Shown here piece by piece: positions 1 through 64,000 of a stretch of 64,000 nucleotides of DNA. Numbering within the stretch: the stretch's first letter is position 1; every line of letters begins with the position of its first letter. The stretch covers positions 124,001 through 188,000 of the forward strand of contig NZ_JAMQOQ010000004.1 of assembly GCF_031624635.1 (NCBI RefSeq), written 5' to 3'. Both the position numbers and the translations under genes were made by a program. This DNA is from Halogeometricum sp. S3BR5-2 (GTDB lineage: Archaea; Halobacteriota; Halobacteria; Halobacteriales; Haloferacaceae). The notes under the pieces are model-generated. The model did no database searches. It saw only the letters and a program-made list of their open reading frames with translations, and was not told the DNA's origin.

Positions 1-518
1 TCCACGAGAACACCTCTTACGCCCCGTGGAAGCGGGCGCTGACGAAAGTGGGGAAAGAAGAGCAGTTCCACCTCCGCCACGGCGAGACGTGGATGCGCCG
101 CCTCTCCAACAAGAACGACAAGACGAAGCAGAAGGTGCAGGACGCCGTCGACTGGATGTTCCCCATCGCCCTCGAGTGGTTCGGACTGCCGGACGACAAG
201 AAGAAGCACGACGACCAACTCGCCTACCGGATCAAGGGCCTGAGCAACGACGAACTCCGCCAGAAGTGGATGGACAGCGCCGTCCCCGTCTGCAACCAGA
301 TGGACATCGACGTTCCCGCCCACTACGACGAGGAGGCCGACGAGTACGTCGTCGAGTACGAGATGCCGGCGCACTTCGAGCCCGAAACCAAGACCTGGCA
401 CTTCGACGAGAACACCACGTGGGACGACGTCATCGACCGCTGGCGCTCCCGCGGTCCGGCCAACGAGAAGTACGTGAACCTCCTGCAGTCGAACCAACTG
501 GACCCCGTCTCAGCATGA
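1..518 (+). CDS. paaA: Phenylacetyl-CoA epoxidase subunit PaaA (3' part)
   Basis: This is the C-terminal 171 residues or so of the catalytic subunit of the ring 1,2-phenylacetyl-CoA epoxidase, a di-iron multicomponent oxygenase that epoxidises phenylacetyl-CoA. The 5' end is cut by the window; reading starts in frame at base 3. The segment carries the typical PaaA stretch with IALEWFGLPDD and the C-terminal region ending NEKYVNLLQSNQLDPVSA. The di-iron ligands lie in the missing N-terminal part. The stop overlaps the start of the next gene by 4 bases (ATGA), so the paa genes form one translationally coupled unit. Assignment rests on the family sequence and on the following paaD, paaB and paaC. 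Confidence 0.93.
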   Translation, partial: HENTSYAPWKRALTKVGKEEQFHLRHGETWMRRLSNKNDKTKQKVQDAVDWMFPIALEWFGLPDDKKKHDDQLAYRIKGLSNDELRQKWMDSAVPVCNQMDIDVPAHYDEEADEYVVEYEMPAHFEPETKTWHFDENTTWDDVIDRWRSRGPANEKYVNLLQSNQLDPVSA

Positions 519-898
519 GCATCCAACAACGGACCGACTCCGACGCGGCACCGCTCGGACCGACCGAGGACGCCACTGCCTTCGAGGAGGAGATATGGGC
601 GAACCTCGACGAGATTCCCGACCCGCACATTCCGGTGAGCCTCGTCGAGATGGCGATGATATACGACGTGCACGTCGAACAGAACGCCGGCGGGGCGGAC
701 GTGCGCGTCGAGATGACGTTCCCCTGCATGGGCTGTCCGGCCTACGACATGATACTCGACGACGTGCGCGCGTGCCTGCGGACGATGGCGGGCGTCGACG
801 ACGTCGACGTCGACGTCGTGTGGAGCCCCGTCTGGGAGAAGAGCATGCTGACGCAGGACGTCCGAGAGAAGATGCGGGAGTCCGGTATCGCGCTATGA
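515..898 (+). CDS. paaD: PaaD-type DUF59/MIP18 protein (N-terminal half of PaaD)
   Basis: A 127-residue protein with a MIP18/DUF59 (SufT-like) domain from about residue 30 to 125. It contains the conserved MGCPA motif and a VVWSPVWEKSML stretch that matches PaaD of the phenylacetate pathway. PaaD is required for the epoxidase and is thought to help Fe-S cluster or metal assembly. Bacterial PaaD has a second C-terminal zinc-ribbon domain that is absent here; a separate gene at 1876-2040 encodes just that domain. The start ATG overlaps the paaA stop and the stop overlaps the paaB start, both as ATGA. Confidence 0.88.
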   Translation: MSIQQRTDSDAAPLGPTEDATAFEEEIWANLDEIPDPHIPVSLVEMAMIYDVHVEQNAGGADVRVEMTFPCMGCPAYDMILDDVRACLRTMAGVDDVDVDVVWSPVWEKSMLTQDVREKMRESGIAL

Positions 899-1107
899 AG
901 TACGAGGTGTTCGCTCGCATCAACGCCGGAGACGAACTCATCAACGTCGGCAACGTCGACGCGGAGAACGACCGACTCGCCAAGGTGTACGCCTACCGGA
1001 CGTTCGACGAGGAGGACTGGGACCGACTCGTCGTCGTCCGCCGCGAGCACATGGTGGAGGCCACCAACGTCGGCCACATGCCGGACACGCCGGGTGATGC
1101 CGCGTGA
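895..1107 (+). CDS. paaB: Phenylacetyl-CoA epoxidase subunit PaaB
   Basis: A 70-residue protein, somewhat shorter than the roughly 95 residues of bacterial PaaB. It starts MKYEVFARI, matching the YEVFVR core of the family, followed by a VGNVDAENDRLAKVYAYR segment and an RLVVVRREHMVEA strand. PaaB is a small structural subunit that bridges the PaaAC catalytic pairs in the epoxidase complex. Start and stop both overlap neighbours by four bases (ATGA with paaD, GTGA with paaC), which argues for stoichiometric translation of the complex. Confidence 0.88.
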   Translation: MKYEVFARINAGDELINVGNVDAENDRLAKVYAYRTFDEEDWDRLVVVRREHMVEATNVGHMPDTPGDAA

Positions 1108-1874
1108 GCGAGTGGTCCGACGAGGCGGTCGACTACGTGCAAGCCGTCGCCGACACGAAACTCGTGCTGTCGCAGCGGTACGCCGAGTGGATGTTCTCGG
1201 GGCCGGTGCTCGAAGACGACATCGCGGGCGCGAGCGCCGCGCAGGACGAACTCGGCCACGTCCGCCAACTGTTCCGACTGCTCGGTCAGCAGGGACGCGA
1301 GGACGACTGGCTCGAAGGCGACCGGACGCCGGCGGAGTTCGCGAACGCGGCGACGGTCGACGAGAAACCCGGGTCGTGGGTCGACTTCGTCGTGCGCGTC
1401 GGTCTGACCGAACGCGCCGCGTGGTACCTCATCGACGCCATCGACCACGAGGACTTCGAGGGCCTCGGCACCCGCATCGGGCAGGACGAGTTCTTCCACT
1501 TGGAGTTCCTCGACGGCCGTCTGGAGACGATGGGCGACGAGCGGACGGACGAAGTGAGCGCGGCGCTCGAATCCGCGCTCCCGGAGGTGCTCGCGTTCCT
1601 CGGCCCCGCCGCGTACGACGAGGAGGCGGACCCCCTCGTCGCGTCCGGCTTCACCGACCGACCGGCCTCGGCCCTGCGCGCGGCGTTCGTCGGCCGCCTC
1701 GAGGAGATACTCGAAGGGACGGCCGTCGACGTCGACGCCCTCGACGTGGACTGGGACGCCCCCTCCCTCGACGAGTGGGACGAGCGCCGACGGCGGACGG
1801 GCGACGGCACCGTCTCCGAAGGGGACGTGGAATCGCTCAGCGGCGTCCAGAACGCCGAGTTCAGGATGGACTGA
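1104..1874 (+). CDS. paaC: Phenylacetyl-CoA epoxidase subunit PaaC
   Basis: A 256-residue ferritin-like four-helix protein, PaaC, the non-catalytic structural partner of PaaA in the epoxidase. It has the family landmarks LVLSQRYAEW near the N terminus, DDIAGASAAQDELGH around residue 40 and IGQDEFFHLEFLDG near residue 130. The start is GTG, overlapping the paaB stop. A start there gives the usual family length of about 250 residues. The stop is followed after one base by the zinc-ribbon gene. No PaaE reductase gene is seen downstream, so the electron-transfer component must lie to the left of the window or elsewhere. Confidence 0.93.
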   Translation: MSEWSDEAVDYVQAVADTKLVLSQRYAEWMFSGPVLEDDIAGASAAQDELGHVRQLFRLLGQQGREDDWLEGDRTPAEFANAATVDEKPGSWVDFVVRVGLTERAAWYLIDAIDHEDFEGLGTRIGQDEFFHLEFLDGRLETMGDERTDEVSAALESALPEVLAFLGPAAYDEEADPLVASGFTDRPASALRAAFVGRLEEILEGTAVDVDALDVDWDAPSLDEWDERRRRTGDGTVSEGDVESLSGVQNAEFRMD

Positions 1875-1875
1875 C

Positions 1876-2040
1876 ATGTCGGCGACGCACCCCGAGTGCC
1901 CGTTCTGCGGGTCGACGGACACCGAACGACACTCGCAGTTCGGCTCGGAAGTCTCGAAGAGCCAGTACTACTGCAACGGCTGTCACACCGTCTTCGAGCG
2001 CATCAAGTACGACGGAGAGGTCGCGGACTCGGGCCGGTAA
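1876..2040 (+). CDS. PaaD C-terminal zinc-ribbon protein
   Basis: A 54-residue protein with the pattern CPFCGS near residue 9 and CNGC near residue 34, a four-cysteine zinc ribbon. The linker HSQFGSEVSKSQYYC corresponds to the segment around the FGST motif in the C-terminal domain of bacterial PaaD. It begins one base after the paaC stop, so it belongs to the same transcript. I read it as the detached second half of PaaD, with the DUF59 half encoded at 515-898. It falls below common length cut-offs and would easily be missed. Confidence 0.82.
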   Translation: MSATHPECPFCGSTDTERHSQFGSEVSKSQYYCNGCHTVFERIKYDGEVADSGR

Positions 2041-2116
2041 CTGCCGAGTTCGAAAGTCGGCATATAGCGGCGTTAGCGGCTGTACTAGCCGTATTCCCGG
2101 TTTGCGTGTCGGTAAC

Positions 2117-2125
2117 TATTTATAC
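2117..2125 (+). promoter_or_regulatory. TATA box of the enoyl-CoA hydratase gene
   Basis: TATTTATAC is centred 27 bp upstream of the ATG at 2149, the spacing expected for a leaderless haloarchaeal transcript. It separates this gene from the paa unit, which ends at 2040. Confidence 0.6.
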
Positions 2126-2148
2126 TGTCCTATGGATGTAGGAGTCGT

Positions 2149-2988
2149 ATGGAGACCTTCGCAGAACTCGAACTAGAGAACTTCGAGACCGAGCAGGACG
2201 GACACGTCGGCATCGTGCGTCTGAACAAGCCGCCCGCGAACGCCCACGACGCCGACATGGTGCTGGAGTTCCAGAAGATGGTCGAGACCATCCGCTTCGA
2301 CGAGACGGTCCGCGCCGCCGTGCTGAGCAGCACCAGTGACAAGTTCTTCTCCTCGGGGTACGATATCCAGGCGCTGCAGGACGAGAGCCCCGAACACATC
2401 GGCTACGCGAGTCAGACCAGCAAGGAGTCCATCCTGAAGATGCGCTCGACGGACACCATCTTCATCGCCGCCGTCGACGGCCACTGCATGGGCGGCGGTC
2501 TGGAGTTCGCGCTCGCGACGGACATCCGCTACTGCGGCGACGACGACGGCTACAACCTCGGCGTCCCCGAGGTGAAACTCGGCCTCATCCCCGGCGAGGC
2601 GGGGACCCAACTCCTGCCCCGCTACGTCGGCCGGTCGAAGGCGCTCAAGATGATGCTCAACGACGAGCGCCTCACGCCGAGCGAGGCGGCGGACGCGGGC
2701 ATCATCGACGAACTGGTCGAACCCGGCACCTGCGAGGAGGAGGCCATCGAGTTCGCGAAACAGGTCGCGAGCCTTCCGAACAAGGCGGTCGGGCACATCA
2801 AAGTCGCCATCAACGAGGGGATGGAGATGTCGCTGTACGACGCGCTGGCGCACGAGCGCGAACTGCAGAACCAGTTGTTCGACACCGAGGGAGCGAAGGA
2901 GGGGATCAGCGCGTTCCTCGAGAAGCGCGACCCGGACTTCATCAAGGCCGAACTCGGCGACGACGCCGTCACGAGCGACGACGACTGA
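2149..2988 (+). CDS. Enoyl-CoA hydratase/isomerase family protein
   Basis: A 279-residue crotonase-fold protein. The oxyanion-hole segment FFSSGYDIQ lies near residues 66-74. Both catalytic glutamates of true hydratases are present: E119 in MGGGLEF and E141 in GVPEVKLG. This predicts hydration of a trans-2-enoyl-CoA or an enoyl-CoA isomerase reaction. It has its own TATA box but lies just behind the paa unit in the same direction, so a role in the lower phenylacetate or beta-oxidation steps is a reasonable inference, not proven. The C terminus ends in an acidic run (TSDDD), typical for haloarchaea. Confidence 0.85.
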   Translation: METFAELELENFETEQDGHVGIVRLNKPPANAHDADMVLEFQKMVETIRFDETVRAAVLSSTSDKFFSSGYDIQALQDESPEHIGYASQTSKESILKMRSTDTIFIAAVDGHCMGGGLEFALATDIRYCGDDDGYNLGVPEVKLGLIPGEAGTQLLPRYVGRSKALKMMLNDERLTPSEAADAGIIDELVEPGTCEEEAIEFAKQVASLPNKAVGHIKVAINEGMEMSLYDALAHERELQNQLFDTEGAKEGISAFLEKRDPDFIKAELGDDAVTSDDD

Positions 2989-3033
2989 ACCGGCGACGCT
3001 CTCGGAAGGCGAGTCCGACCGTCGGCTTCGACG

Positions 3034-3057
3034 CCGAATCCGAATCCGAATCCGACT
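3034..3057. repeat. Short tandem repeat, four CCGAAT-type hexamers
   Basis: Three perfect CCGAAT units followed by CCGACT lie between two convergent genes. The role is unknown; it may be simple slippage. Confidence 0.6.
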
Positions 3058-3067
3058 TCGAGTTCCG

Positions 3068-3078
3068 TTTTTCTTTTT
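3068..3078 (+). terminator. T-rich terminator between convergent genes
   Basis: Two T5 runs split by one C follow the enoyl-CoA hydratase stop by about 80 bases. Oligo-T tracts without a strong hairpin are the usual archaeal termination signal. Confidence 0.4.
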
Positions 3079-3117
3079 CGCGCGAGAGAAGAGGGTGTGA
3101 CCGCAGAGGGCGGCGTC

Positions 3118-4272
3118 TCAGAGGTCGAGCGTCTGGCGGGCGATGGTCGTCCGCTGTATCTCGGAGGTGCCGCCGATGAGGCTGAGGATGCGCGCGTCGC
3201 GGTAGTAGCGTTCGAGCGGTAGGTCCGTCCGGTAGCCCTTCCCGCCGTACACCTGCATCGCGTTGCGGGTGACGAACTCGGCCGCCTCGCTCCCGGCGAG
3301 TTTGGCGGCGCTCGACAGTCTGGTCTCGCCGTCTCCGTCCGCGATGGCGTAGGCGGACGAGTAGACGGCGTGCCGGGCGGCCGAGAGCTGTTGGTACATA
3401 TCGGCGACGAGTACCTGCACCGCCTGGTACTCGCCGACTGGCTGTCCCCCCTGCTCTCGGTCGCCGGCGTAGTCGACGGCGGCGTCGAACGCGCCGCGCC
3501 CGATGCCGGCGCCGATGGCGCCGATGCCGGTTCGTGCCATGTCGATGGTACCCATGGCGATGCGGAAGCCCTGCCCGACGCTCCCGAGGAGGTCGTCGGC
3601 GGGGACCGCCACGTCCTCGAACGTCGAGTCGCCCGTGACGTGCCCGCGCATCCCCATGTACTCGACGCGGTCGAAGGCGAACCCGTCGGTCTCGTCCGCA
3701 CCGGGGACGAGGAAGACGCTGACGCCGTGGGAGTCGTCGGGTTGCGGGCGCTTGCGGGCGACGACGAGGTGGACGTCCGCGACGCCGGCGTTCGTCCCGA
3801 ACGCCTTCTCGCCGGAGAGTCGGTAGCCGTCGTCCGTCGCCTCGGCGACCGTCTCCAACTCGGAGGGGGAACTTCCGGCGCCGGGTTCGGTCAGGAGCAT
3901 CGCGCCGACGGCCTCCCCGTTCGCCATCGGTTCGAGGTATCGCTCCTTCTGCTCCTCGGTCCCGAACCGGGCGATGGGGAGGGCCGCGAACGTGTGCCCC
4001 TGAATCGTCTCGGCGACGGCGCCGCTCTCGGCCGCGATGCGCTCGACCGCCAAGCAGTAGCCGAGGAAGTCCGAGGAGAGGTCGCCGTAGCCGTCGGGGA
4101 GGAGGAGTCCGAGCAGACCGCGTTCGCCCGCCGCCTCGACGACGTCGCGCGGGAACTCGTCGGTCTCCTCTATCTCCTCCGCTCGGGGCGCGACGACCTC
4201 TTCGACGAACGCGTCCGCCCTGTCGCGGACGGTCCGGTGGCTCTCCGACAGCGCTGCCTCGATGAGATGCAT
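3118..4272 (-). CDS. Acyl-CoA dehydrogenase family protein
   Basis: A 384-residue FAD-dependent acyl-CoA dehydrogenase by fold and length. It has the flavin-binding LTEPGAGS motif near residue 150 and the C-terminal YGGKGYRTDLPLERYYRDAR block. The ATG at 4272 was chosen because it starts at MHLIEAAL, the usual first helix, and has a TATA-like sequence 29 bp upstream. The position of the catalytic glutamate in medium-chain enzymes (IYEGT) reads LIGGT here, and the alternative helix-G position used by isovaleryl- and long-chain enzymes reads DMARTG, again without Glu. Either the base sits elsewhere or the enzyme does not carry out a standard alpha,beta-dehydrogenation. Confidence 0.85.
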   Translation of the reverse strand: MHLIEAALSESHRTVRDRADAFVEEVVAPRAEEIEETDEFPRDVVEAAGERGLLGLLLPDGYGDLSSDFLGYCLAVERIAAESGAVAETIQGHTFAALPIARFGTEEQKERYLEPMANGEAVGAMLLTEPGAGSSPSELETVAEATDDGYRLSGEKAFGTNAGVADVHLVVARKRPQPDDSHGVSVFLVPGADETDGFAFDRVEYMGMRGHVTGDSTFEDVAVPADDLLGSVGQGFRIAMGTIDMARTGIGAIGAGIGRGAFDAAVDYAGDREQGGQPVGEYQAVQVLVADMYQQLSAARHAVYSSAYAIADGDGETRLSSAAKLAGSEAAEFVTRNAMQVYGGKGYRTDLPLERYYRDARILSLIGGTSEIQRTTIARQTLDL

Positions 4273-4296
4273 ACGACCACCGAGTCGGCGTGTGAC

Positions 4297-4306
4297 CCCA
4301 TAAACG
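4297..4306 (-). promoter_or_regulatory. TATA box of the acyl-CoA dehydrogenase gene
   Basis: On the minus strand the sequence reads CGTTTATGGG, centred about 29 bp upstream of the start at 4272. It supports a leaderless start there and not at the longer upstream ATG at 4362. Confidence 0.5.
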
Positions 4307-4413
4307 TACGTGCCGGCCGAGGCGCCGGAGAGACGGTGTAATCGGTATCGGCCGAAGCGCATACCGCGAACACGTCCGCGGTCTGCTGCTCTTCACTACC
4401 ACACAGTTCGATT

Positions 4414-4503
4414 CTAATCCCGAATGCCCGAATCGAGGTACTTCTCGCGGAGGATGTACTTATAGAACTCTTTTCCGATGTTGTACCCGCGGTATCGATC
4501 TAA
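4414..4503 (-). pseudogene. Possible C-terminal gene remnant
   Basis: A 29-codon open stretch on the minus strand ends in a TAG at 4414-4416. Its residues include YNIGKEFYKYILREKYLDSG, which looks like real protein and is richer in Lys and Tyr than neighbours. An in-frame TGA at 4504-4506 precedes it and no start codon is present. I cannot name the parent family. It may be the tail of a gene lost by deletion. Confidence 0.25.
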
Positions 4504-4564
4504 TCAGCTCGAAAAATAAGTCCAAACTCGCTCATCGATGGGGAACGTCGAGAGGCCGTTGAAA

Positions 4565-5005
4565 CTACGATATCGCCGCGTGGACGGACTGCGAGTACGT
4601 TCGTCCGACCTGCTTCGCGACCGAGAGCCAGTCGGTATCGACCCACACTTCCACCACTTTCCCGCCTCGGTGTCTGTGCCGCCCGGTGCCGCGGAACGAA
4701 ACCGGCGACGCGTTCGGACCGAGTCCGGGTATCGCGGGGGTGCCGGAGAACACCCACGAGGCGTAGACGAACTCGTCGTCCGCGTGCATCTCTTCGAGTT
4801 CGATTCGGCAGTCGGGGAACACCCGCTGAAACAGTTCGACCGTTCGGCGGTACTGCGACCGCGTGACCGTTCGGTCGCCCGGAAACCCGTGTCCTCGGAA
4901 GTCGAGCGAGTAGATGTCCCGGATGGCGTCCATGTCGCGTTGCTTCCACACCCGCGTGAAATCCTGGCGACTGACCTGCATCCGTTCGCGCTTGGAGGGA
5001 CCCAT
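4565..5005 (-). CDS. SnoaL-like ester cyclase/NTF2-fold protein
   Basis: A 146-residue protein of the SnoaL-like polyketide-cyclase family (NTF2 fold). Landmarks are RVWKQRDMDAIRDIYSLDFRGHG near the N terminus, YRRTVELFQRVFPDCRIELEEMHADDEFVYASW in the middle and a VVEVWVDTDW strand near the C terminus. The ATG at 5005 (MGPSKRERMQ) gives the family length; a further ATG at 4981 is also possible. Such proteins bind or rearrange small hydrophobic ligands, and the substrate cannot be told here. It stands alone between an acyl-CoA dehydrogenase and a divergent histidine kinase. Confidence 0.78.
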   Translation of the reverse strand: MGPSKRERMQVSRQDFTRVWKQRDMDAIRDIYSLDFRGHGFPGDRTVTRSQYRRTVELFQRVFPDCRIELEEMHADDEFVYASWVFSGTPAIPGLGPNASPVSFRGTGRHRHRGGKVVEVWVDTDWLSVAKQVGRTYSQSVHAAIS

Positions 5006-5214
5006 GCTCAGTAGTATCGGATCGGTGTCATAGCTGCTCGCCCTATTCGCAGGTCCTGACTGTCGATTCGCTCGCGGTGGAAACGACATTCGGGATGCAG
5101 TCGGGGAAACGGTGGTCGCCGGGACGGGAGAGAGAAAACACCGGGACCGCGGTCGAATCGGGCGAATGCTTTATATTCTAGCCACGGAGACAGTCACCGA
5201 CCGGAAGACGATAG

Positions 5215-6945
5215 ATGTGGCAACAGACTCCCTACGCGTATCCGACCCTGCTCGCAGCGCTCCTCTCGGTCTTTCTCGGGGTCTACGCGCTCTCGTATCG
5301 GAGTCGGAACGGTCGGACGCCCGTTCTGACGGCGTTCATCTGCGCCGCCGCGGCGCTCTCGCTTTGGTCGGGCTTCTCGGCCGTCAAACTCCTCAGCACC
5401 GACCCCGCGGTGAAACTGCTCGCCTACCGTCTGCTCTACGTGGGCGCGGCGCCCATCGGCGCGTTCAGCCTCCTGTTCGCGCTGTCGTACACCGACCGCG
5501 ACGAGTGGCTACGGCCGCCGGCCGTCGCGGCGATGCTGAGCGTCCCGGCGCTCTACGTGGGTCTCGTGTTCGCGAACCCCGCCGGCCTCGCGATAGAGGG
5601 CACGCGCCTCGTCGAGACGGGCGGACTCCTCGTCCTCCGGGTCGACGTGGGCCCCGCGCACGTGCTGTTGCAACTGCTCTACAACGCCGCGCTCTCGCTC
5701 GTCGCGCTCGCTATCGTCGGCGTCGAGGCGTTCCGACTCGGCCGCGAGTACGTCCCGCAGGCGTCGCTCCTCGGTCTGGGTATCGGCGCTCCGCTCTTGG
5801 TGGTGGGCGCGACGTACGCGGGAATCCCGCCGTTCACCGCGGATCACGTCAACTTCGTCCCGGCGTCCACGGCGGTGACGGCCGCGGCGCTCGGCGTCGC
5901 GCTGTTCCGATACCGGCTGTTGGACCTCCCGCCCATCGCCTACACGACGGCGCTCGAAGCGTCGCCCGACGGCGTCCTCGTCGTCGACGGAACCGGACGG
6001 GTCGTCCACGCGAACGACCCCGGCGAGCGGTTCTTCGCCGCGGGCGGGGGCGCGGTCGGCGACGCTTTCGAGGCGGGCTTTCCGGAGGTAGACCTCGAAA
6101 AGCCGGAGACGGACACCGTCCGAGTCGGAGGCGAGAGCGGCGACGGAAGTGACGGGAGCGACGTGCGGTTTCTGAGCGTCCGGACGCAGACGCTCGACCG
6201 GCGCGGACAGCACGTCGGCTGGGTGGTCGTCCTGCGCGACGTGACCGCTCTCCAAGAGCGGAAACACGCCATCGAAGAACAGAACGAGCGGCTCAGGCTC
6301 CTGAATCAGATCGTCCGACACGACATCCGAAACGACATGTCGGTCGTCCTCGGCAACGCGCACCTCCTCGAATCGCTCGTCGACGGCGAGGAGGCCCGGA
6401 CTCGGCTCGAAACCATCGTCCGGAACGGCGAGCACGCCGTCGAACTCACCGAGACGATGCGCGGACTGATGCAGACGATGCTCGACGACGCGTCGGACCT
6501 CGAAGCGGTGTCGCTCCGGGAGGTTCTGAGGCGCGAGGTCGACTCCGCGCGGGCGGGCGACGACGACTGCGCGCTGCGCGTCTCGGAGGACCTCCCCGAC
6601 GTGCAGGTCCTCGCCGACGAGGCGCTGGGGACGGTGTTCCGGAACCTGCTCACGAACGGGATTCGACACAGCGACGCCGAGCGGCCGAGCGTGACGGTGT
6701 CCGCGAGCGACGAGGGGGACGCCGTCGTCGTCGCCGTCGCGGACGACGGACCCGGGATACCCCCCGAACGTCGCGAGGAGATATTCGGCCGCGGCAGCAA
6801 GGGGCTCGAAAGCCCGGGAACGGGCATCGGACTCTACCTCGTCGAGACGCTCGTGAGCGGGTACGGCGGCGAGGTTTGGGTCGAGGACAACGACCCCCGA
6901 GGGTCGGTCTTCCTCGTCCGTCTACCGAAAGCGCCGTCGGAGTAG
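5215..6945 (+). CDS. 7TM-type membrane histidine kinase with PAS domain
   Basis: A 576-residue sensor kinase. Seven hydrophobic segments span about residues 10-235, the haloarchaeal 7TM sensor module. A PAS-like domain follows (about 245-345), then a HisKA region with the phospho-accepting His at H369 in IVRHDIRND. The C-terminal HATPase has NLLTNGIRHSD (N box), DDGPGIPP (G1) and GTGIGLYLV (G2). It should autophosphorylate and pass phosphate to a response regulator, but none is adjacent. A TATA-like TTTATATTC lies about 43 bp upstream of the ATG. The signal is unknown. Confidence 0.9.
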   Translation: MWQQTPYAYPTLLAALLSVFLGVYALSYRSRNGRTPVLTAFICAAAALSLWSGFSAVKLLSTDPAVKLLAYRLLYVGAAPIGAFSLLFALSYTDRDEWLRPPAVAAMLSVPALYVGLVFANPAGLAIEGTRLVETGGLLVLRVDVGPAHVLLQLLYNAALSLVALAIVGVEAFRLGREYVPQASLLGLGIGAPLLVVGATYAGIPPFTADHVNFVPASTAVTAAALGVALFRYRLLDLPPIAYTTALEASPDGVLVVDGTGRVVHANDPGERFFAAGGGAVGDAFEAGFPEVDLEKPETDTVRVGGESGDGSDGSDVRFLSVRTQTLDRRGQHVGWVVVLRDVTALQERKHAIEEQNERLRLLNQIVRHDIRNDMSVVLGNAHLLESLVDGEEARTRLETIVRNGEHAVELTETMRGLMQTMLDDASDLEAVSLREVLRREVDSARAGDDDCALRVSEDLPDVQVLADEALGTVFRNLLTNGIRHSDAERPSVTVSASDEGDAVVVAVADDGPGIPPERREEIFGRGSKGLESPGTGIGLYLVETLVSGYGGEVWVEDNDPRGSVFLVRLPKAPSE

Positions 6946-7057
6946 TGCGAGGCCCTCCGCGCGGGTCTCGCGACGGGAGTGGTGACACGCTCCGCTCCCG
7001 ACGGCGTCGGCAGTCGAGGCCGGCGACCGGAAGCCGAGCGACCGGACGACTACCGCG

Positions 7058-7231
7058 TCACCGACTGACGGCGATTCGCACGAGATTTCCCCCGACGGCC
7101 GCGAACGCCCCGACCTGAAGCAACCCGATCAGGAGCGCGTCCGCGGACCCCGGCGACCAACCGCACGCGACGGCGCCGAGGAGCGCACACGCGGTTATCA
7201 GTCCGAGCACCCCGTCCACCTGGTCAGACAT
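7058..7231 (-). CDS. Small two-span membrane protein
   Basis: A 57-residue protein starting MSDQVDGVLGLITACALLG. It has two hydrophobic stretches (about residues 8-25 and 31-50) with a short loop, and a basic C terminus ending VRIAVSR. A TATA box sits 26 bp upstream of the ATG, so a leaderless transcript is expected. No known family is recognised. It lies between the histidine kinase and a zinc-finger gene, both on the other strand. Confidence 0.6.
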   Translation of the reverse strand: MSDQVDGVLGLITACALLGAVACGWSPGSADALLIGLLQVGAFAAVGGNLVRIAVSR

Positions 7232-7253
7232 ACTCGACGTTCTTCGAGTGGTT

Positions 7254-7260
7254 ACTTATA
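7254..7260 (-). promoter_or_regulatory. TATA box of the small membrane protein gene
   Basis: The minus strand reads TATAAGT about 26 bp upstream of the start codon at 7231, inside an AT-rich stretch. Beyond it, up to 7478, I see no convincing gene. Confidence 0.5.
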
Positions 7261-7478
7261 GTTTTACACGATTTAAGTGATTAGATATAGAATTAACGTT
7301 CGATGAGTAATATATAAGACATGACTCGGAGAAGCCGGTTCGTGGCAGTGAGCGCCCGTTATCACTTCGTATCGGCCGGAAACGGAGTGAGTCCCCTCGT
7401 CACGGGTGCGTATTATGTCTCCCATGAGACTCATCAGTTCGGCAAAAAGTGGTATCAGTAACCACAGAATAGGAGTCG

Positions 7479-7700
7479 ATGTACATGGCAGTCCGAAACT
7501 CGAGCGGGGACGTCCCCGACTGGCGGATCAGAACGTGCTCCGACTGCGGCGGCGAACGAGAGCACGAGGTGACGGTCAGGTTCCGGACGGACGCGACCCG
7601 GGAGGCGATACAGCCGCAGAACGAGGTGTTCGCGCGCCAACCGTACCGGCTGCTGGAGTGTCTCTACTGCGGGGCGTCGCGGAGCGAACGGGTCGTCTGA
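7479..7700 (+). CDS. Small zinc-ribbon protein
   Basis: A 73-residue protein with two cysteine pairs, CSDC near residue 20 and CLYC near residue 61, forming a zinc ribbon of a type common in haloarchaea. An AGGAG sequence lies 5 bases before the ATG at 7479, so that start is preferred over the ATG two codons later. No catalytic motif is seen. Such small zinc-finger proteins often have regulatory or protein-binding roles in haloarchaea; here the role is unknown. Confidence 0.75.
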   Translation: MYMAVRNSSGDVPDWRIRTCSDCGGEREHEVTVRFRTDATREAIQPQNEVFARQPYRLLECLYCGASRSERVV

Positions 7701-7858
7701 GACGACGAGACGAGCGCGTGAGGGGGACGAGGTGCGAACCGGGAAAGGCAGAATCCCCCTCGTCTCCGACGATGGGTCCGCCGGGGTATGTTTCTTCTCG
7801 CTATGTGGATACGGGGCACGGAGCCGAAGCGGTTCCGTACCGCGATTCGAGTGACCGG

Positions 7859-9385
7859 CTACGCGTCGTCGAGTTCCCCGAACCGTTCGGGCGGGCGGCG
7901 GTGACCGGACGAGCGCTCGAACCCGTATCCGAGTTCGAGGAGGCGCGGTTCTGCGAACCGGCGTCCGAGGAGTTCGACGCCCACGGGAAGACCCTCGTCC
8001 GTGAATCCGGCCGGGAGGACGACGGCGGGGAGTCCCGTGTGCGCCGACAGTTCGCAGTTCATCTCGGAGAACGGTTGGTGCTCGGGTATCTCGACCGGCG
8101 GGACCGTCGACGGAGGGTAGAGGAGGGCGTCGAGGTCGTCCTCCACCATCCGCGCGAGAACGGTCTCCGCGAGTCGGTCGCGGCGTCGAAGTCGCCGCAG
8201 ATACCCTGCATCCCCCTCCAGCGAGTCGGCGTCGACGTCGAAGATTCCGGCCCCCTCGAAGCGCGATTCGATGGAGGGCGCTATCGTCCCCGTCTCGTAC
8301 ACCTCGGCCAGCGACCCGTGCGGCGCCGCGTCGCCGAGGCGCGCGAGGTAGCGGTCGAAGTCGCGTGCGAACTCGTACTGGAGCACGCGGGCGCTCCCGA
8401 GCAGGTCGACGTCGACGACGTCGACGGGGTCGAGTACCGTCGCGCCGGCCGCCTCCATCTCCTCGATTGCCTCCTCGACGACAGCGGTCACGGCCGCGGC
8501 GTCCGCCTCGTCGACGGGGAGGTCCTCGGAATCCCCCTGTAGACCGAGGAACTGGCGGGCGACACCGATTCGCGCGCCGTCGAGGCCGTCGGGGTCCAGG
8601 TGCGAGGCGTAACCGTCGTCGGGGACGGCGTCGGCGCCGGTGGCCGTCACCGGGTCCTCGGGGTCGTAGCCGGCCATCGCGTCCAGCAGTCGGGCCGCGT
8701 CGGCGACGGTTCTGGTGACGGGACCCGCGGTGTCCTGCGTCTCGCTCAGAGGGACGATTCCCGTTCGACTCACCAGTCCCCGCGTCGGCCGAAGTCCTAC
8801 GAGGTTGTTGAACGCGGGCGGGGACCGAACGGACGAGCAGGTGTCGGAACCCGTGCCGACGGTCGCCAGGTTCGCCGCGACGGCGGCCGCGGTGCCGCCG
8901 CTGGACCCCGAGGGCCGCCGGTTCAGGTCGTAGGCGTTCCGAGTCGCGCCGCCGAGCGAGCTTATCGTGTCAACCCCGAACGAGAGCTCCTGGAGGTTCG
9001 CTTTCCCGACGACCACGGCGCCGGCGTCCCGGAGTCGCTCGACGACGAAGGCGTCCCGCGGCGGGACGGAGTCGGCGAGGGCGACGGACCCGGCCGTTGT
9101 CGGCATGTCGTGGGTGTCCTGGTTGTCCTTCAGGAGCGTCGGGACGCCGTGAAGCGGACCGACGAACCCTTCCTCCGCGTACCGAGCGTCGAGGTCTCGG
9201 GCGCGTTCGCGCGCCCCGTCGTTCAGCGTGAGAATCGCGTTCAGGTCGTCGTCGTACGCGTCGATACGCGCCAGGTAGCGGTCGAGAAGCGCCTCGGCGG
9301 TGACGCGCCCGTCCGCGATGGCGGTGCGGACGTCCGCGATGGTGGTCTCGGGGAGGTCGAAGGCGTCGGCGGGTGGCGTGGACAT
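7859..9385 (-). CDS. Amidase (amidase-signature family)
   Basis: A 508-residue amidase-signature hydrolase. The Ser-cisSer-Lys triad is visible: K86 in VPTLLKDNQD, the Ser pair S161/S162 in GSSGGTAAA and the nucleophile S185 in GSDTCSSVR. The C-terminal HTGLPAVVLPAGFTDEGLPVGV block is the usual substrate-gating region. It should hydrolyse a carboxylic amide. The length is that of free-standing amidases and no gatB/gatC genes are adjacent, so it is unlikely to be GatA. It is transcribed alone; the 264-bp gap to the next gene holds nothing I can identify. Confidence 0.88.
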   Translation of the reverse strand: MSTPPADAFDLPETTIADVRTAIADGRVTAEALLDRYLARIDAYDDDLNAILTLNDGARERARDLDARYAEEGFVGPLHGVPTLLKDNQDTHDMPTTAGSVALADSVPPRDAFVVERLRDAGAVVVGKANLQELSFGVDTISSLGGATRNAYDLNRRPSGSSGGTAAAVAANLATVGTGSDTCSSVRSPPAFNNLVGLRPTRGLVSRTGIVPLSETQDTAGPVTRTVADAARLLDAMAGYDPEDPVTATGADAVPDDGYASHLDPDGLDGARIGVARQFLGLQGDSEDLPVDEADAAAVTAVVEEAIEEMEAAGATVLDPVDVVDVDLLGSARVLQYEFARDFDRYLARLGDAAPHGSLAEVYETGTIAPSIESRFEGAGIFDVDADSLEGDAGYLRRLRRRDRLAETVLARMVEDDLDALLYPPSTVPPVEIPEHQPFSEMNCELSAHTGLPAVVLPAGFTDEGLPVGVELLGRRFAEPRLLELGYGFERSSGHRRPPERFGELDDA

Positions 9386-9649
9386 CGTCTCGGGTCTCTC
9401 CTGTCGAACGATTCCGGACCACGAGCGTAAGTTTTCGCCTTTCCGAAGTCCCGCCTTCAGAGTTCGTATCGAGCTATTTCGCCGTCAATTTCGACGTGGT
9501 AGTCGCACACGGTGGTTCGGTGACCTATCCGGGTTCAGATTGTGTAGTGTATAGCCCAAATCCGATTTTTGTTTGCACATCAGACCGATTGTAACTCGTT
9601 TGAGTATTTTTCGACCTCGAAGTGCTCATTTCGAGGTCGGAGAGCCCGG

Positions 9650-10867
9650 TCAGAATCCGGTCGTGCCGTCGAGCAGGTGTTCTTCGACGACCGATTCGTC
9701 GAGTTCGATACCCAGACCGGGCTCCTCGGGGACATCGATGTGACCATCCTGAATGAGGGGTTCCTCGCGCGCGAGCATGTCGTCCCACCAGTCGACTTCG
9801 AGGGCGTGGTACTCCAGAAGGTCGAAGTTCGGCGTCGCCGCCCCGAGGTGGACGCAGGCCATCGTCCCGACGGGGCTACAGACGTTGTGCGGCGACATCG
9901 GCATGTAGTTCTCTTCGGCCCGGTCCGCGACGCGCATCGTCTCGGCGAGACCGCCCACCGTCGTCGGGTCGGGAGTGATGACGTCGACGCCGTGTTCGTA
10001 GACGAGTTCGGAGAGTTCGAAGACGCGGAAGCGGTTCTCGCCGGTGGCGACGGGCGTCCGCGTCGCCTTCGTCACCTCCTTTTGGGCATCCATGTTCTCC
10101 GGCGGAACGAGGTCTTCGAGCCACATCAGTTTGTACTCCTCCAGTTCGTGCGCGAGGCGTTTCGCGCTCTCGACGGAGTAGTCCCAGTGGCAGTCGAACG
10201 CGAGGTCGACGTCGTACCCGATTTCGTCTCGCACCGCCTCGACGATTTCGCGCTTCTCCCGGATGGCCCGGTTGGAGAGGCGGCCGTTGTACGGGTCGGG
10301 GTCGTTGTCAGCGGGCAGGTCGAGGTCGAACTTCAGCGCCGTAAACCCCATGTCGGTGACGCGGGCGGCCTCGGCGGCGTACGCTTCGGGCGAGTACGCC
10401 TCGGCGCCGGCGTAGGCCGTCGCGCCGTCCTCGACGGCGTAGGCCTCCCCGGCGTGACAGTCGCAGTAGAGGCGCACCTCGTCGCGGTACTTCGACCCTA
10501 AGAGTTGGTAGACCGGGAGGTCGAGAATCTTCCCGGCGACGTCCCAGAGGGCGACCTCGATGCCCGAGGCGGCCGTGACGACCTTACCGGTGGTCCCGCC
10601 GTGCCCGGACATCTCCTGGAAGATGTACCGGACGAGACGCTCCACGTCGAGGGGGTTCTCCCCGAGCAGGAACCGCTTCGTGTACTCGACGAGTTCCGGG
10701 ACGCCCCCGCCGCGGTAGGACTCCCCGATGCCGGTGACGCCGGCGTCCGTCTCGACCTTGATGAGGTTCCACTCGAAGTTCCCTTCGACCACACAGGTCT
10801 TGATGTCGGTTATCTCCACGTCGCGGTCCGGGTCTCGGGTCGTTATCTGGTCTGAGTAGTCTCTCAT
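9650..10867 (-). CDS. Mandelate racemase/enolase-superfamily sugar-acid dehydratase (1)
   Basis: A 405-residue enolase-superfamily protein with an N-terminal capping domain and a TIM barrel. Metal ligands are D225 (AFDCHW), E251 (WLEDL) and E277 (TGENRF). The acid/base residues are K179 in LKFD, D300 and H327 in SPHN. The pattern fits sugar-acid dehydratases such as galactonate or rhamnonate dehydratase, which give 2-keto-3-deoxy acids. The start overlaps the stop of the upstream dehydratase (ATGA), so the two are co-translated. Substrate is not determined by sequence alone; xylonate and gluconate dehydratases of haloarchaea belong to the same superfamily. Confidence 0.85.
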   Translation of the reverse strand: MRDYSDQITTRDPDRDVEITDIKTCVVEGNFEWNLIKVETDAGVTGIGESYRGGGVPELVEYTKRFLLGENPLDVERLVRYIFQEMSGHGGTTGKVVTAASGIEVALWDVAGKILDLPVYQLLGSKYRDEVRLYCDCHAGEAYAVEDGATAYAGAEAYSPEAYAAEAARVTDMGFTALKFDLDLPADNDPDPYNGRLSNRAIREKREIVEAVRDEIGYDVDLAFDCHWDYSVESAKRLAHELEEYKLMWLEDLVPPENMDAQKEVTKATRTPVATGENRFRVFELSELVYEHGVDVITPDPTTVGGLAETMRVADRAEENYMPMSPHNVCSPVGTMACVHLGAATPNFDLLEYHALEVDWWDDMLAREEPLIQDGHIDVPEEPGLGIELDESVVEEHLLDGTTGF

Positions 10868-11970
10868 TGTCTGAATTCTTCGAGCGCGTCTTTATCGAGC
10901 GGTACGCCGTGACCGGGTCTGTCGGGGAGCGGAATCCTGCCGTCGTCGTCCGGTTCGAGGGGGTCCGCCACCACGTCATCGAACACCTTCACGTCCATGT
11001 CGCGGTAGAAGTACTCCACCCAGAGGCCGTTCTCGATGGCTCCTAACAGCGACGCGTGGAGGTTCCAGTTGTAGTGGGGCGCGATGGGCACGTCGTACGC
11101 CGCCGCGTAGTTGGCGATGCGAAGCCACTCCGTGATGCCGCCGCACACCGTCGCGTCGGGCTGGAGGATGCCCGCCGCGCCCGTATCGCGGAGGCGAGCG
11201 AAGTTCTGCCGCGTGCCTTCGAGTTCGCCGGTGGCGACGGGGTAGTCGATGGCGTCGTTCACCGCCGCCATCGTCTCCACCTTCTCGACCATCGCCGGTT
11301 CCTCCATGAAGTACGGGTCGTAGGGTTCGAAGGCGCGGCAGGCCCGAATCGCCTCCGGCGGAGAGGACCAGACGCCGTTGGCGTCCAGGAGGAGCGTCCG
11401 GTCCGGGCCGATTTCGTCGCGGACGGCCGCCACGCGGTCGACCTCCTCGCTCACCGTCCGGCGTCCGACCTTCATCTTGACCACGTCGTGGCCCTCGTCG
11501 AGGTACCGCCGCATCTCCTCGCGCAGACCCTCGTGACCCTTGTCGTCGCGGTAGTAGCCGCCGCTGGCGTACGAGGGGACGCTGTCGGCGTACCCGCCGA
11601 GCAGTTTGTACAGCGGTTCGCCGGCCGCCTTCGCCTTCAGGTCCCACAGCGCGATGTCGACCGTCGAGATGGCGCGGAGCAGCAGGCCCGCCCGTCCGAT
11701 CTGTACGGTCCCCTCGTACATCTCGTGCCACAGGCGTTCGGTGTCGCGGGGGTCCTCGCCGACGAGCATCGGTTCGAGGAGCGACTCGACCGCCTCCGAG
11801 ATGAGTCCGGCGCCCTCGTACCCCAGCGAGTACCCCACACCCTCGCGCCCGTCCGCCGTTCGGACGTACGTTATCGCGTGGTCGCGGAACGTGAGCGTCC
11901 GGTTGGAGAACGACACCGGCGAGGAGAGCGGTATCTCTATCGGAAACGACTCCACTGCTTCGATTTCCAT
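10864..11970 (-). CDS. Mandelate racemase/enolase-superfamily sugar-acid dehydratase (2)
   Basis: A 368-residue enolase-superfamily protein with a KxK motif (K165-M-K167), metal ligands D196, E223 or E224 and E249 (TGELEG), then D272 and H299 (APHYNWN). This is the arrangement of the mandelate-racemase subgroup, most likely a sugar-acid dehydratase or racemase. The ATG at 11970 (MEIEAVESF) was chosen over an upstream one because a TATA-like CTTATTAC lies about 25 bp in front of it. It is the first gene of a two-gene operon and divergent from the LarA-like gene. Having two dehydratases suggests two related sugar acids or epimers. Confidence 0.84.
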   Translation of the reverse strand: MEIEAVESFPIEIPLSSPVSFSNRTLTFRDHAITYVRTADGREGVGYSLGYEGAGLISEAVESLLEPMLVGEDPRDTERLWHEMYEGTVQIGRAGLLLRAISTVDIALWDLKAKAAGEPLYKLLGGYADSVPSYASGGYYRDDKGHEGLREEMRRYLDEGHDVVKMKVGRRTVSEEVDRVAAVRDEIGPDRTLLLDANGVWSSPPEAIRACRAFEPYDPYFMEEPAMVEKVETMAAVNDAIDYPVATGELEGTRQNFARLRDTGAAGILQPDATVCGGITEWLRIANYAAAYDVPIAPHYNWNLHASLLGAIENGLWVEYFYRDMDVKVFDDVVADPLEPDDDGRIPLPDRPGHGVPLDKDALEEFRQ

Positions 11971-12062
11971 ACGACAGCGCCGCGGCACACGGAGTAATAA
12001 GCCCCCGTCTCGACAATACTTACCACAGGATTATTCGTGTCCCTCCGCGAAGCACCGCCCGG

Positions 12063-13367
12063 ATGAACATCAACGTCCCGACGCGCGGCGACGTCGACCA
12101 CTTGATAGACCCGCAACCGCTCCCGCCGTTCGCTCGGGTCCGGTACGAGCCGTCGGTCGAGACTGTCGCCGACCCGTCCGACGCGGCGCGGGCGGAACTG
12201 GGCGGTCTCCCTCTCGACGGACTGGACGAGGGCGCCACCGTCGCCGTCGGCGTCGGGAGCCGCGGGATTCACGCCATCAACGAGGTCGCGGCGTCGGTGG
12301 TCGCCGCACTCCGGGAACGCGGGTTCGACCCCGTCGTCGTGCCCGCGATGGGGAGCCACGGCGGGGCGACCGCCGAGGGACAGCGGGAGGTGCTGGAGTC
12401 GCTGGGCGTCACCGAGGACCGGACGGGCGCGCCGATAGACGCGCGGATGGAGGCCGAGGAACTCGGCGCGGTGACGGTCGGCGGCACGGAGATGTCGGTG
12501 TACTTCTCGGCCGCGGCGCTGGCGGCCGACGCGGTCCTCGTCGTCAATCGCGTCAAGGCCCACACGAACTTCTCGGGACCCGTAGAGAGCGGGCTCACGA
12601 AGATGAGCGTCGTCGGACTGGGCAAACAGCGCGGCGCGAAGTCGTTCCACTCGACGGCCATCGCCGAGGGCTACGTCGAGACGCTCCGGGCCGCCCTCTC
12701 GGTCGTCGAGTCGGAGACGCCGCTCGTGGGGGGAATCGCGCTCGTGGAGAACTTCGAGGAGCGAATCGCCCGCGTCGAGTCGATTCCGGCGGGGTCGTTC
12801 CTCGACCGCGAACCCGAACTGTTGAGGCTGGCCGACGAGGAGATGCCGACGCTGCCGGTCGAGGAGGTGGACCTCCTCGTCGTCGACGAACTCGGCAAGG
12901 AGGTGTCCGGCGCCGGGATGGACACCAACGTCATCGGTCGCTACCGCGTTCTCAACCGCGACGAACCCGAGACACCCGATATCAAGCTTATCTACGCCCG
13001 CGGCCTCACCGAGGCGACGAAGGGGAACGGGAACGGCATCGGCCTCGCGGACCTCACCCGGCGGGCCGCGCTCGACCGACTGGACCTGCGCAAGACGTAC
13101 GCGAACGCCCTCACCAGCGGGTCGCTCGCGAAGGCGAATCTCCCGGTGGTGGCGCCGGACGACGAGTTCGCCCTGCGGACGGCGCTGGCGGCGCTGGGCG
13201 GCTACGACCCCGAGACCGTGCGAATTCTCTGGATACGGAACACGCAGGACCTCGGGGAGATGTGGGTCTCGGAGGCCGTCGTCGCGGACCTCCCCGACGC
13301 CGCGCGGGTCGTCGGGCGCGGGTCGCTCGGCTTCGACGACGGGACGGCGGTCTTCTCCGAGTCGTAA
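12063..13367 (+). CDS. LarA-like (DUF2088) lactate racemase-family protein
   Basis: A 434-residue protein of the nickel-dependent lactate racemase (LarA) superfamily. The N-terminal domain has VAVGVGSRGI and MGSHGGATAEGQ, and the central part RVKAHTNFSGPVESGLTKM with a following KSFHS segment, giving the conserved His and Lys positions. LarA enzymes use a nickel-pincer nucleotide to racemise or epimerise 2-hydroxyacids by hydride transfer. The cofactor genes larB, larC and larE are not in the window. Facing two sugar-acid dehydratases, a role in epimerising a sugar acid or lactate is a sensible inference. A TATA-like ATTATTC lies about 28 bp upstream. Confidence 0.78.
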   Translation: MNINVPTRGDVDHLIDPQPLPPFARVRYEPSVETVADPSDAARAELGGLPLDGLDEGATVAVGVGSRGIHAINEVAASVVAALRERGFDPVVVPAMGSHGGATAEGQREVLESLGVTEDRTGAPIDARMEAEELGAVTVGGTEMSVYFSAAALAADAVLVVNRVKAHTNFSGPVESGLTKMSVVGLGKQRGAKSFHSTAIAEGYVETLRAALSVVESETPLVGGIALVENFEERIARVESIPAGSFLDREPELLRLADEEMPTLPVEEVDLLVVDELGKEVSGAGMDTNVIGRYRVLNRDEPETPDIKLIYARGLTEATKGNGNGIGLADLTRRAALDRLDLRKTYANALTSGSLAKANLPVVAPDDEFALRTALAALGGYDPETVRILWIRNTQDLGEMWVSEAVVADLPDAARVVGRGSLGFDDGTAVFSES

Positions 13368-13425
13368 GGCCCCGAAGACGCCGGGACGGAAACCGTTTTG
13401 CCCATGGACTTTGATGCGGTATCAC

Positions 13426-14214
13426 ATGGACCTACAGATAGACGGTAACGCGGCGCTCGTGACGGCGTCGTCCAGCGGACTCGGCAAGGCGTCGGCGAAA
13501 GCGCTCGCCCGCGAGGGCGTCGACGTCGTCATCAACGGCCGCGACGAGGACCGACTCGACGAGGCGCGCGAGGAGATAGCCGAAGTGGCCGAGGGCGAGG
13601 TGGTCGCGCAGGCCGGCGACCTGACCGACGCCGACGACGTGACGACCCTCGTGGAGACGACCGTCGAGGAGTTCGGCCGCCTCGACCACCTCGTGACCAG
13701 CGCCGGCGGCCCGCCGTCCGGCGGGTTCCTCGACACCGACGACGAGGACTGGCAGGAGGCGTACGACCTCCTCGTGATGAGCGTCGTCAGACTCGCCCGC
13801 GAGGCCGAACCGCACCTCCGCGAGGGCGACGGCGGCACCATCGTCACCATCACCTCCCGGAGCGTCAAGGAGGCGCTGGACAACCTCGTCCTCTCGAACT
13901 CGGTCCGGATGGGCGTTATCGGACTGGAGAAGACGCTCTCGAAGGAGTTCGCACCGGAGATACGGGCCAACGCCGTCCTCCCCGGCCCGCACGAGACGTC
14001 TCGGATTCAGGACCTCGTGAACGCCGCCGTCGACCGCGGCGACTACGACTCCTACGAGGAGGGACTGGAGGGGTGGGCCGGCAACCCCTTGGAGCGCATC
14101 GGCGACCCGATGGAACTCGGGAACACCGTCGCGTTCCTCTCCTCGCCGAAATCCGGCTTCGTCAACGGCACGGCTCTGCCCATCGACGGCGGGTCCACGG
14201 GGGCGAACCTGTGA
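13426..14214 (+). CDS. SDR family oxidoreductase with an altered active site
   Basis: A 262-residue short-chain dehydrogenase/reductase fold. The nucleotide-binding segment VTASSSGLGKASA replaces TGxxxGIG, and SAGGPPSGG replaces NNAG. At the catalytic YxxxK position the sequence reads SNSVR, so both Tyr and Lys are missing. A subgroup of beta-ketoacyl-reductase-like SDRs with this deviation is known. By context it could oxidise a 2-keto-3-deoxy sugar acid, or it may only bind ligand. The ATG at 13426 (MDLQIDG) is preferred over upstream codons since the family starts there. Its stop overlaps the cupin start (GTGA). Confidence 0.85.
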   Translation: MDLQIDGNAALVTASSSGLGKASAKALAREGVDVVINGRDEDRLDEAREEIAEVAEGEVVAQAGDLTDADDVTTLVETTVEEFGRLDHLVTSAGGPPSGGFLDTDDEDWQEAYDLLVMSVVRLAREAEPHLREGDGGTIVTITSRSVKEALDNLVLSNSVRMGVIGLEKTLSKEFAPEIRANAVLPGPHETSRIQDLVNAAVDRGDYDSYEEGLEGWAGNPLERIGDPMELGNTVAFLSSPKSGFVNGTALPIDGGSTGANL

Positions 14215-14558
14215 AGCCCGTTCCGTTCGACGACGCCGAGACGTACGAACCCGAGGAGGGCTGGCGGCGCGTCTCGATGGCGGGCAGCGACCGGTTCTCC
14301 TTCGAGTGGTTCGAGAAGCCGCCGGGCCACAGTTCGCCGATGCACGACCACGAGAACGAGCAGGTGTGCCTCTGCCTCGAGGGCGAACTCACCGTGGTCA
14401 CCGAGGACGACGAGGTGACCCTCGAACCGAACGACTCGGTGCTGCTCGAATCGAACGAGACCCACCGGGTCGAGAACGAGGGGGAGGAGACGGCGGTCGG
14501 ACTGGACGTGTTCGCGCCGGGTCGCTCGTTCGACTTCTGGACGGACCGCGAGGAGTGA
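14211..14558 (+). CDS. Cupin domain protein
   Basis: A 115-residue single-domain cupin starting at a GTG that overlaps the SDR stop. The first cupin motif reads PMHDHENEQ around residues 43-51, with His-X-His and a following Glu as metal ligands. The second is ESNETHRVEN near residue 85 with the fourth ligand His. Such proteins are metal-dependent isomerases or ligand-binding proteins of sugar-acid pathways, for example ketoacid isomerases. The position between an SDR and an FAH hydrolase supports a step on a keto-deoxy acid, which remains inference. Confidence 0.82.
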   Translation: MKPVPFDDAETYEPEEGWRRVSMAGSDRFSFEWFEKPPGHSSPMHDHENEQVCLCLEGELTVVTEDDEVTLEPNDSVLLESNETHRVENEGEETAVGLDVFAPGRSFDFWTDREE

Positions 14559-14559
14559 G

Positions 14560-15381
14560 ATGAAGTACCTCGCGCGCACGGCGACCGGTCGGCCGCTCCT
14601 CGGCGACGACGAGGGGTTCGTCCCGCTCGAATCGGTCGAACCCGACCTCGGAAGCGTCCGCGAGGCGCTCCCGCGGGCCGCGGCGGGGACGCTCGGCGAC
14701 GTCGACGACGCCCCCGCGGCGCGGGTCCCGGCCGAAGGCCACGCCTTCGGTCCGCCGCTGGAGCGGTTCGGAAAGCTCTGGGGAATCGGCCTGAACTACG
14801 AGGAGCACGCGGGCGACTTGGACGAACAGCGCCCGGAGGAGCCGGCGAGTTTCATGAAACCCTCGTCGGCGCTCGTCGGTCCCGGCGGTCCTATCCGCCT
14901 GCCGCCCACCTCCCAGAGCGAACGCGTGACGGCGGAGGCCGAACTGGCCGTCGTGATGGGCCGGCAGTGCCGGAACGTCGAGGAGGCCGACGTCCACGAC
15001 GTCGTCGCCGGCTACCTCCCCGTCATCGACATGACCGCCGAGGACGTCCTCCAGCGCAACCCCCGGTTTCTCACCCGCGCGAAGAGCTACGACACGTTCC
15101 TCGTCGTCGGCGCGATGCTCGCCGTCCCCGAGGAACCGCCGGACCTCGACGACCTGACCGTCCGGACGGAGGTCAACGGAACCGTGGAGTCGGAAAACGA
15201 GATACGGAACATGCTATTCCCGCCCGCGGAACTCGTCTCCTTCCACTCGGAGGTGGCGACGCTCGAACCGGGCGACCTGTTCAGCACCGGGACGCCAGGT
15301 GCGGCGCCCATCCACCCCGGCGACCGAGTGCGGACGACCGTCGAGTCTATCGGGTCCGTCGAGGCGCCGGTGACGCGCTGA
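14560..15381 (+). CDS. Fumarylacetoacetate hydrolase-family protein
   Basis: A 273-residue FAH-fold enzyme. Signature segments are GIGLNYEEHA near residue 76, FMKPSSALVGPGGPIRLP from residue 98, the metal ligands E126 and E128 in TAEAELAVVMGR, and IDMTAED near residue 157. FAH-family enzymes cut C-C bonds in diketo acids or decarboxylate and isomerise oxo acids. Next to sugar-acid dehydratases and an SDR the closest known precedent is a 2,4-diketo-3-deoxy-sugar-acid hydrolase that yields pyruvate and a hydroxyacid. The start ATG follows the cupin stop by one base. Confidence 0.87.
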   Translation: MKYLARTATGRPLLGDDEGFVPLESVEPDLGSVREALPRAAAGTLGDVDDAPAARVPAEGHAFGPPLERFGKLWGIGLNYEEHAGDLDEQRPEEPASFMKPSSALVGPGGPIRLPPTSQSERVTAEAELAVVMGRQCRNVEEADVHDVVAGYLPVIDMTAEDVLQRNPRFLTRAKSYDTFLVVGAMLAVPEEPPDLDDLTVRTEVNGTVESENEIRNMLFPPAELVSFHSEVATLEPGDLFSTGTPGAAPIHPGDRVRTTVESIGSVEAPVTR

Positions 15382-15541
15382 GGCGCCGCCGGCGGATTTC
15401 GTCCCGACGGCGGGCGAGTCGAGGTTAGACCGAAGGCGAGTCGCCGACGCGGAGTCGGGAGATATCGAGAAAACGACATTCATAACGATTGTCTGTGTTC
15501 TAAATAGATAGATTGTTAAGTACGCCCGTTTTTTGTCACCA

Positions 15542-16672
15542 ATGGACATGCGCGAAGAGAGTATGCAGCGGCGCAAGTTCTTGTATGGTGCGGCAACGGC
15601 GGGTACAATGGGCCTCGCCGGGTGCAGTGGTGGCGGCGGTGGCGGCGGCGGAGGAGGCGGGGGCGGCGGAGGAGACGGAACCGACGGCAGCGGAAGCGGC
15701 AGTGGCGGTGGCGACGGTGGCGGAAGCGGCGATATGACGCTTCGAGTCGGAACGTCCGCCGGCGGGACCCAAGACGTCGGGCTCGCCGTCGAACGCGCCG
15801 TCAGTCAAGAGAGCGACAACCTCGACTACTCGACCATCGAGAGCCCCGGCTACATCGGGACCATCTACCGGATGGCACAAGACCAGTTCAACGCCGGCAT
15901 CACCGACAACAACTCCCTGAACAAGGCGCTCGACGGCCGCGGTCGCTTCTCCGAGCAGTCGGTGTCCCGCATCCCCCAGTACGGGTTCGGCGCGTTCCCG
16001 TACAGCATCTACATCGTCGCCCGCGACGGCACGGACATCGAGACGTTCGCCGACCTGGCGGGGAAGAACGTCTACCCCGCCGAGCCGGGCTACTCGACGC
16101 GCGCGACGACGCTCGACGTCTGGTCGCAGGACCCGACCGCTGACGTCCACGACCAGATGAACATCCAGAACATGGGCGTCGGTGACGCGCCCGGTGCGAT
16201 GGAGGAGGGGAGCATCGACGCGTCCATCGCGTACGGTTCGCCGGGCGTCCGGTACACCGGCTTCGTGCAGGAGATGGCATCCCGCGTCGACCTCCACTAC
16301 GTCGAACCGACGGACGCGCTCATCGAGTCCGCGGAGTCGTACTCCGGGGCGGGGACGACCCGAACGCCCTACAGCGAGTGGCAGATCGCGGACGCCGACA
16401 TCGGTACCGACGAGGTGTTCACCTGGGACCTCGAGGTCAACTACACCTTCAACCCCAGCGCGAATCCCGACGCCGTCTACGAACTCTGTCGCGTCGTCCA
16501 CGAGCACAACGACGTCGTCAACAACGGCGAAGAGCAGTTCAACGACTACGACGCCGCCGGGGAGATGCTCGGATACGCGCAGGAGCGCATTCCGGTCCAC
16601 CCGGGCGCGGTGCAGTACTACAAGGAGAACGACGCCTGGGACGACAGCCTCCAAGAGGGCGACACCGCGTAA
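15542..16672 (+). CDS. TAXI-family TRAP transporter solute-binding lipoprotein
   Basis: A 376-residue periplasmic-type substrate receptor of the TAXI family. The N terminus has a Tat motif QRRKFLYG and a lipobox LAGC, so it is exported folded and lipid-anchored. After the cysteine comes a glycine run of 15 and further Gly/Ser/Asp, a flexible linker common in haloarchaeal lipoproteins. The mature part begins DMTLRVGTSAGG and includes the TAXI-type NVYPAEPGYSTRATT block. A carboxylate ligand is expected from the family. It stands directly before the fused permease gene. The start codon at 15542 is the first ATG; 15548 or 15563 are alternatives. Confidence 0.9.
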   Translation: MDMREESMQRRKFLYGAATAGTMGLAGCSGGGGGGGGGGGGGGGDGTDGSGSGSGGGDGGGSGDMTLRVGTSAGGTQDVGLAVERAVSQESDNLDYSTIESPGYIGTIYRMAQDQFNAGITDNNSLNKALDGRGRFSEQSVSRIPQYGFGAFPYSIYIVARDGTDIETFADLAGKNVYPAEPGYSTRATTLDVWSQDPTADVHDQMNIQNMGVGDAPGAMEEGSIDASIAYGSPGVRYTGFVQEMASRVDLHYVEPTDALIESAESYSGAGTTRTPYSEWQIADADIGTDEVFTWDLEVNYTFNPSANPDAVYELCRVVHEHNDVVNNGEEQFNDYDAAGEMLGYAQERIPVHPGAVQYYKENDAWDDSLQEGDTA

Positions 16673-16744
16673 TCCCTCCGCGGCGCCGTCCCAGTTCGCG
16701 ACGAAGCCAACCAAGATTCTACTACACACAAACCACACCAACAC

Positions 16745-18736
16745 ATGGACACACAATCCGAACGAGAGACCGGCGCCACAGGGTGGCTACGGGGCCTCGA
16801 CATCGGCGTCACGGTCGTAGCCGCCCTGTTTTGGTGCGTCGTCCTCTGGTGGGCCTACACGCAAACGTGGTCGACTGTCAGATACGCCGTCCTGTTCGTC
16901 GGCGGCATCATGACGGTGTACGCCCTGAACGAGACGCGCGAATCGCTCGAAGAAGGCAGCCGGGTAGACGCTCTGGTGTTGCTGCCGTCGGCCGGCGTGC
17001 TCATCACGGCGTCGTTTTACTTCTTCCTGAACTTCGAGACGGTGTACCTCCTGCGGCAGGGGTTCGCCACCGAGCACGAGTACATGCTCGCGAGACTCGT
17101 CATCATCTCGCTGCTGTACCTCACGTGGCGCGAGTTCGGGAACCTGTTCCTCGGACTCGTCATCGGCGTGATGCTGTACGCGATGTTCGGCGACGCCGTC
17201 CCCGGCGTCCTCGGACACGCGGGGATGTCTCAGCTGACACTCCTCCAGGCGACGGTCACGGACCTGTACGGGTTCTACGGCTCGCTCACGCAGCTGACGG
17301 CGTCGTGGATCGCGCCGTTCCTCCTGTACGCGGGGCTGCTGTTCGCGTACGGGGCGTTCGACCTGATTCTCCGACTCGCCATCGTCGCCGCCGGACGCAT
17401 CCGGTCGGGCGTGGCGCAGACGGCCGTGCTCTCCTCGGCCGTCATCGGCTCCATCAACGGCTCGTACACGGCGAACGCCGCCATGACGGGGTCGTTCACG
17501 ATTCCGACGATGAGGGAGAGCGGGATGTCCGGCCACCGCGCGGCCGGCATCGAAGCCGTCGCCTCGACCGCCGGGCAGGTGCTCCCGCCGGTCATGGGCG
17601 CCTCCGCGTTCGTGATGGCGTCGTACCTCGGCGTCGCGTACCTCAACATCGTCGTCGCGGGGTTGCTCCCCGCGGCGATTCTGGTCGCCTCCATCGCCAT
17701 CGCGGTCCACTACACCGCGATCAGCGACACCAGCGACCAGGACATGGAGTTCTCGGAGTTCTTCGACGACCCGCTCTCGCGTAATCAAAAGATCGCCGAG
17801 GCGCTCCGGTTCGGCATCCCGTTCGGCGTCCTGATCTACTACCTCGGCTTCGCCCAGTTCACGGTGATGACGTCCGCGATGTACACCGTGTTCGCGATGG
17901 TTCTCACCGGCGTCCTGATGCCGCCGCTCCAGCGACTCGTCGACTCCTCCGAGACCTCGCCGGGTTCGGAGTTCGTCGCGCAGGTCAAGAACACGATTCA
18001 CGGCTTCCGCCGGGGCGCCATCATCCTCGCGCCCATCGCCATCATCCTGGTGGTCATCAGCGGCGTCGTGAACCTGTTCTCGACGACCGGCGTCCCCGCG
18101 AAAATCGCGCTGTTGATGATCAACCTCTCCGGCGGCATCCTGCTGTTCGCGGTGCTTCTCGGCATGGCCGTCGCCATCGTGATGGGCGTCGGGATGCCGA
18201 CGGTGGCCGCCTACGTCATCGTGGCCATCCTCATCGTGCCGACGTTCGTCTCCGAGTTCGGCATCGCGGAGATCACGGCCCACTACACGATGTTCTACGC
18301 CGCCATCTTGGCGGGTATCACACCGCCGGTGGCGACTGCGGCCGTCGTCGCCGCCGGCATCGCGGAGGCGAACTTCTGGCGGACCTGCGGCGCGGCGCTG
18401 AAAATCGCCGCGCCGCTGTTCGTCCTCCCCGTCGCGTTCGTCTACAACCCCGAACTGATCACGATGTCACCTGGGCTCAACACGCTCTTCGTCGGCCTCA
18501 TGGTGATGTTGGGCGCCATCTCCATCATCTACGGTCTGAACTACCCGTTCGAGTTGTCGCTCGGGAACCTGCTTCTCGCCCGAACCGCGCTCGCGGTTCT
18601 CGGCGTCCTCATCATGACGTACCCGATGGCGCTCGCGAAACTCGCGGGTATCGCCGTCTTCGTCGCCGTCTTCGTCGCCGAGAAGGTGATGGTCCGCGAC
18701 CTCAGCCTGCCGTTCAGCAAGGAGATGAAACAATGA
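16745..18736 (+). CDS. TRAP transporter fused permease (4TM plus 12TM)
   Basis: A 663-residue integral membrane protein combining the small (DctQ-like) and large (DctM-like) TRAP permease subunits, as usual for TAXI systems. The DctM part has the family segment GSINGSYTANAAMTGSFTIPTM near residues 238-260 and LGMAVAIVMGVGMPTVAAYV near residue 478. It imports a carboxylate using the ion gradient, receiving substrate from the preceding lipoprotein. The stop overlaps the start of a small membrane protein gene (ATGA). Confidence 0.92.
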   Translation: MDTQSERETGATGWLRGLDIGVTVVAALFWCVVLWWAYTQTWSTVRYAVLFVGGIMTVYALNETRESLEEGSRVDALVLLPSAGVLITASFYFFLNFETVYLLRQGFATEHEYMLARLVIISLLYLTWREFGNLFLGLVIGVMLYAMFGDAVPGVLGHAGMSQLTLLQATVTDLYGFYGSLTQLTASWIAPFLLYAGLLFAYGAFDLILRLAIVAAGRIRSGVAQTAVLSSAVIGSINGSYTANAAMTGSFTIPTMRESGMSGHRAAGIEAVASTAGQVLPPVMGASAFVMASYLGVAYLNIVVAGLLPAAILVASIAIAVHYTAISDTSDQDMEFSEFFDDPLSRNQKIAEALRFGIPFGVLIYYLGFAQFTVMTSAMYTVFAMVLTGVLMPPLQRLVDSSETSPGSEFVAQVKNTIHGFRRGAIILAPIAIILVVISGVVNLFSTTGVPAKIALLMINLSGGILLFAVLLGMAVAIVMGVGMPTVAAYVIVAILIVPTFVSEFGIAEITAHYTMFYAAILAGITPPVATAAVVAAGIAEANFWRTCGAALKIAAPLFVLPVAFVYNPELITMSPGLNTLFVGLMVMLGAISIIYGLNYPFELSLGNLLLARTALAVLGVLIMTYPMALAKLAGIAVFVAVFVAEKVMVRDLSLPFSKEMKQ

Positions 18737-18975
18737 GTCCGAGCAGGGAAGCCCCCGAAGACAAGGTCGAAACGTCCGACGTCGGCGGTCTCGGAGAGAT
18801 CATTCCGGACCCCCTGTTACCGGTCTGGCGACGGGTCGAGCGGGTACAGTCGTTCCGAGAAGCCCACGGCAACACCTACGTCACGGCGCTGGAGGCTCTG
18901 ACGGCCGTCGCGCTGGCCGTCGGCTACGTCTGGTGGGTGTACCTCTACTTCTACGGCGGCGCCGTCAGCCTGTAG
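18733..18975 (+). CDS. Small single-span membrane protein of the TRAP operon
   Basis: An 80-residue protein with a soluble N-terminal part (about 50 residues, containing IIPDPLLPVWRRVERVQ) and one C-terminal membrane helix around residues 55-76. It overlaps the TRAP permease stop by four bases, so it is co-translated with it. It is probably an accessory subunit of the transporter. No other function is recognised. Confidence 0.75.
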   Translation: MSPSREAPEDKVETSDVGGLGEIIPDPLLPVWRRVERVQSFREAHGNTYVTALEALTAVALAVGYVWWVYLYFYGGAVSL

Positions 18976-19003
18976 GCGCCGTTCTGCGGGCTGTTCTTCC
19001 GCG

Positions 19004-20482
19004 CTACTCGTGCCACTCGGCCGCGCGCCGAACGTCGTGCGGGATGTGGGCGTCCTGTTCGCAGACGTCGTCGAGGTAGTCCCGCAGGTCCGGCGCGAAC
19101 GCCGGGTGCGCGCAGTGCTCGATTATCACCTCGGCGCGTTCGACCGGCGCGAGTCCGCGTACGTCGGCGACGCCCCGTTCGGTGACGAAGACGTCGATAT
19201 CGTGTTCGGTGTGGTCGACGTGGAACGCCATCGGCACCACGCGCGAGAGGTCGCCGCCCTTCGCCGTCGAGGGGAGCGCGCAGACGGTGACGAGCGAGTT
19301 GCGGTTGAAGTCGGCGGAGCCGCCGACGCCGTTTATCATCCGCGTGCCGTTCACGTGCGTCGAGTTGACGTTGCCGTAGATGTCGAACTCGATGGCGCTG
19401 TTGACGCCGACGACGCCGAACTGGTTGATGAGCCCCGGATGGTTCGCCACGTCCGCCGGCCGGAGAACGACGTCCTCGGCGTAGCGCTCGACGTTCTCGA
19501 ACAGCCGCGTCTGTCCCTCCTCGGTGAGCGCCATCGACGTGGCGCTCGCGCACCTGAGTCGGCCGGCGTCGAGCATGTCGAGCAGGCCGTCCTGGATGAG
19601 TTCGCCGAAGTAGACGACGTCGCGGTCCCCGAAGTCGAGTTCCTTCAGTTCGCCCATGAGCGCGTTGCCGAGCGACCCGACGCCGAACTGGAGGTGAATC
19701 GCGTCGTCGAACACCGGCGAGCGCTCCATCTCCGCCGACAGGAACGACCCGAGGTTGGCCGCGATGGCCAGGTCGTCGTCCGTCGGGTCGCGGAAGGAGT
19801 ACGTCGAGTCGGCGGTGTCCGTCTCGACGACGCCGAGCAGTTTCTCGGGGTCGAACCGACAGTGGCTGGTCCCGATGCGTTCGCCCGGTTCGGAGAGCGG
19901 CACGGGCTCTCGGTTCGGGGGGCTTTCGGGGCGGTAGATGTCGTGGAGCGCCTGCAGTTCGAGCGGTTGCGCCCGGTTCAGTTCGACGAGGAGGGCGTCG
20001 GCCGCCTCGACGAAGGCCGGGACCTGCCCGAGCGAAGTCGAGGGGACGAACCAGTCCTCGCCGACGGCGACGGCCTCGACGACGGCCACGTCGGGGTCGA
20101 CCAACCCGCCGTACTGCACCTCGTCCCCGATTGACGACGCGTTCCGGTCGCTGAACGCTATCTCCCGCGCGTTCGTCGCCTCGCGGGCCGTGCTGGAGAA
20201 CTGATAGGAGAACCGGCGGGCGACGGCGCCCGACTCGACGAGTTCGACGTCTATCTCCTCGCCGACGTTCCCGCTGTGAACCAGCGTGAGTTCCAGGTCG
20301 CGGTCGTCCTCGGCCAACGCGAGCGGTATCGCCTTCGGGTAGCCGACGCTCCCGAAGCCGCTGGTGAGCACCGTCGCGTCCGTCGGAATGTGCGCCGCGG
20401 CGTCGGCCGCGTCGACGACCGGGAGGTCGCCGCCGAGTCGGCGTTCGACCGGTCCGGCCGGCGCCGATGTCTCGCCCGTCAT
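19004..20482 (-). CDS. Acetyl-CoA hydrolase/CoA-transferase family protein
   Basis: A 492-residue class I CoA-transferase of the Cat1/Ach1 group. The likely catalytic Glu is E294 in VVYFGELIQDGLLDML, which would form the glutamyl-CoA thioester. The C-terminal block INQFGVVGVNSAIEFDIYG and GVGGSADF form the CoA-binding site. It would activate an organic acid with CoA from acetyl-CoA or succinyl-CoA. It converges on the TRAP operon and lies next to an enoyl-CoA hydratase/isomerase and an acyl-CoA dehydrogenase, so activation of the acid degraded there is a natural inference. A TATA-like TTTATTG lies about 125 bp upstream, suggesting a leader. Confidence 0.87.
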   Translation of the reverse strand: MTGETSAPAGPVERRLGGDLPVVDAADAAAHIPTDATVLTSGFGSVGYPKAIPLALAEDDRDLELTLVHSGNVGEEIDVELVESGAVARRFSYQFSSTAREATNAREIAFSDRNASSIGDEVQYGGLVDPDVAVVEAVAVGEDWFVPSTSLGQVPAFVEAADALLVELNRAQPLELQALHDIYRPESPPNREPVPLSEPGERIGTSHCRFDPEKLLGVVETDTADSTYSFRDPTDDDLAIAANLGSFLSAEMERSPVFDDAIHLQFGVGSLGNALMGELKELDFGDRDVVYFGELIQDGLLDMLDAGRLRCASATSMALTEEGQTRLFENVERYAEDVVLRPADVANHPGLINQFGVVGVNSAIEFDIYGNVNSTHVNGTRMINGVGGSADFNRNSLVTVCALPSTAKGGDLSRVVPMAFHVDHTEHDIDVFVTERGVADVRGLAPVERAEVIIEHCAHPAFAPDLRDYLDDVCEQDAHIPHDVRRAAEWHE

Positions 20483-20704
20483 GGGCGAGTCTCCTCGGCA
20501 TTCCGGCGGGAGGAAGCGAGCGCCCGCGCGTCGGTTCTATCGCCGGTAACGGCCGTCGCGCCGTCGTCCGTCGGGTGAGACATGGTCGCAGTTCCGTATC
20601 TGAGACAATAAATCGTTGGGATGCGTTCGTCGGGGTTCGGGGTTCGTCGAGGAGGCGACGGCGCGGGCCGCGGTTATATGTGGGGGCGGGTCGATAGCCG
20701 TCGT

Positions 20705-21493
20705 ATGAAGGGATACGACGACGTGAGCTACGCCGTGACCGACGGCATCGCGACGATAACCATCGAACGCCCGGACGTGTACAACGCCTTCACCCGGAAC
20801 ACGGTGCTCGAACTCAACGACGCCGCTCGGACGGCCGAGGCGGACGACGGGGTGTACGCCGTCGTGCTGACGGGCGCCGGGAAGGGGTTCTGTTCGGGCG
20901 CCGATACGACCGAGATGCCCGACTGGGACGAGCAGTCGCCCGAGGAGTACGGCGCCTTCCTGTGGTTGATTCAGCAGTTCGTCTACAACCTCAGGACGAT
21001 GGCGACGCCCTCCGTCGCGGCCGTCGACGGACCGGCCATCGGCGCCGGATGCGACTTCGCGCTCGCCTGCGACCTCCGCGTCGTCGGCGAGAACGGCGTC
21101 ATGCGCGAGGGGTTCGTCAACGTCGGCCTCGTCCCCGGCGACGGGGGCGCGTGGCTTCTCCCCCGCCTCGTCGGCGAGTCGAAGGCCCGCGAGTACCTGC
21201 TCACCGGCCGCGACATCACGCCCGAGGACGCCGTCGACATCGGCCTCGCAGTCGAACGGGCCGACGACGCCTTGGAAGCGGCGGGCGGACTCGCCGCGGA
21301 GATTCGGGACAAGCCGGCGACCGCGGTTCAACACACGAACCGCCTCGTCGACCCGCAACGGAGTTTCGAAGAGTACTGCCGGAAGGCGGCCGAGTACCAG
21401 TGGGACTGCGTCGTCGACGCCGAACATCAGGAGGCCGTGGCCGCGTTCAACGAGGGTCGGGAACCCGAGTTCGACCGTTCGTACGACGACTGA
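20705..21493 (+). CDS. Enoyl-CoA hydratase/isomerase family protein (PaaG-like)
   Basis: A 262-residue crotonase-fold protein. The oxyanion segment is FCSGADTTEM. At the first hydratase glutamate the sequence reads GAGCDFALACD (Asp), and the second region reads REGFVNVGLVPGDGGAWLLPRLVG without the usual Glu. This pattern fits isomerases of the PaaG type better than hydratases. The ATG at 20705 (MKGYDDVSY) has a TATA-like GTTATATG about 30 bp upstream, whereas the longer upstream reading frame is low-complexity. A link with the paa genes 19 kb away is possible but not shown. Confidence 0.83.
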   Translation: MKGYDDVSYAVTDGIATITIERPDVYNAFTRNTVLELNDAARTAEADDGVYAVVLTGAGKGFCSGADTTEMPDWDEQSPEEYGAFLWLIQQFVYNLRTMATPSVAAVDGPAIGAGCDFALACDLRVVGENGVMREGFVNVGLVPGDGGAWLLPRLVGESKAREYLLTGRDITPEDAVDIGLAVERADDALEAAGGLAAEIRDKPATAVQHTNRLVDPQRSFEEYCRKAAEYQWDCVVDAEHQEAVAAFNEGREPEFDRSYDD

Positions 21494-21553
21494 CCGGGTT
21501 TCGAAGCCGACGGAGTCAGCGAGAGCAGGCGACGGACGACCCCGGGGCGTCGG

Positions 21554-22693
21554 CTACCGTTCCGAGACGGCCGGGAGCCCCCGTTCCTTCAGCGCCCGAG
21601 CGATGGTGTTCAACTGCATCTCGTCGGTACCCGCGGCGATGCGCCTGCTCCGGGCGAACCGGTAGAGGTGCTCCAGCGGGTGTCCCTGTTGGTACGCCCG
21701 CGCGCCGACGATTTGGACGGCCTCGCTGACGACGTCCTCGGCCACCTGCGAACAGTGGAGCTTCGCCGTCGACGTCTGGAGGCGCGGGGGCGCACGCTCG
21801 TGCCCCTCCGCGCCCGTCGCCGACGCGTACGCCAGCGAAGCGGCGGTTTCGACCTGTCGGTACATTTCGGCGAGTTTCCACTCGATGCCCTGAAAATCGT
21901 TTATCGACTGACCGAACTGCTCTCGCTCGCTCGCGTACGACAGCGCCCGTTCCAGCGCCGCCTCGGCCCACGCGACGGTGAGGATGGAGCTCCCGAGTCG
22001 CTCCCAGTTGAGCGACACGAGTTGCTCTTTGAACGCCTCCTCTCCGCGGGTGAGGACGTGCGTCTCCGGAACGACCACGTCGTCAATGGTGAAGTGCGTC
22101 TGAGAGTAGCCAGCCATGTTGGTGTACACCTCCTCTATCTCGACACCGGGGTCGTCGTACGGGATGACGACCGAACCGAGTCCCTCCGGGAACCGAACCC
22201 ACGTCACCGCCGCGTCGCCGAACGGGACGCCGCCGACCCACGTCTTCTCGCCGTTGCAGACCAGTTCGCCGTCCTCCTCGGCCACCTCCGTCGTCATCGA
22301 CCCCACGTCCGACCCGGCCTCGGGTTCGGAGATGGCGATGGAAACGAAACTCTCCCCCGCCGTCACGGCCGGGAGGAACTCCTCTTTGACGGACTCCGAG
22401 CCGAACAGATCGATGGCCCGCGGGGCGACCATGCTCTGCATGTAGGTGAACCAGCCGGTGTCGGGACACTCACGCCCGACGGCTTCGGTGAGGAGCATCG
22501 CCGTCAGGTCGGACAGTCCGCGCCCGCCGTACTCCTCGGAGACGGACGGACAGTAGAGGTCGGCCTCGGCCAGTCGTTCGAGATTCTCCCAGGGAACGTC
22601 CCCGTGCCACGTGTAGGCGTCGGCGGCGAACTCCGCGGCGACCGATTCGGCGCGTTCGGCGAACTCGCGCTGCGCTGTCGTGAGGGTTGCCAT
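21554..22693 (-). CDS. Acyl-CoA dehydrogenase (isovaleryl-type catalytic Glu)
   Basis: A 379-residue acyl-CoA dehydrogenase. The flavin-binding motif is ISEPEAGSD near residue 121. The catalytic base is probably E231 in LNWERLGSS, the helix-G position used by isovaleryl-CoA and long-chain enzymes, since the alternative C-terminal position reads IAAGTDEMQ without Glu. The ATG at 22693 has a TATA-like ACTTATCAT at the right distance; the open frame upstream of it belongs to no protein. Its C-terminal end converges on the enoyl-CoA hydratase/isomerase gene. A branched or medium-chain acyl-CoA substrate is likely. Confidence 0.88.
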   Translation of the reverse strand: MATLTTAQREFAERAESVAAEFAADAYTWHGDVPWENLERLAEADLYCPSVSEEYGGRGLSDLTAMLLTEAVGRECPDTGWFTYMQSMVAPRAIDLFGSESVKEEFLPAVTAGESFVSIAISEPEAGSDVGSMTTEVAEEDGELVCNGEKTWVGGVPFGDAAVTWVRFPEGLGSVVIPYDDPGVEIEEVYTNMAGYSQTHFTIDDVVVPETHVLTRGEEAFKEQLVSLNWERLGSSILTVAWAEAALERALSYASEREQFGQSINDFQGIEWKLAEMYRQVETAASLAYASATGAEGHERAPPRLQTSTAKLHCSQVAEDVVSEAVQIVGARAYQQGHPLEHLYRFARSRRIAAGTDEMQLNTIARALKERGLPAVSER

Positions 22694-22752
22694 CGTTTCC
22701 CGTTCCGAGCAGGCGATGATAAGTGGTCGGGTTCGACCCCACCGCGTTCGCC

Positions 22753-23955
22753 TCAGACCTTCGCGGCGAGCGTCTCGGCGACGTGGTCGCCGAAGGGGAG
22801 CGAGGAGGTCAGTCCCGGCGACACGGCGTTGAGGACGTGGACGGCGTCCTCCCGTTCGATGAGCAGCGGGTCTTTCACCAGTTCGCCCCCGTCGCTGACG
22901 AGTTGGGCGCGGATGCCGGCGTAACTCTCGGTCAGGTCGGCGCCTCGTACTTCCGGAACCAGACGCTGCGAGGCTTCGGTGAACTTCCGCTTCCGGTAGG
23001 ACTTGTTCAGTTCCTCCCACGCCACCGACAGCATGGTCTTGGACGCGAGGAGCTTTCTGAATCCCTCGTACGCGAGCGTCTCGCCCAGTTCGACCGGGTT
23101 CACGTCCGTGTTGTCGTACGCCTCGCGTCCGAACGCCAACACCGCGTTCGGCCCGACGATGACCTTCCCGTCCGTCCGCCGGGTGTAGTGGACGCCGAGG
23201 AAGGGGAGGTCGGGGTCCGGCGTCGGATAGATCATCGTCCGGCAGAGGTCCGCCCGTTCCGGCGCGAGTTCGTAGTACTCGCCGCGGAACGGAACGATTT
23301 GGTACGACTCCCCGACGCCCACCTGGTGGGCCAGCGTGTCGGCGTGCAGGCCCGCCGCGTTCACGAGGTACGACGCCTCCACGTCGCCGTTGCTCGTCGC
23401 GAGGCGGTAGCCCCCGTCGGTCCGTTCGACTCGCGAGACAGCATGGCCGGTGTACAGCGAGGCGCCCGCTCCCTGCACCTCCCGCGCGAGTGCGTACACG
23501 TACTGCTGTGAGTCCACCGACGCCGCCTCGGGCGCGTGGAGGGCGGCCCGTCCGACGGCGTGCGGTTCGTGCTCGCGAATCTCGTCTCGGGAGTCCAGGA
23601 GTTCGTACGCGACGCCGTTGGCCTCGGCCCGTTCGGCGAGCGTTTCGAGGTGGGCCGCCTCGCGGTCCGTCTTGGCCACGACGAGCACCCCGAGTTCCTC
23701 GCACGGCACGTCGTGGGCCGCGCAGTACTCCTTCATGCGTCGAGTTCCCTCGGTGGCGTAGCGCGCCTTCGCCGAGTCGGGCGGGTAGTTGAAACCGGGA
23801 TGGAGGACGCCGGAGTTCCGGCCGCTCTGGTGGTCCGCGAGGTGGTGTTCCTTCTCGAGGACGGCGACGTCGAGGTCCGTCCGCGCCGCGAGATGCTTCG
23901 CGACCGAAAGGCCGACGCAACCGCCGCCGACGATGGCGACGTCGTGGCGTATCAT
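22753..23955 (-). CDS. lhgO: L-2-hydroxyglutarate oxidase/dehydrogenase homologue (LhgO)
   Basis: A 400-residue FAD-dependent oxidoreductase of the DAO family. The dinucleotide-binding motif VAIVGGGCVGLSVAKHL opens the protein. HQSGRNSGVLHPGFNY and the YTRRTDGKVIVGPNAVLAF block are typical of L-2-hydroxyglutarate oxidases. The expected reaction is L-2-hydroxyglutarate to 2-oxoglutarate, passing electrons to the respiratory chain. No glutarate hydroxylase (CsiD) is in the window, so the source of the hydroxyacid is unclear; another L-2-hydroxyacid could be the substrate. An IclR regulator follows at 24069. Confidence 0.82.
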   Translation of the reverse strand: MIRHDVAIVGGGCVGLSVAKHLAARTDLDVAVLEKEHHLADHQSGRNSGVLHPGFNYPPDSAKARYATEGTRRMKEYCAAHDVPCEELGVLVVAKTDREAAHLETLAERAEANGVAYELLDSRDEIREHEPHAVGRAALHAPEAASVDSQQYVYALAREVQGAGASLYTGHAVSRVERTDGGYRLATSNGDVEASYLVNAAGLHADTLAHQVGVGESYQIVPFRGEYYELAPERADLCRTMIYPTPDPDLPFLGVHYTRRTDGKVIVGPNAVLAFGREAYDNTDVNPVELGETLAYEGFRKLLASKTMLSVAWEELNKSYRKRKFTEASQRLVPEVRGADLTESYAGIRAQLVSDGGELVKDPLLIEREDAVHVLNAVSPGLTSSLPFGDHVAETLAAKV

Positions 23956-24068
23956 TGCTAACTCGTCACGCGGTTCGCCGGCGGGCGACTTAGGGATGTC
24001 GTTCCGGCGAGGAGTCGTGGAGCGAACGCGGTTCACCCCCGGGGCGCCCGGGGCGCCGTGTGAGGGCG

Positions 24069-24827
24069 CTACGCGTACGCGATGCGGAGTTCGAGTTCGT
24101 TCGCCGACCCCAGAATCAGGTCGGGAATCTTGGAGGTGAACCACTCGCCTTTCATCCGGTTCGACGGGCCTGAGACGCTGAGAACGCCGATGAGTTCGTC
24201 GTCGTCGTCGGTCACCGGGGCCGCGGCGGCGCACAGACCCTTGATGTTCTCTTCGCGGTTGAACGCGTAGCCCTGCTCAGCGATTTCGGCCAACTCCTCG
24301 TCGAGGACCGCTCGGTCCGTGATGGTCGCGTCCGTCTCCGGTGTGAGCCCCTGCGCGTCGAGGATGTCGTCGACGCGGCCGTCCGGCAGGTGCGCGAGGA
24401 TGACCTTCCCCGCCGCGGTGGAGTGGAGCCGAATCCGCTTGCCGACGCTGTGGCCGGTCTGCACCGCGTGCTCGCTGGTCTCGACGTACAGATAGACGCC
24501 GCGGCCGTGCTCTTCGACGACGAACTGGGCGCGCTCCTGCGTCTCCTCCGCGAGTTGCCCGACGGTGGCCTCCGCGAGTTCGTACGACTCCCGCTGGGTC
24601 CGCGCGTACTCGGCCAGTTCGAGAAACCGAAATCCGACCTCGTAGCGGCCGTCGTCCGTGCGGACGAAACTATGCTCGGCCAGCGTGGAGAGGTGGCGGT
24701 GCACCGTGCTCTTCGGCGCGTCCAACTCCGCGGCGAGTTCCGCCAGCGTCGCCCCGCGCAGTCGCTGTAGCGCGAACACGACTTCGAGCGACTTCTCGGT
24801 CGTCGACACGCGGTCTTTCATGGTCAT
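24069..24827 (-). CDS. IclR family transcriptional regulator (1)
   Basis: A 252-residue IclR regulator. The winged helix-turn-helix spans about residues 10-65 with ATLAELAAELDAPKSTVHRHL as recognition region. The C-terminal effector domain contains HSTAAGKVILAHLPDGRVDD and the ENIKGLCAAAAPVTD motif. The start at 24827 is backed by a TATA-like CTTATCC about 27 bp upstream. IclR proteins sense a small carbon compound and control catabolic operons. It lies between the acyl-CoA and L-2-hydroxyglutarate genes and a second IclR, and could serve either side. Confidence 0.9.
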   Translation of the reverse strand: MTMKDRVSTTEKSLEVVFALQRLRGATLAELAAELDAPKSTVHRHLSTLAEHSFVRTDDGRYEVGFRFLELAEYARTQRESYELAEATVGQLAEETQERAQFVVEEHGRGVYLYVETSEHAVQTGHSVGKRIRLHSTAAGKVILAHLPDGRVDDILDAQGLTPETDATITDRAVLDEELAEIAEQGYAFNREENIKGLCAAAAPVTDDDDELIGVLSVSGPSNRMKGEWFTSKIPDLILGSANELELRIAYA

Positions 24828-25280
24828 TATGCACTGATTCCGTCGGTGATGGATAAGCGTTCCGGAAGATGAAAAGAGAGAGACCGTATTTCGGAGCGCT
24901 CTCGGACTTTTGTCGGGGATTGGAGGCCTCAGCACCCAGTATATAGGTATCTTATTATGTGGAACCGATCGAAGCGGAGTGTAGGAGCTGAAGAAGCCGT
25001 CAGAGAGAAAATATAGCCTTTTCTGTCCCCTTTTCTGAATCCCGTATTCCGGGACGGGCTTCGTACCTTCTTTTTCGACCGCAGGTGCGCCGAGACGCGG
25101 GAACGTGTCCTTCATAGTCGTTGGATACGTTCCAACTTTCGGGAAGCCCTTCATTACAGTTCTATTATCGTAATTCCTTTCGAGTGCGGTAGTTCTCTGA
25201 CTCGCATCCGCCGCGTCGGAGCGTTCAGGCCGAACTCGTTCGGATATCCGTCCGAAGCGTTCTGTACGCCAAAACCGCGC
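24828..25280. other. AT-richer intergenic region between two IclR genes
   Basis: This 453-bp stretch holds no convincing gene. It contains several TA-rich motifs (for example GTATATAGGTATCTTATTATG near 24940-24960) that could be promoters or operators. The reading frame open across it on the minus strand lacks haloarchaeal composition. It is a candidate control region for the IclR regulators. Confidence 0.5.
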
Positions 25281-25988
25281 TCAGTAGCGGGTGTAACTCA
25301 CGTTCAGTTCGAGTTCGTTCGACACGTTGAGCAGTAGGTCCGCGACGTCGCGTTCGTACTCCTCGTCGCGGAGGCGGCGGGCAGGCCCCGCGACGTTGAG
25401 AACCCCCACCAAGTCGTCGTTCGTCTTCGTCACCGGGACGGCGATGGAGTGGAGGCCCTGAATGTACTCCTCGTCGCCCGCGAGGTAACCGTCGGCGTCC
25501 AGCGTCTCGGCGTCCGAGGCGTCCCCGTCCGCGGCGTCGTCGAACAGGCGGAGGAGGCGGCCGGCGGTGAGACTGTCGAGTGGGACTCGCGCCCCGATTC
25601 GCATCTTGGTGTTGACGGCCTGCGCCCCCTCCTCCATGAAGACGACCACCGCGACGTCGGAGTCTCGGACGAAGAACTGGCATATCTCACCCGTCTCGTC
25701 CGCTATCTCACGAATCTTCGGTTCCACCTGTCTGAACTCGCCGACGCGCGCGCGGACGTGCCCGCCGAAGTCGAGGAACCGAAAGCCCAGCGAGAACCCC
25801 TCCTCCTCGGGAACGACGTAATCGCGCATCGCGAGCGTTCGCAGGTGGTTGTGCACGGTGCTCTTGGCGACGCCCAGTTCGGCCGCGAGTTCGGAGACGC
25901 CCGCCACGTCTCGTTCCCGAAGCAGTTCTAACAGGCGAAGCGTCGTCTCGACGGACCGAACCGGCACGTTCGCGGAGTCTCCGTCCAT
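25281..25988 (-). CDS. IclR family transcriptional regulator (2)
   Basis: A 235-residue IclR regulator with an N-terminal winged HTH (SELAAELGVAKSTVHNHLRTL, about residues 33-53) and a C-terminal effector domain with LDSLTAGRLLRLF and EYIQGLHSIAVPVT. The effector domain differs clearly from that of the neighbouring IclR, so they should sense different ligands. The ATG at 25988 (MDGDSANVP) has a TATA-like CTTTAGT 26 bp upstream. The gene is divergent from an FGGY kinase gene, its probable target. Confidence 0.9.
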   Translation of the reverse strand: MDGDSANVPVRSVETTLRLLELLRERDVAGVSELAAELGVAKSTVHNHLRTLAMRDYVVPEEEGFSLGFRFLDFGGHVRARVGEFRQVEPKIREIADETGEICQFFVRDSDVAVVVFMEEGAQAVNTKMRIGARVPLDSLTAGRLLRLFDDAADGDASDAETLDADGYLAGDEEYIQGLHSIAVPVTKTNDDLVGVLNVAGPARRLRDEEYERDVADLLLNVSNELELNVSYTRY

Positions 25989-26221
25989 GGTCCATACTCC
26001 GCCGTCGACCACTAAAGCGTTCTGACTGTCAAAACGGAACGGTCCGGAACAGATATATCGGGTATATTCGTCCGATAGGCGCCGAAACCATTTAATTCCC
26101 CATCCTCATGCGGTCTATCTTGGCTCTGACTACTCAACTCCGTTCGATTCTACAGAACGAATTGCGCTCGGCCGACCGTGCGAGCGAAGCTTTGATGCGG
26201 ACGGCGGGGCAGGTTCACGGA

Positions 26222-27691
26222 ATGAACGACACCTTCCTCGTCGGAGTCGACCTCGCCCTGTCGAGCGTCCGCGTCACCGCGTACGACGAGAACGGCGACG
26301 TCGCGTTGAGCGGGCGCGCCGACGTCGACGAACCGTCGGCCGAAGGGTGGGAGGCGGCGCTTCGGGAGGCGGCCGTCTACCTCCCGAACGAGCGCACCGT
26401 CGTCTCGACGGTGGGAACGTCGGGAACCGTCGTTCCGGTCGACGCGCGCGGCGACGCCGTCTTCGACCCGCAGTGGTACTACGAGACGGCGCCCGAACAG
26501 GAGGCCCGACTGACCGACCTCGACCTCGCCGAGGAACTCTCCGCGCGCGGCGTCTCGCTGTCGGCGTCCAGTCCGCTGGCGAAGATTCTCCGACTGCGCG
26601 AGGAGCATCCGGACCGCTTCGACGACGTGGAGTGGATACTCAGCCCGGCGACGTGGCTGCTCTACCGCCTCGCCGTCCCGGAGGGCGAACGCTGGACCGA
26701 CCTCGAAACCGACTGGACGAACGCGCTGAAGTTCGGCGCCGACGTGACGACGCGACCGCCCGAGTGGTTCGAACCGCTGTTCGACGCCGTCGACGTCGCC
26801 GTCGACCTCTTCCCGGCGATTCGCGCTCCGGGGACGTTCGTCGGTCACGCGGAGAGCCGACTCGCCGAGGAGGTCGGTCTGGCCGACGCGGAACTGTACC
26901 AGGGGCTCACCGACGGCAACGCCTCCGTCCTCGCCTCCGGATGCCTCCAACCCGGCGACTGCAGCATCGTCAGCGCCTCCACCAGCGTCGTCAAGTACGT
27001 CTCCGAGGAGATAGAACCCCACGATGCCCTCTACTACCACCGACACCCCATCGAGGGCTACCTCCCCGGCGCGGCGTTCGATTCGGGGGTGATACTGCGG
27101 TGGTTCTGCGAGCGAATCCTCGACATCGACCGGGACGAGGGGCTGAAACTGGCGCGCGGCGTCGACGCCGGCGAGGAGCCGAGACTGTTCCTGCAGGGCA
27201 ACCGGAGCCCGTTCTTCGACCCGGAGATGGGGACGACGATGTTCGACCTGTGGCCCGGCGAGGACCGCTCGACGGACGAGGCCCGCGGGCGACTCGTCCG
27301 CGGCATCGTGTCGAGCATCGCCCTCTCGGAGTACACCTACTTCCCCCTCCTGGAGGAGCACTTCGGACGCGACATCGAGGAAGTTCGGCTCGTCAGCGGC
27401 GGCGAGGCGGGCCGGGACGACCCGTTCAGTTGGTGGAACACGCTCCGGGCGTCGGTCTGGGACCGCGAGGTGCTGCAGATGGAGCCGCGGGCGACGGTCG
27501 GACCGCTCATCCCGGCGGCGCTGACCGCCTCTGTGTACGGCGACGTCGACGAGGCGAGCGACAGACTCCTCCGCGTCAACGGCGAGGTGCCGGTGGACGA
27601 CCGTCTCCGGGAGGCGTACCGGGAACGAAAAGAGGAGTTCGCCGACGACTGGTCGCGCGTGAACGACCTGTACGGGCGACTGGACCGCTGA
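26222..27691 (+). CDS. FGGY-family carbohydrate kinase (1)
   Basis: A 489-residue sugar kinase of the FGGY family with both actin-like ATPase domains. The first phosphate-binding segment reads VDLALSSVRVTAYDENG, an unusual variant that lacks the common GTTS. The C-terminal domain has LVSGGEAGRDDPFSWWNTLRASVW, matching the adenosine region, and VLQMEP. It should phosphorylate a ketose or polyol with ATP. The start is uncertain: a TATA-like TTTAATT near 26092 allows a leader, and I chose the ATG at 26222 because the residues upstream do not look like the family. Confidence 0.8.
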   Translation: MNDTFLVGVDLALSSVRVTAYDENGDVALSGRADVDEPSAEGWEAALREAAVYLPNERTVVSTVGTSGTVVPVDARGDAVFDPQWYYETAPEQEARLTDLDLAEELSARGVSLSASSPLAKILRLREEHPDRFDDVEWILSPATWLLYRLAVPEGERWTDLETDWTNALKFGADVTTRPPEWFEPLFDAVDVAVDLFPAIRAPGTFVGHAESRLAEEVGLADAELYQGLTDGNASVLASGCLQPGDCSIVSASTSVVKYVSEEIEPHDALYYHRHPIEGYLPGAAFDSGVILRWFCERILDIDRDEGLKLARGVDAGEEPRLFLQGNRSPFFDPEMGTTMFDLWPGEDRSTDEARGRLVRGIVSSIALSEYTYFPLLEEHFGRDIEEVRLVSGGEAGRDDPFSWWNTLRASVWDREVLQMEPRATVGPLIPAALTASVYGDVDEASDRLLRVNGEVPVDDRLREAYRERKEEFADDWSRVNDLYGRLDR

Positions 27692-27709
27692 GAGGGGCCG
27701 ACGACCGTC

Positions 27710-28378
27710 TCAGTTGCTCTGGCCGTAGCCTTCGAACTTGGATTGGAGGTGGTCGACTTCCTCCTCCGGGATGATGGTCGGTTCGCCGATGGCCATCGAC
27801 TGGTACTGGATGCGGGCGCAGTACTCCACCATCAGCGCCGTCTCGAACGCCGACTCGACGTCGTCGCCGACGGCGAGGACGCCGTGGTTCTGGAGCAGGC
27901 AGGCGTTGTGGTCGTCGCCGAGCGTCTCGACGGCGGCGTTGCCGAGTTCCTCCGTCGCGTACGTCTCGTAGGAGGCGACGGGCACCTCGTTGCCCGCGAA
28001 GGCGATGAGGTAGTGGGAGGCCGGGATGGGTTCGTCGATGGTGGCGAACGTCGTCGCGTACGGCGAGTGGTTGTGGAGGACCGCTCCCACGTCGTCCCGG
28101 CGGCGGTACACCTGACTGTGCATCGAGAGTTCCGAGGAGGGGTCCCGGTCGCCCCGGACTCGCTCACCGTCGAAGTCCATGACCGGAACGTCCTCCGTCT
28201 CCACGGAGTTGTACGGCATGCCCGACGGACTGATGGCGATGTGGTCGTCGCCGACGCGGGCGCTGATGTTCCCGCCCGTGCCCTTCGTGAGGCCCTGTTC
28301 GAGCATCTTGCGTCCGTGTTCCGCTATCGTGCTGCGCGTTTCCTCCGCCGACTGATCGAGAGACTGGTTTTCGTTCAT
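27710..28378 (-). CDS. Class II aldolase/adducin family protein
   Basis: A 222-residue zinc aldolase related to L-fuculose-1-phosphate and L-rhamnulose-1-phosphate aldolases. The zinc ligands are H102 and H104 in LHNHSPYATTFA and H165 in QNHGVLAVG, with E83 in SSELSMH as the general base. The N-terminal GLTKGTGGNISAR is the phosphate-binding loop. It should split a ketose 1-phosphate into dihydroxyacetone phosphate and an aldehyde. It converges on FGGY kinase 1 and lies downstream of the D-2-hydroxyacid dehydrogenase gene on the same strand, with about 100 bp between. Confidence 0.9.
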   Translation of the reverse strand: MNENQSLDQSAEETRSTIAEHGRKMLEQGLTKGTGGNISARVGDDHIAISPSGMPYNSVETEDVPVMDFDGERVRGDRDPSSELSMHSQVYRRRDDVGAVLHNHSPYATTFATIDEPIPASHYLIAFAGNEVPVASYETYATEELGNAAVETLGDDHNACLLQNHGVLAVGDDVESAFETALMVEYCARIQYQSMAIGEPTIIPEEEVDHLQSKFEGYGQSN

Positions 28379-28478
28379 GGTGTGTGTTTGAATCGTCTTC
28401 GTCCGCGTGTGCGTTCGTCCGGTCGATTCGCCTCGCATCCGCATCGTCGTCGCTTGCCCGTCGCTTCTCCGTTGGTCG

Positions 28479-29528
28479 CTACGCGAGGGTCTCCTCGTTG
28501 GCGACGTACTCGGGGTCGCGGCCGTCGAGGTACGCCTCGATGTCGTCGACGAGCATCTCCGAGTGGCGGTCGATGACCTCTTCGGCGGCGCCCGCGAGGT
28601 GCGGCGTCGTGACGACGTTGTCGAGTTCCAGAAGGGGGTGGTCCTCCGGAATCGGCTCCATGTCGTAGACGTCGAGTGCGGCGCCGCGGAGGCCGTCGGT
28701 CTGCAACTGTTCGAGGAGCGCCTCCTGGTCGATGATGGCACCCCGGGCGTTGTTGACGAAGTAGGCGCTCTCCTTCATCGTCTCGAACTCCTCGGCCCCG
28801 ATGAGACCGCGCGTGCTGTCGGTCACCGGGACGTGGACGGTCACCACGTCGCTTCGTTCGAGGAGTTCGTCCAACTCGGCCTTCTCGGTGTCGTACTCCG
28901 CCATCGCGTCCGCATCGATGTAGGGGTCGAAGCCGAGGAGGTCCACCTCGAACCCGGCCGCCCGCTTGGCTACTTCTCGGCCGACGGCGCCCATACCGAC
29001 GACGCCGACGGTCTTGCCGGCGAGTTCGGGACCCTTCAGTTGGACGTACGGGGACTCCCGACCCATCCCCCACGTCACGTCCTCTCGCTCGCCGCCCGAG
29101 GCGGCGTCTTCCTGCGGTTCGCCGGTGTACGTGCCGGTGCGGAGGAGGTGGTGGGCGTGCGCGATGTTCCGCATCGCGCTCAGAATCTCCCCCCACGTGA
29201 AGTCGGCGACGCTGACGGCGTTCCGTCCGGGCGCGTACAGCACGGGAATCTCCCGTTCGGTCGCCGCCTCGATGTCGACGTTGGCGTCGGGGCCGCCGCG
29301 GGCGCAGGCGACGAGTCGGAGGTCCGACGCCGCCTCGATGACCTCCGCGGACACGCCCTCGTATCCGACGACGAGGAGTTCGGCGTCCTCGACGAGGGCG
29401 CGGAACTCGTCGTCCGGGAGGCGCCCCTCTCGCTCCTCGATGGGGCGGTACTCGATGTCGATACCTAAGTCGTCTCGGAGACGCGAGAGCGCACTCTCGC
29501 TGAGGTTGGCTGTTACTACTGCTTTCAT
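28479..29528 (-). CDS. D-2-hydroxyacid dehydrogenase family protein
   Basis: A 349-residue NAD(P)-dependent D-2-hydroxyacid dehydrogenase. The Rossmann motif GMGAVG lies at residues 178-183. Catalytic residues are R262 in NNARGAIID, E291 in DVYDMEPIP and H310 in TPHLAGA. An insertion with GEPQEDAASGGERED sits between the substrate and cofactor domains. It would reduce or oxidise a 2-oxo/2-hydroxy acid such as glyoxylate/glycolate or hydroxypyruvate. It shares orientation with the aldolase gene and is divergent from FGGY kinase 2. Confidence 0.88.
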   Translation of the reverse strand: MKAVVTANLSESALSRLRDDLGIDIEYRPIEEREGRLPDDEFRALVEDAELLVVGYEGVSAEVIEAASDLRLVACARGGPDANVDIEAATEREIPVLYAPGRNAVSVADFTWGEILSAMRNIAHAHHLLRTGTYTGEPQEDAASGGEREDVTWGMGRESPYVQLKGPELAGKTVGVVGMGAVGREVAKRAAGFEVDLLGFDPYIDADAMAEYDTEKAELDELLERSDVVTVHVPVTDSTRGLIGAEEFETMKESAYFVNNARGAIIDQEALLEQLQTDGLRGAALDVYDMEPIPEDHPLLELDNVVTTPHLAGAAEEVIDRHSEMLVDDIEAYLDGRDPEYVANEETLA

Positions 29529-29779
29529 CGTTCGTGTGGGTGTGTGCTCGACACGCGTTTGCTCCGTCCGCCGGGCCGGAACGCCGCCGGACGCGGCGGT
29601 CCGAGCGCCCGATTCCGCGGTTCGGACCTCGGTCCGTCACGCTCGCGGTTCCGTATCCTGCGTGATTGTTGCTGCGATTCCACGTCTGGACAGCGAATGC
29701 ATAAGTCTACCGGCGGCTCGTTTCCGTCGGTCGTCTCGACCAAAAAACATATGTGAGTGATGAACGATAACGAACAATC

Positions 29780-31363
29780 ATGGCGCAAGTAGCCATCGGC
29801 GTAGATGCCGGTACGACCATCATCAAGTCCGTCGCGTTCACGCTCGACGGCGAGGAACTGTGTCACAGCAGCGTCGAGAACTCGGTCAAGCGCCCGGAAT
29901 CGGGCTGGGCCGAGCAATCGATGGTGACGACGTGGAAGAAGACCGCACAGACGCTCAGCGAAGTCGAGGACCAACTGTCCGAGGACGACGAAATCGTCGC
30001 CCTCGGTGTGACGGGGCAGGGCGACGGCTGTTGGCTCCTCGACGAGGCGGGCGACCCGGTGCGGCCGGCCATGCTCTGGTCGGACGGGCGCGCCAACTCC
30101 CACGTCCAGGAGTGGCAGGAGAGCGGGGTGACCGACGACGTGTTCGACGTCTGCGGTGGGACGCAGTTCCCCGGCAGCAGCCTCGTCCTCCTGAGTTGGC
30201 TGAAGGAGAACGAACCGGAGCGCTACGAGGAAGCCGACACGGTGTTCTTCTGCAAGGACTGGCTGAAGTACAAGCTCACCGGGAAGATAACGACCGACTA
30301 CAGCGACGCGTCGCTGCCGTACGTCGACGCCGAGGCGGAGGCGTACTCCGACGAGGTGTTGGACCTCGTCGAGATGCCCGAGGTGGCGTCGATGCGACCG
30401 GAACTCGTCCCCGGCGACGAAGTCGTCGGCGAGATATCGCGCGACGCCGCGGTGGAGACGGGCCTGCCCGAAGGGACGCCCGTCGTCTCCGGCTTCATCG
30501 ACATCGCCGCCTCGGCGTTCGGGAGCGGCGCCTCCCTGCCGGGCGAGGGGTCGTCCATCGTCGGCACCACCTCGGTCAATCAGACCATCATGACCGAACC
30601 GCCGAGCGACGGCGAGAAGGCGGGCATCCTCCTGACCCTCGGCATCGACGACGGGTTGTGGACGAAGTTCATGTCCTCGATGACGGGCACGCCCAACCTC
30701 GATTGGGCCATCGAGGAGATAATGGACAAGAGCACGTTCAACCTCGTCGAAGAGGAAGTCGAATCCATCCCCGTCGGGTCGGACGGCGTCATCTACCAAC
30801 CGTACCTCAGTTCGGCGGGCGAACGAGCGCCGTTCGTGAACCCGAACGCCAGAGCGCAGTTCATGGGGCTGAACCAAGAGCACACGCAGGCGCACCTCGT
30901 GCGAGCGGTGTACGAGGGTATCTCGCTCGCCATGCGTGACTGTTACACGCACCTGCCGCAGAACGCCGACGAGGTGTATCTCAGCGGCGGCGGCGCGAGT
31001 TCGGACTTCTGGTGTCAGATGTTCGCCGACTGCCTCAACGCGACCATCGTCATCCCCCGGGGGTCGGAGTTCGGCGCGAAGGGCGCCGCCCTCCTCGCCG
31101 GCGTCGGCAGCGGCCACTACGACGACCTGTCGAGCGCCGCGGAGGCGACGGCCTCGACCGCTCAGTCGTTCGAACCGCGGCCGGAGAAGGTCAAGCAGTA
31201 CCGGCGCTGGTACGACGTGTACAAGCAGGCGTACGAGGCGACGTTCGAGGTGTGGGACGAACGCGCCGAGGCCGTCGAGGACCTGCGGCACATGAGCAAG
31301 ACGGGCGCGTCCCGGCCGGCGAAGAAGTCGGTGACCGGCAAGGACACCGTGGGGAACGACTGA
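29780..31363 (+). CDS. FGGY-family carbohydrate kinase (2)
   Basis: A 527-residue sugar kinase. It has the canonical N-terminal ATPase motif IGVDAGTTIIKSVAFTLDG, the WAEQ segment used in sugar binding, and GVTGQGDGCWLLD. The C-terminal half shows LSGGGASSDFWCQMFADCLNATI, the adenosine-binding region, and EFGAKGAALLAG. Sequence flavour is closest to xylulose/erythritol-type kinases, but the substrate is not certain. A TATA-like CATATGT lies about 28 bp upstream. The next gene starts at the very next base after its stop, so kinase and membrane protein are one unit. Confidence 0.87.
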   Translation: MAQVAIGVDAGTTIIKSVAFTLDGEELCHSSVENSVKRPESGWAEQSMVTTWKKTAQTLSEVEDQLSEDDEIVALGVTGQGDGCWLLDEAGDPVRPAMLWSDGRANSHVQEWQESGVTDDVFDVCGGTQFPGSSLVLLSWLKENEPERYEEADTVFFCKDWLKYKLTGKITTDYSDASLPYVDAEAEAYSDEVLDLVEMPEVASMRPELVPGDEVVGEISRDAAVETGLPEGTPVVSGFIDIAASAFGSGASLPGEGSSIVGTTSVNQTIMTEPPSDGEKAGILLTLGIDDGLWTKFMSSMTGTPNLDWAIEEIMDKSTFNLVEEEVESIPVGSDGVIYQPYLSSAGERAPFVNPNARAQFMGLNQEHTQAHLVRAVYEGISLAMRDCYTHLPQNADEVYLSGGGASSDFWCQMFADCLNATIVIPRGSEFGAKGAALLAGVGSGHYDDLSSAAEATASTAQSFEPRPEKVKQYRRWYDVYKQAYEATFEVWDERAEAVEDLRHMSKTGASRPAKKSVTGKDTVGND

Positions 31364-32476
31364 ATGGTCGACCTCTCCGCGCTCTGGAACGTCGGGATGC
31401 TCGTCGCCGCCTTCGCCGGCGGCGCGTTCGGCGCGTCCATCGGCGCGCAACCGGCGTTCATCTTCACCGGCTTCCTCGTCATCGCGGGGGAGGCGGGAAA
31501 CCTGGCCGCCGAGGCGGCGGCCGGAGCGATGAACGCGGACCCCGCGCAACTCAGCGCCCTCGGCCTCACGGGGAGCATCGCGTTCGGTCCCGTGTTCGGC
31601 CCGCACATCAGTTTCGCCGCCGGGGCCGCCGCCTCGGCGTACGCGGCGCAGAAGGGGTACATGGAGACGGACTTCGACTACTTCGCCGCGAAGGACATCA
31701 ACTACGCCTTCGGGACGAAGCCGGACGTCCTCGCCGTGGGCGGCCTGTTCGGCGTCGCCGGCTACGGTCTCGCGCAGTTGATGACCGCGTTCGCGGCCCC
31801 GTGGGGCCCCGTCGCCATGGCGGTCGTTCTCTCGGGCGTGCTCCACCGCGTGGTGTTCGGCTACGACGTCGCCGGCCGCCCCGCCGAAGGCTGGCTCAAC
31901 ATGAAGCCGTTCGAGGACGACCGCTTCCGCGACCAGCCGCAGGGCGTGACCGACGGTGGATGGGACGAGACCGTCGAGAGCGAACCCGAAACGGACCGCG
32001 GCGGCCGGCTGAACCGGTTCCTCGTCGAACCGTGGCTCCCCCAGCAGTACCAGTGGACGCGCGTCGCGTTCCTGGGGGCGGTCGCCGGTATCCTCGGGGC
32101 GTACACCGGATACGCCAGCGGGAGCGTCTACCTCGTGTTCGGCATCAGCGCCGTCTCGCTCATCTTCCTCAGCATCGGGCTCGAGGAGTTCCCCGTCACG
32201 CACCACATCACGTTCCCGGCGAGTACGGCGGTGTTCGCGCTGGCGCCGGAGGGCGCTTCCGTCGGGTCGCTGCCCCTGACGCAGGTCGTCGTCGTCGGTG
32301 CGGTCTTCGGCGTGATCTGCGCGCTGTTCGGCGAACTGTTCCAGCGCGTCTTCTACGCGCACGGCGACACGCACCTCGACCCGCCGGCCGCGGCAATCGT
32401 CTTCGGGACGTTCCTCGTCGCGGCGCTGTCGGCCGTCGGCGTGTTCCCGCACAGTTCGTGGGTCCCGCCGCTGTGA
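31364..32476 (+). CDS. Multi-span membrane protein of unknown function, coupled to FGGY kinase
   Basis: A 370-residue protein with about eight to ten hydrophobic segments, rich in Gly and Ala, and a hydrophilic loop near residues 170-220 (FEDDRFRDQPQGVTDGGW and on). I do not recognise a transporter family. Its ATG follows the kinase TGA without a gap (TGAATG), the tightest coupling in this cluster. No other permease is present in the sugar cluster between 24 and 34 kb. Uptake of the kinase substrate is therefore a good working idea, but only inference. Confidence 0.7.
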   Translation: MVDLSALWNVGMLVAAFAGGAFGASIGAQPAFIFTGFLVIAGEAGNLAAEAAAGAMNADPAQLSALGLTGSIAFGPVFGPHISFAAGAAASAYAAQKGYMETDFDYFAAKDINYAFGTKPDVLAVGGLFGVAGYGLAQLMTAFAAPWGPVAMAVVLSGVLHRVVFGYDVAGRPAEGWLNMKPFEDDRFRDQPQGVTDGGWDETVESEPETDRGGRLNRFLVEPWLPQQYQWTRVAFLGAVAGILGAYTGYASGSVYLVFGISAVSLIFLSIGLEEFPVTHHITFPASTAVFALAPEGASVGSLPLTQVVVVGAVFGVICALFGELFQRVFYAHGDTHLDPPAAAIVFGTFLVAALSAVGVFPHSSWVPPL

Positions 32477-32679
32477 CGGGAGACACCGCCAGCGAGACCG
32501 ACGCGGAGTGAACGGGGGGTATCGACGCCGACGAATCGCGTGCGAACTATCGACGAATCGCTGGTCGCCCGAACGAACCGACTACCGCGCGTTCCCACCC
32601 GCTCCCGTCCTCCGTCGTCCTCTCCCCTTCTGTTCCGTCCCTCGTTTCTCTGTCGTTCTCCGTCGTTCCCCTTTCAGCC

Positions 32680-33477
32680 TCACTCCACCCGCTCGACCGC
32701 TCGCCGCGTCATCGAGAGTACCTCGTCGTGAAACTCGCCGTTCGTGGCGACGAGACCCGAAGCGCCCGGTTCCCAGCGGTCGCCCTCGACGTCGGTCACC
32801 GTCCCGCCCGCCTCGCGGACGTGGTGGATGCCGGCGACGGTGTCCCACGAGTTCGGCGCGTCGCTCAGTCCGACGGTCGCGTCCAGCGCACCGTCGGCCA
32901 CCATCGAGAGCGTCAACTGCGCCGACCCGGTGCGGCGGAGTTCGCCGAAGTCGGCGATGACGCTCTCGGCCAAGGCGCCGATGGCGGCGCTTTCTTCGTC
33001 ATGAAGTCGGAGCGTCGAGGCGACGAGGGACGCGGCGGGGTCGGTCGTCTCGCTCACCGCCATCGCGTCGCCGTCGCGATAGACCGACCCCTCGCTCGCG
33101 ACGTAGGTATCGCCCATCGCCGGCGCGGCGTTGACCGACGCTAGCGGCCGCCCGTCCTCGACGACGGCGACGCTCGTCACCCAGGCCCTCGTCCCGCGGG
33201 TGTAGTTCTGCGTGCCGTCGATGGGGTCGATGATCCAGGCGTACCCCTCCTCGGGGACGGTCTCCCGTTCGTCGCCCTCCTCGGCGACTATCTCGTCGTC
33301 GGGGAACGCCTCGCGTATCGCCGCGACGGTCCGACGCTGCGTCTCGCGGTCTATCTCGGTCACGAGGTCCACCTCGCTGGTCTTCTGCTCGACGTCCACG
33401 GCGGTGCGGAAGCGGTCGTACGCGTAGTCCGCCCCGGTCGCCGCGGCCGAGCGCGCGGTCTGCTCTCGGTTCGTCAT
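32680..33477 (-). CDS. Inositol monophosphatase family protein
   Basis: A 265-residue magnesium-dependent phosphatase of the IMPase/FBPase superfamily. Metal ligands are visible as E67 in IVAEEG, D84 and D87 in IIDPIDGTQNY, and a C-terminal Asp in PNSWDTVAG. The ATG at 33477 (MTNREQTARS) gives the family length. Substrates in archaea include inositol phosphate, fructose-1,6-bisphosphate and other sugar phosphates. Placed between a kinase-transporter unit and GlcG, it could dephosphorylate an intermediate of the sugar route, or be unrelated to it. Confidence 0.9.
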   Translation of the reverse strand: MTNREQTARSAAATGADYAYDRFRTAVDVEQKTSEVDLVTEIDRETQRRTVAAIREAFPDDEIVAEEGDERETVPEEGYAWIIDPIDGTQNYTRGTRAWVTSVAVVEDGRPLASVNAAPAMGDTYVASEGSVYRDGDAMAVSETTDPAASLVASTLRLHDEESAAIGALAESVIADFGELRRTGSAQLTLSMVADGALDATVGLSDAPNSWDTVAGIHHVREAGGTVTDVEGDRWEPGASGLVATNGEFHDEVLSMTRRAVERVE

Positions 33478-33599
33478 GCGCGCACGTCGTCGCAGTGCCA
33501 CAAAAAGACTCGGGCGGAGCCGACTCGCGGGCCTACAGGACCGCCGGCCCGGACGCGGCGCCTCGGCTCCGACGGCGCGCGCGTCCGGTCGTCTCCCGA

Positions 33600-34019
33600 T
33601 CAGCTATGCAGGTCTTCGAACTTGTCTACGCCGGCCTGGGCGACTTCCATGTCTTGGCTGACTTCGCCGCCACTGACGCCGATAGTGGCGACGATTTCGC
33701 CGTCAACGGTGAGCGGGTAACCGCCGCCGAAGATGACGATGCGGTTCTCGTCGGTCGTCTGTAGTCCGTACAGAGAGTTGCCGGGTTCGCTGGGTTCGGC
33801 TAGCTGGTCCGTGCTCGTCTCCAGCGCAGCGGCCGTGTACGCCTTGTTGCGCGATATCTCGACGGACGCGAGCCACGCCCCGTCCATTCGGTGCTGGGCG
33901 ATGAGGTTACCCTCGTCGGTCGCGATGGTGACGACCATCGGCTGTTCGATCTCTTCGGCCTTTTCCTCCGCGGCGGCGATTATCTCCGTCGCCGTCTCGA
34001 GACTGAGTTCTTCTGCCAT
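33600..34019 (-). CDS. GlcG/HbpS family protein
   Basis: A 139-residue protein of the GlcG/HbpS (PduO C-terminal) family. It shows IATDEGNLIAQHRMDGAWLASVEISRNKAYTAAAL in the N-terminal half and IVIFGGGYPLTVDGEIVATIGVSGG near the C terminus. Members bind haem or small corrin-like ligands and are often found in glycolate or propanediol utilisation clusters. Here it lies 120 bp downstream of the phosphatase gene's start, on the same strand, at the edge of the sugar cluster. Function is inferred from context only. Confidence 0.85.
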   Translation of the reverse strand: MAEELSLETATEIIAAAEEKAEEIEQPMVVTIATDEGNLIAQHRMDGAWLASVEISRNKAYTAAALETSTDQLAEPSEPGNSLYGLQTTDENRIVIFGGGYPLTVDGEIVATIGVSGGEVSQDMEVAQAGVDKFEDLHS

Positions 34020-34844
34020 TGACGATTCTCGCTTCGGAGACGAACCACAAATAGGTTGGCCCCGAACCCGCCGCTGTCCGCCTCCGGTGCGGTTTCGTAC
34101 ACGCGATAGCGGCCGTCTACTACTGTTCTGCGTGACAAAACACAACGTCCTATCTGGCTGGCTGGATGGTCCATTACAAGCATAACTTTGTAATTCCGGT
34201 CTAAGGGAGACGAACTACCCACAGACGTCTTTAGTCGTACTTCATCAGCTACTGACTCTGTGGTTTCGGTTTCGCTCCGGGCGACAGAGCAGACCACGTT
34301 CGTATGCTCGCTCTTCAGCGGACCTCTGTTCTGTACAGTAAAAACCGTGATTAAGCCGTTAAGGATGTATTCCGCTTCTAAGAGATGCTTGCAACATCTT
34401 TCGCTGTCTTTGAGACGACTGGAGATTCTGGGAGGCGTCTCTGTACAGGTGAACGCACTGGGGACGACTCTCCGTCTCCATCGCGATACCATCGTCGGCA
34501 TTTCGGCTCCGGGCCGGGACCGATCCACCCGCTCGAACGTTCGCTGTGTTCTGGTCCCCCATCACAGCGTTCGGTACGAGTGCGATATAGATTCGTTCTG
34601 AGAAAACGTATCTCTATTTTCGGGCTCTTGGTTTGCTGTTTCGATTTTTCGGTTGTACGATAGCCGATTTTATGTTCAAGGACGGTGTTTAGAACTTCTG
34701 CAGGTTTCTTATTCTCTAAACTGCGTATTTGGGGACTACGATCTTCCAAGATACACCTATAGTGAGACTGAGTGTTTCTGGAACAGACTATACGAAGTCC
34801 GAGGCAAACGGCGTCGGCGAATCGCCGCCGTACTGGGCGGTTCG
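34020..34844. other. Gene-poor, low-GC stretch
   Basis: I find no gene I can support in these 825 bases. GC is clearly lower than elsewhere (about 43 percent in 34621-34680 by my count). The frames that stay open on either strand have composition unlike haloarchaeal proteins and no recognisable domain. It is probably decayed or foreign DNA. Confidence 0.55.
34174..34195. repeat. Inverted repeat ATTACAA/TTGTAAT
   Basis: A perfect 7-bp inverted repeat with an 8-base centre lies upstream of the GlcG gene within the low-GC stretch. It could be an operator or a scar of a mobile element; no second copy was seen. Confidence 0.4.
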
Positions 34845-35102
34845 TCACTCGGTCGGTTTCAACCACTCTCGGAGGGTGTGCTCGTCGAGGACGACGAACT
34901 CCTCTGTCCGGTTCCAAAATCGCCCCTCTCGACGGACGGTGACGAGGAGGTGAGTCGAACTCGCCGGCACCTCCGCTCCGGTCGCCTCGCAGACGAACGT
35001 CTCCTCGGAGGCGAGCGAACGGCGAGCGACCGCCGTGACCCGTCACTCGTCGCTCCGGTCGGGGACGGCGGCACCTCGATACCACGGGTCCGAACTATCC
35101 AT
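34845..35102 (-). pseudogene. Small gene broken by an in-frame TGA
   Basis: On the minus strand an ATG at 35102 opens 19 codons (MDSSDPWYRG...), followed by an in-frame TGA at 35043-35045. The same frame then continues for 65 sense codons. These residues look like real haloarchaeal protein, for example LLVTVRREGRFWNRTEEFVV and the end LREWLKPTE. No usable start follows the TGA near the beginning of that part. The intact protein would have had about 85 residues. I do not recognise the family. Confidence 0.42.
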
Positions 35103-35358
35103 TAGCTTTCGGCACTCCGCCGGCGGCGCGCGGAGAGCGGTAGCCTCCACATTCTGTCGAGAACATCGGCTAGGAATACGACGGCCGCCGCTTAGTTCTA
35201 CTCGCGGGGAGAGAAGGTAGTTCACCCGCCTCGTAGAGATGTTCGGATGCCGAGAATTTCAGTGCTCCGACCGACGGTAAACTCCATCCCGATATATCGA
35301 CTGCTCGGACGATGGCACGACGGAAGCGACGGAGCGGCGGTTCGCGACGATAGGCGGA

Positions 35359-35676
35359 TTACCCTCGCGAGTGCAGCGAGTACGCGATGAGCAGGACGCC
35401 GAGGAACTGGAACAGGCGCGTGAGGAGCGTGAGCGGTTGCTGGTACTGGAGGCCGATGACACCCTCGCGGAGAAGCAGCGAACCGACGAAGGCGATGCCG
35501 AACGCGAGGGCCGTGAGGAGGAACAGACCCAGCGAGAGCGCCCGCATGGGCCGACTGTCGTGGCGGCGGTATCCGCGATAAGCCTGATAGCCCACGTAGG
35601 CACCGACGAGCGTCGAACCGAGAGCGAGCGCGACGATGGACCACTCCATCGCGGCGCCGGGAGAGACGGGAGCCAT
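35359..35676 (-). CDS. Small membrane protein paired with a winged-helix regulator
   Basis: A 105-residue protein with three hydrophobic helices (about residues 10-30, 45-67 and 78-98). The segment YVGYQAYRGYRRHDSRPMRAL is a basic cytoplasmic loop. It begins one base after the stop of an upstream winged-HTH gene, a pairing often seen in haloarchaea, where the membrane protein may modulate the regulator. The ATG at 35650 (MEWSIVAL) is an alternative start. Function unknown. Confidence 0.72.
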   Translation of the reverse strand: MAPVSPGAAMEWSIVALALGSTLVGAYVGYQAYRGYRRHDSRPMRALSLGLFLLTALAFGIAFVGSLLLREGVIGLQYQQPLTLLTRLFQFLGVLLIAYSLHSRG

Positions 35677-35677
35677 C

Positions 35678-36049
35678 TCAGAGGTCCTCCCACATCCTCG
35701 TGAACCGGTCGGCGGTGTCGCTCTCCCCCTCACCGGGGAACGACTCCTCGTCCGTGCGCCGCAGGGCCGCCTCGAAGGCTCCGTCGTCGAGCGTGATGGA
35801 TACCTCCGAGAGGGTGGCCGTGTAGACGCTGTAGTTGTTGTTGCTGGTCCGAACTCTGGTCTGTTCTTCGAGGAGTCCGTGCGCGCGCAACCGTTCCACC
35901 CGGCGGTAGACTGTCGGTTCGGACATCTCGCATTCGTCGGCAAGCTGTTGTGCGGACATTGGTTTGATACTCGTCGCTGCGAGGATATCCCGGGCGTACT
36001 CGTCGCTGAGAACGTCGAGAAGCTCACCCAGCGCGGAATCCTCACTCAC
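35678..36049 (-). CDS. Winged helix-turn-helix transcriptional regulator
   Basis: A 123-residue ArsR-like winged-helix protein. The DNA-binding part covers residues 5-65, with SAQQLADECEMSEPTVYRRVERL as the helix-turn-helix. It is followed by a beta-rich tail. It is the first gene of a two-gene unit with a small membrane protein. A TATA-like ATTAATAG lies about 30 bp upstream. No metal-binding cysteines are seen, so the signal is unlikely to be a metal. Confidence 0.85.
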   Translation of the reverse strand: MSEDSALGELLDVLSDEYARDILAATSIKPMSAQQLADECEMSEPTVYRRVERLRAHGLLEEQTRVRTSNNNYSVYTATLSEVSITLDDGAFEAALRRTDEESFPGEGESDTADRFTRMWEDL

Positions 36050-36074
36050 GTTTCGGTCGAACGGCCGCCCGTCT

Positions 36075-36084
36075 GATTAATAGG
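36075..36084 (-). promoter_or_regulatory. TATA box of the winged-helix/membrane protein unit
   Basis: The minus strand reads CCTATTAATC about 30 bp upstream of the start at 36049. The rest of the 290 bp up to 36339 holds no gene I can support. Confidence 0.5.
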
Positions 36085-36339
36085 ACCGTGGATATCGAAC
36101 GCGGACGGTCGCGGCGACCGGTTGCGGACGTGCCGGAGAGTCGGTCGGTCGGTGCAGTACCGAGGGAGGGCCGATGCGTCAACGGCAACGGCGATGGGGA
36201 GCGTCGTGCTGTCAGAGGCACGTCACCAGTAGTTGGTGCGGCACGTCGGTCGCTCATCGAAGCCCATCGCGTCTTGACCGACGGCCCGGCCGAGCATATA
36301 CGGGCGGGGCGAACTTCTAGGTCAGAAGTTCGCACGGTT

Positions 36340-37521
36340 TCAGGCCCGACAGCCCACCGACCGGCCGATTTCGATCAGCCGCTCGGTTCCGACACCGGTC
36401 CCCCGGACCGTGTAACCGTACCCCCCGCAGTTCCACGACAGCGAGAGGGTCGGCCCGTAGTCGAAGGTTGCGGGTCGGCCGTCGACCGTCGCGTCGCGTT
36501 CGTCGGGGTCGATATCGACCGCGTAGTCGAACTTCGCGACCGCGAGTTCGCGTCCGCCGTCGCGGTAGCGGAGTCCGACCCCGTCGACGCGACCGGTCGT
36601 GCGCGTGGCGTAGACCAACTCGAACGCGGGCGGCACGGTCGGATCCGGAATCGCCATCGAACTCCGCGACGCCAACTCGGCGCTGCTTCGGTACAGTTCC
36701 GTTTCGGGGACGTCGAGACGCTGCACCGTCGTATCGGCGCCCAACCGGGGCCGAAACGTCTCCGCCGATACCGACGCGTCGAACGTCACGTTCGTGTACG
36801 TCGTCGTCACCGACCGCCGGACGCCGTCGTCGACCCACGCCGTCCGCTGGCGGAGGGGGTAAAACCGCTCGGTGTCCACCCACAGTCGCTGTCGGTAGCG
36901 GGTCTCCCCTCGGTCGGATTCGGGCCTGACGTCGAGGACGTAGGCCGACCGTCCATCGACGGCGGTGGTCTCGACGAACTCGACGACGTAGTCGCGAGCG
37001 TCCACCCGGGGAGCGGTACCGCTGTGTCGGGGGACGACCGGCAGCGGGGACACTTCGACGGACCGCGGTCGTCCCGAGTCGTCGGTCAACCCCGCGGCGA
37101 CGACGAGTCGCTGGAGTCGGACGGCCGCGCGCGATTCGGTCGGCGGACCGGTCAACTCGATGACGGTCACGGCGTTCCGGTCGGTGTCCCGAAGCCAGAG
37201 CGTCGACCCGTTCGAGACCTGTATCCCGTACCGTCGGTCCGACTCGTCGCGAAAGCGGACCCGCCGCCGGTCGGTTCCCGGAACGCGCGTGACTGCGGCG
37301 ACGCTTCGGGAGGTGACCGTTCCGTTCGCGCGCATCTCGACCGTCTGCGTTCCGGTGAGAGCGCCGATGGATCGGTACCGCTCGGTCACGTTCGCGTTGA
37401 CCGAGGGATCCGCGTCGCCGATTGCACCCCCCGAGGCCCAGAGAAGTGCGGGAAGCGCGAGGCCGAGGAGTAAGAGCGCGGTGAGTACGCGTCGGTCGAA
37501 TCGAGGGAGGAGGCGGCTCAT
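36340..37521 (-). CDS. LolA-like (outer membrane lipoprotein-sorting type) secreted protein
   Basis: A 393-residue protein with an N-terminal hydrophobic segment (LTALLLLGLALPALLWASGG, about residues 13-32) that serves as signal or anchor. The rest is beta-rich and extracytoplasmic. The pattern VDTERFYPLRQRTAWVDDG and repeated antiparallel strands resemble the LolA/LolB fold found in haloarchaeal surface proteins. No lipobox Cys is present. Its role in an organism without an outer membrane is not established. It stands alone. Confidence 0.7.
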   Translation of the reverse strand: MSRLLPRFDRRVLTALLLLGLALPALLWASGGAIGDADPSVNANVTERYRSIGALTGTQTVEMRANGTVTSRSVAAVTRVPGTDRRRVRFRDESDRRYGIQVSNGSTLWLRDTDRNAVTVIELTGPPTESRAAVRLQRLVVAAGLTDDSGRPRSVEVSPLPVVPRHSGTAPRVDARDYVVEFVETTAVDGRSAYVLDVRPESDRGETRYRQRLWVDTERFYPLRQRTAWVDDGVRRSVTTTYTNVTFDASVSAETFRPRLGADTTVQRLDVPETELYRSSAELASRSSMAIPDPTVPPAFELVYATRTTGRVDGVGLRYRDGGRELAVAKFDYAVDIDPDERDATVDGRPATFDYGPTLSLSWNCGGYGYTVRGTGVGTERLIEIGRSVGCRA

Positions 37522-37764
37522 GCTGGTACGTTGAACTGATTGCCCCTGCGTGAGAGAGTTGGTAAACTCTTCCGAACGCCCGGCGTCCGAATCGGTCTCT
37601 AGCTCTGCGTGTAGTCAACCCGGGAGTGAAATACAGAAGTTTTGCTATATCTGTACGGAGAGAAATTACTGCGCTTCGCACGTAGTTGTAGTATAGTGGT
37701 CGAATTCTCGCGTGGCTATGTATATACGCACAAGTTCGATTTCCCGGTAACCGAATTGGAGAGT

Positions 37765-37938
37765 ATGTACACGAAAGCGGAACTCGACGACGAATTCGGC
37801 CCCATAGACGCGGACGAGTGCGCGGAGATGCGTTCGGCCTCGGAACTCGGTTACTCGACGGAGTCGCTGTCGGCGCTCTTCAGGTTCGAGGAGGCGCCGA
37901 TCCGGTACCACCTAGACGGGTGCTGTTCGCACCACTGA
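37765..37938 (+). CDS. Small protein with helix-turn-helix-like segment
   Basis: A 57-residue protein starting MYTKAELDDEFGPID. The part MRSASELGYSTESLSALFRF with following RYHL resembles a helix-turn-helix. It ends in CCSHH, a possible metal site. GGAG just upstream of the ATG supports this start, not the longer frame from 37642, whose first 40 residues are atypical. A TATATAC element lies near 37720. Function unknown. Confidence 0.6.
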   Translation: MYTKAELDDEFGPIDADECAEMRSASELGYSTESLSALFRFEEAPIRYHLDGCCSHH

Positions 37939-38113
37939 GCCGTCGGGCTCTCGGGAGGCCGACGCCGACGCAGGCTCCCGAAGCGAACGAACTCGTTTAG
38001 GTAGAGAGGGCAGTAGAGAGGAGTACGATCCTCGCCGGCCGCCGGTACCGACGGCGACGGTCCGGGCGGGCGCCGCGAACCGCGGAACGGAGGCCGGGAC
38101 GGGGGCGAGACTC

Positions 38114-38554
38114 ATGACCACAGGAACGGACTCGAACGCCGACGACATCGACGAACTCGAAGCGGAGATAGAGAGCCTGGAGTTCAGACGGCAGACGGAG
38201 GTGCTCTCCCCCGAAGAGGAGCACAAACTCGTCGAGCGAATCGAGACGAAGCGCGAACTCCTCCGGCAGAAGCGACGCATCGCGAGCGGGGACGGCCCGC
38301 CCATCGCTCGCGGCCAGACCGTTCACATCCGCTCCCGCGAACCGATGCTCGTCACGCGGGCGGGCGGGTCCCGAACGTACGGTGCGTGGGACGCCGAGGA
38401 CGGCGAACCGATCGGCGAGGCGTGGTCGCTCTCGGAGACCGCGGTGCGGGGGTTGATGCGGCGGTACGACTGGACGCAGGTCGACGGCGAGGCGATGACG
38501 TCCGTCGTGGGCGAGAGGGACGAGACCGACCGGAGAGAGACCGACCGGGAGTAA
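38114..38554 (+). CDS. Hypothetical protein with N-terminal coiled coil
   Basis: A 146-residue acidic protein. Residues 12-55 form a predicted coiled coil (IDELEAEIESLEFRRQTEV onward). A compact beta-containing part follows, with GQTVHIRSREPMLVTRAGGS and WSLSETAVRGLMRRYDW. It ends in a charged tail of Glu, Arg and Asp. I do not recognise a family. The codon pattern and composition match real haloarchaeal genes. Confidence 0.65.
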   Translation: MTTGTDSNADDIDELEAEIESLEFRRQTEVLSPEEEHKLVERIETKRELLRQKRRIASGDGPPIARGQTVHIRSREPMLVTRAGGSRTYGAWDAEDGEPIGEAWSLSETAVRGLMRRYDWTQVDGEAMTSVVGERDETDRRETDRE

Positions 38555-38665
38555 CGCGTCGTCGAGGCCGGAACCGGCGAGTGTTCTCGTTCACCCGCGA
38601 CGGCCGCTCCGCGGCGGGTCGCCGAAAGCAGTTTCCTGTTCGCGCCGTTCTGCCGAAGCGAGACG

Positions 38666-39355
38666 ATGGCAGACCGAGCGAGCGACTCCGAGGCGAATCG
38701 CGACGCGAACCCACGGCGCGGTTTTCCGAACCGCGTCGACGCGGCCGGAAGCGCGGCGGTGGTCGGCGCACTGCTCTGGACGGCGGCACCGTGGGCGGAA
38801 CGCGCCGTCTACGGTGACCGGCCGTACGTCGGAACGGAGTTCGACCTGCTCTCGTTCGTCGGCCTCCTCTCGGTGGGGGTCGGTGTCGCCGGATTTCGGG
38901 CCGCGTTCCGGTCGGAATACGGGGGGTTCGGGGCCGTCGGCGTCGCGTCGACGGGCGCGGGCGTCGCCGTACTCGCGGCACTCGCCGGACGGTCGGCGCT
39001 CGCCGTCGTCGCCGCCGGGTTCGGCGCGGTCCCGGCGACCGGCGAGGACCCGGCGGGTCTGATACTGACGCTCGCGTGGGTACTGGGAGTCGGACTGGCG
39101 ACGCTCGGAGCGGGCGCTCTCGGTGCCGCGCTCCGGCGTCTGACCGGTCGGTGGACCCTCGCCGCCGCGTCGCTCCTGTCCGGACTCGCCGTGCCGGTTC
39201 TCGTACTCCTCCTCCGAGCGCTGTCGCTGCTTCCCCTCGCGGTCGGAACGCTCGTCGTCCGGACGAACGTCGTCCTCCTTCCGCTGGGTCTCGGGTGGGT
39301 TGCGCTCGGTGCGGCGGTCCGGTCGCGAGTGCGAGTCGGCGGGTCGGAAGCGTAG
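38666..39355 (+). CDS. Hypothetical multi-span membrane protein
   Basis: A 229-residue protein with about six or seven hydrophobic helices starting near residue 25 (AAGSAAVVGALLWTAAPW). It is rich in Gly, Ala, Val and Leu. No transporter or enzyme motif is recognised. The N-terminal 20 residues are polar and the C terminus is basic (RSRVRVGGSEA). It lies about 75 bp before kptA in the same direction, without obvious functional link. Confidence 0.65.
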   Translation: MADRASDSEANRDANPRRGFPNRVDAAGSAAVVGALLWTAAPWAERAVYGDRPYVGTEFDLLSFVGLLSVGVGVAGFRAAFRSEYGGFGAVGVASTGAGVAVLAALAGRSALAVVAAGFGAVPATGEDPAGLILTLAWVLGVGLATLGAGALGAALRRLTGRWTLAAASLLSGLAVPVLVLLLRALSLLPLAVGTLVVRTNVVLLPLGLGWVALGAAVRSRVRVGGSEA

Positions 39356-39430
39356 CCGACGGGTGCTCGGAACTATCTCTGTGTTCCGACGGCCGACAGT
39401 CAGTAGTCGTCGGGGAGACTACGGGTCGGC

Positions 39431-40144
39431 GTGATCCGCGTCTGCGAGGACCACGGCCACTTCGAGGGCGACGGCTGTCCGGCGTGCGGCGACGAGGGGC
39501 GGAAGATACTCGACGACGAGCGCCGAACGCGCCTCTCGAAGTTCGTCAGCGGGGCGTTGCGTCACTTTCCCAACGACGCCGGACTGTCGGTCGACGACCG
39601 AGGGTGGACCGAGTACGGGGAACTCGTCGCGGCGGTCACGGAGCGGTACTCGTGGGCGGAACCGAAGCACGTCGAGGCGGTGACCGCGACCGACTCGAAG
39701 GGTCGCTTCGAGCGTCGCGGAGACCGGATTCGCGCGGCGTACGGTCACTCGATAGCGGTGACGCTGGAACCGACCGAGTCCGACGTTCCGGAACGCCTCT
39801 ACCACGGGACCGCACCCCGGAACGTCGGAGCGATACTCGACGAGGGTCTCAAGCCGATGGACCGCCAGCAGGTCCACCTCTCGGAGACGGCCGACGAGGG
39901 GCGCGAGGTCGGCCGGAGACACGCCGACGATCCGGTGCTCCTCGCGGTGGACGCGGAGGCGATGGAGTGCGAGGGATTCGAGGTGGACCGCCGGGGGGCC
40001 GGAACGTACACCGCCGCCCGCGTTCCGCCCGAGTTCCTCGAACGAGTGGACGGCGACGATGAACAGGCGGACCGCGAGGACGAACAGGCAGGCGACCAAG
40101 ACGGACAGGCAGGTGACCAAGACGGACAGGCGGACGACGAGTGA
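39431..40144 (+). CDS. kptA: RNA 2'-phosphotransferase KptA/Tpt1
   Basis: A 237-residue NAD-dependent tRNA 2'-phosphotransferase. The archaeal N-terminal zinc motif is present (CEDH with CPAC). RLSKFVSGALRHFP gives the conserved Arg and His of the RNA-binding lobe, and RLYHGTAPRNVGAILDEGL with VHLSETADEG the NAD-binding lobe. It removes the internal 2'-phosphate left by certain tRNA ligation routes by transfer to NAD. The last 30 residues are an acidic Glu/Asp/Gln repeat beyond the usual domain. The GTG of a longer form of the next gene overlaps its stop. Confidence 0.93.
   Translation: MIRVCEDHGHFEGDGCPACGDEGRKILDDERRTRLSKFVSGALRHFPNDAGLSVDDRGWTEYGELVAAVTERYSWAEPKHVEAVTATDSKGRFERRGDRIRAAYGHSIAVTLEPTESDVPERLYHGTAPRNVGAILDEGLKPMDRQQVHLSETADEGREVGRRHADDPVLLAVDAEAMECEGFEVDRRGAGTYTAARVPPEFLERVDGDDEQADREDEQAGDQDGQAGDQDGQADDE
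40086..40127 (+). repeat. 21-bp tandem repeat in the kptA tail
   Basis: Two 21-bp units (40086-40106 and 40107-40127) match at 20 of 21 bases and encode the repeating acidic tail of KptA (GDQDGQA units). Confidence 0.8.
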
Positions 40145-40221
40145 GACCCCGCGGCGGTACGGAGGCGGCAAACGAGAGCGAGTTCGGTGCCTATTCGGGT
40201 GCCGGCGGAGAACCCGCACCC

Positions 40222-40644
40222 GTGACAGAACTCAGCGCACACCACGTCGGCGTCACCGTCGCGGATCTCGAACAGACCGTCAAATTCTACCGGGACACGC
40301 TCGGGTTCCCCGTCGAGAGCGAGTTCTCCGTCTCGGGCGAGGCGTTCGCGACGGCCGTCGACGTCGAGAGTGCCACCGGTCGGTTCGCTCACCTCGACGC
40401 CGGCGGCGTCCGCGTCGAACTCGTAGAGTACGAACCGGAAGGAGAACGAGAGAGAGAATCGTCGGTGAATCAACCCGGCGCGAAACACCTCGGGTTCTCC
40501 GTCGACGATATCGACTCACTATACGAGTCGTTGGACGGACAGGTCGAAACGCTCAGCGAACCCCGGACGACCGACACAGGTTCTCGGATTCTGTTCCTAC
40601 GGGACCCTGAAGGGAATCTCGTCGAACTGCTGGAGACGTCGTAA
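40222..40644 (+). CDS. VOC family (glyoxalase-like) protein
   Basis: A 140-residue vicinal-oxygen-chelate protein made of two beta-alpha-beta-beta-beta units. Likely metal ligands are a His in AHHVGVTV at the start, the His in KHLGFSV and the Glu in NLVELLE at the end. The family includes glyoxalase I, methylmalonyl-CoA epimerase and dioxygenases. The GTG at 40222 was chosen because the domain starts at once there; the 27 residues from the upstream GTG at 40141 look like linker. Confidence 0.85.
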   Translation: MTELSAHHVGVTVADLEQTVKFYRDTLGFPVESEFSVSGEAFATAVDVESATGRFAHLDAGGVRVELVEYEPEGERERESSVNQPGAKHLGFSVDDIDSLYESLDGQVETLSEPRTTDTGSRILFLRDPEGNLVELLETS

Positions 40645-40726
40645 CCCGGGTCCGCCCTCCTTTCCTGTTCCTCTCTCCTCTACCCTCTCCGCCAGAGGTC
40701 TCGACTTCTCGGGCCAGGTAGTCTCC

Positions 40727-40746
40727 CACCCCACGTTTCCGTCGTT
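40727..40746 (-). repeat. Origin recognition box 1
   Basis: Exact copy of the 20-bp consensus on the minus strand, left of the AT-rich block. Confidence 0.85.
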
Positions 40747-40858
40747 CTTCGTCCGGCGTCTCTCGGTGTTTCCTTTCTCGGTCGTGAGAGGTGCCAGCAG
40801 GCGTTGTTGGCCGCTTCTCCACCTTTCCATTGTTCCCGGTGAAGTGGGGCCACACCCA

Positions 40859-40878
40859 CACCCCACGTTTCCGTCGTT
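40859..40878 (-). repeat. Origin recognition box 2
   Basis: Exact copy of the consensus on the minus strand, 132 bp from box 1. Confidence 0.85.
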
Positions 40879-40896
40879 AACTGTCTCGGGTGGGGA

Positions 40897-40921
40897 GGGG
40901 GAGGCATCGGGCGCCTCCCCC
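40897..40921. repeat. GC-rich hairpin at the edge of the unwinding region
   Basis: A perfect 9-bp stem (GGGGGAGGC with GCCTCCCCC) and a 7-base loop lie between box 2 and the AT-rich block. Confidence 0.75.
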
Positions 40922-41040
40922 GTTAAAATATCTAAAGCGGCTAGTGAACTATTCGTCTCTTATACGTATTAAAGTTGTCTATCCCTTAGCTAGTTTTCTG
41001 GCTAGCTACTACGTGGCTTCTGCCGACTTTTTGTCAAACT
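40921..41040. other. Putative DNA unwinding element
   Basis: The first 60 bases contain 20 G or C by my count, far below the surrounding level. The block is flanked by boxes in opposite orientation, as expected for the melting site. Confidence 0.7.
40987..41008. repeat. Inverted repeat TAGCTAG/CTAGCTA
   Basis: A perfect 7-bp stem with an 8-base loop lies inside the unwinding element. Confidence 0.6.
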
Positions 41041-41099
41041 ATTCTAGAGGAATACTGGTCGAGAGATAGCGGTGAAGACCTACCCGGCCTTCGTGCGGG

Positions 41100-41119
41100 A
41101 ACGACGGAAACGCGGGGTG
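41100..41119 (+). repeat. Origin recognition box 3
   Basis: Plus orientation with one mismatch to the consensus (GCGGGG for GTGGGG), followed by a GT run. Confidence 0.8.
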
Positions 41120-41161
41120 TGTGTGTCACTGAGAGTTTCTCCCCCAACCTTCGAGAGTAAG

Positions 41162-41181
41162 AACGTCGGAAACGTGGGGTG
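41162..41181 (+). repeat. Origin recognition box 4
   Basis: Plus orientation with one mismatch (AACGTCGG for AACGACGG). Confidence 0.8.
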
Positions 41182-41218
41182 GGTGGGTGAGGGGAGAACG
41201 GGATGACGAGAGAACGGG

Positions 41219-41238
41219 AACGACGGAAACGTGGGGTG
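41219..41238 (+). repeat. Origin recognition box 5
   Basis: Exact copy of the consensus, plus orientation. Confidence 0.85.
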
Positions 41239-41442
41239 AGGTGTCGAGAAACGCGGAAACTGAGGTTAAGACGGGAAGTCAACGAAAGGGTAGCGAGTGC
41301 TTCGCTGCCGGTGCTTCGACTGAAGACCGCCGTTCCCCGAGTTCCGCTTTCCTCTCTCGCAGACTCCATCGACTGAACGATACGTCGGTCATAACCGTCG
41401 CTACCCCGACCACCCCCTCCCCTCCCCTCCTCTTTCCCCCGG

Positions 41443-41462
41443 AACGACGGAAACGTGGGGTG
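41443..41462 (+). repeat. Origin recognition box 6
   Basis: Exact copy, plus orientation, followed by a GT run. Two degenerate versions follow at about 41473 and 41550, the latter just before the orc1 TATA box. Confidence 0.85.
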
Positions 41463-41583
41463 TGTGTGTCGGAACGGCGGAAATACGGTATCCGACCGAT
41501 AAGCGACAAAACGCCGAACACGGTACCGAGAGAGTTCTGAACCGAGAGAAACGTCGGAAATTCGGGGCCCCTCCCGGGATGGA

Positions 41584-41592
41584 TTTATATAC
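41584..41592 (+). promoter_or_regulatory. TATA box of orc1/cdc6
   Basis: TTTATATAC is centred about 27 bp upstream of the ATG at 41614, giving a leaderless transcript. A degenerate origin box at 41550 adjoins it, so Orc1 could control its own gene. Confidence 0.65.
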
Positions 41593-41613
41593 GATGGCTC
41601 TCACGACACTGTC

Positions 41614-42873
41614 ATGGAGAAAGATGGGTCACAGGACATCGCCGCGGAGATTTTCGCTCAGGAAGACCCCATCTTCAGGAACAAATCCCTCGTGGAGGTG
41701 GAGCACGTCCCGAGTCCCGAACGAATCGTCGGCCGCGACGACGAGATACGCGCCCTGTCGACCGAACTGCGGTCGGCGGTCAACGGCGACTCGCCGGAGA
41801 ACGTCATCCTGTACGGGGAGACGGGAACGGGGAAGAGTCTGGTCGCAAAACACGTCGCGAAGGCGGCCAAGTCGAACGCCGGCGACGTGCGCATCGGAAC
41901 CGTCTACGTCGACTGCTCTACCGACGACACCGAGACGCAGGCCATCTCCAGCATCGCGCGGACGCTCAACGACGAGGCGGTGACCGACATCCGCGTCCCG
42001 GAGACGGGACTCGCGAAGGCGGCGTACTACACGCGCCTGTACGCCATCCTCGACCAGCAGTACGACGTGGTCATCATCATTCTCGACGAGGCGGACATGC
42101 ATCCGGACGACCAGATTCTCATGTCGCTCTCGCGCGCCGTCGAGACGGGCAAGACCGACTGCCGCATCGGACTCATCGCCATCAGCAACAAGGTCCGGTG
42201 GGCGGAGGACCTGAACGACCGGGTGAAGTCGTCGCTCCAACCGCGCGAACTCAACTTTCACTCCTACGACGCCAACCAACTCCGCGCGATACTCAGTCAC
42301 CGGCGCGACGCGTTCCGCGAGGGCGTTCTCTCCGACGACGTGGTCCCCCTCTGTGCCGCCTACGCGGCGCAGGACCACGGAGACGCCCGGCAGGCCATCG
42401 ACGTCCTCCGAAACGCGGGGATGCTCGCTCAACGGGACGGCTCCGACGTCGTCACCCGCGACCACGTCGAGGACGCGAAGATGGAAGCCGAGAAGGACCG
42501 CTTCCGGGACCTCATCGGCGGTCTGACCGTCCAGAAGAAACTCGTCCTCTCGGCGGTGACGGCGCTCCACAAGGGGACCGACGACGACGAGTTCTCGATG
42601 GCGCAGATCATCGAAACCTACACGAAACTCTGCGAGGCGACCGGAACGTCGACGCGGTCGGACCGCCGCGTCCGCGACTTCGTCCGGCGCCTAGCGTTCC
42701 TCGACATCCTCGAACTTCGGAAACAGAATCTGGGCCGCGCGGGCGGCATCACCATCTACGCCCGCCTCCAACCCGACCACGACCTCGACATCGTCCACCA
42801 GACGGCGATGGACGACGAACAGTTCGTCGTCACGGACTCCGACGCCGAGAACGCCTCGCTCGACTCCTTCTGA
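41614..42873 (+). CDS. orc1/cdc6: Orc1/Cdc6 family replication initiator
   Basis: A 419-residue AAA+ origin-binding protein. Walker A is GETGTGKS (K74), Walker B IIILDEAD (D158, E159), and sensor 1 lies in LIAISNKVRWAEDL. The DARQAIDVLRNAG segment is the sensor 2 region. The C-terminal winged helix covers about residues 300-400, with SDRRVRDFVRRLAFLDILEL. It binds the neighbouring repeats and loads the replicative helicase. It sits between two sets of origin boxes, so it is the cognate initiator of this origin. The start is fixed by the TATA box spacing. Confidence 0.95.
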   Translation: MEKDGSQDIAAEIFAQEDPIFRNKSLVEVEHVPSPERIVGRDDEIRALSTELRSAVNGDSPENVILYGETGTGKSLVAKHVAKAAKSNAGDVRIGTVYVDCSTDDTETQAISSIARTLNDEAVTDIRVPETGLAKAAYYTRLYAILDQQYDVVIIILDEADMHPDDQILMSLSRAVETGKTDCRIGLIAISNKVRWAEDLNDRVKSSLQPRELNFHSYDANQLRAILSHRRDAFREGVLSDDVVPLCAAYAAQDHGDARQAIDVLRNAGMLAQRDGSDVVTRDHVEDAKMEAEKDRFRDLIGGLTVQKKLVLSAVTALHKGTDDDEFSMAQIIETYTKLCEATGTSTRSDRRVRDFVRRLAFLDILELRKQNLGRAGGITIYARLQPDHDLDIVHQTAMDDEQFVVTDSDAENASLDSF

Positions 42874-42922
42874 AGCCCCCCTTCTTCGCCACCCTCTCGT
42901 CCCGACTGGCATCCGGTCGGCC

Positions 42923-42942
42923 CACCCCGTGTTTCCGACGTT
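42923..42942 (-). repeat. Origin box behind orc1 (a)
   Basis: Minus orientation with three mismatches to the consensus, 50 bp after the orc1 stop. Confidence 0.65.
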
Positions 42943-42997
42943 TTCTCGGCGCGTCGACCGTTCTCCCGGCGCCCGCTGACGACCGCTTCTCGGAGGA

Positions 42998-43017
42998 CAC
43001 CCCTCGTTTCCGTCGTT
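42998..43017 (-). repeat. Origin box behind orc1 (b)
   Basis: Minus orientation with one mismatch (GAGGGG for GTGGGG). The remaining bases to 43229 hold no gene I can support. Confidence 0.75.
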
Positions 43018-43229
43018 TTATTTCGGAAATCTCGTCTACTTCGTCGCACGTCGTCGTCCGCTGTCCGCCGTTCGTCCAGTTCCGACCGTCGACCGCACTC
43101 GGTCCCGCCGAACCGTCCTCGCCCGACGACGGAGACGGCACGAACCCGTATCAGATTCGATATCCTCGCCCGAAATCGTTCGACTGGACCTCACATCAAA
43201 CAACTCTCAATTGATAACCAAGACGATAC

Positions 43230-43238
43230 TGATATATC
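43230..43238 (+). promoter_or_regulatory. TATA box of the chemoreceptor gene
   Basis: TGATATATC is centred 27 bp upstream of the ATG at 43261 and supports that start. The ATG at 43248 is out of frame. Confidence 0.55.
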
Positions 43239-43260
43239 AAAGATAGTATGACTAAAGCCG

Positions 43261-45594
43261 ATGACTCGGTTGAGAAAACTGCTGCCGGGACGTATCCGCG
43301 CGAGTTACGCGCTCACGTTTCTGGCAGCTATCCTTGCGATTCTAGTCGTGATGGGAAGCATCTCGGCGTACGCGTACACGAACAGCCAATCGACGGTGAG
43401 AGAGCATGCATCGGACGAGATTCTCAGTTCCGCGCAGTTGGAGGCGGGACAGGTGTCCACGTGGGTGGACCAGCGCGAACAGACCGTCGAGATGCTCTCG
43501 GAGTATCAAGTGATGAAGACGGAAGACCCGGAGTCGGTGAGTCTCTTCCTCGCCGGTGAGATGGACTCCGTACCCGAGGACGTCCACACCGTCCACTACG
43601 TCGAGGCGTCGACGAACACCGTCCTCGCGAGCACGGACGTCGCCGCAATCGGTCGGTCGTACACCGGCGCGGAGGCCGCGTGGGCGGCCTCCGAGCGAAC
43701 CCTCGCCGACGGCGACGAGGTGTACCGGTCGGACGTCTACCGGGACGGGGACGTGCCCACTCTCTCGTGGGTTTCGCCCGTCAACGGTCACGAAGACTAC
43801 CTCGTCGTCGTCAGCGCCGACGTCTCCGCCATCTCCTCGCAGTTGCACTCCAGCACCGAAGGGAGCTTCAGCATGGTCGTCGACACCGGTGACGGCGAGG
43901 TCATGATGGACGAACGAAACGAGGCTATCACCGAACTCTACACGCTCGGAATGGACGCCGAGGTGATTCAGAGCGGCGCCCGCGGTGAGTCGGGCATTAT
44001 CGAGATGGAGCCGGTTGCGGACCTGCTCGACGAACCGTTCCTCGTGGGCTACGCGCCCGTCGAAGGGACGGACTGGATAGTCACCGTGAACGTTCCGGAG
44101 GCGTCCGCCTACGCCGTGGCGAACGGCGTCGGCCGCGACTTCCTCGTCCTCCTCGGCACCGCGTTCGCGGGCCTCGCGTTCCTCGGCGCCACAATCGGTC
44201 GGAGCACCGTCGCGTCCCTGAAGGACCTCCGGTCGAAAGCGAGGGAACTGGAGGCCGGGAACCTGGACGTCGACGTGGCGACCACGCGCGAGGACGACAT
44301 CGGACAGCTGTACGAGGCGTTCGGGTCGATGCGCGATACGCTCCGCGAGCGAATCGAGGAGTCGACGCGCACGACCGAGCACCTCGAACGGCGGGCCGCG
44401 GACTACAGCACCGTCATGACCGCCTGCGCGGACGGCGACCTGACCCGCCGTCTCGACCCGGACGACGAGAACGAGGCGATGCGGAGCATCGCGGAGTCGT
44501 TCAACACCATGATGGACGAACTCGAGGGAACGGTCGTCCGAATCAGACGGTTCGCCGACGAGGTCGCCGCCGCGAGCGAGCAGGTGACGGCGAGCACCGA
44601 CGAGATTCAGCGCGCGAGCGAACAGGTCAGCGGTTCGGTCCAGGAGATATCCGCCGGCGCCGCGCGACAGAACGACAGTCTCGCGTCGGTCAGCGACGAG
44701 ATGACGTCGATGTCGGCCACCATCGAAGAGGTCGCGTCGTCCGCCTCGGAGGTGGCGACGACCGCCGAAGGCGGCGTCGAACGCGGGACCGACGCGCGGA
44801 CCCACGCGACGAACGCCATCGACGAGATGAACGCCATCGAGACGCGCACCGACCGCCGGGTCGACGAGGTGGAGTCGCTCGAAGCGGAGATAAAACGCAT
44901 CAGCGACATCGTCGAGATGATAGACGACATCGCCCAGCAGACGAATCTCCTCGCCCTCAACGCCTCCATCGAGGCCGCCCGCGCGGGCGAGGCGGGCGAG
45001 GGGTTCGCCGTCGTCGCCGACGAGATAAAGACGCTCGCCGGCGAAGCGAGCGACGCGACCGACCAGATCGAGGCGCTCATCTCCCACGCCGTCGAGTCGA
45101 CCGAGAAGGCCGCTTCCGACATGCACGACACCGGCGAGGACGTCTCGAACAGCGTCGACGTGGTGGAACGAGCGCTCGTCGCCGTCGAAGAGGTCGTCGA
45201 GGCGTTCGAGGAGACGAACCGCGGCGTCCAGGAGATAGACGACACCACCGAGGAGCAGGCCAGAACGACCGAACAGGTCGTCAGCAGGGTCGAGGAGGTG
45301 GCGCGCATCAGCGCCGAGACGACCGACGAGACCCAGCAGGTCTCGGCCGCCTCGGAGGAACAGACCTCCTCGCTGACCGAAGTCTCCACCAGCGTCCGGT
45401 CGCTGGCGGACCAGGCCGAACGGCTCCACCGACTGCTCGGTCAGTTCGTCGTCGGTGACGCCGGAACGTCGCCGTCGCCGTCCGCGGACGGCCGGTCGGC
45501 CGCCGCGGTGAACGAACGGGTGTCCCCGGCGACGGACGGTGGGTCCGACCGCGCCGCCCCGACCCGGCCGGCCCGCCCCGACCGCCGGTCGTAA
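43261..45594 (+). CDS. Methyl-accepting chemotaxis transducer
   Basis: A 777-residue chemoreceptor. A first membrane helix lies near residues 15-38, an extracellular dCACHE-like sensor domain follows to about residue 285, then a second helix ([20 protein letters not shown]). Two HAMP-like segments follow. The long helical signalling domain has the conserved hairpin tip [21 protein letters not shown]. It signals to CheA through CheW. No other chemotaxis genes are in the window. The ligand is not predictable. The C-terminal 50 residues are a low-complexity tail. Confidence 0.92.
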
Positions 45595-45758
45595 CTCCCA
45601 CCGAACGACTCTCTTTTCGCCCGATACCGCTCGTATCAGAGGGATTTCGATGCCACGGCCGCCGACGCATTCGGTGTCCCCGACGGCGACGGCTCTCGGC
45701 CTCGTCGGCGCTCGCCGTCATCCGAACGTCCTCGCGTAGAATCACCGCCGGCCGCCGC

Positions 45759-47357
45759 TCAGTACGACATCTGCGGATGTCGGCTCGCGGGGTGGTCGTC
45801 CGCCGAACCGTCGCCGTCGGACTCGTCACACTCGCCGCGAATGCCCCCGTTCGCCTCGTCTTCCCCGCCGCGCGTCGTCTCGGTACCTCCGCGTTCGTCG
45901 TGCGGGGAGGCCGCCTCGACGGCGGCGCGAACGTGCCGCGCGGAGATGGGCTGTCTACTTCCCGCGTCGTACGTCTCCGCTATCGCCCGTCTCGCCGCCT
46001 CGTTCGCCGCCGATTCGAGGTCGCTCGCGCTGAATCCGTCGGTCGCGGCGACCGCGTCGTCCAACTCGTCGTCGTCGAGTTCGGTCGGCCGTCCGTCGAG
46101 GTGGTACCGCAGTATCGACCGTCTGGACTCGGGGTCGGGGAGGGGAACGGCTATCCACTCGTCGAACCGACCCGTCCGGACGAGCGCCTCGTCGAGTTCT
46201 TCCAGTTTGTTCGTCGCACCGATGACGACGACGTCCTCGGCGTCCAGCGCCGCGAGTTCCATCAGCAGTTGGTTCTGCATCTGCCGTTCGCTCTGCGTGT
46301 TGTGGGTGGCCCCCCTGTCGGTTCCGAGGGCGTCGAGTTCGTCGATGAAGACGATGCTCGGTTGGTGCGCCCGGGCGACCTCGAATATCTTGGCGATGTT
46401 GTCGGCGCTCTCGCCGACGAACTTGCTCGTCACGTTCGCGGGCGTGATGCGTAGGAACGGCCGTCCGAGTTCGCCGGCGAGCGCGCGACTCAGATACGTC
46501 TTCCCGGTCCCCGGCGGTCCGTGTAGCAGAATACCGTTTATCGTTCCGAGTCCGTACGCCTCGAACAGTTCCGGGTCGGACAGCGGGTTCAGGACGGTCT
46601 GTCTGAGTCGCTCTTTGACGCCGTCCATCGCGGCCACGTCCTCGAACGTGGTGTCCGGTTCGCACAGCCACTGTTCGGCGTCGGCGTCCGCCCCTCCGTT
46701 ATCGGACGCGTCGTCTCCGGACGGACGGACCGCCTCGGACATCTCGTCGGTCACGTCGTCGGCCGTCGTCGGCCGCTTCTTGTCGCCCTGCTGGAACCGG
46801 ACCACGCCGCCGACGCGTTCGGGCGTCAGGTTGGCGACCACGGCGGCGTCCGCGTCGGACATCCACTCGAACTCGCGCGTTAGCGCGTCTCGGAGGTCGG
46901 CGTGGAATCCGTTCGGCAGCGACTGGGTGAACCGCCCGTTCCGACCGATGGGCGTCCGCCGTCGGTCCCATCCCCAGTAGAGGTGTTCGGCCGCCCCGCG
47001 AGCGGCGTTGTTCACGAACTCGGCCACCTCCGCGGCGTGCGACCGCAGGGCCGCCGGGTCGCACCGCGCCGCCGCCTCCGAAGCGATGGTCTCCGGCCGG
47101 TTCTCGCACGCGTCGGCGAAGGCGTCGATGTGCTCGGCCTCCAGGGCGCGTTCGAAGTGGAGCGTCGCGGCGACGTTCGCCGCGGCCATCTCCTCCTCTC
47201 GAACGAGGAACCCGGCGGAGGTGACGTACTCGCGTCGCTCGCCGTCGTCTGTCGTCCGGTCCCACGCGTACTGGATGCGCCCGAGGCTCCGTATCGGCCG
47301 CGCGTCACCGAGGCGGTACCCCTGCCGGACGGTACCGTCCGCACAGAGGTACGCCAT
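45759..47357 (-). CDS. AAA+ ATPase (Cdc48/FtsH-like ATPase domain) with unknown N-terminal part
   Basis: A 532-residue protein with one AAA domain. Walker A GPPGTGKT ends at K286-T287, Walker B is VFIDELDALG (D339, E340), and VRTGRFDEWI near residue 390 carries an arginine-finger-like segment. The N-terminal 230 residues match nothing I know; they include HLYWGWDRRRTPIGRNGRF and a SDADAAVVANLTPERV segment. The C-terminal 50 residues are acidic and disordered. The ATG at 47357 is preferred over a GTG nine codons upstream. Such ATPases remodel or unfold protein complexes. It lies between the chemoreceptor and a divergent regulator. Confidence 0.85.
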   Translation of the reverse strand: MAYLCADGTVRQGYRLGDARPIRSLGRIQYAWDRTTDDGERREYVTSAGFLVREEEMAAANVAATLHFERALEAEHIDAFADACENRPETIASEAAARCDPAALRSHAAEVAEFVNNAARGAAEHLYWGWDRRRTPIGRNGRFTQSLPNGFHADLRDALTREFEWMSDADAAVVANLTPERVGGVVRFQQGDKKRPTTADDVTDEMSEAVRPSGDDASDNGGADADAEQWLCEPDTTFEDVAAMDGVKERLRQTVLNPLSDPELFEAYGLGTINGILLHGPPGTGKTYLSRALAGELGRPFLRITPANVTSKFVGESADNIAKIFEVARAHQPSIVFIDELDALGTDRGATHNTQSERQMQNQLLMELAALDAEDVVVIGATNKLEELDEALVRTGRFDEWIAVPLPDPESRRSILRYHLDGRPTELDDDELDDAVAATDGFSASDLESAANEAARRAIAETYDAGSRQPISARHVRAAVEAASPHDERGGTETTRGGEDEANGGIRGECDESDGDGSADDHPASRHPQMSY

Positions 47358-47532
47358 GTCTTCCGCTCTCCCCCCAACTATCACGACCTCTCCTTGGCGA
47401 ACCCCGGTTAAAAATTCGATTCCTCGTTCTCACCGCTGATATCGGCGTTTCCGGACAATTCGGCCGTCGCGGAGACGGTTCGGTGCGCCGACGGCTACAA
47501 CGCTTATCCGACTCACCGCCTCAGGTACCGGT

Positions 47533-47931
47533 ATGACGATGGACTCCTCGACGACCGACGACCCGCTCCCGTCGGACCTCGAAGACCACCTCTCTCCGTC
47601 GGGCGACCGGACGCTCGAGGATTACCTCGCCATGCAGGACGCCATCGGCGACCGGACGCGGTTTCTGGTCGTCTATCTCCTGGCGAACGACGACCCTCGC
47701 ACCTCGGCGCAGTTGGCCGACCGGGTGGGGGTCCGCGCGAACACGCTCCACTACCACCTCAACAAACTCGAAGACGTGGGGCTGGTGCGAAAGCGGCGCG
47801 AGGCGGTGAACGGCACGGACGTTCGAGATACCCACTACGAGGCCACCGACGCCGGACGGGAGATACTCGAACACGGCGTCGTCCGCCTCATCCGTCGAAC
47901 CGACGACTCCCCCGACGGTTCCGACTCGTAG
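47533..47931 (+). CDS. Winged helix-turn-helix regulator
   Basis: A 132-residue ArsR-type regulator. The winged helix covers about residues 30-115, with TSAQLADRVGVRANTLHYHLNKLEDVGLVRKR as the DNA-binding part. A TATA-like CTTATCC lies about 28 bp upstream of the ATG. It is divergent from the AAA+ ATPase gene and may control it. No cysteine-based metal site is visible. Confidence 0.86.
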   Translation: MTMDSSTTDDPLPSDLEDHLSPSGDRTLEDYLAMQDAIGDRTRFLVVYLLANDDPRTSAQLADRVGVRANTLHYHLNKLEDVGLVRKRREAVNGTDVRDTHYEATDAGREILEHGVVRLIRRTDDSPDGSDS

Positions 47932-47939
47932 CTCCCCCT

Positions 47940-47959
47940 CACACCGGGTTTCCGTCGTT
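47940..47959 (-). repeat. Distant origin-box-like copy
   Basis: On the minus strand 17 of 20 bases match the origin-box consensus, about 5 kb from the last box behind orc1. The surrounding 293 bp (47932-48224) contain no gene and end with a TATATAA box of the next gene. Confidence 0.4.
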
Positions 47960-48224
47960 CCGCGCGCCCCGAACCCTCCTCTCGTCTTCTCGACGGCATC
48001 TCTTCGATCCATTTTGATCGTTTTCCTGTCCTTTTTCTCTTTTCTGTCTTTGCTCTCTTTGCTGTCTCTTCTCCGGTGACGAACGCGGTGGAACACGGTT
48101 CCGACCCGACTGGCGTCCGTTCCGACCGGAACTCCGAACCGAACGACACACGAGATGACTATATAAACGGCCTGAAAATACAGCCATATTCCCCATTCCC
48201 CTTTCGGCCGAACCGGGTATCTGC

Positions 48225-48464
48225 ATGGCGACCACCATCACGGACGACGAGACCGGCAAGCCAGTCGTCGACAGCGACGGAAACCAGATTGGCGTCGTTT
48301 CGTCGGTCGAACACGGGACGGCCCTCGTGGACCCCGACCCGGGTATCACCGACAAACTCCTCGCCAAACTCGGCTGGGACAACTCCGACGAGGAGGACTA
48401 CCCGCTTCAGGAGGCGCGAATCGACACCGTCACGGACGACGAAATCCGTCTCCGCAGCCTCTGA
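48225..48464 (+). CDS. PRC-barrel domain protein
   Basis: A 79-residue single PRC-barrel domain. The N terminus MATTITDDETGKPVVDSDGN followed by IGVVSSVEHGTALVDPDPGI is the family pattern. The protein is very acidic. PRC-barrels bind RNA or protein partners; small haloarchaeal versions are numerous, and one family (CdpB-type) acts in cell division. No specific role can be set here. A CTATATAAAC promoter element lies about 60 bp upstream. Confidence 0.83.
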   Translation: MATTITDDETGKPVVDSDGNQIGVVSSVEHGTALVDPDPGITDKLLAKLGWDNSDEEDYPLQEARIDTVTDDEIRLRSL

Positions 48465-48547
48465 ACTGAGCCCCGACCGGACCTCCGTTCTCCGTCGACC
48501 GACCAACCTATCAAAACCCGTAGCGACGAGTCTCCGTTTCGCCGGTC

Positions 48548-49033
48548 TCAGCGCTCTTCTTCGAGGCGGGAGCGGACGTCCCCGGCGTCGAGTTCGTCGA
48601 CCGCTTCCAGTCCGAGCGAGACGACGAGCGGGTAGAAGTGGCGGTTCTTCTCGAACGACTCCTCGTACTCGTACTCGTATTCGGCCTTGAGGATGGAGTA
48701 GGCGCGGTCCAAGTCCCGTCGAATCCCGTGCGGGAGGTACATGTAGGTCGGTTTCTGCTCGTCCTTGACCGAGAGTTTCGGTTCCTCTTCGCCCGCCCCG
48801 TCCGGTTCGCCCGCCCCGTCCGTTTCGTCCGTCTCCCCGCTTTCGTCCGGTTTTGCCGTCCCGTCCGGTTTTGCTGTCTTTTCGGTCTCATCCGTCTCGC
48901 TCGGCTCGCTTTCCCCACCGGCTTCCTCCGCGTCTTCTCGGTCCTCCGCCCCCTCCGACTCGCCCGTCAGGGCTCGGTCTCGGGCGCGCTGACGGCGACG
49001 ACGGAGGCGGTCCGCGCGGTCCTCGCCGCTCAT
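48548..49033 (-). CDS. ParA partner protein with C-terminal DNA-binding-like part
   Basis: A 161-residue protein whose ATG overlaps the parA stop (ATGA). Residues 1-20 are very basic (RLRRRRQRARDR). Residues 25-85 form a low-complexity acidic linker of repeated Lys-Pro-Asp, Glu-Thr and Gly-Ala units. The C-terminal part has PTYMYLPHGIRRDLDRAYSI and YPLVVSLGLEAVDEL, resembling a short ribbon-helix-helix-like dimerisation unit. Its position suggests the centromere-binding partner of ParA, but it is not a classical ParB. Confidence 0.72.
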   Translation of the reverse strand: MSGEDRADRLRRRRQRARDRALTGESEGAEDREDAEEAGGESEPSETDETEKTAKPDGTAKPDESGETDETDGAGEPDGAGEEEPKLSVKDEQKPTYMYLPHGIRRDLDRAYSILKAEYEYEYEESFEKNRHFYPLVVSLGLEAVDELDAGDVRSRLEEER

Positions 49034-49830
49034 GCTTCGACCTCCCGTCCCTCGATGCCGAACTGCTCGTCGAGGTCGGCGGCGATGTCGCGGAACACCT
49101 CGCACATGTCGGACTCGGGGTTGAACTCGAGCAGCGAGACGCCCGCGTCGAGGGCCTTCTGTACGTCCGCGCGTTCGCGAATCTGCCACACCGGCACGTC
49201 GTCGAAGGCGGCGTTGATCCACTCGACCATCTCGCGCGCCTGCGTCTTCCGCACGTCGATGCGGTTGACGACGACGCCGCGGTCGTGGATGTCTATCTCG
49301 TAGTCGTACTCCAAGGCGTCCACGTGGTCGAAGAGGAGCTCGAACGCCCGCTTGGATGTCGACTCCGCGAGGGCGGGGATGAGGACGTTCTGCGTGGCGA
49401 ACAGGGCGTTGTCCATGAGGTTGCCGAGGTTGGGCGGGCAGTCGACGACGACGTAGTCGTAGTCGTCCTCCACCTCGCGCAGGACGAGCGACAACTGTTC
49501 GCCGCTCCGACGCGCGAGCGTCAGTTCCGGTTCGGCGGCGGTCATGTCGATGTTCGAGGGAATGACGTCCATCTCCTCGTGCTCGCGGACGATTTCGGCG
49601 ACCGTCTCCCGCTCTTCGGGGTCCGTGAGGCAGTCGAACAGCGTCGGCGGTTCGTCGTCGTACGCGTCCATCAGACCGAGGTTCTCCGTCGCGTTCCCCT
49701 GCGGGTCCAAGTCGACGAACAGCACGTCGTGCCCGCGGGCGCTTATCGCGCCGGCGACGTTGATGGCGATGGTCGTCTTTCCGACCCCGCCCTTCTGGTT
49801 CGAGATGCAGAGTTTTGCCGGGCCACTCAT
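49030..49830 (-). CDS. parA: ParA family partitioning ATPase
   Basis: A 266-residue ParA/Soj ATPase. The deviant Walker A KGGVGKTT lies at residues 13-20, the DLDPQGNAT motif near residue 47 and VVDCPPNLG near residue 135. It should polymerise on or move over the nucleoid to segregate the replicon. The ATG at 49830 is backed by a TATA box at the right distance, so the seven residues encoded upstream are dropped. It is the first gene of a two-gene operon with the partner at 48548 and lies 7 kb from orc1. Confidence 0.93.
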   Translation of the reverse strand: MSGPAKLCISNQKGGVGKTTIAINVAGAISARGHDVLFVDLDPQGNATENLGLMDAYDDEPPTLFDCLTDPEERETVAEIVREHEEMDVIPSNIDMTAAEPELTLARRSGEQLSLVLREVEDDYDYVVVDCPPNLGNLMDNALFATQNVLIPALAESTSKRAFELLFDHVDALEYDYEIDIHDRGVVVNRIDVRKTQAREMVEWINAAFDDVPVWQIRERADVQKALDAGVSLLEFNPESDMCEVFRDIAADLDEQFGIEGREVEA

Positions 49831-49852
49831 ACGGTACGGCTTTCCCGTCAAA

Positions 49853-49861
49853 ACTTATACT
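49853..49861 (-). promoter_or_regulatory. TATA box of the parA operon
   Basis: The minus strand reads AGTATAAGT about 27 bp upstream of the ATG at 49830. Confidence 0.6.
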
Positions 49862-49992
49862 TTCCGACAAAGACAGTTTTTCTAGTTTTGCTGTTTTTGA
49901 TGCAGTTTCGACGCTGCTGTCGGTTCCGGCGCCGGTTCGAGGACGCCGAAGACTCCCTGCTCGGTTCTCTTCGCCGACTCCGTCTACAAATC

Positions 49993-50000
49993 GTATAAGG
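49993..50000 (+). promoter_or_regulatory. TATA box of the hyu operon
   Basis: GTATAAGG is centred about 25 bp before the ATG at 50021, so transcription should start at or near that ATG and not at hyuA itself. Confidence 0.6.
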
Positions 50001-50020
50001 CTCCTCCGCGAGGGACGAGT

Positions 50021-50116
50021 ATGGCTACGAATCACGTCACCCGTGACGCGGCGACGACGGGCAACGAATCGACGCTCACTTCCTGGTATCGGACGCCCGA
50101 CCCGAGGGGGTTCTGA
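50021..50116 (+). CDS. 31-residue leader ORF of the hyu operon
   Basis: The ATG sits about 25 bp after a TATA box, where a leaderless transcript would begin. The ORF encodes 31 residues ending SWYRTPDPRGF and stops with TGA directly followed by the GTG of hyuA. Translation of this ORF would deliver ribosomes to the hyuA start, which has no visible ribosome-binding site of its own. It could be a coupling device or a regulatory leader peptide. The peptide matches no family known to me. Confidence 0.55.
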   Translation: MATNHVTRDAATTGNESTLTSWYRTPDPRGF

Positions 50117-52126
50117 GTGGCCGACGAGACGCGCGTCGGCGTCGACGTGGGCGGGACGTTCACCGACGTGGCGCTTCTGACCGCGGAGGACCGACTCGTG
50201 ACCGCGAAGGTGCCGAGCACGGGCGACCAGAGCGTCGGCGTCGTCGAGGGCATCGAGAAGGCCTGCGCGGAGGCCGGTATCGACCCCGACGACGTCGACG
50301 GCTTCACGCACGCGATGACCGTCTCGGTCAACGCCCTGCTCGAAAGCACGGGCGCGAAGACGGCGCTCGTCACCACCGAGGGCTTCCGCGACGTGCTCGA
50401 AATCGGCCGGCAGGACCGCCCCGACCTCTACGACCTGACAGCCGAGCGACCCGCGCCGCTCGTGCCGCGCCGCCGCCGTTTCGAGGTGACCGAACGCGCG
50501 ACCGAGGACGGTATCGAGACACCGGTCGACGAGAGCGAAGTCCGTGAACTCGCCGCCGAGATTCGGGACTGCGGGGCCGAGAGCGTCGCCGTCTCACTGC
50601 TGCACGCCTACCAACACCCCGAGAACGAACGCGCCGTCGCCGCGGTGCTCCGCGAGGAACTGGACGTTCCCGTCTCGGCCTCCCACGAGGTGCTCGCGGA
50701 GTTCCGCGAGTTCGAGCGCACCTCCACCACCGCGGTCGACGCCTACGTCACCCCCGTCATCGACGCCTACCTCGGCCGCCTCGAAGAACGAGCCGCCGAG
50801 TTGGGCGTCCCGACGCCCCGCATCATGCAGGCCAACGGCGGCCTCGCGCCCGCTTCGACCGTCCGAGAACACGCGGTGACGACCACCATGTCCGGCCCGG
50901 CGGCGGGCGTCGTCGGCGCCGCGGAGACGGCGGCGGCGGGCGACCTCGCCGGTCTCGTCACGTTCGATATGGGCGGCACGTCGAGCGACGTGAGCCTCGT
51001 CCGCGGCGGCGAGGCCGAGCGCACGACGGACGCCGAGATAAACGGCCATCCGGTCAGGACGCCGATGGTCGACGTGAACACCGTCGGCGCCGGCGGCGGC
51101 TCTGTCGCGTGGGTCGACGCGGGCGACGCCCTCCGCGTCGGCCCGCGTTCCTCGGGTGCCGACCCCGGTCCGGCCTGCTACGGGCGCGGCGGCACCGAAC
51201 CCACGGTGACGGACGCGAACGTCGTCCTCGGCTACATCGGCGGCAGTTCCGCGCTCGGCGGCGAACTCTCCCTCGACGCGGGGGCCGCACACGACGCCCT
51301 CGCCGGCCTCGCCGACGAGGTCGGCCTCGACGACGCCCTGGCGGCCGCCCGCGGCGTCTACCGCGTCGCCAACGCGAACATGGCGCGCGCGATTCGCTCG
51401 GTGACGGTCGAACGGGGCCACGACCCTCGGCGGTTCGGCCTCGTCGCCTTCGGCGGCGCCGGCCCCATGCACGCCGCCGCTCTCGCCGACGGCCTCGACG
51501 TCGGTACCGTCGTCGTCCCGCGGGCCTGCGGCGTCCTCTCGGCGTACGGACTGCTCGCGGCCGACGAGAAGCACGACTCCGTGCGAACGCTCCGGAGTCC
51601 GCTCGTCGGCGTCGACGTGGCGACCGTCGAATCCGCCTACGACGGCCTCCGGGCGGACGTACTCGCGGACGTCGAGACGCCCGCAGACGCGACGGTGTCG
51701 CGGGCGGCCGACCTCCGGTACGACGGGCAGAGCTTCGAACTCACCGTCCCGGTCGGCGGGACGTTCGACCCCGAGACGGTCGCGGAGCGGTTCCACGAGG
51801 CCCACGAGGGCGCCTACGGCTACCGGCTCTCCGACCCCGTCGAACTGGTCAACCTCCGCTCGACCGCCGTCGTCGAACGCGGCGCCCTCGACGTGACGTA
51901 CGGCGGCGCCGGCGAGGCGCGAAAGGCAACCCGTGAGGCGTTCTTCGACGACGGGTTCCGCGAGACGCCGGTGTACGCCCGCGAGGGACTCGACGCCGGC
52001 GACGACGTTTCCGGTCCGGCCGTCCTCGAACAGAACGAGAGCACCGTCGTCGTGCCGCCGGGGTGGCGGGGAACGGTCGGAGCCGACGGAACGCTCACGC
52101 TGACCAGAGGGGGTGAGGAACGGTGA
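50117..52126 (+). CDS. hyuA: Hydantoinase/oxoprolinase A-type subunit
   Basis: A 669-residue protein of the HyuA/5-oxoprolinase family. The N-terminal actin-like domain opens with VGVDVGGTFTDVALL, the second ATPase motif is FDMGGTSSDVSLV near residue 280, and NTVGAGGGSVAW and FGGAGPMHA are further signatures. With HyuB it hydrolyses N-methylhydantoin or 5-oxoproline using ATP. Start is GTG, directly after the TGA of a leader ORF. The stop overlaps hyuB (GTGA). The precise substrate within the family is open. Confidence 0.92.
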   Translation: MADETRVGVDVGGTFTDVALLTAEDRLVTAKVPSTGDQSVGVVEGIEKACAEAGIDPDDVDGFTHAMTVSVNALLESTGAKTALVTTEGFRDVLEIGRQDRPDLYDLTAERPAPLVPRRRRFEVTERATEDGIETPVDESEVRELAAEIRDCGAESVAVSLLHAYQHPENERAVAAVLREELDVPVSASHEVLAEFREFERTSTTAVDAYVTPVIDAYLGRLEERAAELGVPTPRIMQANGGLAPASTVREHAVTTTMSGPAAGVVGAAETAAAGDLAGLVTFDMGGTSSDVSLVRGGEAERTTDAEINGHPVRTPMVDVNTVGAGGGSVAWVDAGDALRVGPRSSGADPGPACYGRGGTEPTVTDANVVLGYIGGSSALGGELSLDAGAAHDALAGLADEVGLDDALAAARGVYRVANANMARAIRSVTVERGHDPRRFGLVAFGGAGPMHAAALADGLDVGTVVVPRACGVLSAYGLLAADEKHDSVRTLRSPLVGVDVATVESAYDGLRADVLADVETPADATVSRAADLRYDGQSFELTVPVGGTFDPETVAERFHEAHEGAYGYRLSDPVELVNLRSTAVVERGALDVTYGGAGEARKATREAFFDDGFRETPVYAREGLDAGDDVSGPAVLEQNESTVVVPPGWRGTVGADGTLTLTRGGEER

Positions 52127-53745
52127 GCGACGCGGACTCGGATGCGGACGTCGACGCGGTCCTGCTCGAAATCGTGCGCAACCAGTTCGAGAGCGTCGCC
52201 GAGGAGATGGGGCAGGTGCTCATCACCTCCTCGTACTCGCCGAACATCAAGGAGCGGCGCGACTGCTCGACGGCGCTGTTCGACGCCGAGGGGCGCCTCG
52301 TCGCGCAGGCCGAGCACATCCCCGTCCACCTCGGGGCGATGCCCGAAGCCGTCGAGACGGTGCTGGCGTACGACCCCGAACCCGGCGACGTGTTCGTTCT
52401 GAACGACCCCTTCGAGGGCGGCACGCACCTCCCGGACGTGACGATGGTGTCGCCGCTGGCGATAGACGGGGAAATTCTCGGATTCGCCGTCTCCCGCGCC
52501 CACCACGCCGACGTGGGCGGGATGACGCCGGGCAGCATGCCCGCGGGCGCGCGAGAGATATACCAAGAGGGTCTCCGTCTCCCGCCCGTGCGGTTGGTGT
52601 CGGGCGGGGAGACGAACGACGACGTGCTGTCGCTCCTCCTGGCGAACGTCCGCAACCCGGGGGAGCGCCGCGCCGACGTCCGCGCACAGATAGCCGCGAA
52701 CGACCGCGCCGAGGAGCGACTCGCCGACCTCGTGGCCGAACACGGCCGGGAGCGAATCCTCGCGGCGTTCGACGCGGTCATCGATTACTCGCGCGAGCGA
52801 GTCACGGCGGAACTACGCGACCTGCCGGACGGGGAGTACAGCGCCCGCGACGTGCTCGAAGGCGACGGGCTGACCGACGAAGACGTACCGATCGAGGTGA
52901 CGGCGACGGTCGACGGTGATACCGTCGCGTTCGACTTCGAGGGCACCGCTTCGCAGGTCCCCGGCAACGTCAACGCGCCGCTGGCGGTGGCCAAGAGCGC
53001 GGTCTACTTCGTCGTCCGGTGCGTGACCGACCCCGAGATACCGCCGAACCAGGGCTGCTACGACCCCATCGAGGTGTCGGTGCCGGCGGGGTCGCTGTTG
53101 AATCCGAACGCGCCGGCCGCCGTCGTCGGCGGCAACGTCGAGACGAGTCAGCGCGTGACCGACGTGGTGTTCACCGCCCTCGCGGACGCCGCCCCCGACC
53201 GCGTCCCCGCGCAGGGACAGGGGACGATGAACAACCTCACTATCGGCAGTCGCGCCGGCGGGTCCGACGGCTTCACCTACTACGAGACAATCGGCGGCGG
53301 TTCGGGCGGCCGCGCCGACGGCGACGGCCTCGACGGCGCGCAGGTCGGGATGACGAACACGCTCAACACGCCCATCGAAGCGCTGGAGGCCGAGTATCCG
53401 CTGTTCGTCGAGGAATACGGCCTCCGGCCGGGAAGCGGCGGCGACGGCGAACACCGCGGCGGACTCGGTATCGTCCGCTCTGTCACCGTCGGGGCCGACG
53501 CCACCGTTTCGCTGCTCACCGAACGTCGCCGAGTCGCCCCGCGGGGTATCGCCGGCGGCGCGGACGGCGCGGCGGGCGAGAATCTCGTCGACGGGTCGCC
53601 GGTCCCGGCGAAGACGACGCGCGACGTGCCGGCGGGGACGACGGTCACCGTCCGGACGCCCGGCGGCGGCGGCTACGGCGCCCCCGACGACCGGAGCGAG
53701 GAGCGACGCGAGGCAGACCGCGCGGACGGAAAGGTGGAGGACTGA
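52123..53745 (+). CDS. hyuB: Hydantoinase/oxoprolinase B-type subunit
   Basis: A 540-residue HyuB-family protein. Signatures are SSYSPNIKERRDCSTALFDA near the N terminus, NDPFEGGTHLPDVTM around residue 90, and RAHHADVGGMTPGSMP near residue 126. It forms the hydrolytic complex with HyuA. It starts with GTG overlapping the hyuA stop by four bases. The C-terminal RTPGGGGYGAP motif is also typical. The last 20 residues are a charged tail. Confidence 0.92.
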   Translation: MSDADSDADVDAVLLEIVRNQFESVAEEMGQVLITSSYSPNIKERRDCSTALFDAEGRLVAQAEHIPVHLGAMPEAVETVLAYDPEPGDVFVLNDPFEGGTHLPDVTMVSPLAIDGEILGFAVSRAHHADVGGMTPGSMPAGAREIYQEGLRLPPVRLVSGGETNDDVLSLLLANVRNPGERRADVRAQIAANDRAEERLADLVAEHGRERILAAFDAVIDYSRERVTAELRDLPDGEYSARDVLEGDGLTDEDVPIEVTATVDGDTVAFDFEGTASQVPGNVNAPLAVAKSAVYFVVRCVTDPEIPPNQGCYDPIEVSVPAGSLLNPNAPAAVVGGNVETSQRVTDVVFTALADAAPDRVPAQGQGTMNNLTIGSRAGGSDGFTYYETIGGGSGGRADGDGLDGAQVGMTNTLNTPIEALEAEYPLFVEEYGLRPGSGGDGEHRGGLGIVRSVTVGADATVSLLTERRRVAPRGIAGGADGAAGENLVDGSPVPAKTTRDVPAGTTVTVRTPGGGGYGAPDDRSEERREADRADGKVED

Positions 53746-53824
53746 TAGGACTGATACGGACGACCGGAGGCCGGTCTCCCGGGCGATACCCGACGCGACG
53801 AGCGGATTCGGAGTCTGAGTTCGG

Positions 53825-54487
53825 CTACTGACCGGGCTGGAACTCCTCGTACGGTTGGATGACGACGAACCCGCCCTCCTCGGGGAACTCCAGTTGGTAC
53901 GTCTCACCCGAGGAGCGGCCGAGGAGCCCTTTGATGTCGATGTCGCGCTTCGCGCTTGGCGAGACGTCGCTGCTCCACGCCACGGTGGCGTTGGGGTCGG
54001 TGCTGACGGGCGTCGGAACGACCAGCGGTTTGCCGTGCGTCGTGATGGCGACGCGGCCCGGACCCTCCAAGAAGACGTTGAAGAGACCGCCCGAGGAGGC
54101 GCCCGCGATGCTGTTCATCATCCTGATGTCCCAGCCGACGCCCTCCTCGAACGCGAGCACGTCGTTGCCGTTGACGCTTATCTCGTCGGTTTCGCCCAGT
54201 TCGAGTATCTGCACCTCCTTGCCCTGGTCGGCGAGGTAGAGGTTGCCCTCGCCCGTCGCCTGCATCATCACGGTTCCCTCGCCGGTGGCCCGCTTCTTCA
54301 GCATCCCGGTGAGACCGCCCTCGGACTTCCGCTCGAAGGAGATATCGCCCGTGTAACCGACCATCGACCCCGCCTTCGCCATGACGCTGCCGCTGACGGT
54401 GACGTCGAGCAGTTTCGAGTTCTCCAGTTGGAACGTCTCTCCTCCCGATTCCGGCGCGTGCGTGCTGACGAATTCGTCGAGATTCAT
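53825..54487 (-). CDS. AIM24 family protein
   Basis: A 220-residue AIM24-domain protein made mainly of beta strands. Landmarks are VMAKAGSMVGYTGDISFERK near residue 36, GNLYLADQGKEVQILEL near residue 80 and GPGRVAITTHGKPLVV near residue 144. Yeast Aim24 is mitochondrial, and prokaryotic members are of unknown function with a proposed role at membranes. It converges with the hyu operon and has no linked partner. Confidence 0.85.
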   Translation of the reverse strand: MNLDEFVSTHAPESGGETFQLENSKLLDVTVSGSVMAKAGSMVGYTGDISFERKSEGGLTGMLKKRATGEGTVMMQATGEGNLYLADQGKEVQILELGETDEISVNGNDVLAFEEGVGWDIRMMNSIAGASSGGLFNVFLEGPGRVAITTHGKPLVVPTPVSTDPNATVAWSSDVSPSAKRDIDIKGLLGRSSGETYQLEFPEEGGFVVIQPYEEFQPGQ

Positions 54488-54648
54488 AATCTGTTTCGAG
54501 TCGCCGCCGCGGTGACTCTCAGGAGAACGACTCTCGCGGAACGGTATAACTCTACGCGGCGTACCAGTCGGTCGAGCGGGATACGGTGCGTCGCGGGTGC
54601 CGAGGCCTGCGGCCGTCCCGTGCCGCTACGCTCTCCTCCGTTCTCTCA

Positions 54649-56250
54649 TCAGTAAGTCCGCTCCGTCACGAGGTCACCCGCCTCGTCGTACACCGAGACG
54701 GTGTCGCCCTCGTCGTTCCAGACGCTCCGCGCTCGACCCCAGTGAACCGTCACCTCGTCGTCGCCCGCGCCCGTCAGGAGGCGGACGGTCGCGCCTGCGG
54801 GAACGACCGTTCCCGCGGGAAATTCGTACTCGTGCCCCGCCTCGTCTGTCACCGTCCACCCCGAGAGGTCAACCGGGGCGTCGCCTTCGTTCGCGAACGA
54901 GACGGATTCGCCCGCGCCGTCGCCCTCCCCCGAGGCGTCGACGTTCGAGACCACGAGCGGCGACGACGGCCCCGCGTCGGGGGTCACCGGCCCGAACAGG
55001 TCGAACGACTCCCCGAAGTTCGACGTGCGGGGGAGCGTCTCGTCGCCGTTCAGGTTCGACTCCCCGTCGACGACTCGGTCGTCGCTCAACCGCAGGTCCG
55101 ACCCGAGGGCCTCGGCGACGCCGTTCAGGTGCTCTCGCGCCTCCGCGGGCATCCCCTCGGCGCCGTGTCCGAGGAGGAGGACCGCCCCGCCGCCGTCGAC
55201 GAACGACCGGAGGGCGGACAGTTCGGACTCGTCGTACGCCTCCGCCGGCGCGCAGACGACGAGGGCGTCGCCGTCGACTCCTTCGCCCACGTCGTTCTGC
55301 TGGGTGAGCGCCGCGTCCTGCCCCTCCAGATATCTGAGGTAGTACGCCATATCCTCACAGGAGAGGGCGTAGTCGGCGTTGAACTGCCCGTGACCGCCGT
55401 CGACGACGACGCGTTCGGGCCGTTCGGCCCCCGCGGAGAGGGACCCGACGAGGTTCGTCGCGAACGGGTAGTTGCCGAACCGACTGGTGTCCGCCGCGAA
55501 CCCCTCCGCCTCCTCGTACCGTTCGTCGAGGAGGGGGCCGCCGACCGTCGCCACGCCCGCCTCCCGGTCGACAGCGACGAGTGGAATCCGCTCCTCGTAA
55601 CTCACCTCGCCGCCCGACTGCGTCGCGGAGGGCGAGGCGAAGACGGGAACTCTATCGTCGGAGACGGCACCGGACGCCGTCCGGACGCTCGCCGCTTTCG
55701 GAACGAACAGCCGTTCTATCTCGCTATCTCTGATTTCGGGCGACTGCGCGGGGTCGCTGCGTTTCCACACCCGTGCGCCGTCCTCGCGGGCGGAGCGCTC
55801 CCGTTCGAGGTAGTCGTCGTGCCGGGCGAACCCCGAGTCGTACACCCGGGCGTACCCCTCCGCCACCGCCAGTCGGTTGTACACCGTCGACCCGTCGTCG
55901 GTGCCGTCGTCGTCCTCGTTTTGCCCTTCCCCGTCGCTCCGGTCGTACCGAACGTAGCGAAGCAACCGTCCGAAACTCCCGCGGTCGGGTTCGTTCGCGT
56001 CGGCTTCGAGTTCGACCGACGCGTCGGTCAACTCCCGCTTCGCGAACTCGCTCGCTCTGTTCCCCCAGCGTCCGAGGTACGAGAGGTCCTCGATGCCCTC
56101 CCACTCCGCGCGACGCTCCGCGTCGGCGTTGTCCTCCGTCTCGGGGGTGTCTATCCCGATGATTCGGACGCGCTCTTCGCTCCCATCGTCGAGGCGGACG
56201 TCGATGGTGTCGCCGTCGACGACGTCGACGATTGTCGCAGTCTCTCCCAT
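54649..56250 (-). CDS. Thermonuclease-domain protein with C-terminal lamin-tail domain
   Basis: A 533-residue multidomain protein. Residues 1-170 are a staphylococcal-nuclease domain with VVDGDTIDV, the catalytic R29 and E37 in RVRIIGIDTPE, and R95 in GSFGRLLRY. The middle part (about 230-400) resembles a class I glutamine-amidotransferase-like fold with VVDGGHGQFN and VLLLGHGAEG. The last 100 residues form a lamin-tail domain (VDLSGWTVTDEAGHEYEF). It may cut or sense DNA at the cell surface, but no signal peptide is visible from the ATG at 56250. A TATA-like TTAAAGG lies upstream. Confidence 0.83.
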   Translation of the reverse strand: MGETATIVDVVDGDTIDVRLDDGSEERVRIIGIDTPETEDNADAERRAEWEGIEDLSYLGRWGNRASEFAKRELTDASVELEADANEPDRGSFGRLLRYVRYDRSDGEGQNEDDDGTDDGSTVYNRLAVAEGYARVYDSGFARHDDYLERERSAREDGARVWKRSDPAQSPEIRDSEIERLFVPKAASVRTASGAVSDDRVPVFASPSATQSGGEVSYEERIPLVAVDREAGVATVGGPLLDERYEEAEGFAADTSRFGNYPFATNLVGSLSAGAERPERVVVDGGHGQFNADYALSCEDMAYYLRYLEGQDAALTQQNDVGEGVDGDALVVCAPAEAYDESELSALRSFVDGGGAVLLLGHGAEGMPAEAREHLNGVAEALGSDLRLSDDRVVDGESNLNGDETLPRTSNFGESFDLFGPVTPDAGPSSPLVVSNVDASGEGDGAGESVSFANEGDAPVDLSGWTVTDEAGHEYEFPAGTVVPAGATVRLLTGAGDDEVTVHWGRARSVWNDEGDTVSVYDEAGDLVTERTY

Positions 56251-56404
56251 GCGTTCCGCCTCTCGTTCCCGTCGTATTACCTTTAATTCCGCTTCGCTAT
56301 AGTCGGTATTTACCGCTCCGGAGACGTAGCGAGACAAATAAAAGACGGTTTTGGCGTCTTTGACGTCTTTTCTGTCGCTACTGTTTCTTCCCTCTCGCAC
56401 ACCG

Positions 56405-56848
56405 CTACTCGTCGGTGCGCCGACCCAGCAGGGTGGTTATCTCCATCTCGTAGAGGACGAGGTCGATTTCGTCGACGTTCTCGTCGAATACCCGAAGCGG
56501 ACCGAATCGCTCGTTGAGTTCGGTGGCGTCGTACGCCGCCCGTTCCTCCTCGGACAGTCGCCGGAGCGACCCGGTGGCGACGACGCTCCAAGAGACGTCC
56601 CGGCCCGCGGCGTCGAAGAGGACGAACGACGCTTCGGTCGTCGCCTCCGCGACGTCGAGTTTCCTGCTGTCCTCGTCGTCGGAGAGGCGGAACAGGAGCG
56701 AGTCCCCGTCGTAGTAGTGGCAGACGGGTACCCCGTACGCGACGCCGTCGTCGGCCAGTGACAGCACCCCCGCCGACTCCGACCGAAGCCGTTCGTCCAC
56801 CTCTTCGTCGCTCATCCCGAACGTGTACACGTACTCGATGCTGTCCAT
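56405..56848 (-). CDS. Pyridoxamine 5'-phosphate oxidase-like flavin protein
   Basis: A 147-residue split-barrel flavin-binding protein. The core has SAGVLSLADDGVAYGVPVCHYYDGDSLLFRL and SWSVVATGSLRRLSEEE. Family members bind FMN, F420 or haem and act in oxidoreduction. No substrate can be predicted. It is transcribed alone. Confidence 0.85.
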   Translation of the reverse strand: MDSIEYVYTFGMSDEEVDERLRSESAGVLSLADDGVAYGVPVCHYYDGDSLLFRLSDDEDSRKLDVAEATTEASFVLFDAAGRDVSWSVVATGSLRRLSEEERAAYDATELNERFGPLRVFDENVDEIDLVLYEMEITTLLGRRTDE

Positions 56849-57185
56849 AACTCCTCTCGGAAGGTTACGTCGCGTCGCGGTATCAACCCGAGTTCGCTCT
56901 TCGGGTGACTTTCACCTCGGGGATGTACCACTCGTCAAAACTAGCAAATAGAGTTTTGTCTCCTTTTCTATCAGAGATAATTTTGACTTGGACGGCCAGC
57001 AGAACGCTCACCGAACCGAAATCGGTCGTCCATCATCGTCTCCGACTCCTCGGACCGCTGACCGGTCGGCGGTCGGAGCGTTCGCGGCGACGACGAGCCA
57101 TCACCGCGAGAACCGAGGTGTTCGCGGACGCGGTCGGCGCGTCTCGGGTCGTCACCGTTCGCGTCGCCGTCCGGTTCCCCGTCTA
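56849..57185. other. Intergenic region between two minus-strand genes
   Basis: These 337 bases hold no gene I can support. They contain the promoter of the flavin protein gene, T-rich stretches and the inverted repeat at 56936. Confidence 0.5.
56936..56958. repeat. Inverted repeat CAAAACT/AGTTTTG
   Basis: A perfect 7-bp stem with a 9-base loop is followed by pyrimidine-rich sequence. It could be an operator or part of the terminator of the upstream gene. Confidence 0.5.
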
Positions 57186-58802
57186 TCAATACGTCCCGAC
57201 GTGACCGTCCTTCCGCGGTTCGGTCGCTCCCGAGAGCGTGCCGCCGTCGTTCCGAACGAGTTGCGCGCCCCCGAACATCCCCGTGTGGAGGAGGGACACG
57301 TCGTGGCCCCGCCGGTTCAGCGTCGCCCCGACCGACCCGGCCAGCGCGGGTTCGAGCGCCAAGTCGCCGTCCTCGCGGTAGCGCCACCGCGGGGCGTCCA
57401 GCGCCGCCTGAATCGGCATGTCGTAGTCGACGATGTTCGATATCACCTGCACGTGCCCCTGCGGTTGCATGTAGCCGCCCATGACGCCGAACGCCGCCCA
57501 GTCGTCCTCGTCGAACTTCGCGAGGGCGGGGACGAGCGTGTGGAACGGGCGCTTGCCGGGTTCCAGCCGGTTGGGGTGGTCGTCGTCGAGCGAGAACGAC
57601 GCCCCCCGATTCTGGAGGGCGATACCGGTGTCGCCGGCGACGACGCCGGACCCGAACCCGGCGAACCGGGAGTTGATGTAGGAGACGACGTTGCCCTCGT
57701 CGTCGGCGACGCAGAGCAGGACCGTGTCGGCGTCCTCGGCGTGCGCGTCCGGCACGCCGAACGACACGTCGCTCGGTTCGTCGGTGATGTCGGCCGCGCG
57801 CCGACGGGCGTACTCCTTCGATGCCAGCGGCGGAATCTCCTCGTACTCGGGGTCGGTGATGTAGCGGTGGCCGTCGTGGAACGCCCGCTTCATCGCCTCG
57901 CCGAAGTAGTGCACGCGGTCGACGGAGTCGTAGTCGGCGTCGCCCGCGGCTATCTCCTCGGCGATGTTGAGCGCTTCCAGGGCGATGAGCCCTTGATTGT
58001 TGGGCGGGAGTTCGTACACCTCCGTTCCGCGGTAGGTCGTGCTCACGGGGTCGAGGAACTCCGGTTCGAAGGCCGCGAGGTCCTCGACGGTCATGAACCC
58101 GCCCTTCGACTGCACCTCGTCGGCGATGGCCTCGGCGATTTCACCCTCGTAGACGGCGTCGGCGCCCTCCTCGGCGATGGTTTTCATCGATTCGCCGAGT
58201 CGCGGAAGCGTCACCGTCTCGCCCACCGTCGGCGGTCGGCCTCCCGGCAGGAACGCCTCGCGGGCGTGTTCGTCGGTGAACAGGTCGTCGCCGTGCTCCC
58301 ACTGCGCCGCGACGACTTCCGTCACCGGGTAGCCCTCGGTGGCGTACCGAATCGCCGCTTGGAGGTTCTCGCCCAGCGTTCGGCGCCCGAGTTCGCGCGT
58401 CGTCGCCTCCCACCCGCGCGCCGTCCCGGGGACGGTCACGGTGTGCGGCCCTCGCATGGGCATCTCCGCCTCCGCGGGTTCCTCACCCTCGTCGGCGACC
58501 GCTTCGCGGACGCGCTCGCGGGTCGCACCGCTCGGCGCGCCGCCGCAGGAACGCATCGCGCCCACGTCGCCGTCGGCGGTGCGGTAGAGGGCGAACACGT
58601 CGCCGCCGAGGCCCGTCGACGTGGGTTCGACGACGTTCAGTGCGGCCGCCGTCGCGACGGCCGCGTCGAAGGCGTTTCCGCCGTCGCGGAGCGTCTCGAT
58701 ACCCGCCTGCGCGGCCAACGGCTGGCTCGTCGCCACCACGCCGGACCGACCGTACACGGTCGACCGGCGCGAGGCGAACTCGTCTAGATTCGGTTCGCTC
58801 AT
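57186..58802 (-). CDS. ggt: Gamma-glutamyltransferase family protein
   Basis: A 538-residue Ntn-hydrolase precursor. Self-cleavage is expected before T360 in ADTVLLCVADDEGNVVSYINS, which lies where Thr391 is found in E. coli GGT. Other signatures are GGNAFDAAVATAAALNVVEP near residue 41 and PNNQGLIALEALNI near residue 267. The enzyme transfers or hydrolyses gamma-glutamyl groups. No signal peptide is visible, unlike periplasmic bacterial enzymes, so it may act in the cytoplasm. It is divergent from an MFS transporter gene, probably sharing a control region of 116 bp. Confidence 0.9.
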   Translation of the reverse strand: MSEPNLDEFASRRSTVYGRSGVVATSQPLAAQAGIETLRDGGNAFDAAVATAAALNVVEPTSTGLGGDVFALYRTADGDVGAMRSCGGAPSGATRERVREAVADEGEEPAEAEMPMRGPHTVTVPGTARGWEATTRELGRRTLGENLQAAIRYATEGYPVTEVVAAQWEHGDDLFTDEHAREAFLPGGRPPTVGETVTLPRLGESMKTIAEEGADAVYEGEIAEAIADEVQSKGGFMTVEDLAAFEPEFLDPVSTTYRGTEVYELPPNNQGLIALEALNIAEEIAAGDADYDSVDRVHYFGEAMKRAFHDGHRYITDPEYEEIPPLASKEYARRRAADITDEPSDVSFGVPDAHAEDADTVLLCVADDEGNVVSYINSRFAGFGSGVVAGDTGIALQNRGASFSLDDDHPNRLEPGKRPFHTLVPALAKFDEDDWAAFGVMGGYMQPQGHVQVISNIVDYDMPIQAALDAPRWRYREDGDLALEPALAGSVGATLNRRGHDVSLLHTGMFGGAQLVRNDGGTLSGATEPRKDGHVGTY

Positions 58803-58918
58803 AGGGATGTAACCTCGTCTCTCCGCAAAGCACCCACCCCGGATATATCCGCCCGTTCCGTCCGTCGACCGAGATAGCAACCGGTTTGGCGGTGCTTCCG
58901 AAATCGAGCACAGCGACC

Positions 58919-60121
58919 GTGAGCGACCATCCCAGCACAGACTCTTCTCGACGCGAGACGCTCGGTCTCTTCGTCGGCCTGTTCGTGCTCTCGACGGCGG
59001 CTGCAGCCTACGAAATCGCCCCGGCGAGTGTCCTGCCGCTGATCCAAGAGTCGCTCGGACTCACGGCGAGTACGGCGGGGTGGCTCGTCAGCATCATGTA
59101 CGCGACTGCCGTCGTCACCAGCGTCCCCACCGGTATCGTCCTCGACCGCTTTTCGGTCCGCCGGGTAATTCTCTTCGGAACCGTCGCGCTCGTCGTCGCG
59201 GGCGTGTGGGGCTGGTATGCGGCCACCGCCGGCGCGTATCTCTGGCTGCTCGTCTCACGCGTTCTCGGCGGTATCGCGTACGTCATCTTCTGGAACGCGG
59301 GCGCGAACGTCGTCGGCAGCGCCGTTGCGTCCCGGTACCGGGCAACCGCCGTCGGCGTGTTCACCGCGAGCGCACCGGTCGGATTCGCACTCGGCCAGTT
59401 CGGCAGTCCGCTCGTCGCGACCGTCGCCGGATGGCCCGCAATCCTCCCGCTGTACGCCGCCATCGGCGTCGTCGGCGTCGCACTGTTCCTGCTCGCGACC
59501 CGCCGCCACGTTCCGGGTATCGAGACGGCCACGCCGGACCGAACGGCGCTCCGCGGGTTGTTCACCGACCGGGCGGTCTGGACCGTCTGTGCGCTCTGCT
59601 TTCTGGCCTATTCGCTGTATCTCTTCGTCAACACGTGGCTCCCGAGCTATCTCGTCGACGGGTTCGGCATCTCGCTGGCGGCGGGGGGACTGCTGACCGC
59701 GCTGTTTCCGGCCATCGGCGCGGTCGGACGGTCGAGCAGCGGCGTGGTCTCCGAGCGCCTGTTCGGCGGCAAGCGTCGACCCGTCGTGATATCGGCGTTC
59801 GCCGTCGCCGCACCGGCCGTCGTCGCGTTCGTGTTCGTCTCGCGGCTCGAGTCGGTCGTCGGAGCGGTGCTCGTCGTCGGCTTCGCGATTCAACTCGTCA
59901 CCGGGTTGCTCTTTTCGTATATCACCGAACTCGTCCCGCCGGCGGTACGGACGACGGCTATCTCGCTGCTGACGAGTATCGGTCTGCTCGGCGCGTTTGC
60001 TGCACCCATCGCCGCGGGAACTATCATCGACCGCGTGGGCTACGACCCGGCGTTTTTCGTCGCCGGTGGCGTCGCTCTTCTCGGCGTTCTCTTGGCGCTG
60101 CGTACGCCCGAACCCAACTGA
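58919..60121 (+). CDS. MFS transporter
   Basis: A 400-residue protein with about 12 membrane helices. It has the MFS motif GIVLDRFSVRR between helices 2 and 3, and RVLGGIAYVIFWNAG in helix 4. A second related loop follows helix 8 (SSSGVVSERLFGGKRRPV). The GTG at 58919 was preferred to a TTG 11 codons upstream. It is divergent from the gamma-glutamyltransferase gene, so it could move a gamma-glutamyl compound or amino acid derivative, but MFS substrates cannot be read from sequence. Confidence 0.87.
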   Translation: MSDHPSTDSSRRETLGLFVGLFVLSTAAAAYEIAPASVLPLIQESLGLTASTAGWLVSIMYATAVVTSVPTGIVLDRFSVRRVILFGTVALVVAGVWGWYAATAGAYLWLLVSRVLGGIAYVIFWNAGANVVGSAVASRYRATAVGVFTASAPVGFALGQFGSPLVATVAGWPAILPLYAAIGVVGVALFLLATRRHVPGIETATPDRTALRGLFTDRAVWTVCALCFLAYSLYLFVNTWLPSYLVDGFGISLAAGGLLTALFPAIGAVGRSSSGVVSERLFGGKRRPVVISAFAVAAPAVVAFVFVSRLESVVGAVLVVGFAIQLVTGLLFSYITELVPPAVRTTAISLLTSIGLLGAFAAPIAAGTIIDRVGYDPAFFVAGGVALLGVLLALRTPEPN

Positions 60122-60172
60122 AACCGCCTTTCCGGCTATCGTTGCGGAGCGCACCGTTCTCGACTCCGACGG

Positions 60173-60465
60173 GACTCGGCCATCGTCGAGTCCGTGGAGG
60201 AAGCCGGTAACCCGACCGAACTCGGACGCGACGTCGAACTCCGATACCCGGAACGACCAGGTGGACCTCGCGCGGTTGGCGCGCGAACTGATCGCCCGAT
60301 AGACAGAGATGCTGACCACCGCCATCGAGATGAACTACTACGAGCCGAGCAGGGGGGTCCGTCGAAGAGGTGGGCGAGGCCCTCGGCATCTCGCGGTCGA
60401 CGGCGTGGGAGCATCTCAACCGCGCCGAGCGCACGGTGATGCGGGAGATGCACTCGTCCCTCCGC
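60173..60465 (+). pseudogene. Decayed HTH_10 (bacterio-opsin activator type) regulator
   Basis: Three pieces in different frames give the C-terminal part of an HTH_10 regulator. First comes AIVESVEEAGNPTELGRDVE, then after a frame change NDQVDLARLARELIAR ending in a TAG at 60300-60302, then LTTAIEMNYYEPSR. A run of six G at 60352-60357 marks a second frameshift before VEEVGEALGISRSTAWEHL, the recognition helix. The N-terminal part and the normal stop are lost. It is therefore not functional. Confidence 0.75.
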
Positions 60466-60622
60466 GCCCAGTCCTGTCAGGTCTTGCTTCCCCGACCGAA
60501 TCCCGCACAGCGGTGGGTGTCACCGCTTCACACTGTCGAAACGGCGATAAGCTATTTCCACGCGACGACAGAAGAAGCGGCCACCACGAGCAGGTGCGAC
60601 CCTGCGCCCGACCCACCCAACC

Positions 60623-61744
60623 ATGTCTTCGACAACCAGCGACCTGCACGACCGGATCGAGACCGTATCGAACGCCGAAGCGGACGGCGAGCAACTCGTC
60701 TCCGTCGCCATCCCGCCCCAGGAATCGCTCGAAGCGACGCGTCGGCGCGTCGAAGAGGACCACGCCGAGGCCGAGTACCTCGACGTCCGCGAGGAGGTCC
60801 GCAAACCGCTCAAGCAGGCGCTCGAAGAGACCCGCCGCGTCCTCCACGAGTACGAGGAGACGCCCGAGAACGGGCTGGTCGCCTACGTCGGCGTCGTCGA
60901 CACCGAACTCGTAACGCACGTCTTCGACGACCTGCCGACGCCCGTCTCGACGGGGACGTACGAGTACGGTAACGAGTTCGACACGGACCCGCTCTCGCCG
61001 GCGACGACGCAGACAGACACCCACGGCCTGCTCGTCGTCTCCCGCGACAGCGCGACGCTCGGCCGGTACGACGGCGAGACCATCGAGCACGTCGACACCG
61101 TCGAGAGCGACGTGCCGAGCAAGCAGACCGCCGCGGGCGGCAAAGAGGACGACTTCCAAGGCCGGAGTCAGGAGCGGGCCGACGAGTTCTACGACGAGGT
61201 CGGCGAGGCCGCGGCGCGCGTGTTCCTCGACGACGCGCCGTCCGACGCCGTCGACGACGCCTCCCCCGGCACCGAGTTCGAGGGCGAGGCGCTCCTCGTC
61301 GCCGGCAGCGAGGTCACCGCCGAGCAGTTCCTGGAGGGCGACCACCTCTCGGAACCGCTCGCCGACGCCGCGGTCGGCCCGTTCGACGCGGAGTACGCCT
61401 CCGAGCAGGGCCTCCGCGAACTCGTCGACGCCGCCGAGGAGGCGGGCGAACTCGGCACGACCGACGCCCGCGGAGCGCTCGAACGCTTCTTCGAGGCGCT
61501 CGACGACGACGAGGAGACCGCCATCGGCGGGCACGAGGACGTCGAGCGAGCGCTCGAACTCGACGCGGTCGACACGCTCGTCGTCGCCGACTCGCTCCCG
61601 GAGGAGGAAGTGCAGTCGCTGGCCGAACGCGCCGAGGAACAGGGCGGCGAGTGCGTCGTCGCGCCCGAGGGCCTCGACCGAACCGAACGGCTCGAAGCGG
61701 CGTTCGACGGCGTCGGCGCGCTGCTCCGGTTCCCGATAGAGTAA
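60623..61744 (+). CDS. aRF1 paralogue (Vms1-like, GGQ replaced by GGK)
   Basis: A 373-residue protein related over its length to archaeal peptide release factor 1. The N-terminal domain contains LVSVAIPPQ and the TPENGLVAYVGVVD strand, but the NIKS stop-codon motif is replaced (YLDV, residues 52-55). In the middle domain the peptidyl-tRNA hydrolysis loop reads AAGGKEDDF with K174 where Gln is universal. The third domain is present. Related Vms1/eRF1-family proteins release nascent chains on stalled ribosomes; with GGK the chemistry may differ or be lost. It stands alone, followed by a convergent stress protein gene. Confidence 0.85.
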   Translation: MSSTTSDLHDRIETVSNAEADGEQLVSVAIPPQESLEATRRRVEEDHAEAEYLDVREEVRKPLKQALEETRRVLHEYEETPENGLVAYVGVVDTELVTHVFDDLPTPVSTGTYEYGNEFDTDPLSPATTQTDTHGLLVVSRDSATLGRYDGETIEHVDTVESDVPSKQTAAGGKEDDFQGRSQERADEFYDEVGEAAARVFLDDAPSDAVDDASPGTEFEGEALLVAGSEVTAEQFLEGDHLSEPLADAAVGPFDAEYASEQGLRELVDAAEEAGELGTTDARGALERFFEALDDDEETAIGGHEDVERALELDAVDTLVVADSLPEEEVQSLAERAEEQGGECVVAPEGLDRTERLEAAFDGVGALLRFPIE

Positions 61745-61831
61745 CGCGACCCCCGACGCTTCGGTCCGCGGCCGACCGACTCCGTTTTCGACCGGTGATT
61801 CGTCTCCGTCCCCGACTCCGTTTCTCCCTGC

Positions 61832-62689
61832 TCAGCGCTTCGGAGCGAGGAATTCGCCGAGCCACCGGTCGAGCCGCGAGACTTCCACCTCGCCGCTCCG
61901 GACGGTGACGACCGCGTTCTCGCACAGCGACTGGACGATTTCGGTCGTCGACCCGTCGACGAACTCCCGGAGTCGACCCTTCTCCGGGGCGCCGATGACC
62001 GTAGCGTCGTAGTACGACGACTGGTCGACGATGGCCCGCGCGGGCGTCTCGTCCTCCTCCGCCTCGTAGCGCCACGTATCGAAGTCGGCGAACCCGAGCA
62101 GGCGGTCGGAGCAGTACTCGAACAGGTCGTCGACGTCGCTCTCCGTCTCGCCCTCCTCGACGACGTGGAACAGGTCGACCCAGGCGTCGGCCGACTCGGC
62201 GAGGGCGCGCGCCATATCGAGCGTCGCGTCGAGGTGCGGGCCGCGCGCGACGGGGACGAGCACCGAGGAGATGCCGTCGAGTTCCGCGTTCCGCGTCACC
62301 GTGACGTGGTTGCCGCCAGAGGCGAGGGCCAGTTCGCCGCCGCCGAGCATCGACTTGCGGTCGCGGATATCGAAGATGACGGTGATGTCGAAGCGGTCGA
62401 CGACGTCGCTCACCCACTCGGCGGTCACCGCCGGCGGCCGTTCGAGAAAGCGCGTCTCGTAGTCGGCCGACGCGTCCGACGACGACGGCTTCAGCGACTC
62501 GGCGACGCTCGCGTCCCGCACGGGGACGACGAACCGACCGCCGTCCGCCAGCGACTCGGCGACCCGCAGGAACTCCCCGTCGGCCGGTTCTCCCGGGTCG
62601 AACAGACAGAGCACCCGCTCGCTCGTCGCTCGTCCGCCGTCCGGAGAGGCGTACCCCACGGTCTGGCTCTCCCCGAGACGGTTAGGCAT
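61832..62689 (-). CDS. Universal stress protein family protein (two domains)
   Basis: A 285-residue protein with two alpha/beta domains of the universal-stress type. The second is clearer, with ISSVLVPVARGPHLDATLDMARALAES near residue 140 and a YYDATVIGAPEKGRLREFVDGSTTEIV stretch close to the ATP-binding G-x9-G-S motif. The C terminus carries a short extension (RLDRWLGEFLAPKR). These proteins act in stress tolerance, often binding ATP. It is transcribed alone. Confidence 0.8.
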   Translation of the reverse strand: MPNRLGESQTVGYASPDGGRATSERVLCLFDPGEPADGEFLRVAESLADGGRFVVPVRDASVAESLKPSSSDASADYETRFLERPPAVTAEWVSDVVDRFDITVIFDIRDRKSMLGGGELALASGGNHVTVTRNAELDGISSVLVPVARGPHLDATLDMARALAESADAWVDLFHVVEEGETESDVDDLFEYCSDRLLGFADFDTWRYEAEEDETPARAIVDQSSYYDATVIGAPEKGRLREFVDGSTTEIVQSLCENAVVTVRSGEVEVSRLDRWLGEFLAPKR

Positions 62690-62747
62690 AGGCGACTGTT
62701 ACGTCGAGAGATAATAAACCTCCGTACCGGTTCGCGCGCGCCGTCAC

Positions 62748-62957
62748 TCACTCCGGAACGCCGCGACTCCCCCGCCAGCGGGCCAAGACGACGCGCTCGG
62801 CCCGTTCGGGACCGGCGTCGTCGACCCACGCCTCGGCGTCCGACCTCGAACAGGACCGAAGCTCCATGACGGCCGCCACGAGGTCGTCGTACGGGCGCGG
62901 TTCGACCGGGTCGTCGCTCACGTCCAACTCGTCGACGTTCGGCGGGGGAACGGGCAT
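62748..62957 (-). CDS. Hypothetical small acidic protein
   Basis: A 69-residue protein starting MPVPPPNVDELDVSDDP. The middle forms two likely helices (YDDLVAAVMELRSCSRSDAEAWV). I recognise no family. The start at 62957 is chosen over a codon nine residues upstream because MPVPPPN follows a low-complexity stretch. It lies between the stress protein and the DICT protein on the same strand. Confidence 0.6.
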   Translation of the reverse strand: MPVPPPNVDELDVSDDPVEPRPYDDLVAAVMELRSCSRSDAEAWVDDAGPERAERVVLARWRGSRGVPE

Positions 62958-63036
62958 CGTCGGCGCTAGGGAGGCGGCGTTCAACAGTGGTTCGGTCGGC
63001 CGTCCGGCGGACGCGACGGCGCCGCGCCGGGTGCGC

Positions 63037-63795
63037 TCACTCGACGGCGTCGCTCATCTGCGACTCGACGGACGCCCGCACCTCCGTCGTCAGCGCCCCG
63101 TCGAACGTCCACAGGCCCGAGTAGCGGTCCGGACTCCGTTCCTGCGCGAGAAGGGCGGCGTCGTCCTCCTCGCCCTGGTAGACGACGAACCACGTCGTCC
63201 GGAGTTCGTCCTCCTCGGTGTGGGGGTGGACGGATAGCCCCGCCGACCCCTCCACCTCGACGTTCGGGACGCCGTGGACGTGGACGTCCACCCCCGACTC
63301 GCCCAGTCGTCGGTAGAGGTTCCGCGTCGGGATGTGTTTCGTGAACCGCGAGAACCGCTGGAACCCGCCGTGCAGTCGCCCCGTCTTCGACTGCCACGCG
63401 AGGTGCTCGATGACTCTCGACCCCTGGAGCATCTGCCCGCGCGACTGCTCGCGGATGGTCGTCGTCCCGGACGTCAGTTCGGCCACCAGCGGAGGTTCCG
63501 TGCGGTTCGTCTCGAACCGACCCCGGTCGCGCCGGACGTACTCCGTCAGGCTGTCGACGTCGGCGTCGGCGCGGCGGGCGCCGTCGCGGTAGAGGACGGC
63601 CGTCTCGGCCGAAATGGACCGGTTGTCGCCGTCCCCCTCTTCGTCTACACCTCCCTCGCCCTCGAACGCCACCTCGGCGCCCTGCGCGCGGAAGAACGAT
63701 TCGAGCAGTTCCCGCCCCTCGGCGTCGACGCCGCCGACGACGACGAGGCGGTAGTCGCGTTCGAGCACGTCGTCGATTATCTCCGTGAGCGTCAC
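63037..63795 (-). CDS. DICT sensory domain protein
   Basis: A 252-residue protein with a DICT domain (named after diguanylate cyclases and two-component systems), a small-molecule or light sensor module. The core has SRFTKHIPTRNLYRRLGESG near residue 148 and TTWFVVYQGEEDDAALLAQER near residue 202, followed by YSGLWTFDGALTTEV. An N-terminal part with LVVVGGVDAEGRELLESFFRAQGAEV precedes it. Free-standing DICT proteins are common in haloarchaea and often lie near regulators. The signal is not known. Confidence 0.8.
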   Translation of the reverse strand: MTLTEIIDDVLERDYRLVVVGGVDAEGRELLESFFRAQGAEVAFEGEGGVDEEGDGDNRSISAETAVLYRDGARRADADVDSLTEYVRRDRGRFETNRTEPPLVAELTSGTTTIREQSRGQMLQGSRVIEHLAWQSKTGRLHGGFQRFSRFTKHIPTRNLYRRLGESGVDVHVHGVPNVEVEGSAGLSVHPHTEEDELRTTWFVVYQGEEDDAALLAQERSPDRYSGLWTFDGALTTEVRASVESQMSDAVE

Positions 63796-63932
63796 GCCGG
63801 GCCTCCGAACCGCTCGTTCGGCGAACGGCGTCCGACCGTCGGAGGGCGAATCTCAGCCGAGACCTGTCCGGTCATCTCCCGTTCGAAAGGAGAGCTGATA
63901 GGAATATATTTTGTTTCGAATCGGGTGGAAAA

Positions 63933-64000
63933 ATGACGGGTGAGGTGCTCTTCGTGAGATGGCCTGTTCGACGCCGTCGGCGTTACCTCTTGGTGCTGTT
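63933..64000 (+). CDS. Possible start of a gene cut by the window end
   Basis: An ATG at 63933 opens a frame of 22 codons to the window edge, with residues WPVRRRRRYLLVL. A TATA-like ATATATT lies about 27 bp upstream, which fits a leaderless start. The peptide could be the N terminus of a membrane protein. Too short to judge. The minus strand is also open here, so this remains weak. Confidence 0.25.
   Translation, partial: MTGEVLFVRWPVRRRRRYLLVL

Follow-up and report, generated by a model that had tools for sequence, protein, structure and literature searches.

A likely Orc1/Cdc6-dependent origin serving a conserved secondary replicon of Halogeometricum

The window, a stretch of 64,000 nucleotides from contig C4 of Halogeometricum sp. 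S3BR5-2, carries an intact orc1/cdc6 initiator gene on the forward strand (41614-42873), coding for a protein of 419 residues with AAA+ (lid) and C-terminal winged-helix (Cdc6_C) domains, which matches TIGR02928 with 405 bits (cut-off 181) and is related to archaeal Orc1 proteins of solved structure (2v1u and 2qby). The gene directly adjoins an array of repeated boxes. On the 5' side of the origin region, kptA/tpt1 (RNA 2'-phosphotransferase) and a VOC/glyoxalase-type gene occupy window positions 39431-40644, in an order kept in the relatives that cover this stretch; on the far side, a gene for an MCP-type transducer (43261-45594) lies between orc1 and an AAA gene, a place from which it is absent in four relatives. 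A parA-like partition ATPase (49030-49851, reverse strand), 7-8 kb from the origin, is the genome's best match to PF13614 and is origin-linked in all five genomes compared. Rfam gave no matches in the window.

Boxes were located with the 20-bp query AACGACGGAAACGTGGGGTG, using 100 dinucleotide shuffles of the window as chance level, none of which contained a match. Against this query, four of the eight boxes of the origin (ORB 1-8) are exact, three have one mismatch and one has three. The left arm consists of the exact ORB 1 (40727-40746), found at the same position in G002, and the exact ORB 2 (40859-40878), kept in G001-G004 and adjoining an AT-rich block, both on the reverse strand. The right arm, on the forward strand, comprises ORB 3 (41100-41119) and ORB 4 (41162-41181), with one mismatch each, and the exact ORB 5 (41219-41238) and ORB 6 (41443-41462), all four also backed by comparison with relatives. 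Between the arms, the AT-rich block of 156 bp (40923-41078; GC content 0.40 against 0.667 for the window) is the presumed unwinding element. Box strand flips across this block, and the G-run end of every flanking box faces outward, away from it; the terminal GGGGTG, the halophile G-string, is present in all eight boxes. On the 3' side of orc1/cdc6, ORB 7 (42923-42942, three mismatches) and ORB 8 (42998-43017, one mismatch) lie on the reverse strand, at the same position in five and four of the five genus genomes, respectively. The array had been described from the sequence-only reading as four exact and four near copies surrounding the AT-rich block and orc1, with a switch of orientation at the block and boxes behind the gene, and was recovered in every one of these respects.

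Several smaller elements had been overlooked. A G-rich inverted repeat, GGGGGAGGC-7 nt-GCCTCCCCC (40897-40921; 9 of 9 pairs), lies just inside the left arm, and just inside this hairpin follows a conserved element, AAAGCGGCTAGTGAACTATTC (40934-40954, forward strand; genus form GCGGCTACTGGACTATTC), delineated by comparison of Halogeometricum with Haloferax and new relative to the earlier description. Two degenerate promoter-proximal boxes, AACGGCGGAAATACGGTA (41473-41490) and AACGTCGGAAATTCGGGGCC (41550-41569), both on the forward strand, have counterparts in Haloferax promoters, where that of the second adjoins the TATA box. The TATA box of orc1, TTTATATA (41584-41591, forward strand), lies about 25 bp 5' of the start codon and is conserved in relatives; as judged from the sequence, the transcript is probably leaderless. 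A further isolated box with three mismatches (47940-47959, reverse strand) lies between the origin and parA.

For comparison within the genus, five genomes were used, the source genome and G001-G004, the named relatives being Halogeometricum pallidum and H. limi. Orc is present in all five at 97-99% identity, with neighbour genes at 60-91%. In an alignment of the source genome with G004 and G002, identical columns amounted to 95% in the boxes, 80% in the hairpin and 78% in the promoter, against 28% in the spacer and 31% in the AT block; the pattern is that of selectively conserved boxes. All five genomes retain the hairpin, which in G001 is altered on both sides of the stem (GAGAAGC/GCTTCTC versus GGGGAGGC/GCCTCCCC). 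Position and orientation of the rear box pair are shared by four genus genomes, and G003 has one of the two; in the relatives the pair sits within a short convergent spacer. An alternative in which the rear boxes and the AT-rich stretch at 43.13-43.26 kb form a second half-origin was rejected; the stretch came with the MCP gene, since the alignment to G002 and G004 breaks off just past the rear boxes and picks up again at the AAA gene.

Replication polarity was analyzed by GC skew. Over 400 kb of contig C4, the cumulative skew peaks at C4 position 165,299, inside the origin. Of 320 positions compared, the origin shows the largest left-right step in skew after removal of its intergenic region from the calculation (block-permutation p 0.0014). 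Gene orientation was rejected as the cause, as the step persists in genes on both strands and in non-ORF DNA. The polarity, a maximum, equals that at oriC1 of the same genome on contig C5 and at an origin on C3. In G004 the cumulative maximum falls within 0.3 kb of the origin, and the skew of G001 (right side only) and G003 agrees in sign with that of C4; the peak-height test was not significant in G001, G003 and G004, where the origin is near the end of the contig or examined stretch. The skew switch supports long-term use of the origin, as a record of past and not of present use.

The box-core pattern has 13 matches genome-wide, all of them on C4, which makes up 9% of the genome; across the genus, the matches in each of the five genomes are restricted to the origin's own contig. 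C4 carries a single Orc, and no second orc-linked origin was found on it; the Orc of oriC1 is on C5. No box-core matches were found near the other orc genes of the source genome, whose loci show other repeats. In G001, the ends of a 387-kb contig are the two halves of the origin, and this contig is therefore a circle; a second Orc is encoded on it as well. The G004 contig (444 kb) closes through a dovetail of 106 bp between its end and its start, in which one base is mismatched. For G003 the end overlap of 89 bp falls in a tandem repeat and is ambiguous, and no end overlap was found for the source genome's own C4. A circular replicon apart from oriC1 is thereby indicated for G001 and G004 and, by orthology only, for C4, which is presumably the same replicon.

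Other features of the contig were recorded alongside. A single intergenic box, AACGTCGGAAACGAGGGG, lies at C4:339289 (L008:1501-1520), about 100 bp 5' of a dehydrogenase E1 gene. G004 and G002 have this box at the same site and in the same orientation, and its distance to the origin is 130-175 kb. A box-core match within a coding gene (C4:278797-278814) is kept in G004; as its flanks there are 96% identical, it is probably preserved as coding sequence rather than as a binding site. In four of the five genomes, the secondary replicon encodes a second ATP-dependent DNA ligase (C4:337434-338987), the other copy being on another contig.

Taken as a whole, the data indicate that the origin very probably belongs to a conserved megaplasmid or secondary replicon of about 0.3-0.44 Mb and not to the main chromosome. 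That C4 is instead a piece of the chromosome, and the origin that of the main chromosome, we regard as unlikely: the long syntenic flanks within the genus, the second ligase together with two predicted tRNAs on the contig, and the missing end overlap of C4 itself would fit such an assignment, yet the orthologous contigs close in G001 and G004, oriC1 is on a different contig, box-core matches never occur off the contig, and ParA is linked. The earlier proposal of a replication origin is thus upheld by the canonical array, unwinding block and initiator, by the skew peak and by box conservation, with the amendment that it probably serves not the main chromosome but a secondary replicon, about 0.4 Mb in size.

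By its anatomy, the locus is a haloarchaeal orc/cdc6-adjacent origin of a known kind (PMC3528665). All testable defining features of that class were found: an adjacent orc, an AT-rich element flanked by at least two inverted ORBs, the G-string, and within-genome specificity of the box. Some origins of the class likewise have boxes on both flanks, and the boxes of the class differ between the paralogs of one genome; the Halogeometricum origin differs by its local hairpin and the GCGGCTACTGG element, and by the inversion of the orc gene with respect to the origin in Haloferax. Outside the genus, the closest Orc found is 71% identical and is encoded on plasmids and contigs of Haloferax. As this lies below the 80% identity limit for Orc families (Wu et al., 2012, PMC3528665), the Halogeometricum protein appears to form a separate family.

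The oriC1-cdc6A origins (PMC3936714) share the G-strings of the ORBs, a G-rich repeat inside the ORBs and the polarity of GC skew, but the C4 Orc is 41% identical to the compared part of oriC1's Orc, and the Halogeometricum repeat is one hairpin beside one arm, while that of oriC1 has two arms inside opposite ORBs; in Haloarcula hispanica oriC1, the G-rich repeat is an enhancer (PMC3936714). Identity with the ancestral oriC1 was rejected, the C5 Orc matching Sso Cdc6-1 with 293 bits (over a shorter stretch) and the C4 Orc with 195 bits. Haloarcula hispanica oriC2-cdc6E, with its downstream ORB-rich oriC2D (PMC3936714), resembles the present arrangement in having the origin 5' and ORBs 3' of the gene, with two rear boxes here versus 11 there. 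Orc4-type plasmid origins (Halobacterium pHS2, Halorubrum pHLAC01, Haloterrigena pHTUR01) have a near-identical box and the same - - / + + layout 5' of the gene, but their Orc is 51% identical, below the 80% criterion (PMC3528665), so that the C4 origin was not assigned to this type; they also have four to six tandem forward boxes 3' of the gene and, unlike Halogeometricum, no clear GCGGCTACTGG element. These rear boxes lie directly 3' of the gene, many at a spacing of about 28 bp (L051:3720-3824, L052, L053). A box unique to the C4 Orc was therefore rejected: the specific box sequence claimed earlier holds within the source genome, but not across genera, where a near-identical box accompanies an Orc of 51% identity.

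In the Haloferax origins, the strong boxes lie 3' of the orc gene in the layout - - / +, and the reverse complement of this rear region shows the order of the Halogeometricum core: box, G-rich hairpin, AT stretch, GCGGCTACTGGACTATTC, boxes. A similar hairpin occupies the same place, and the GCGGCTACTGGACTATTC element has 17 nt identical between G002 and the Haloferax genome G037; in H. larsenii the element is too diverged for the search used. As the core has the same order in both genera, the frame of the origin would be the same and the orc gene inverted beside it. The TATA box and the two degenerate boxes next to it were found in both Halogeometricum and Haloferax, and the promoter boxes therefore appear to have moved with the gene. 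This gene-borne move is, at the level of sequence, the best argument for a role of the degenerate boxes at the promoter and not in firing.

In the mechanism we propose, the adjacent Orc would bind the inverted ORBs flanking the AT-rich block, whose G-run ends point outward, and melt the block, with the hairpin repeat and the GCGGCTACTGG element as putative accessory sites, and would then load MCM. Through the degenerate boxes beside the TATA box, the initiator may control its own transcription; the literature searched gave little on archaeal initiator autoregulation. For the rear boxes, a role as titration sites, or a relic status, is more plausible than membership of the firing core. By analogy with the ORB-rich region 3' of Haloarcula hispanica cdc6E, where boxes following the gene of oriC2 were tested as initiator titrators (PMC3936714), the pair may titrate the initiator.

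A functional, bidirectional, Orc1/Cdc6-dependent origin of the conserved secondary replicon (about 0.3-0.44 Mb) is, in our estimate, very likely. Boxed origins can be dormant, as are oriC4 of Haloferax mediterranei (PMC4595724) and oriC4/oriC5 of Haloarcula hispanica (PMC3528665), and the same anatomy in these cases would allow for an origin that is intact and conserved, silent in normal growth, and fires only if other origins fail. We consider this slightly less probable again than a chromosomal assignment, as the skew switch needs long-term firing, the origin is the sole orc-linked one found on its contig in three genomes, and Orc is conserved in all five species at 97-99% identity, unlike the dormant oriC4 of Hfx. 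mediterranei with its patchy distribution and variable context (PMC4595724). Least of all do we expect the boxes to be mainly transcriptional operators of orc1 with no origin present. The two degenerate boxes at the TATA box, conserved in two genera, would suit operators, but an interpretation of this kind is very hard to reconcile with six strong boxes, up to 0.9 kb distant, that surround a low-GC block, with the switches of box polarity and replication skew, and with the Haloferax core of boxes, hairpin and element, which sits 3' of the gene with no orc promoter there.

Going beyond the origin assignment, we put forward tentatively, and with rather more doubt than confidence, that the initiator gene and its promoter boxes were inverted beside a fixed core (ORB, G-rich hairpin, GCGGCTACTGGACTATTC, ORBs) between Halogeometricum and Haloferax; that this rearrangement sets the autoregulatory boxes apart from those for firing and defines a conserved element of the origin that is new; and that single boxes, which occur on this replicon only and as far as about 230 kb off, could also bind the initiator and serve to count or time the replicon. 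The two genera would then provide a natural experiment, in which the same core lies 5' of the gene in one and 3' in the other while two weak boxes stay at the promoter. The locus is the likely replicator of a genus-wide megaplasmid; it is compact and experimentally accessible, and the natural inversion of the gene would make autoregulation of the initiator directly testable.
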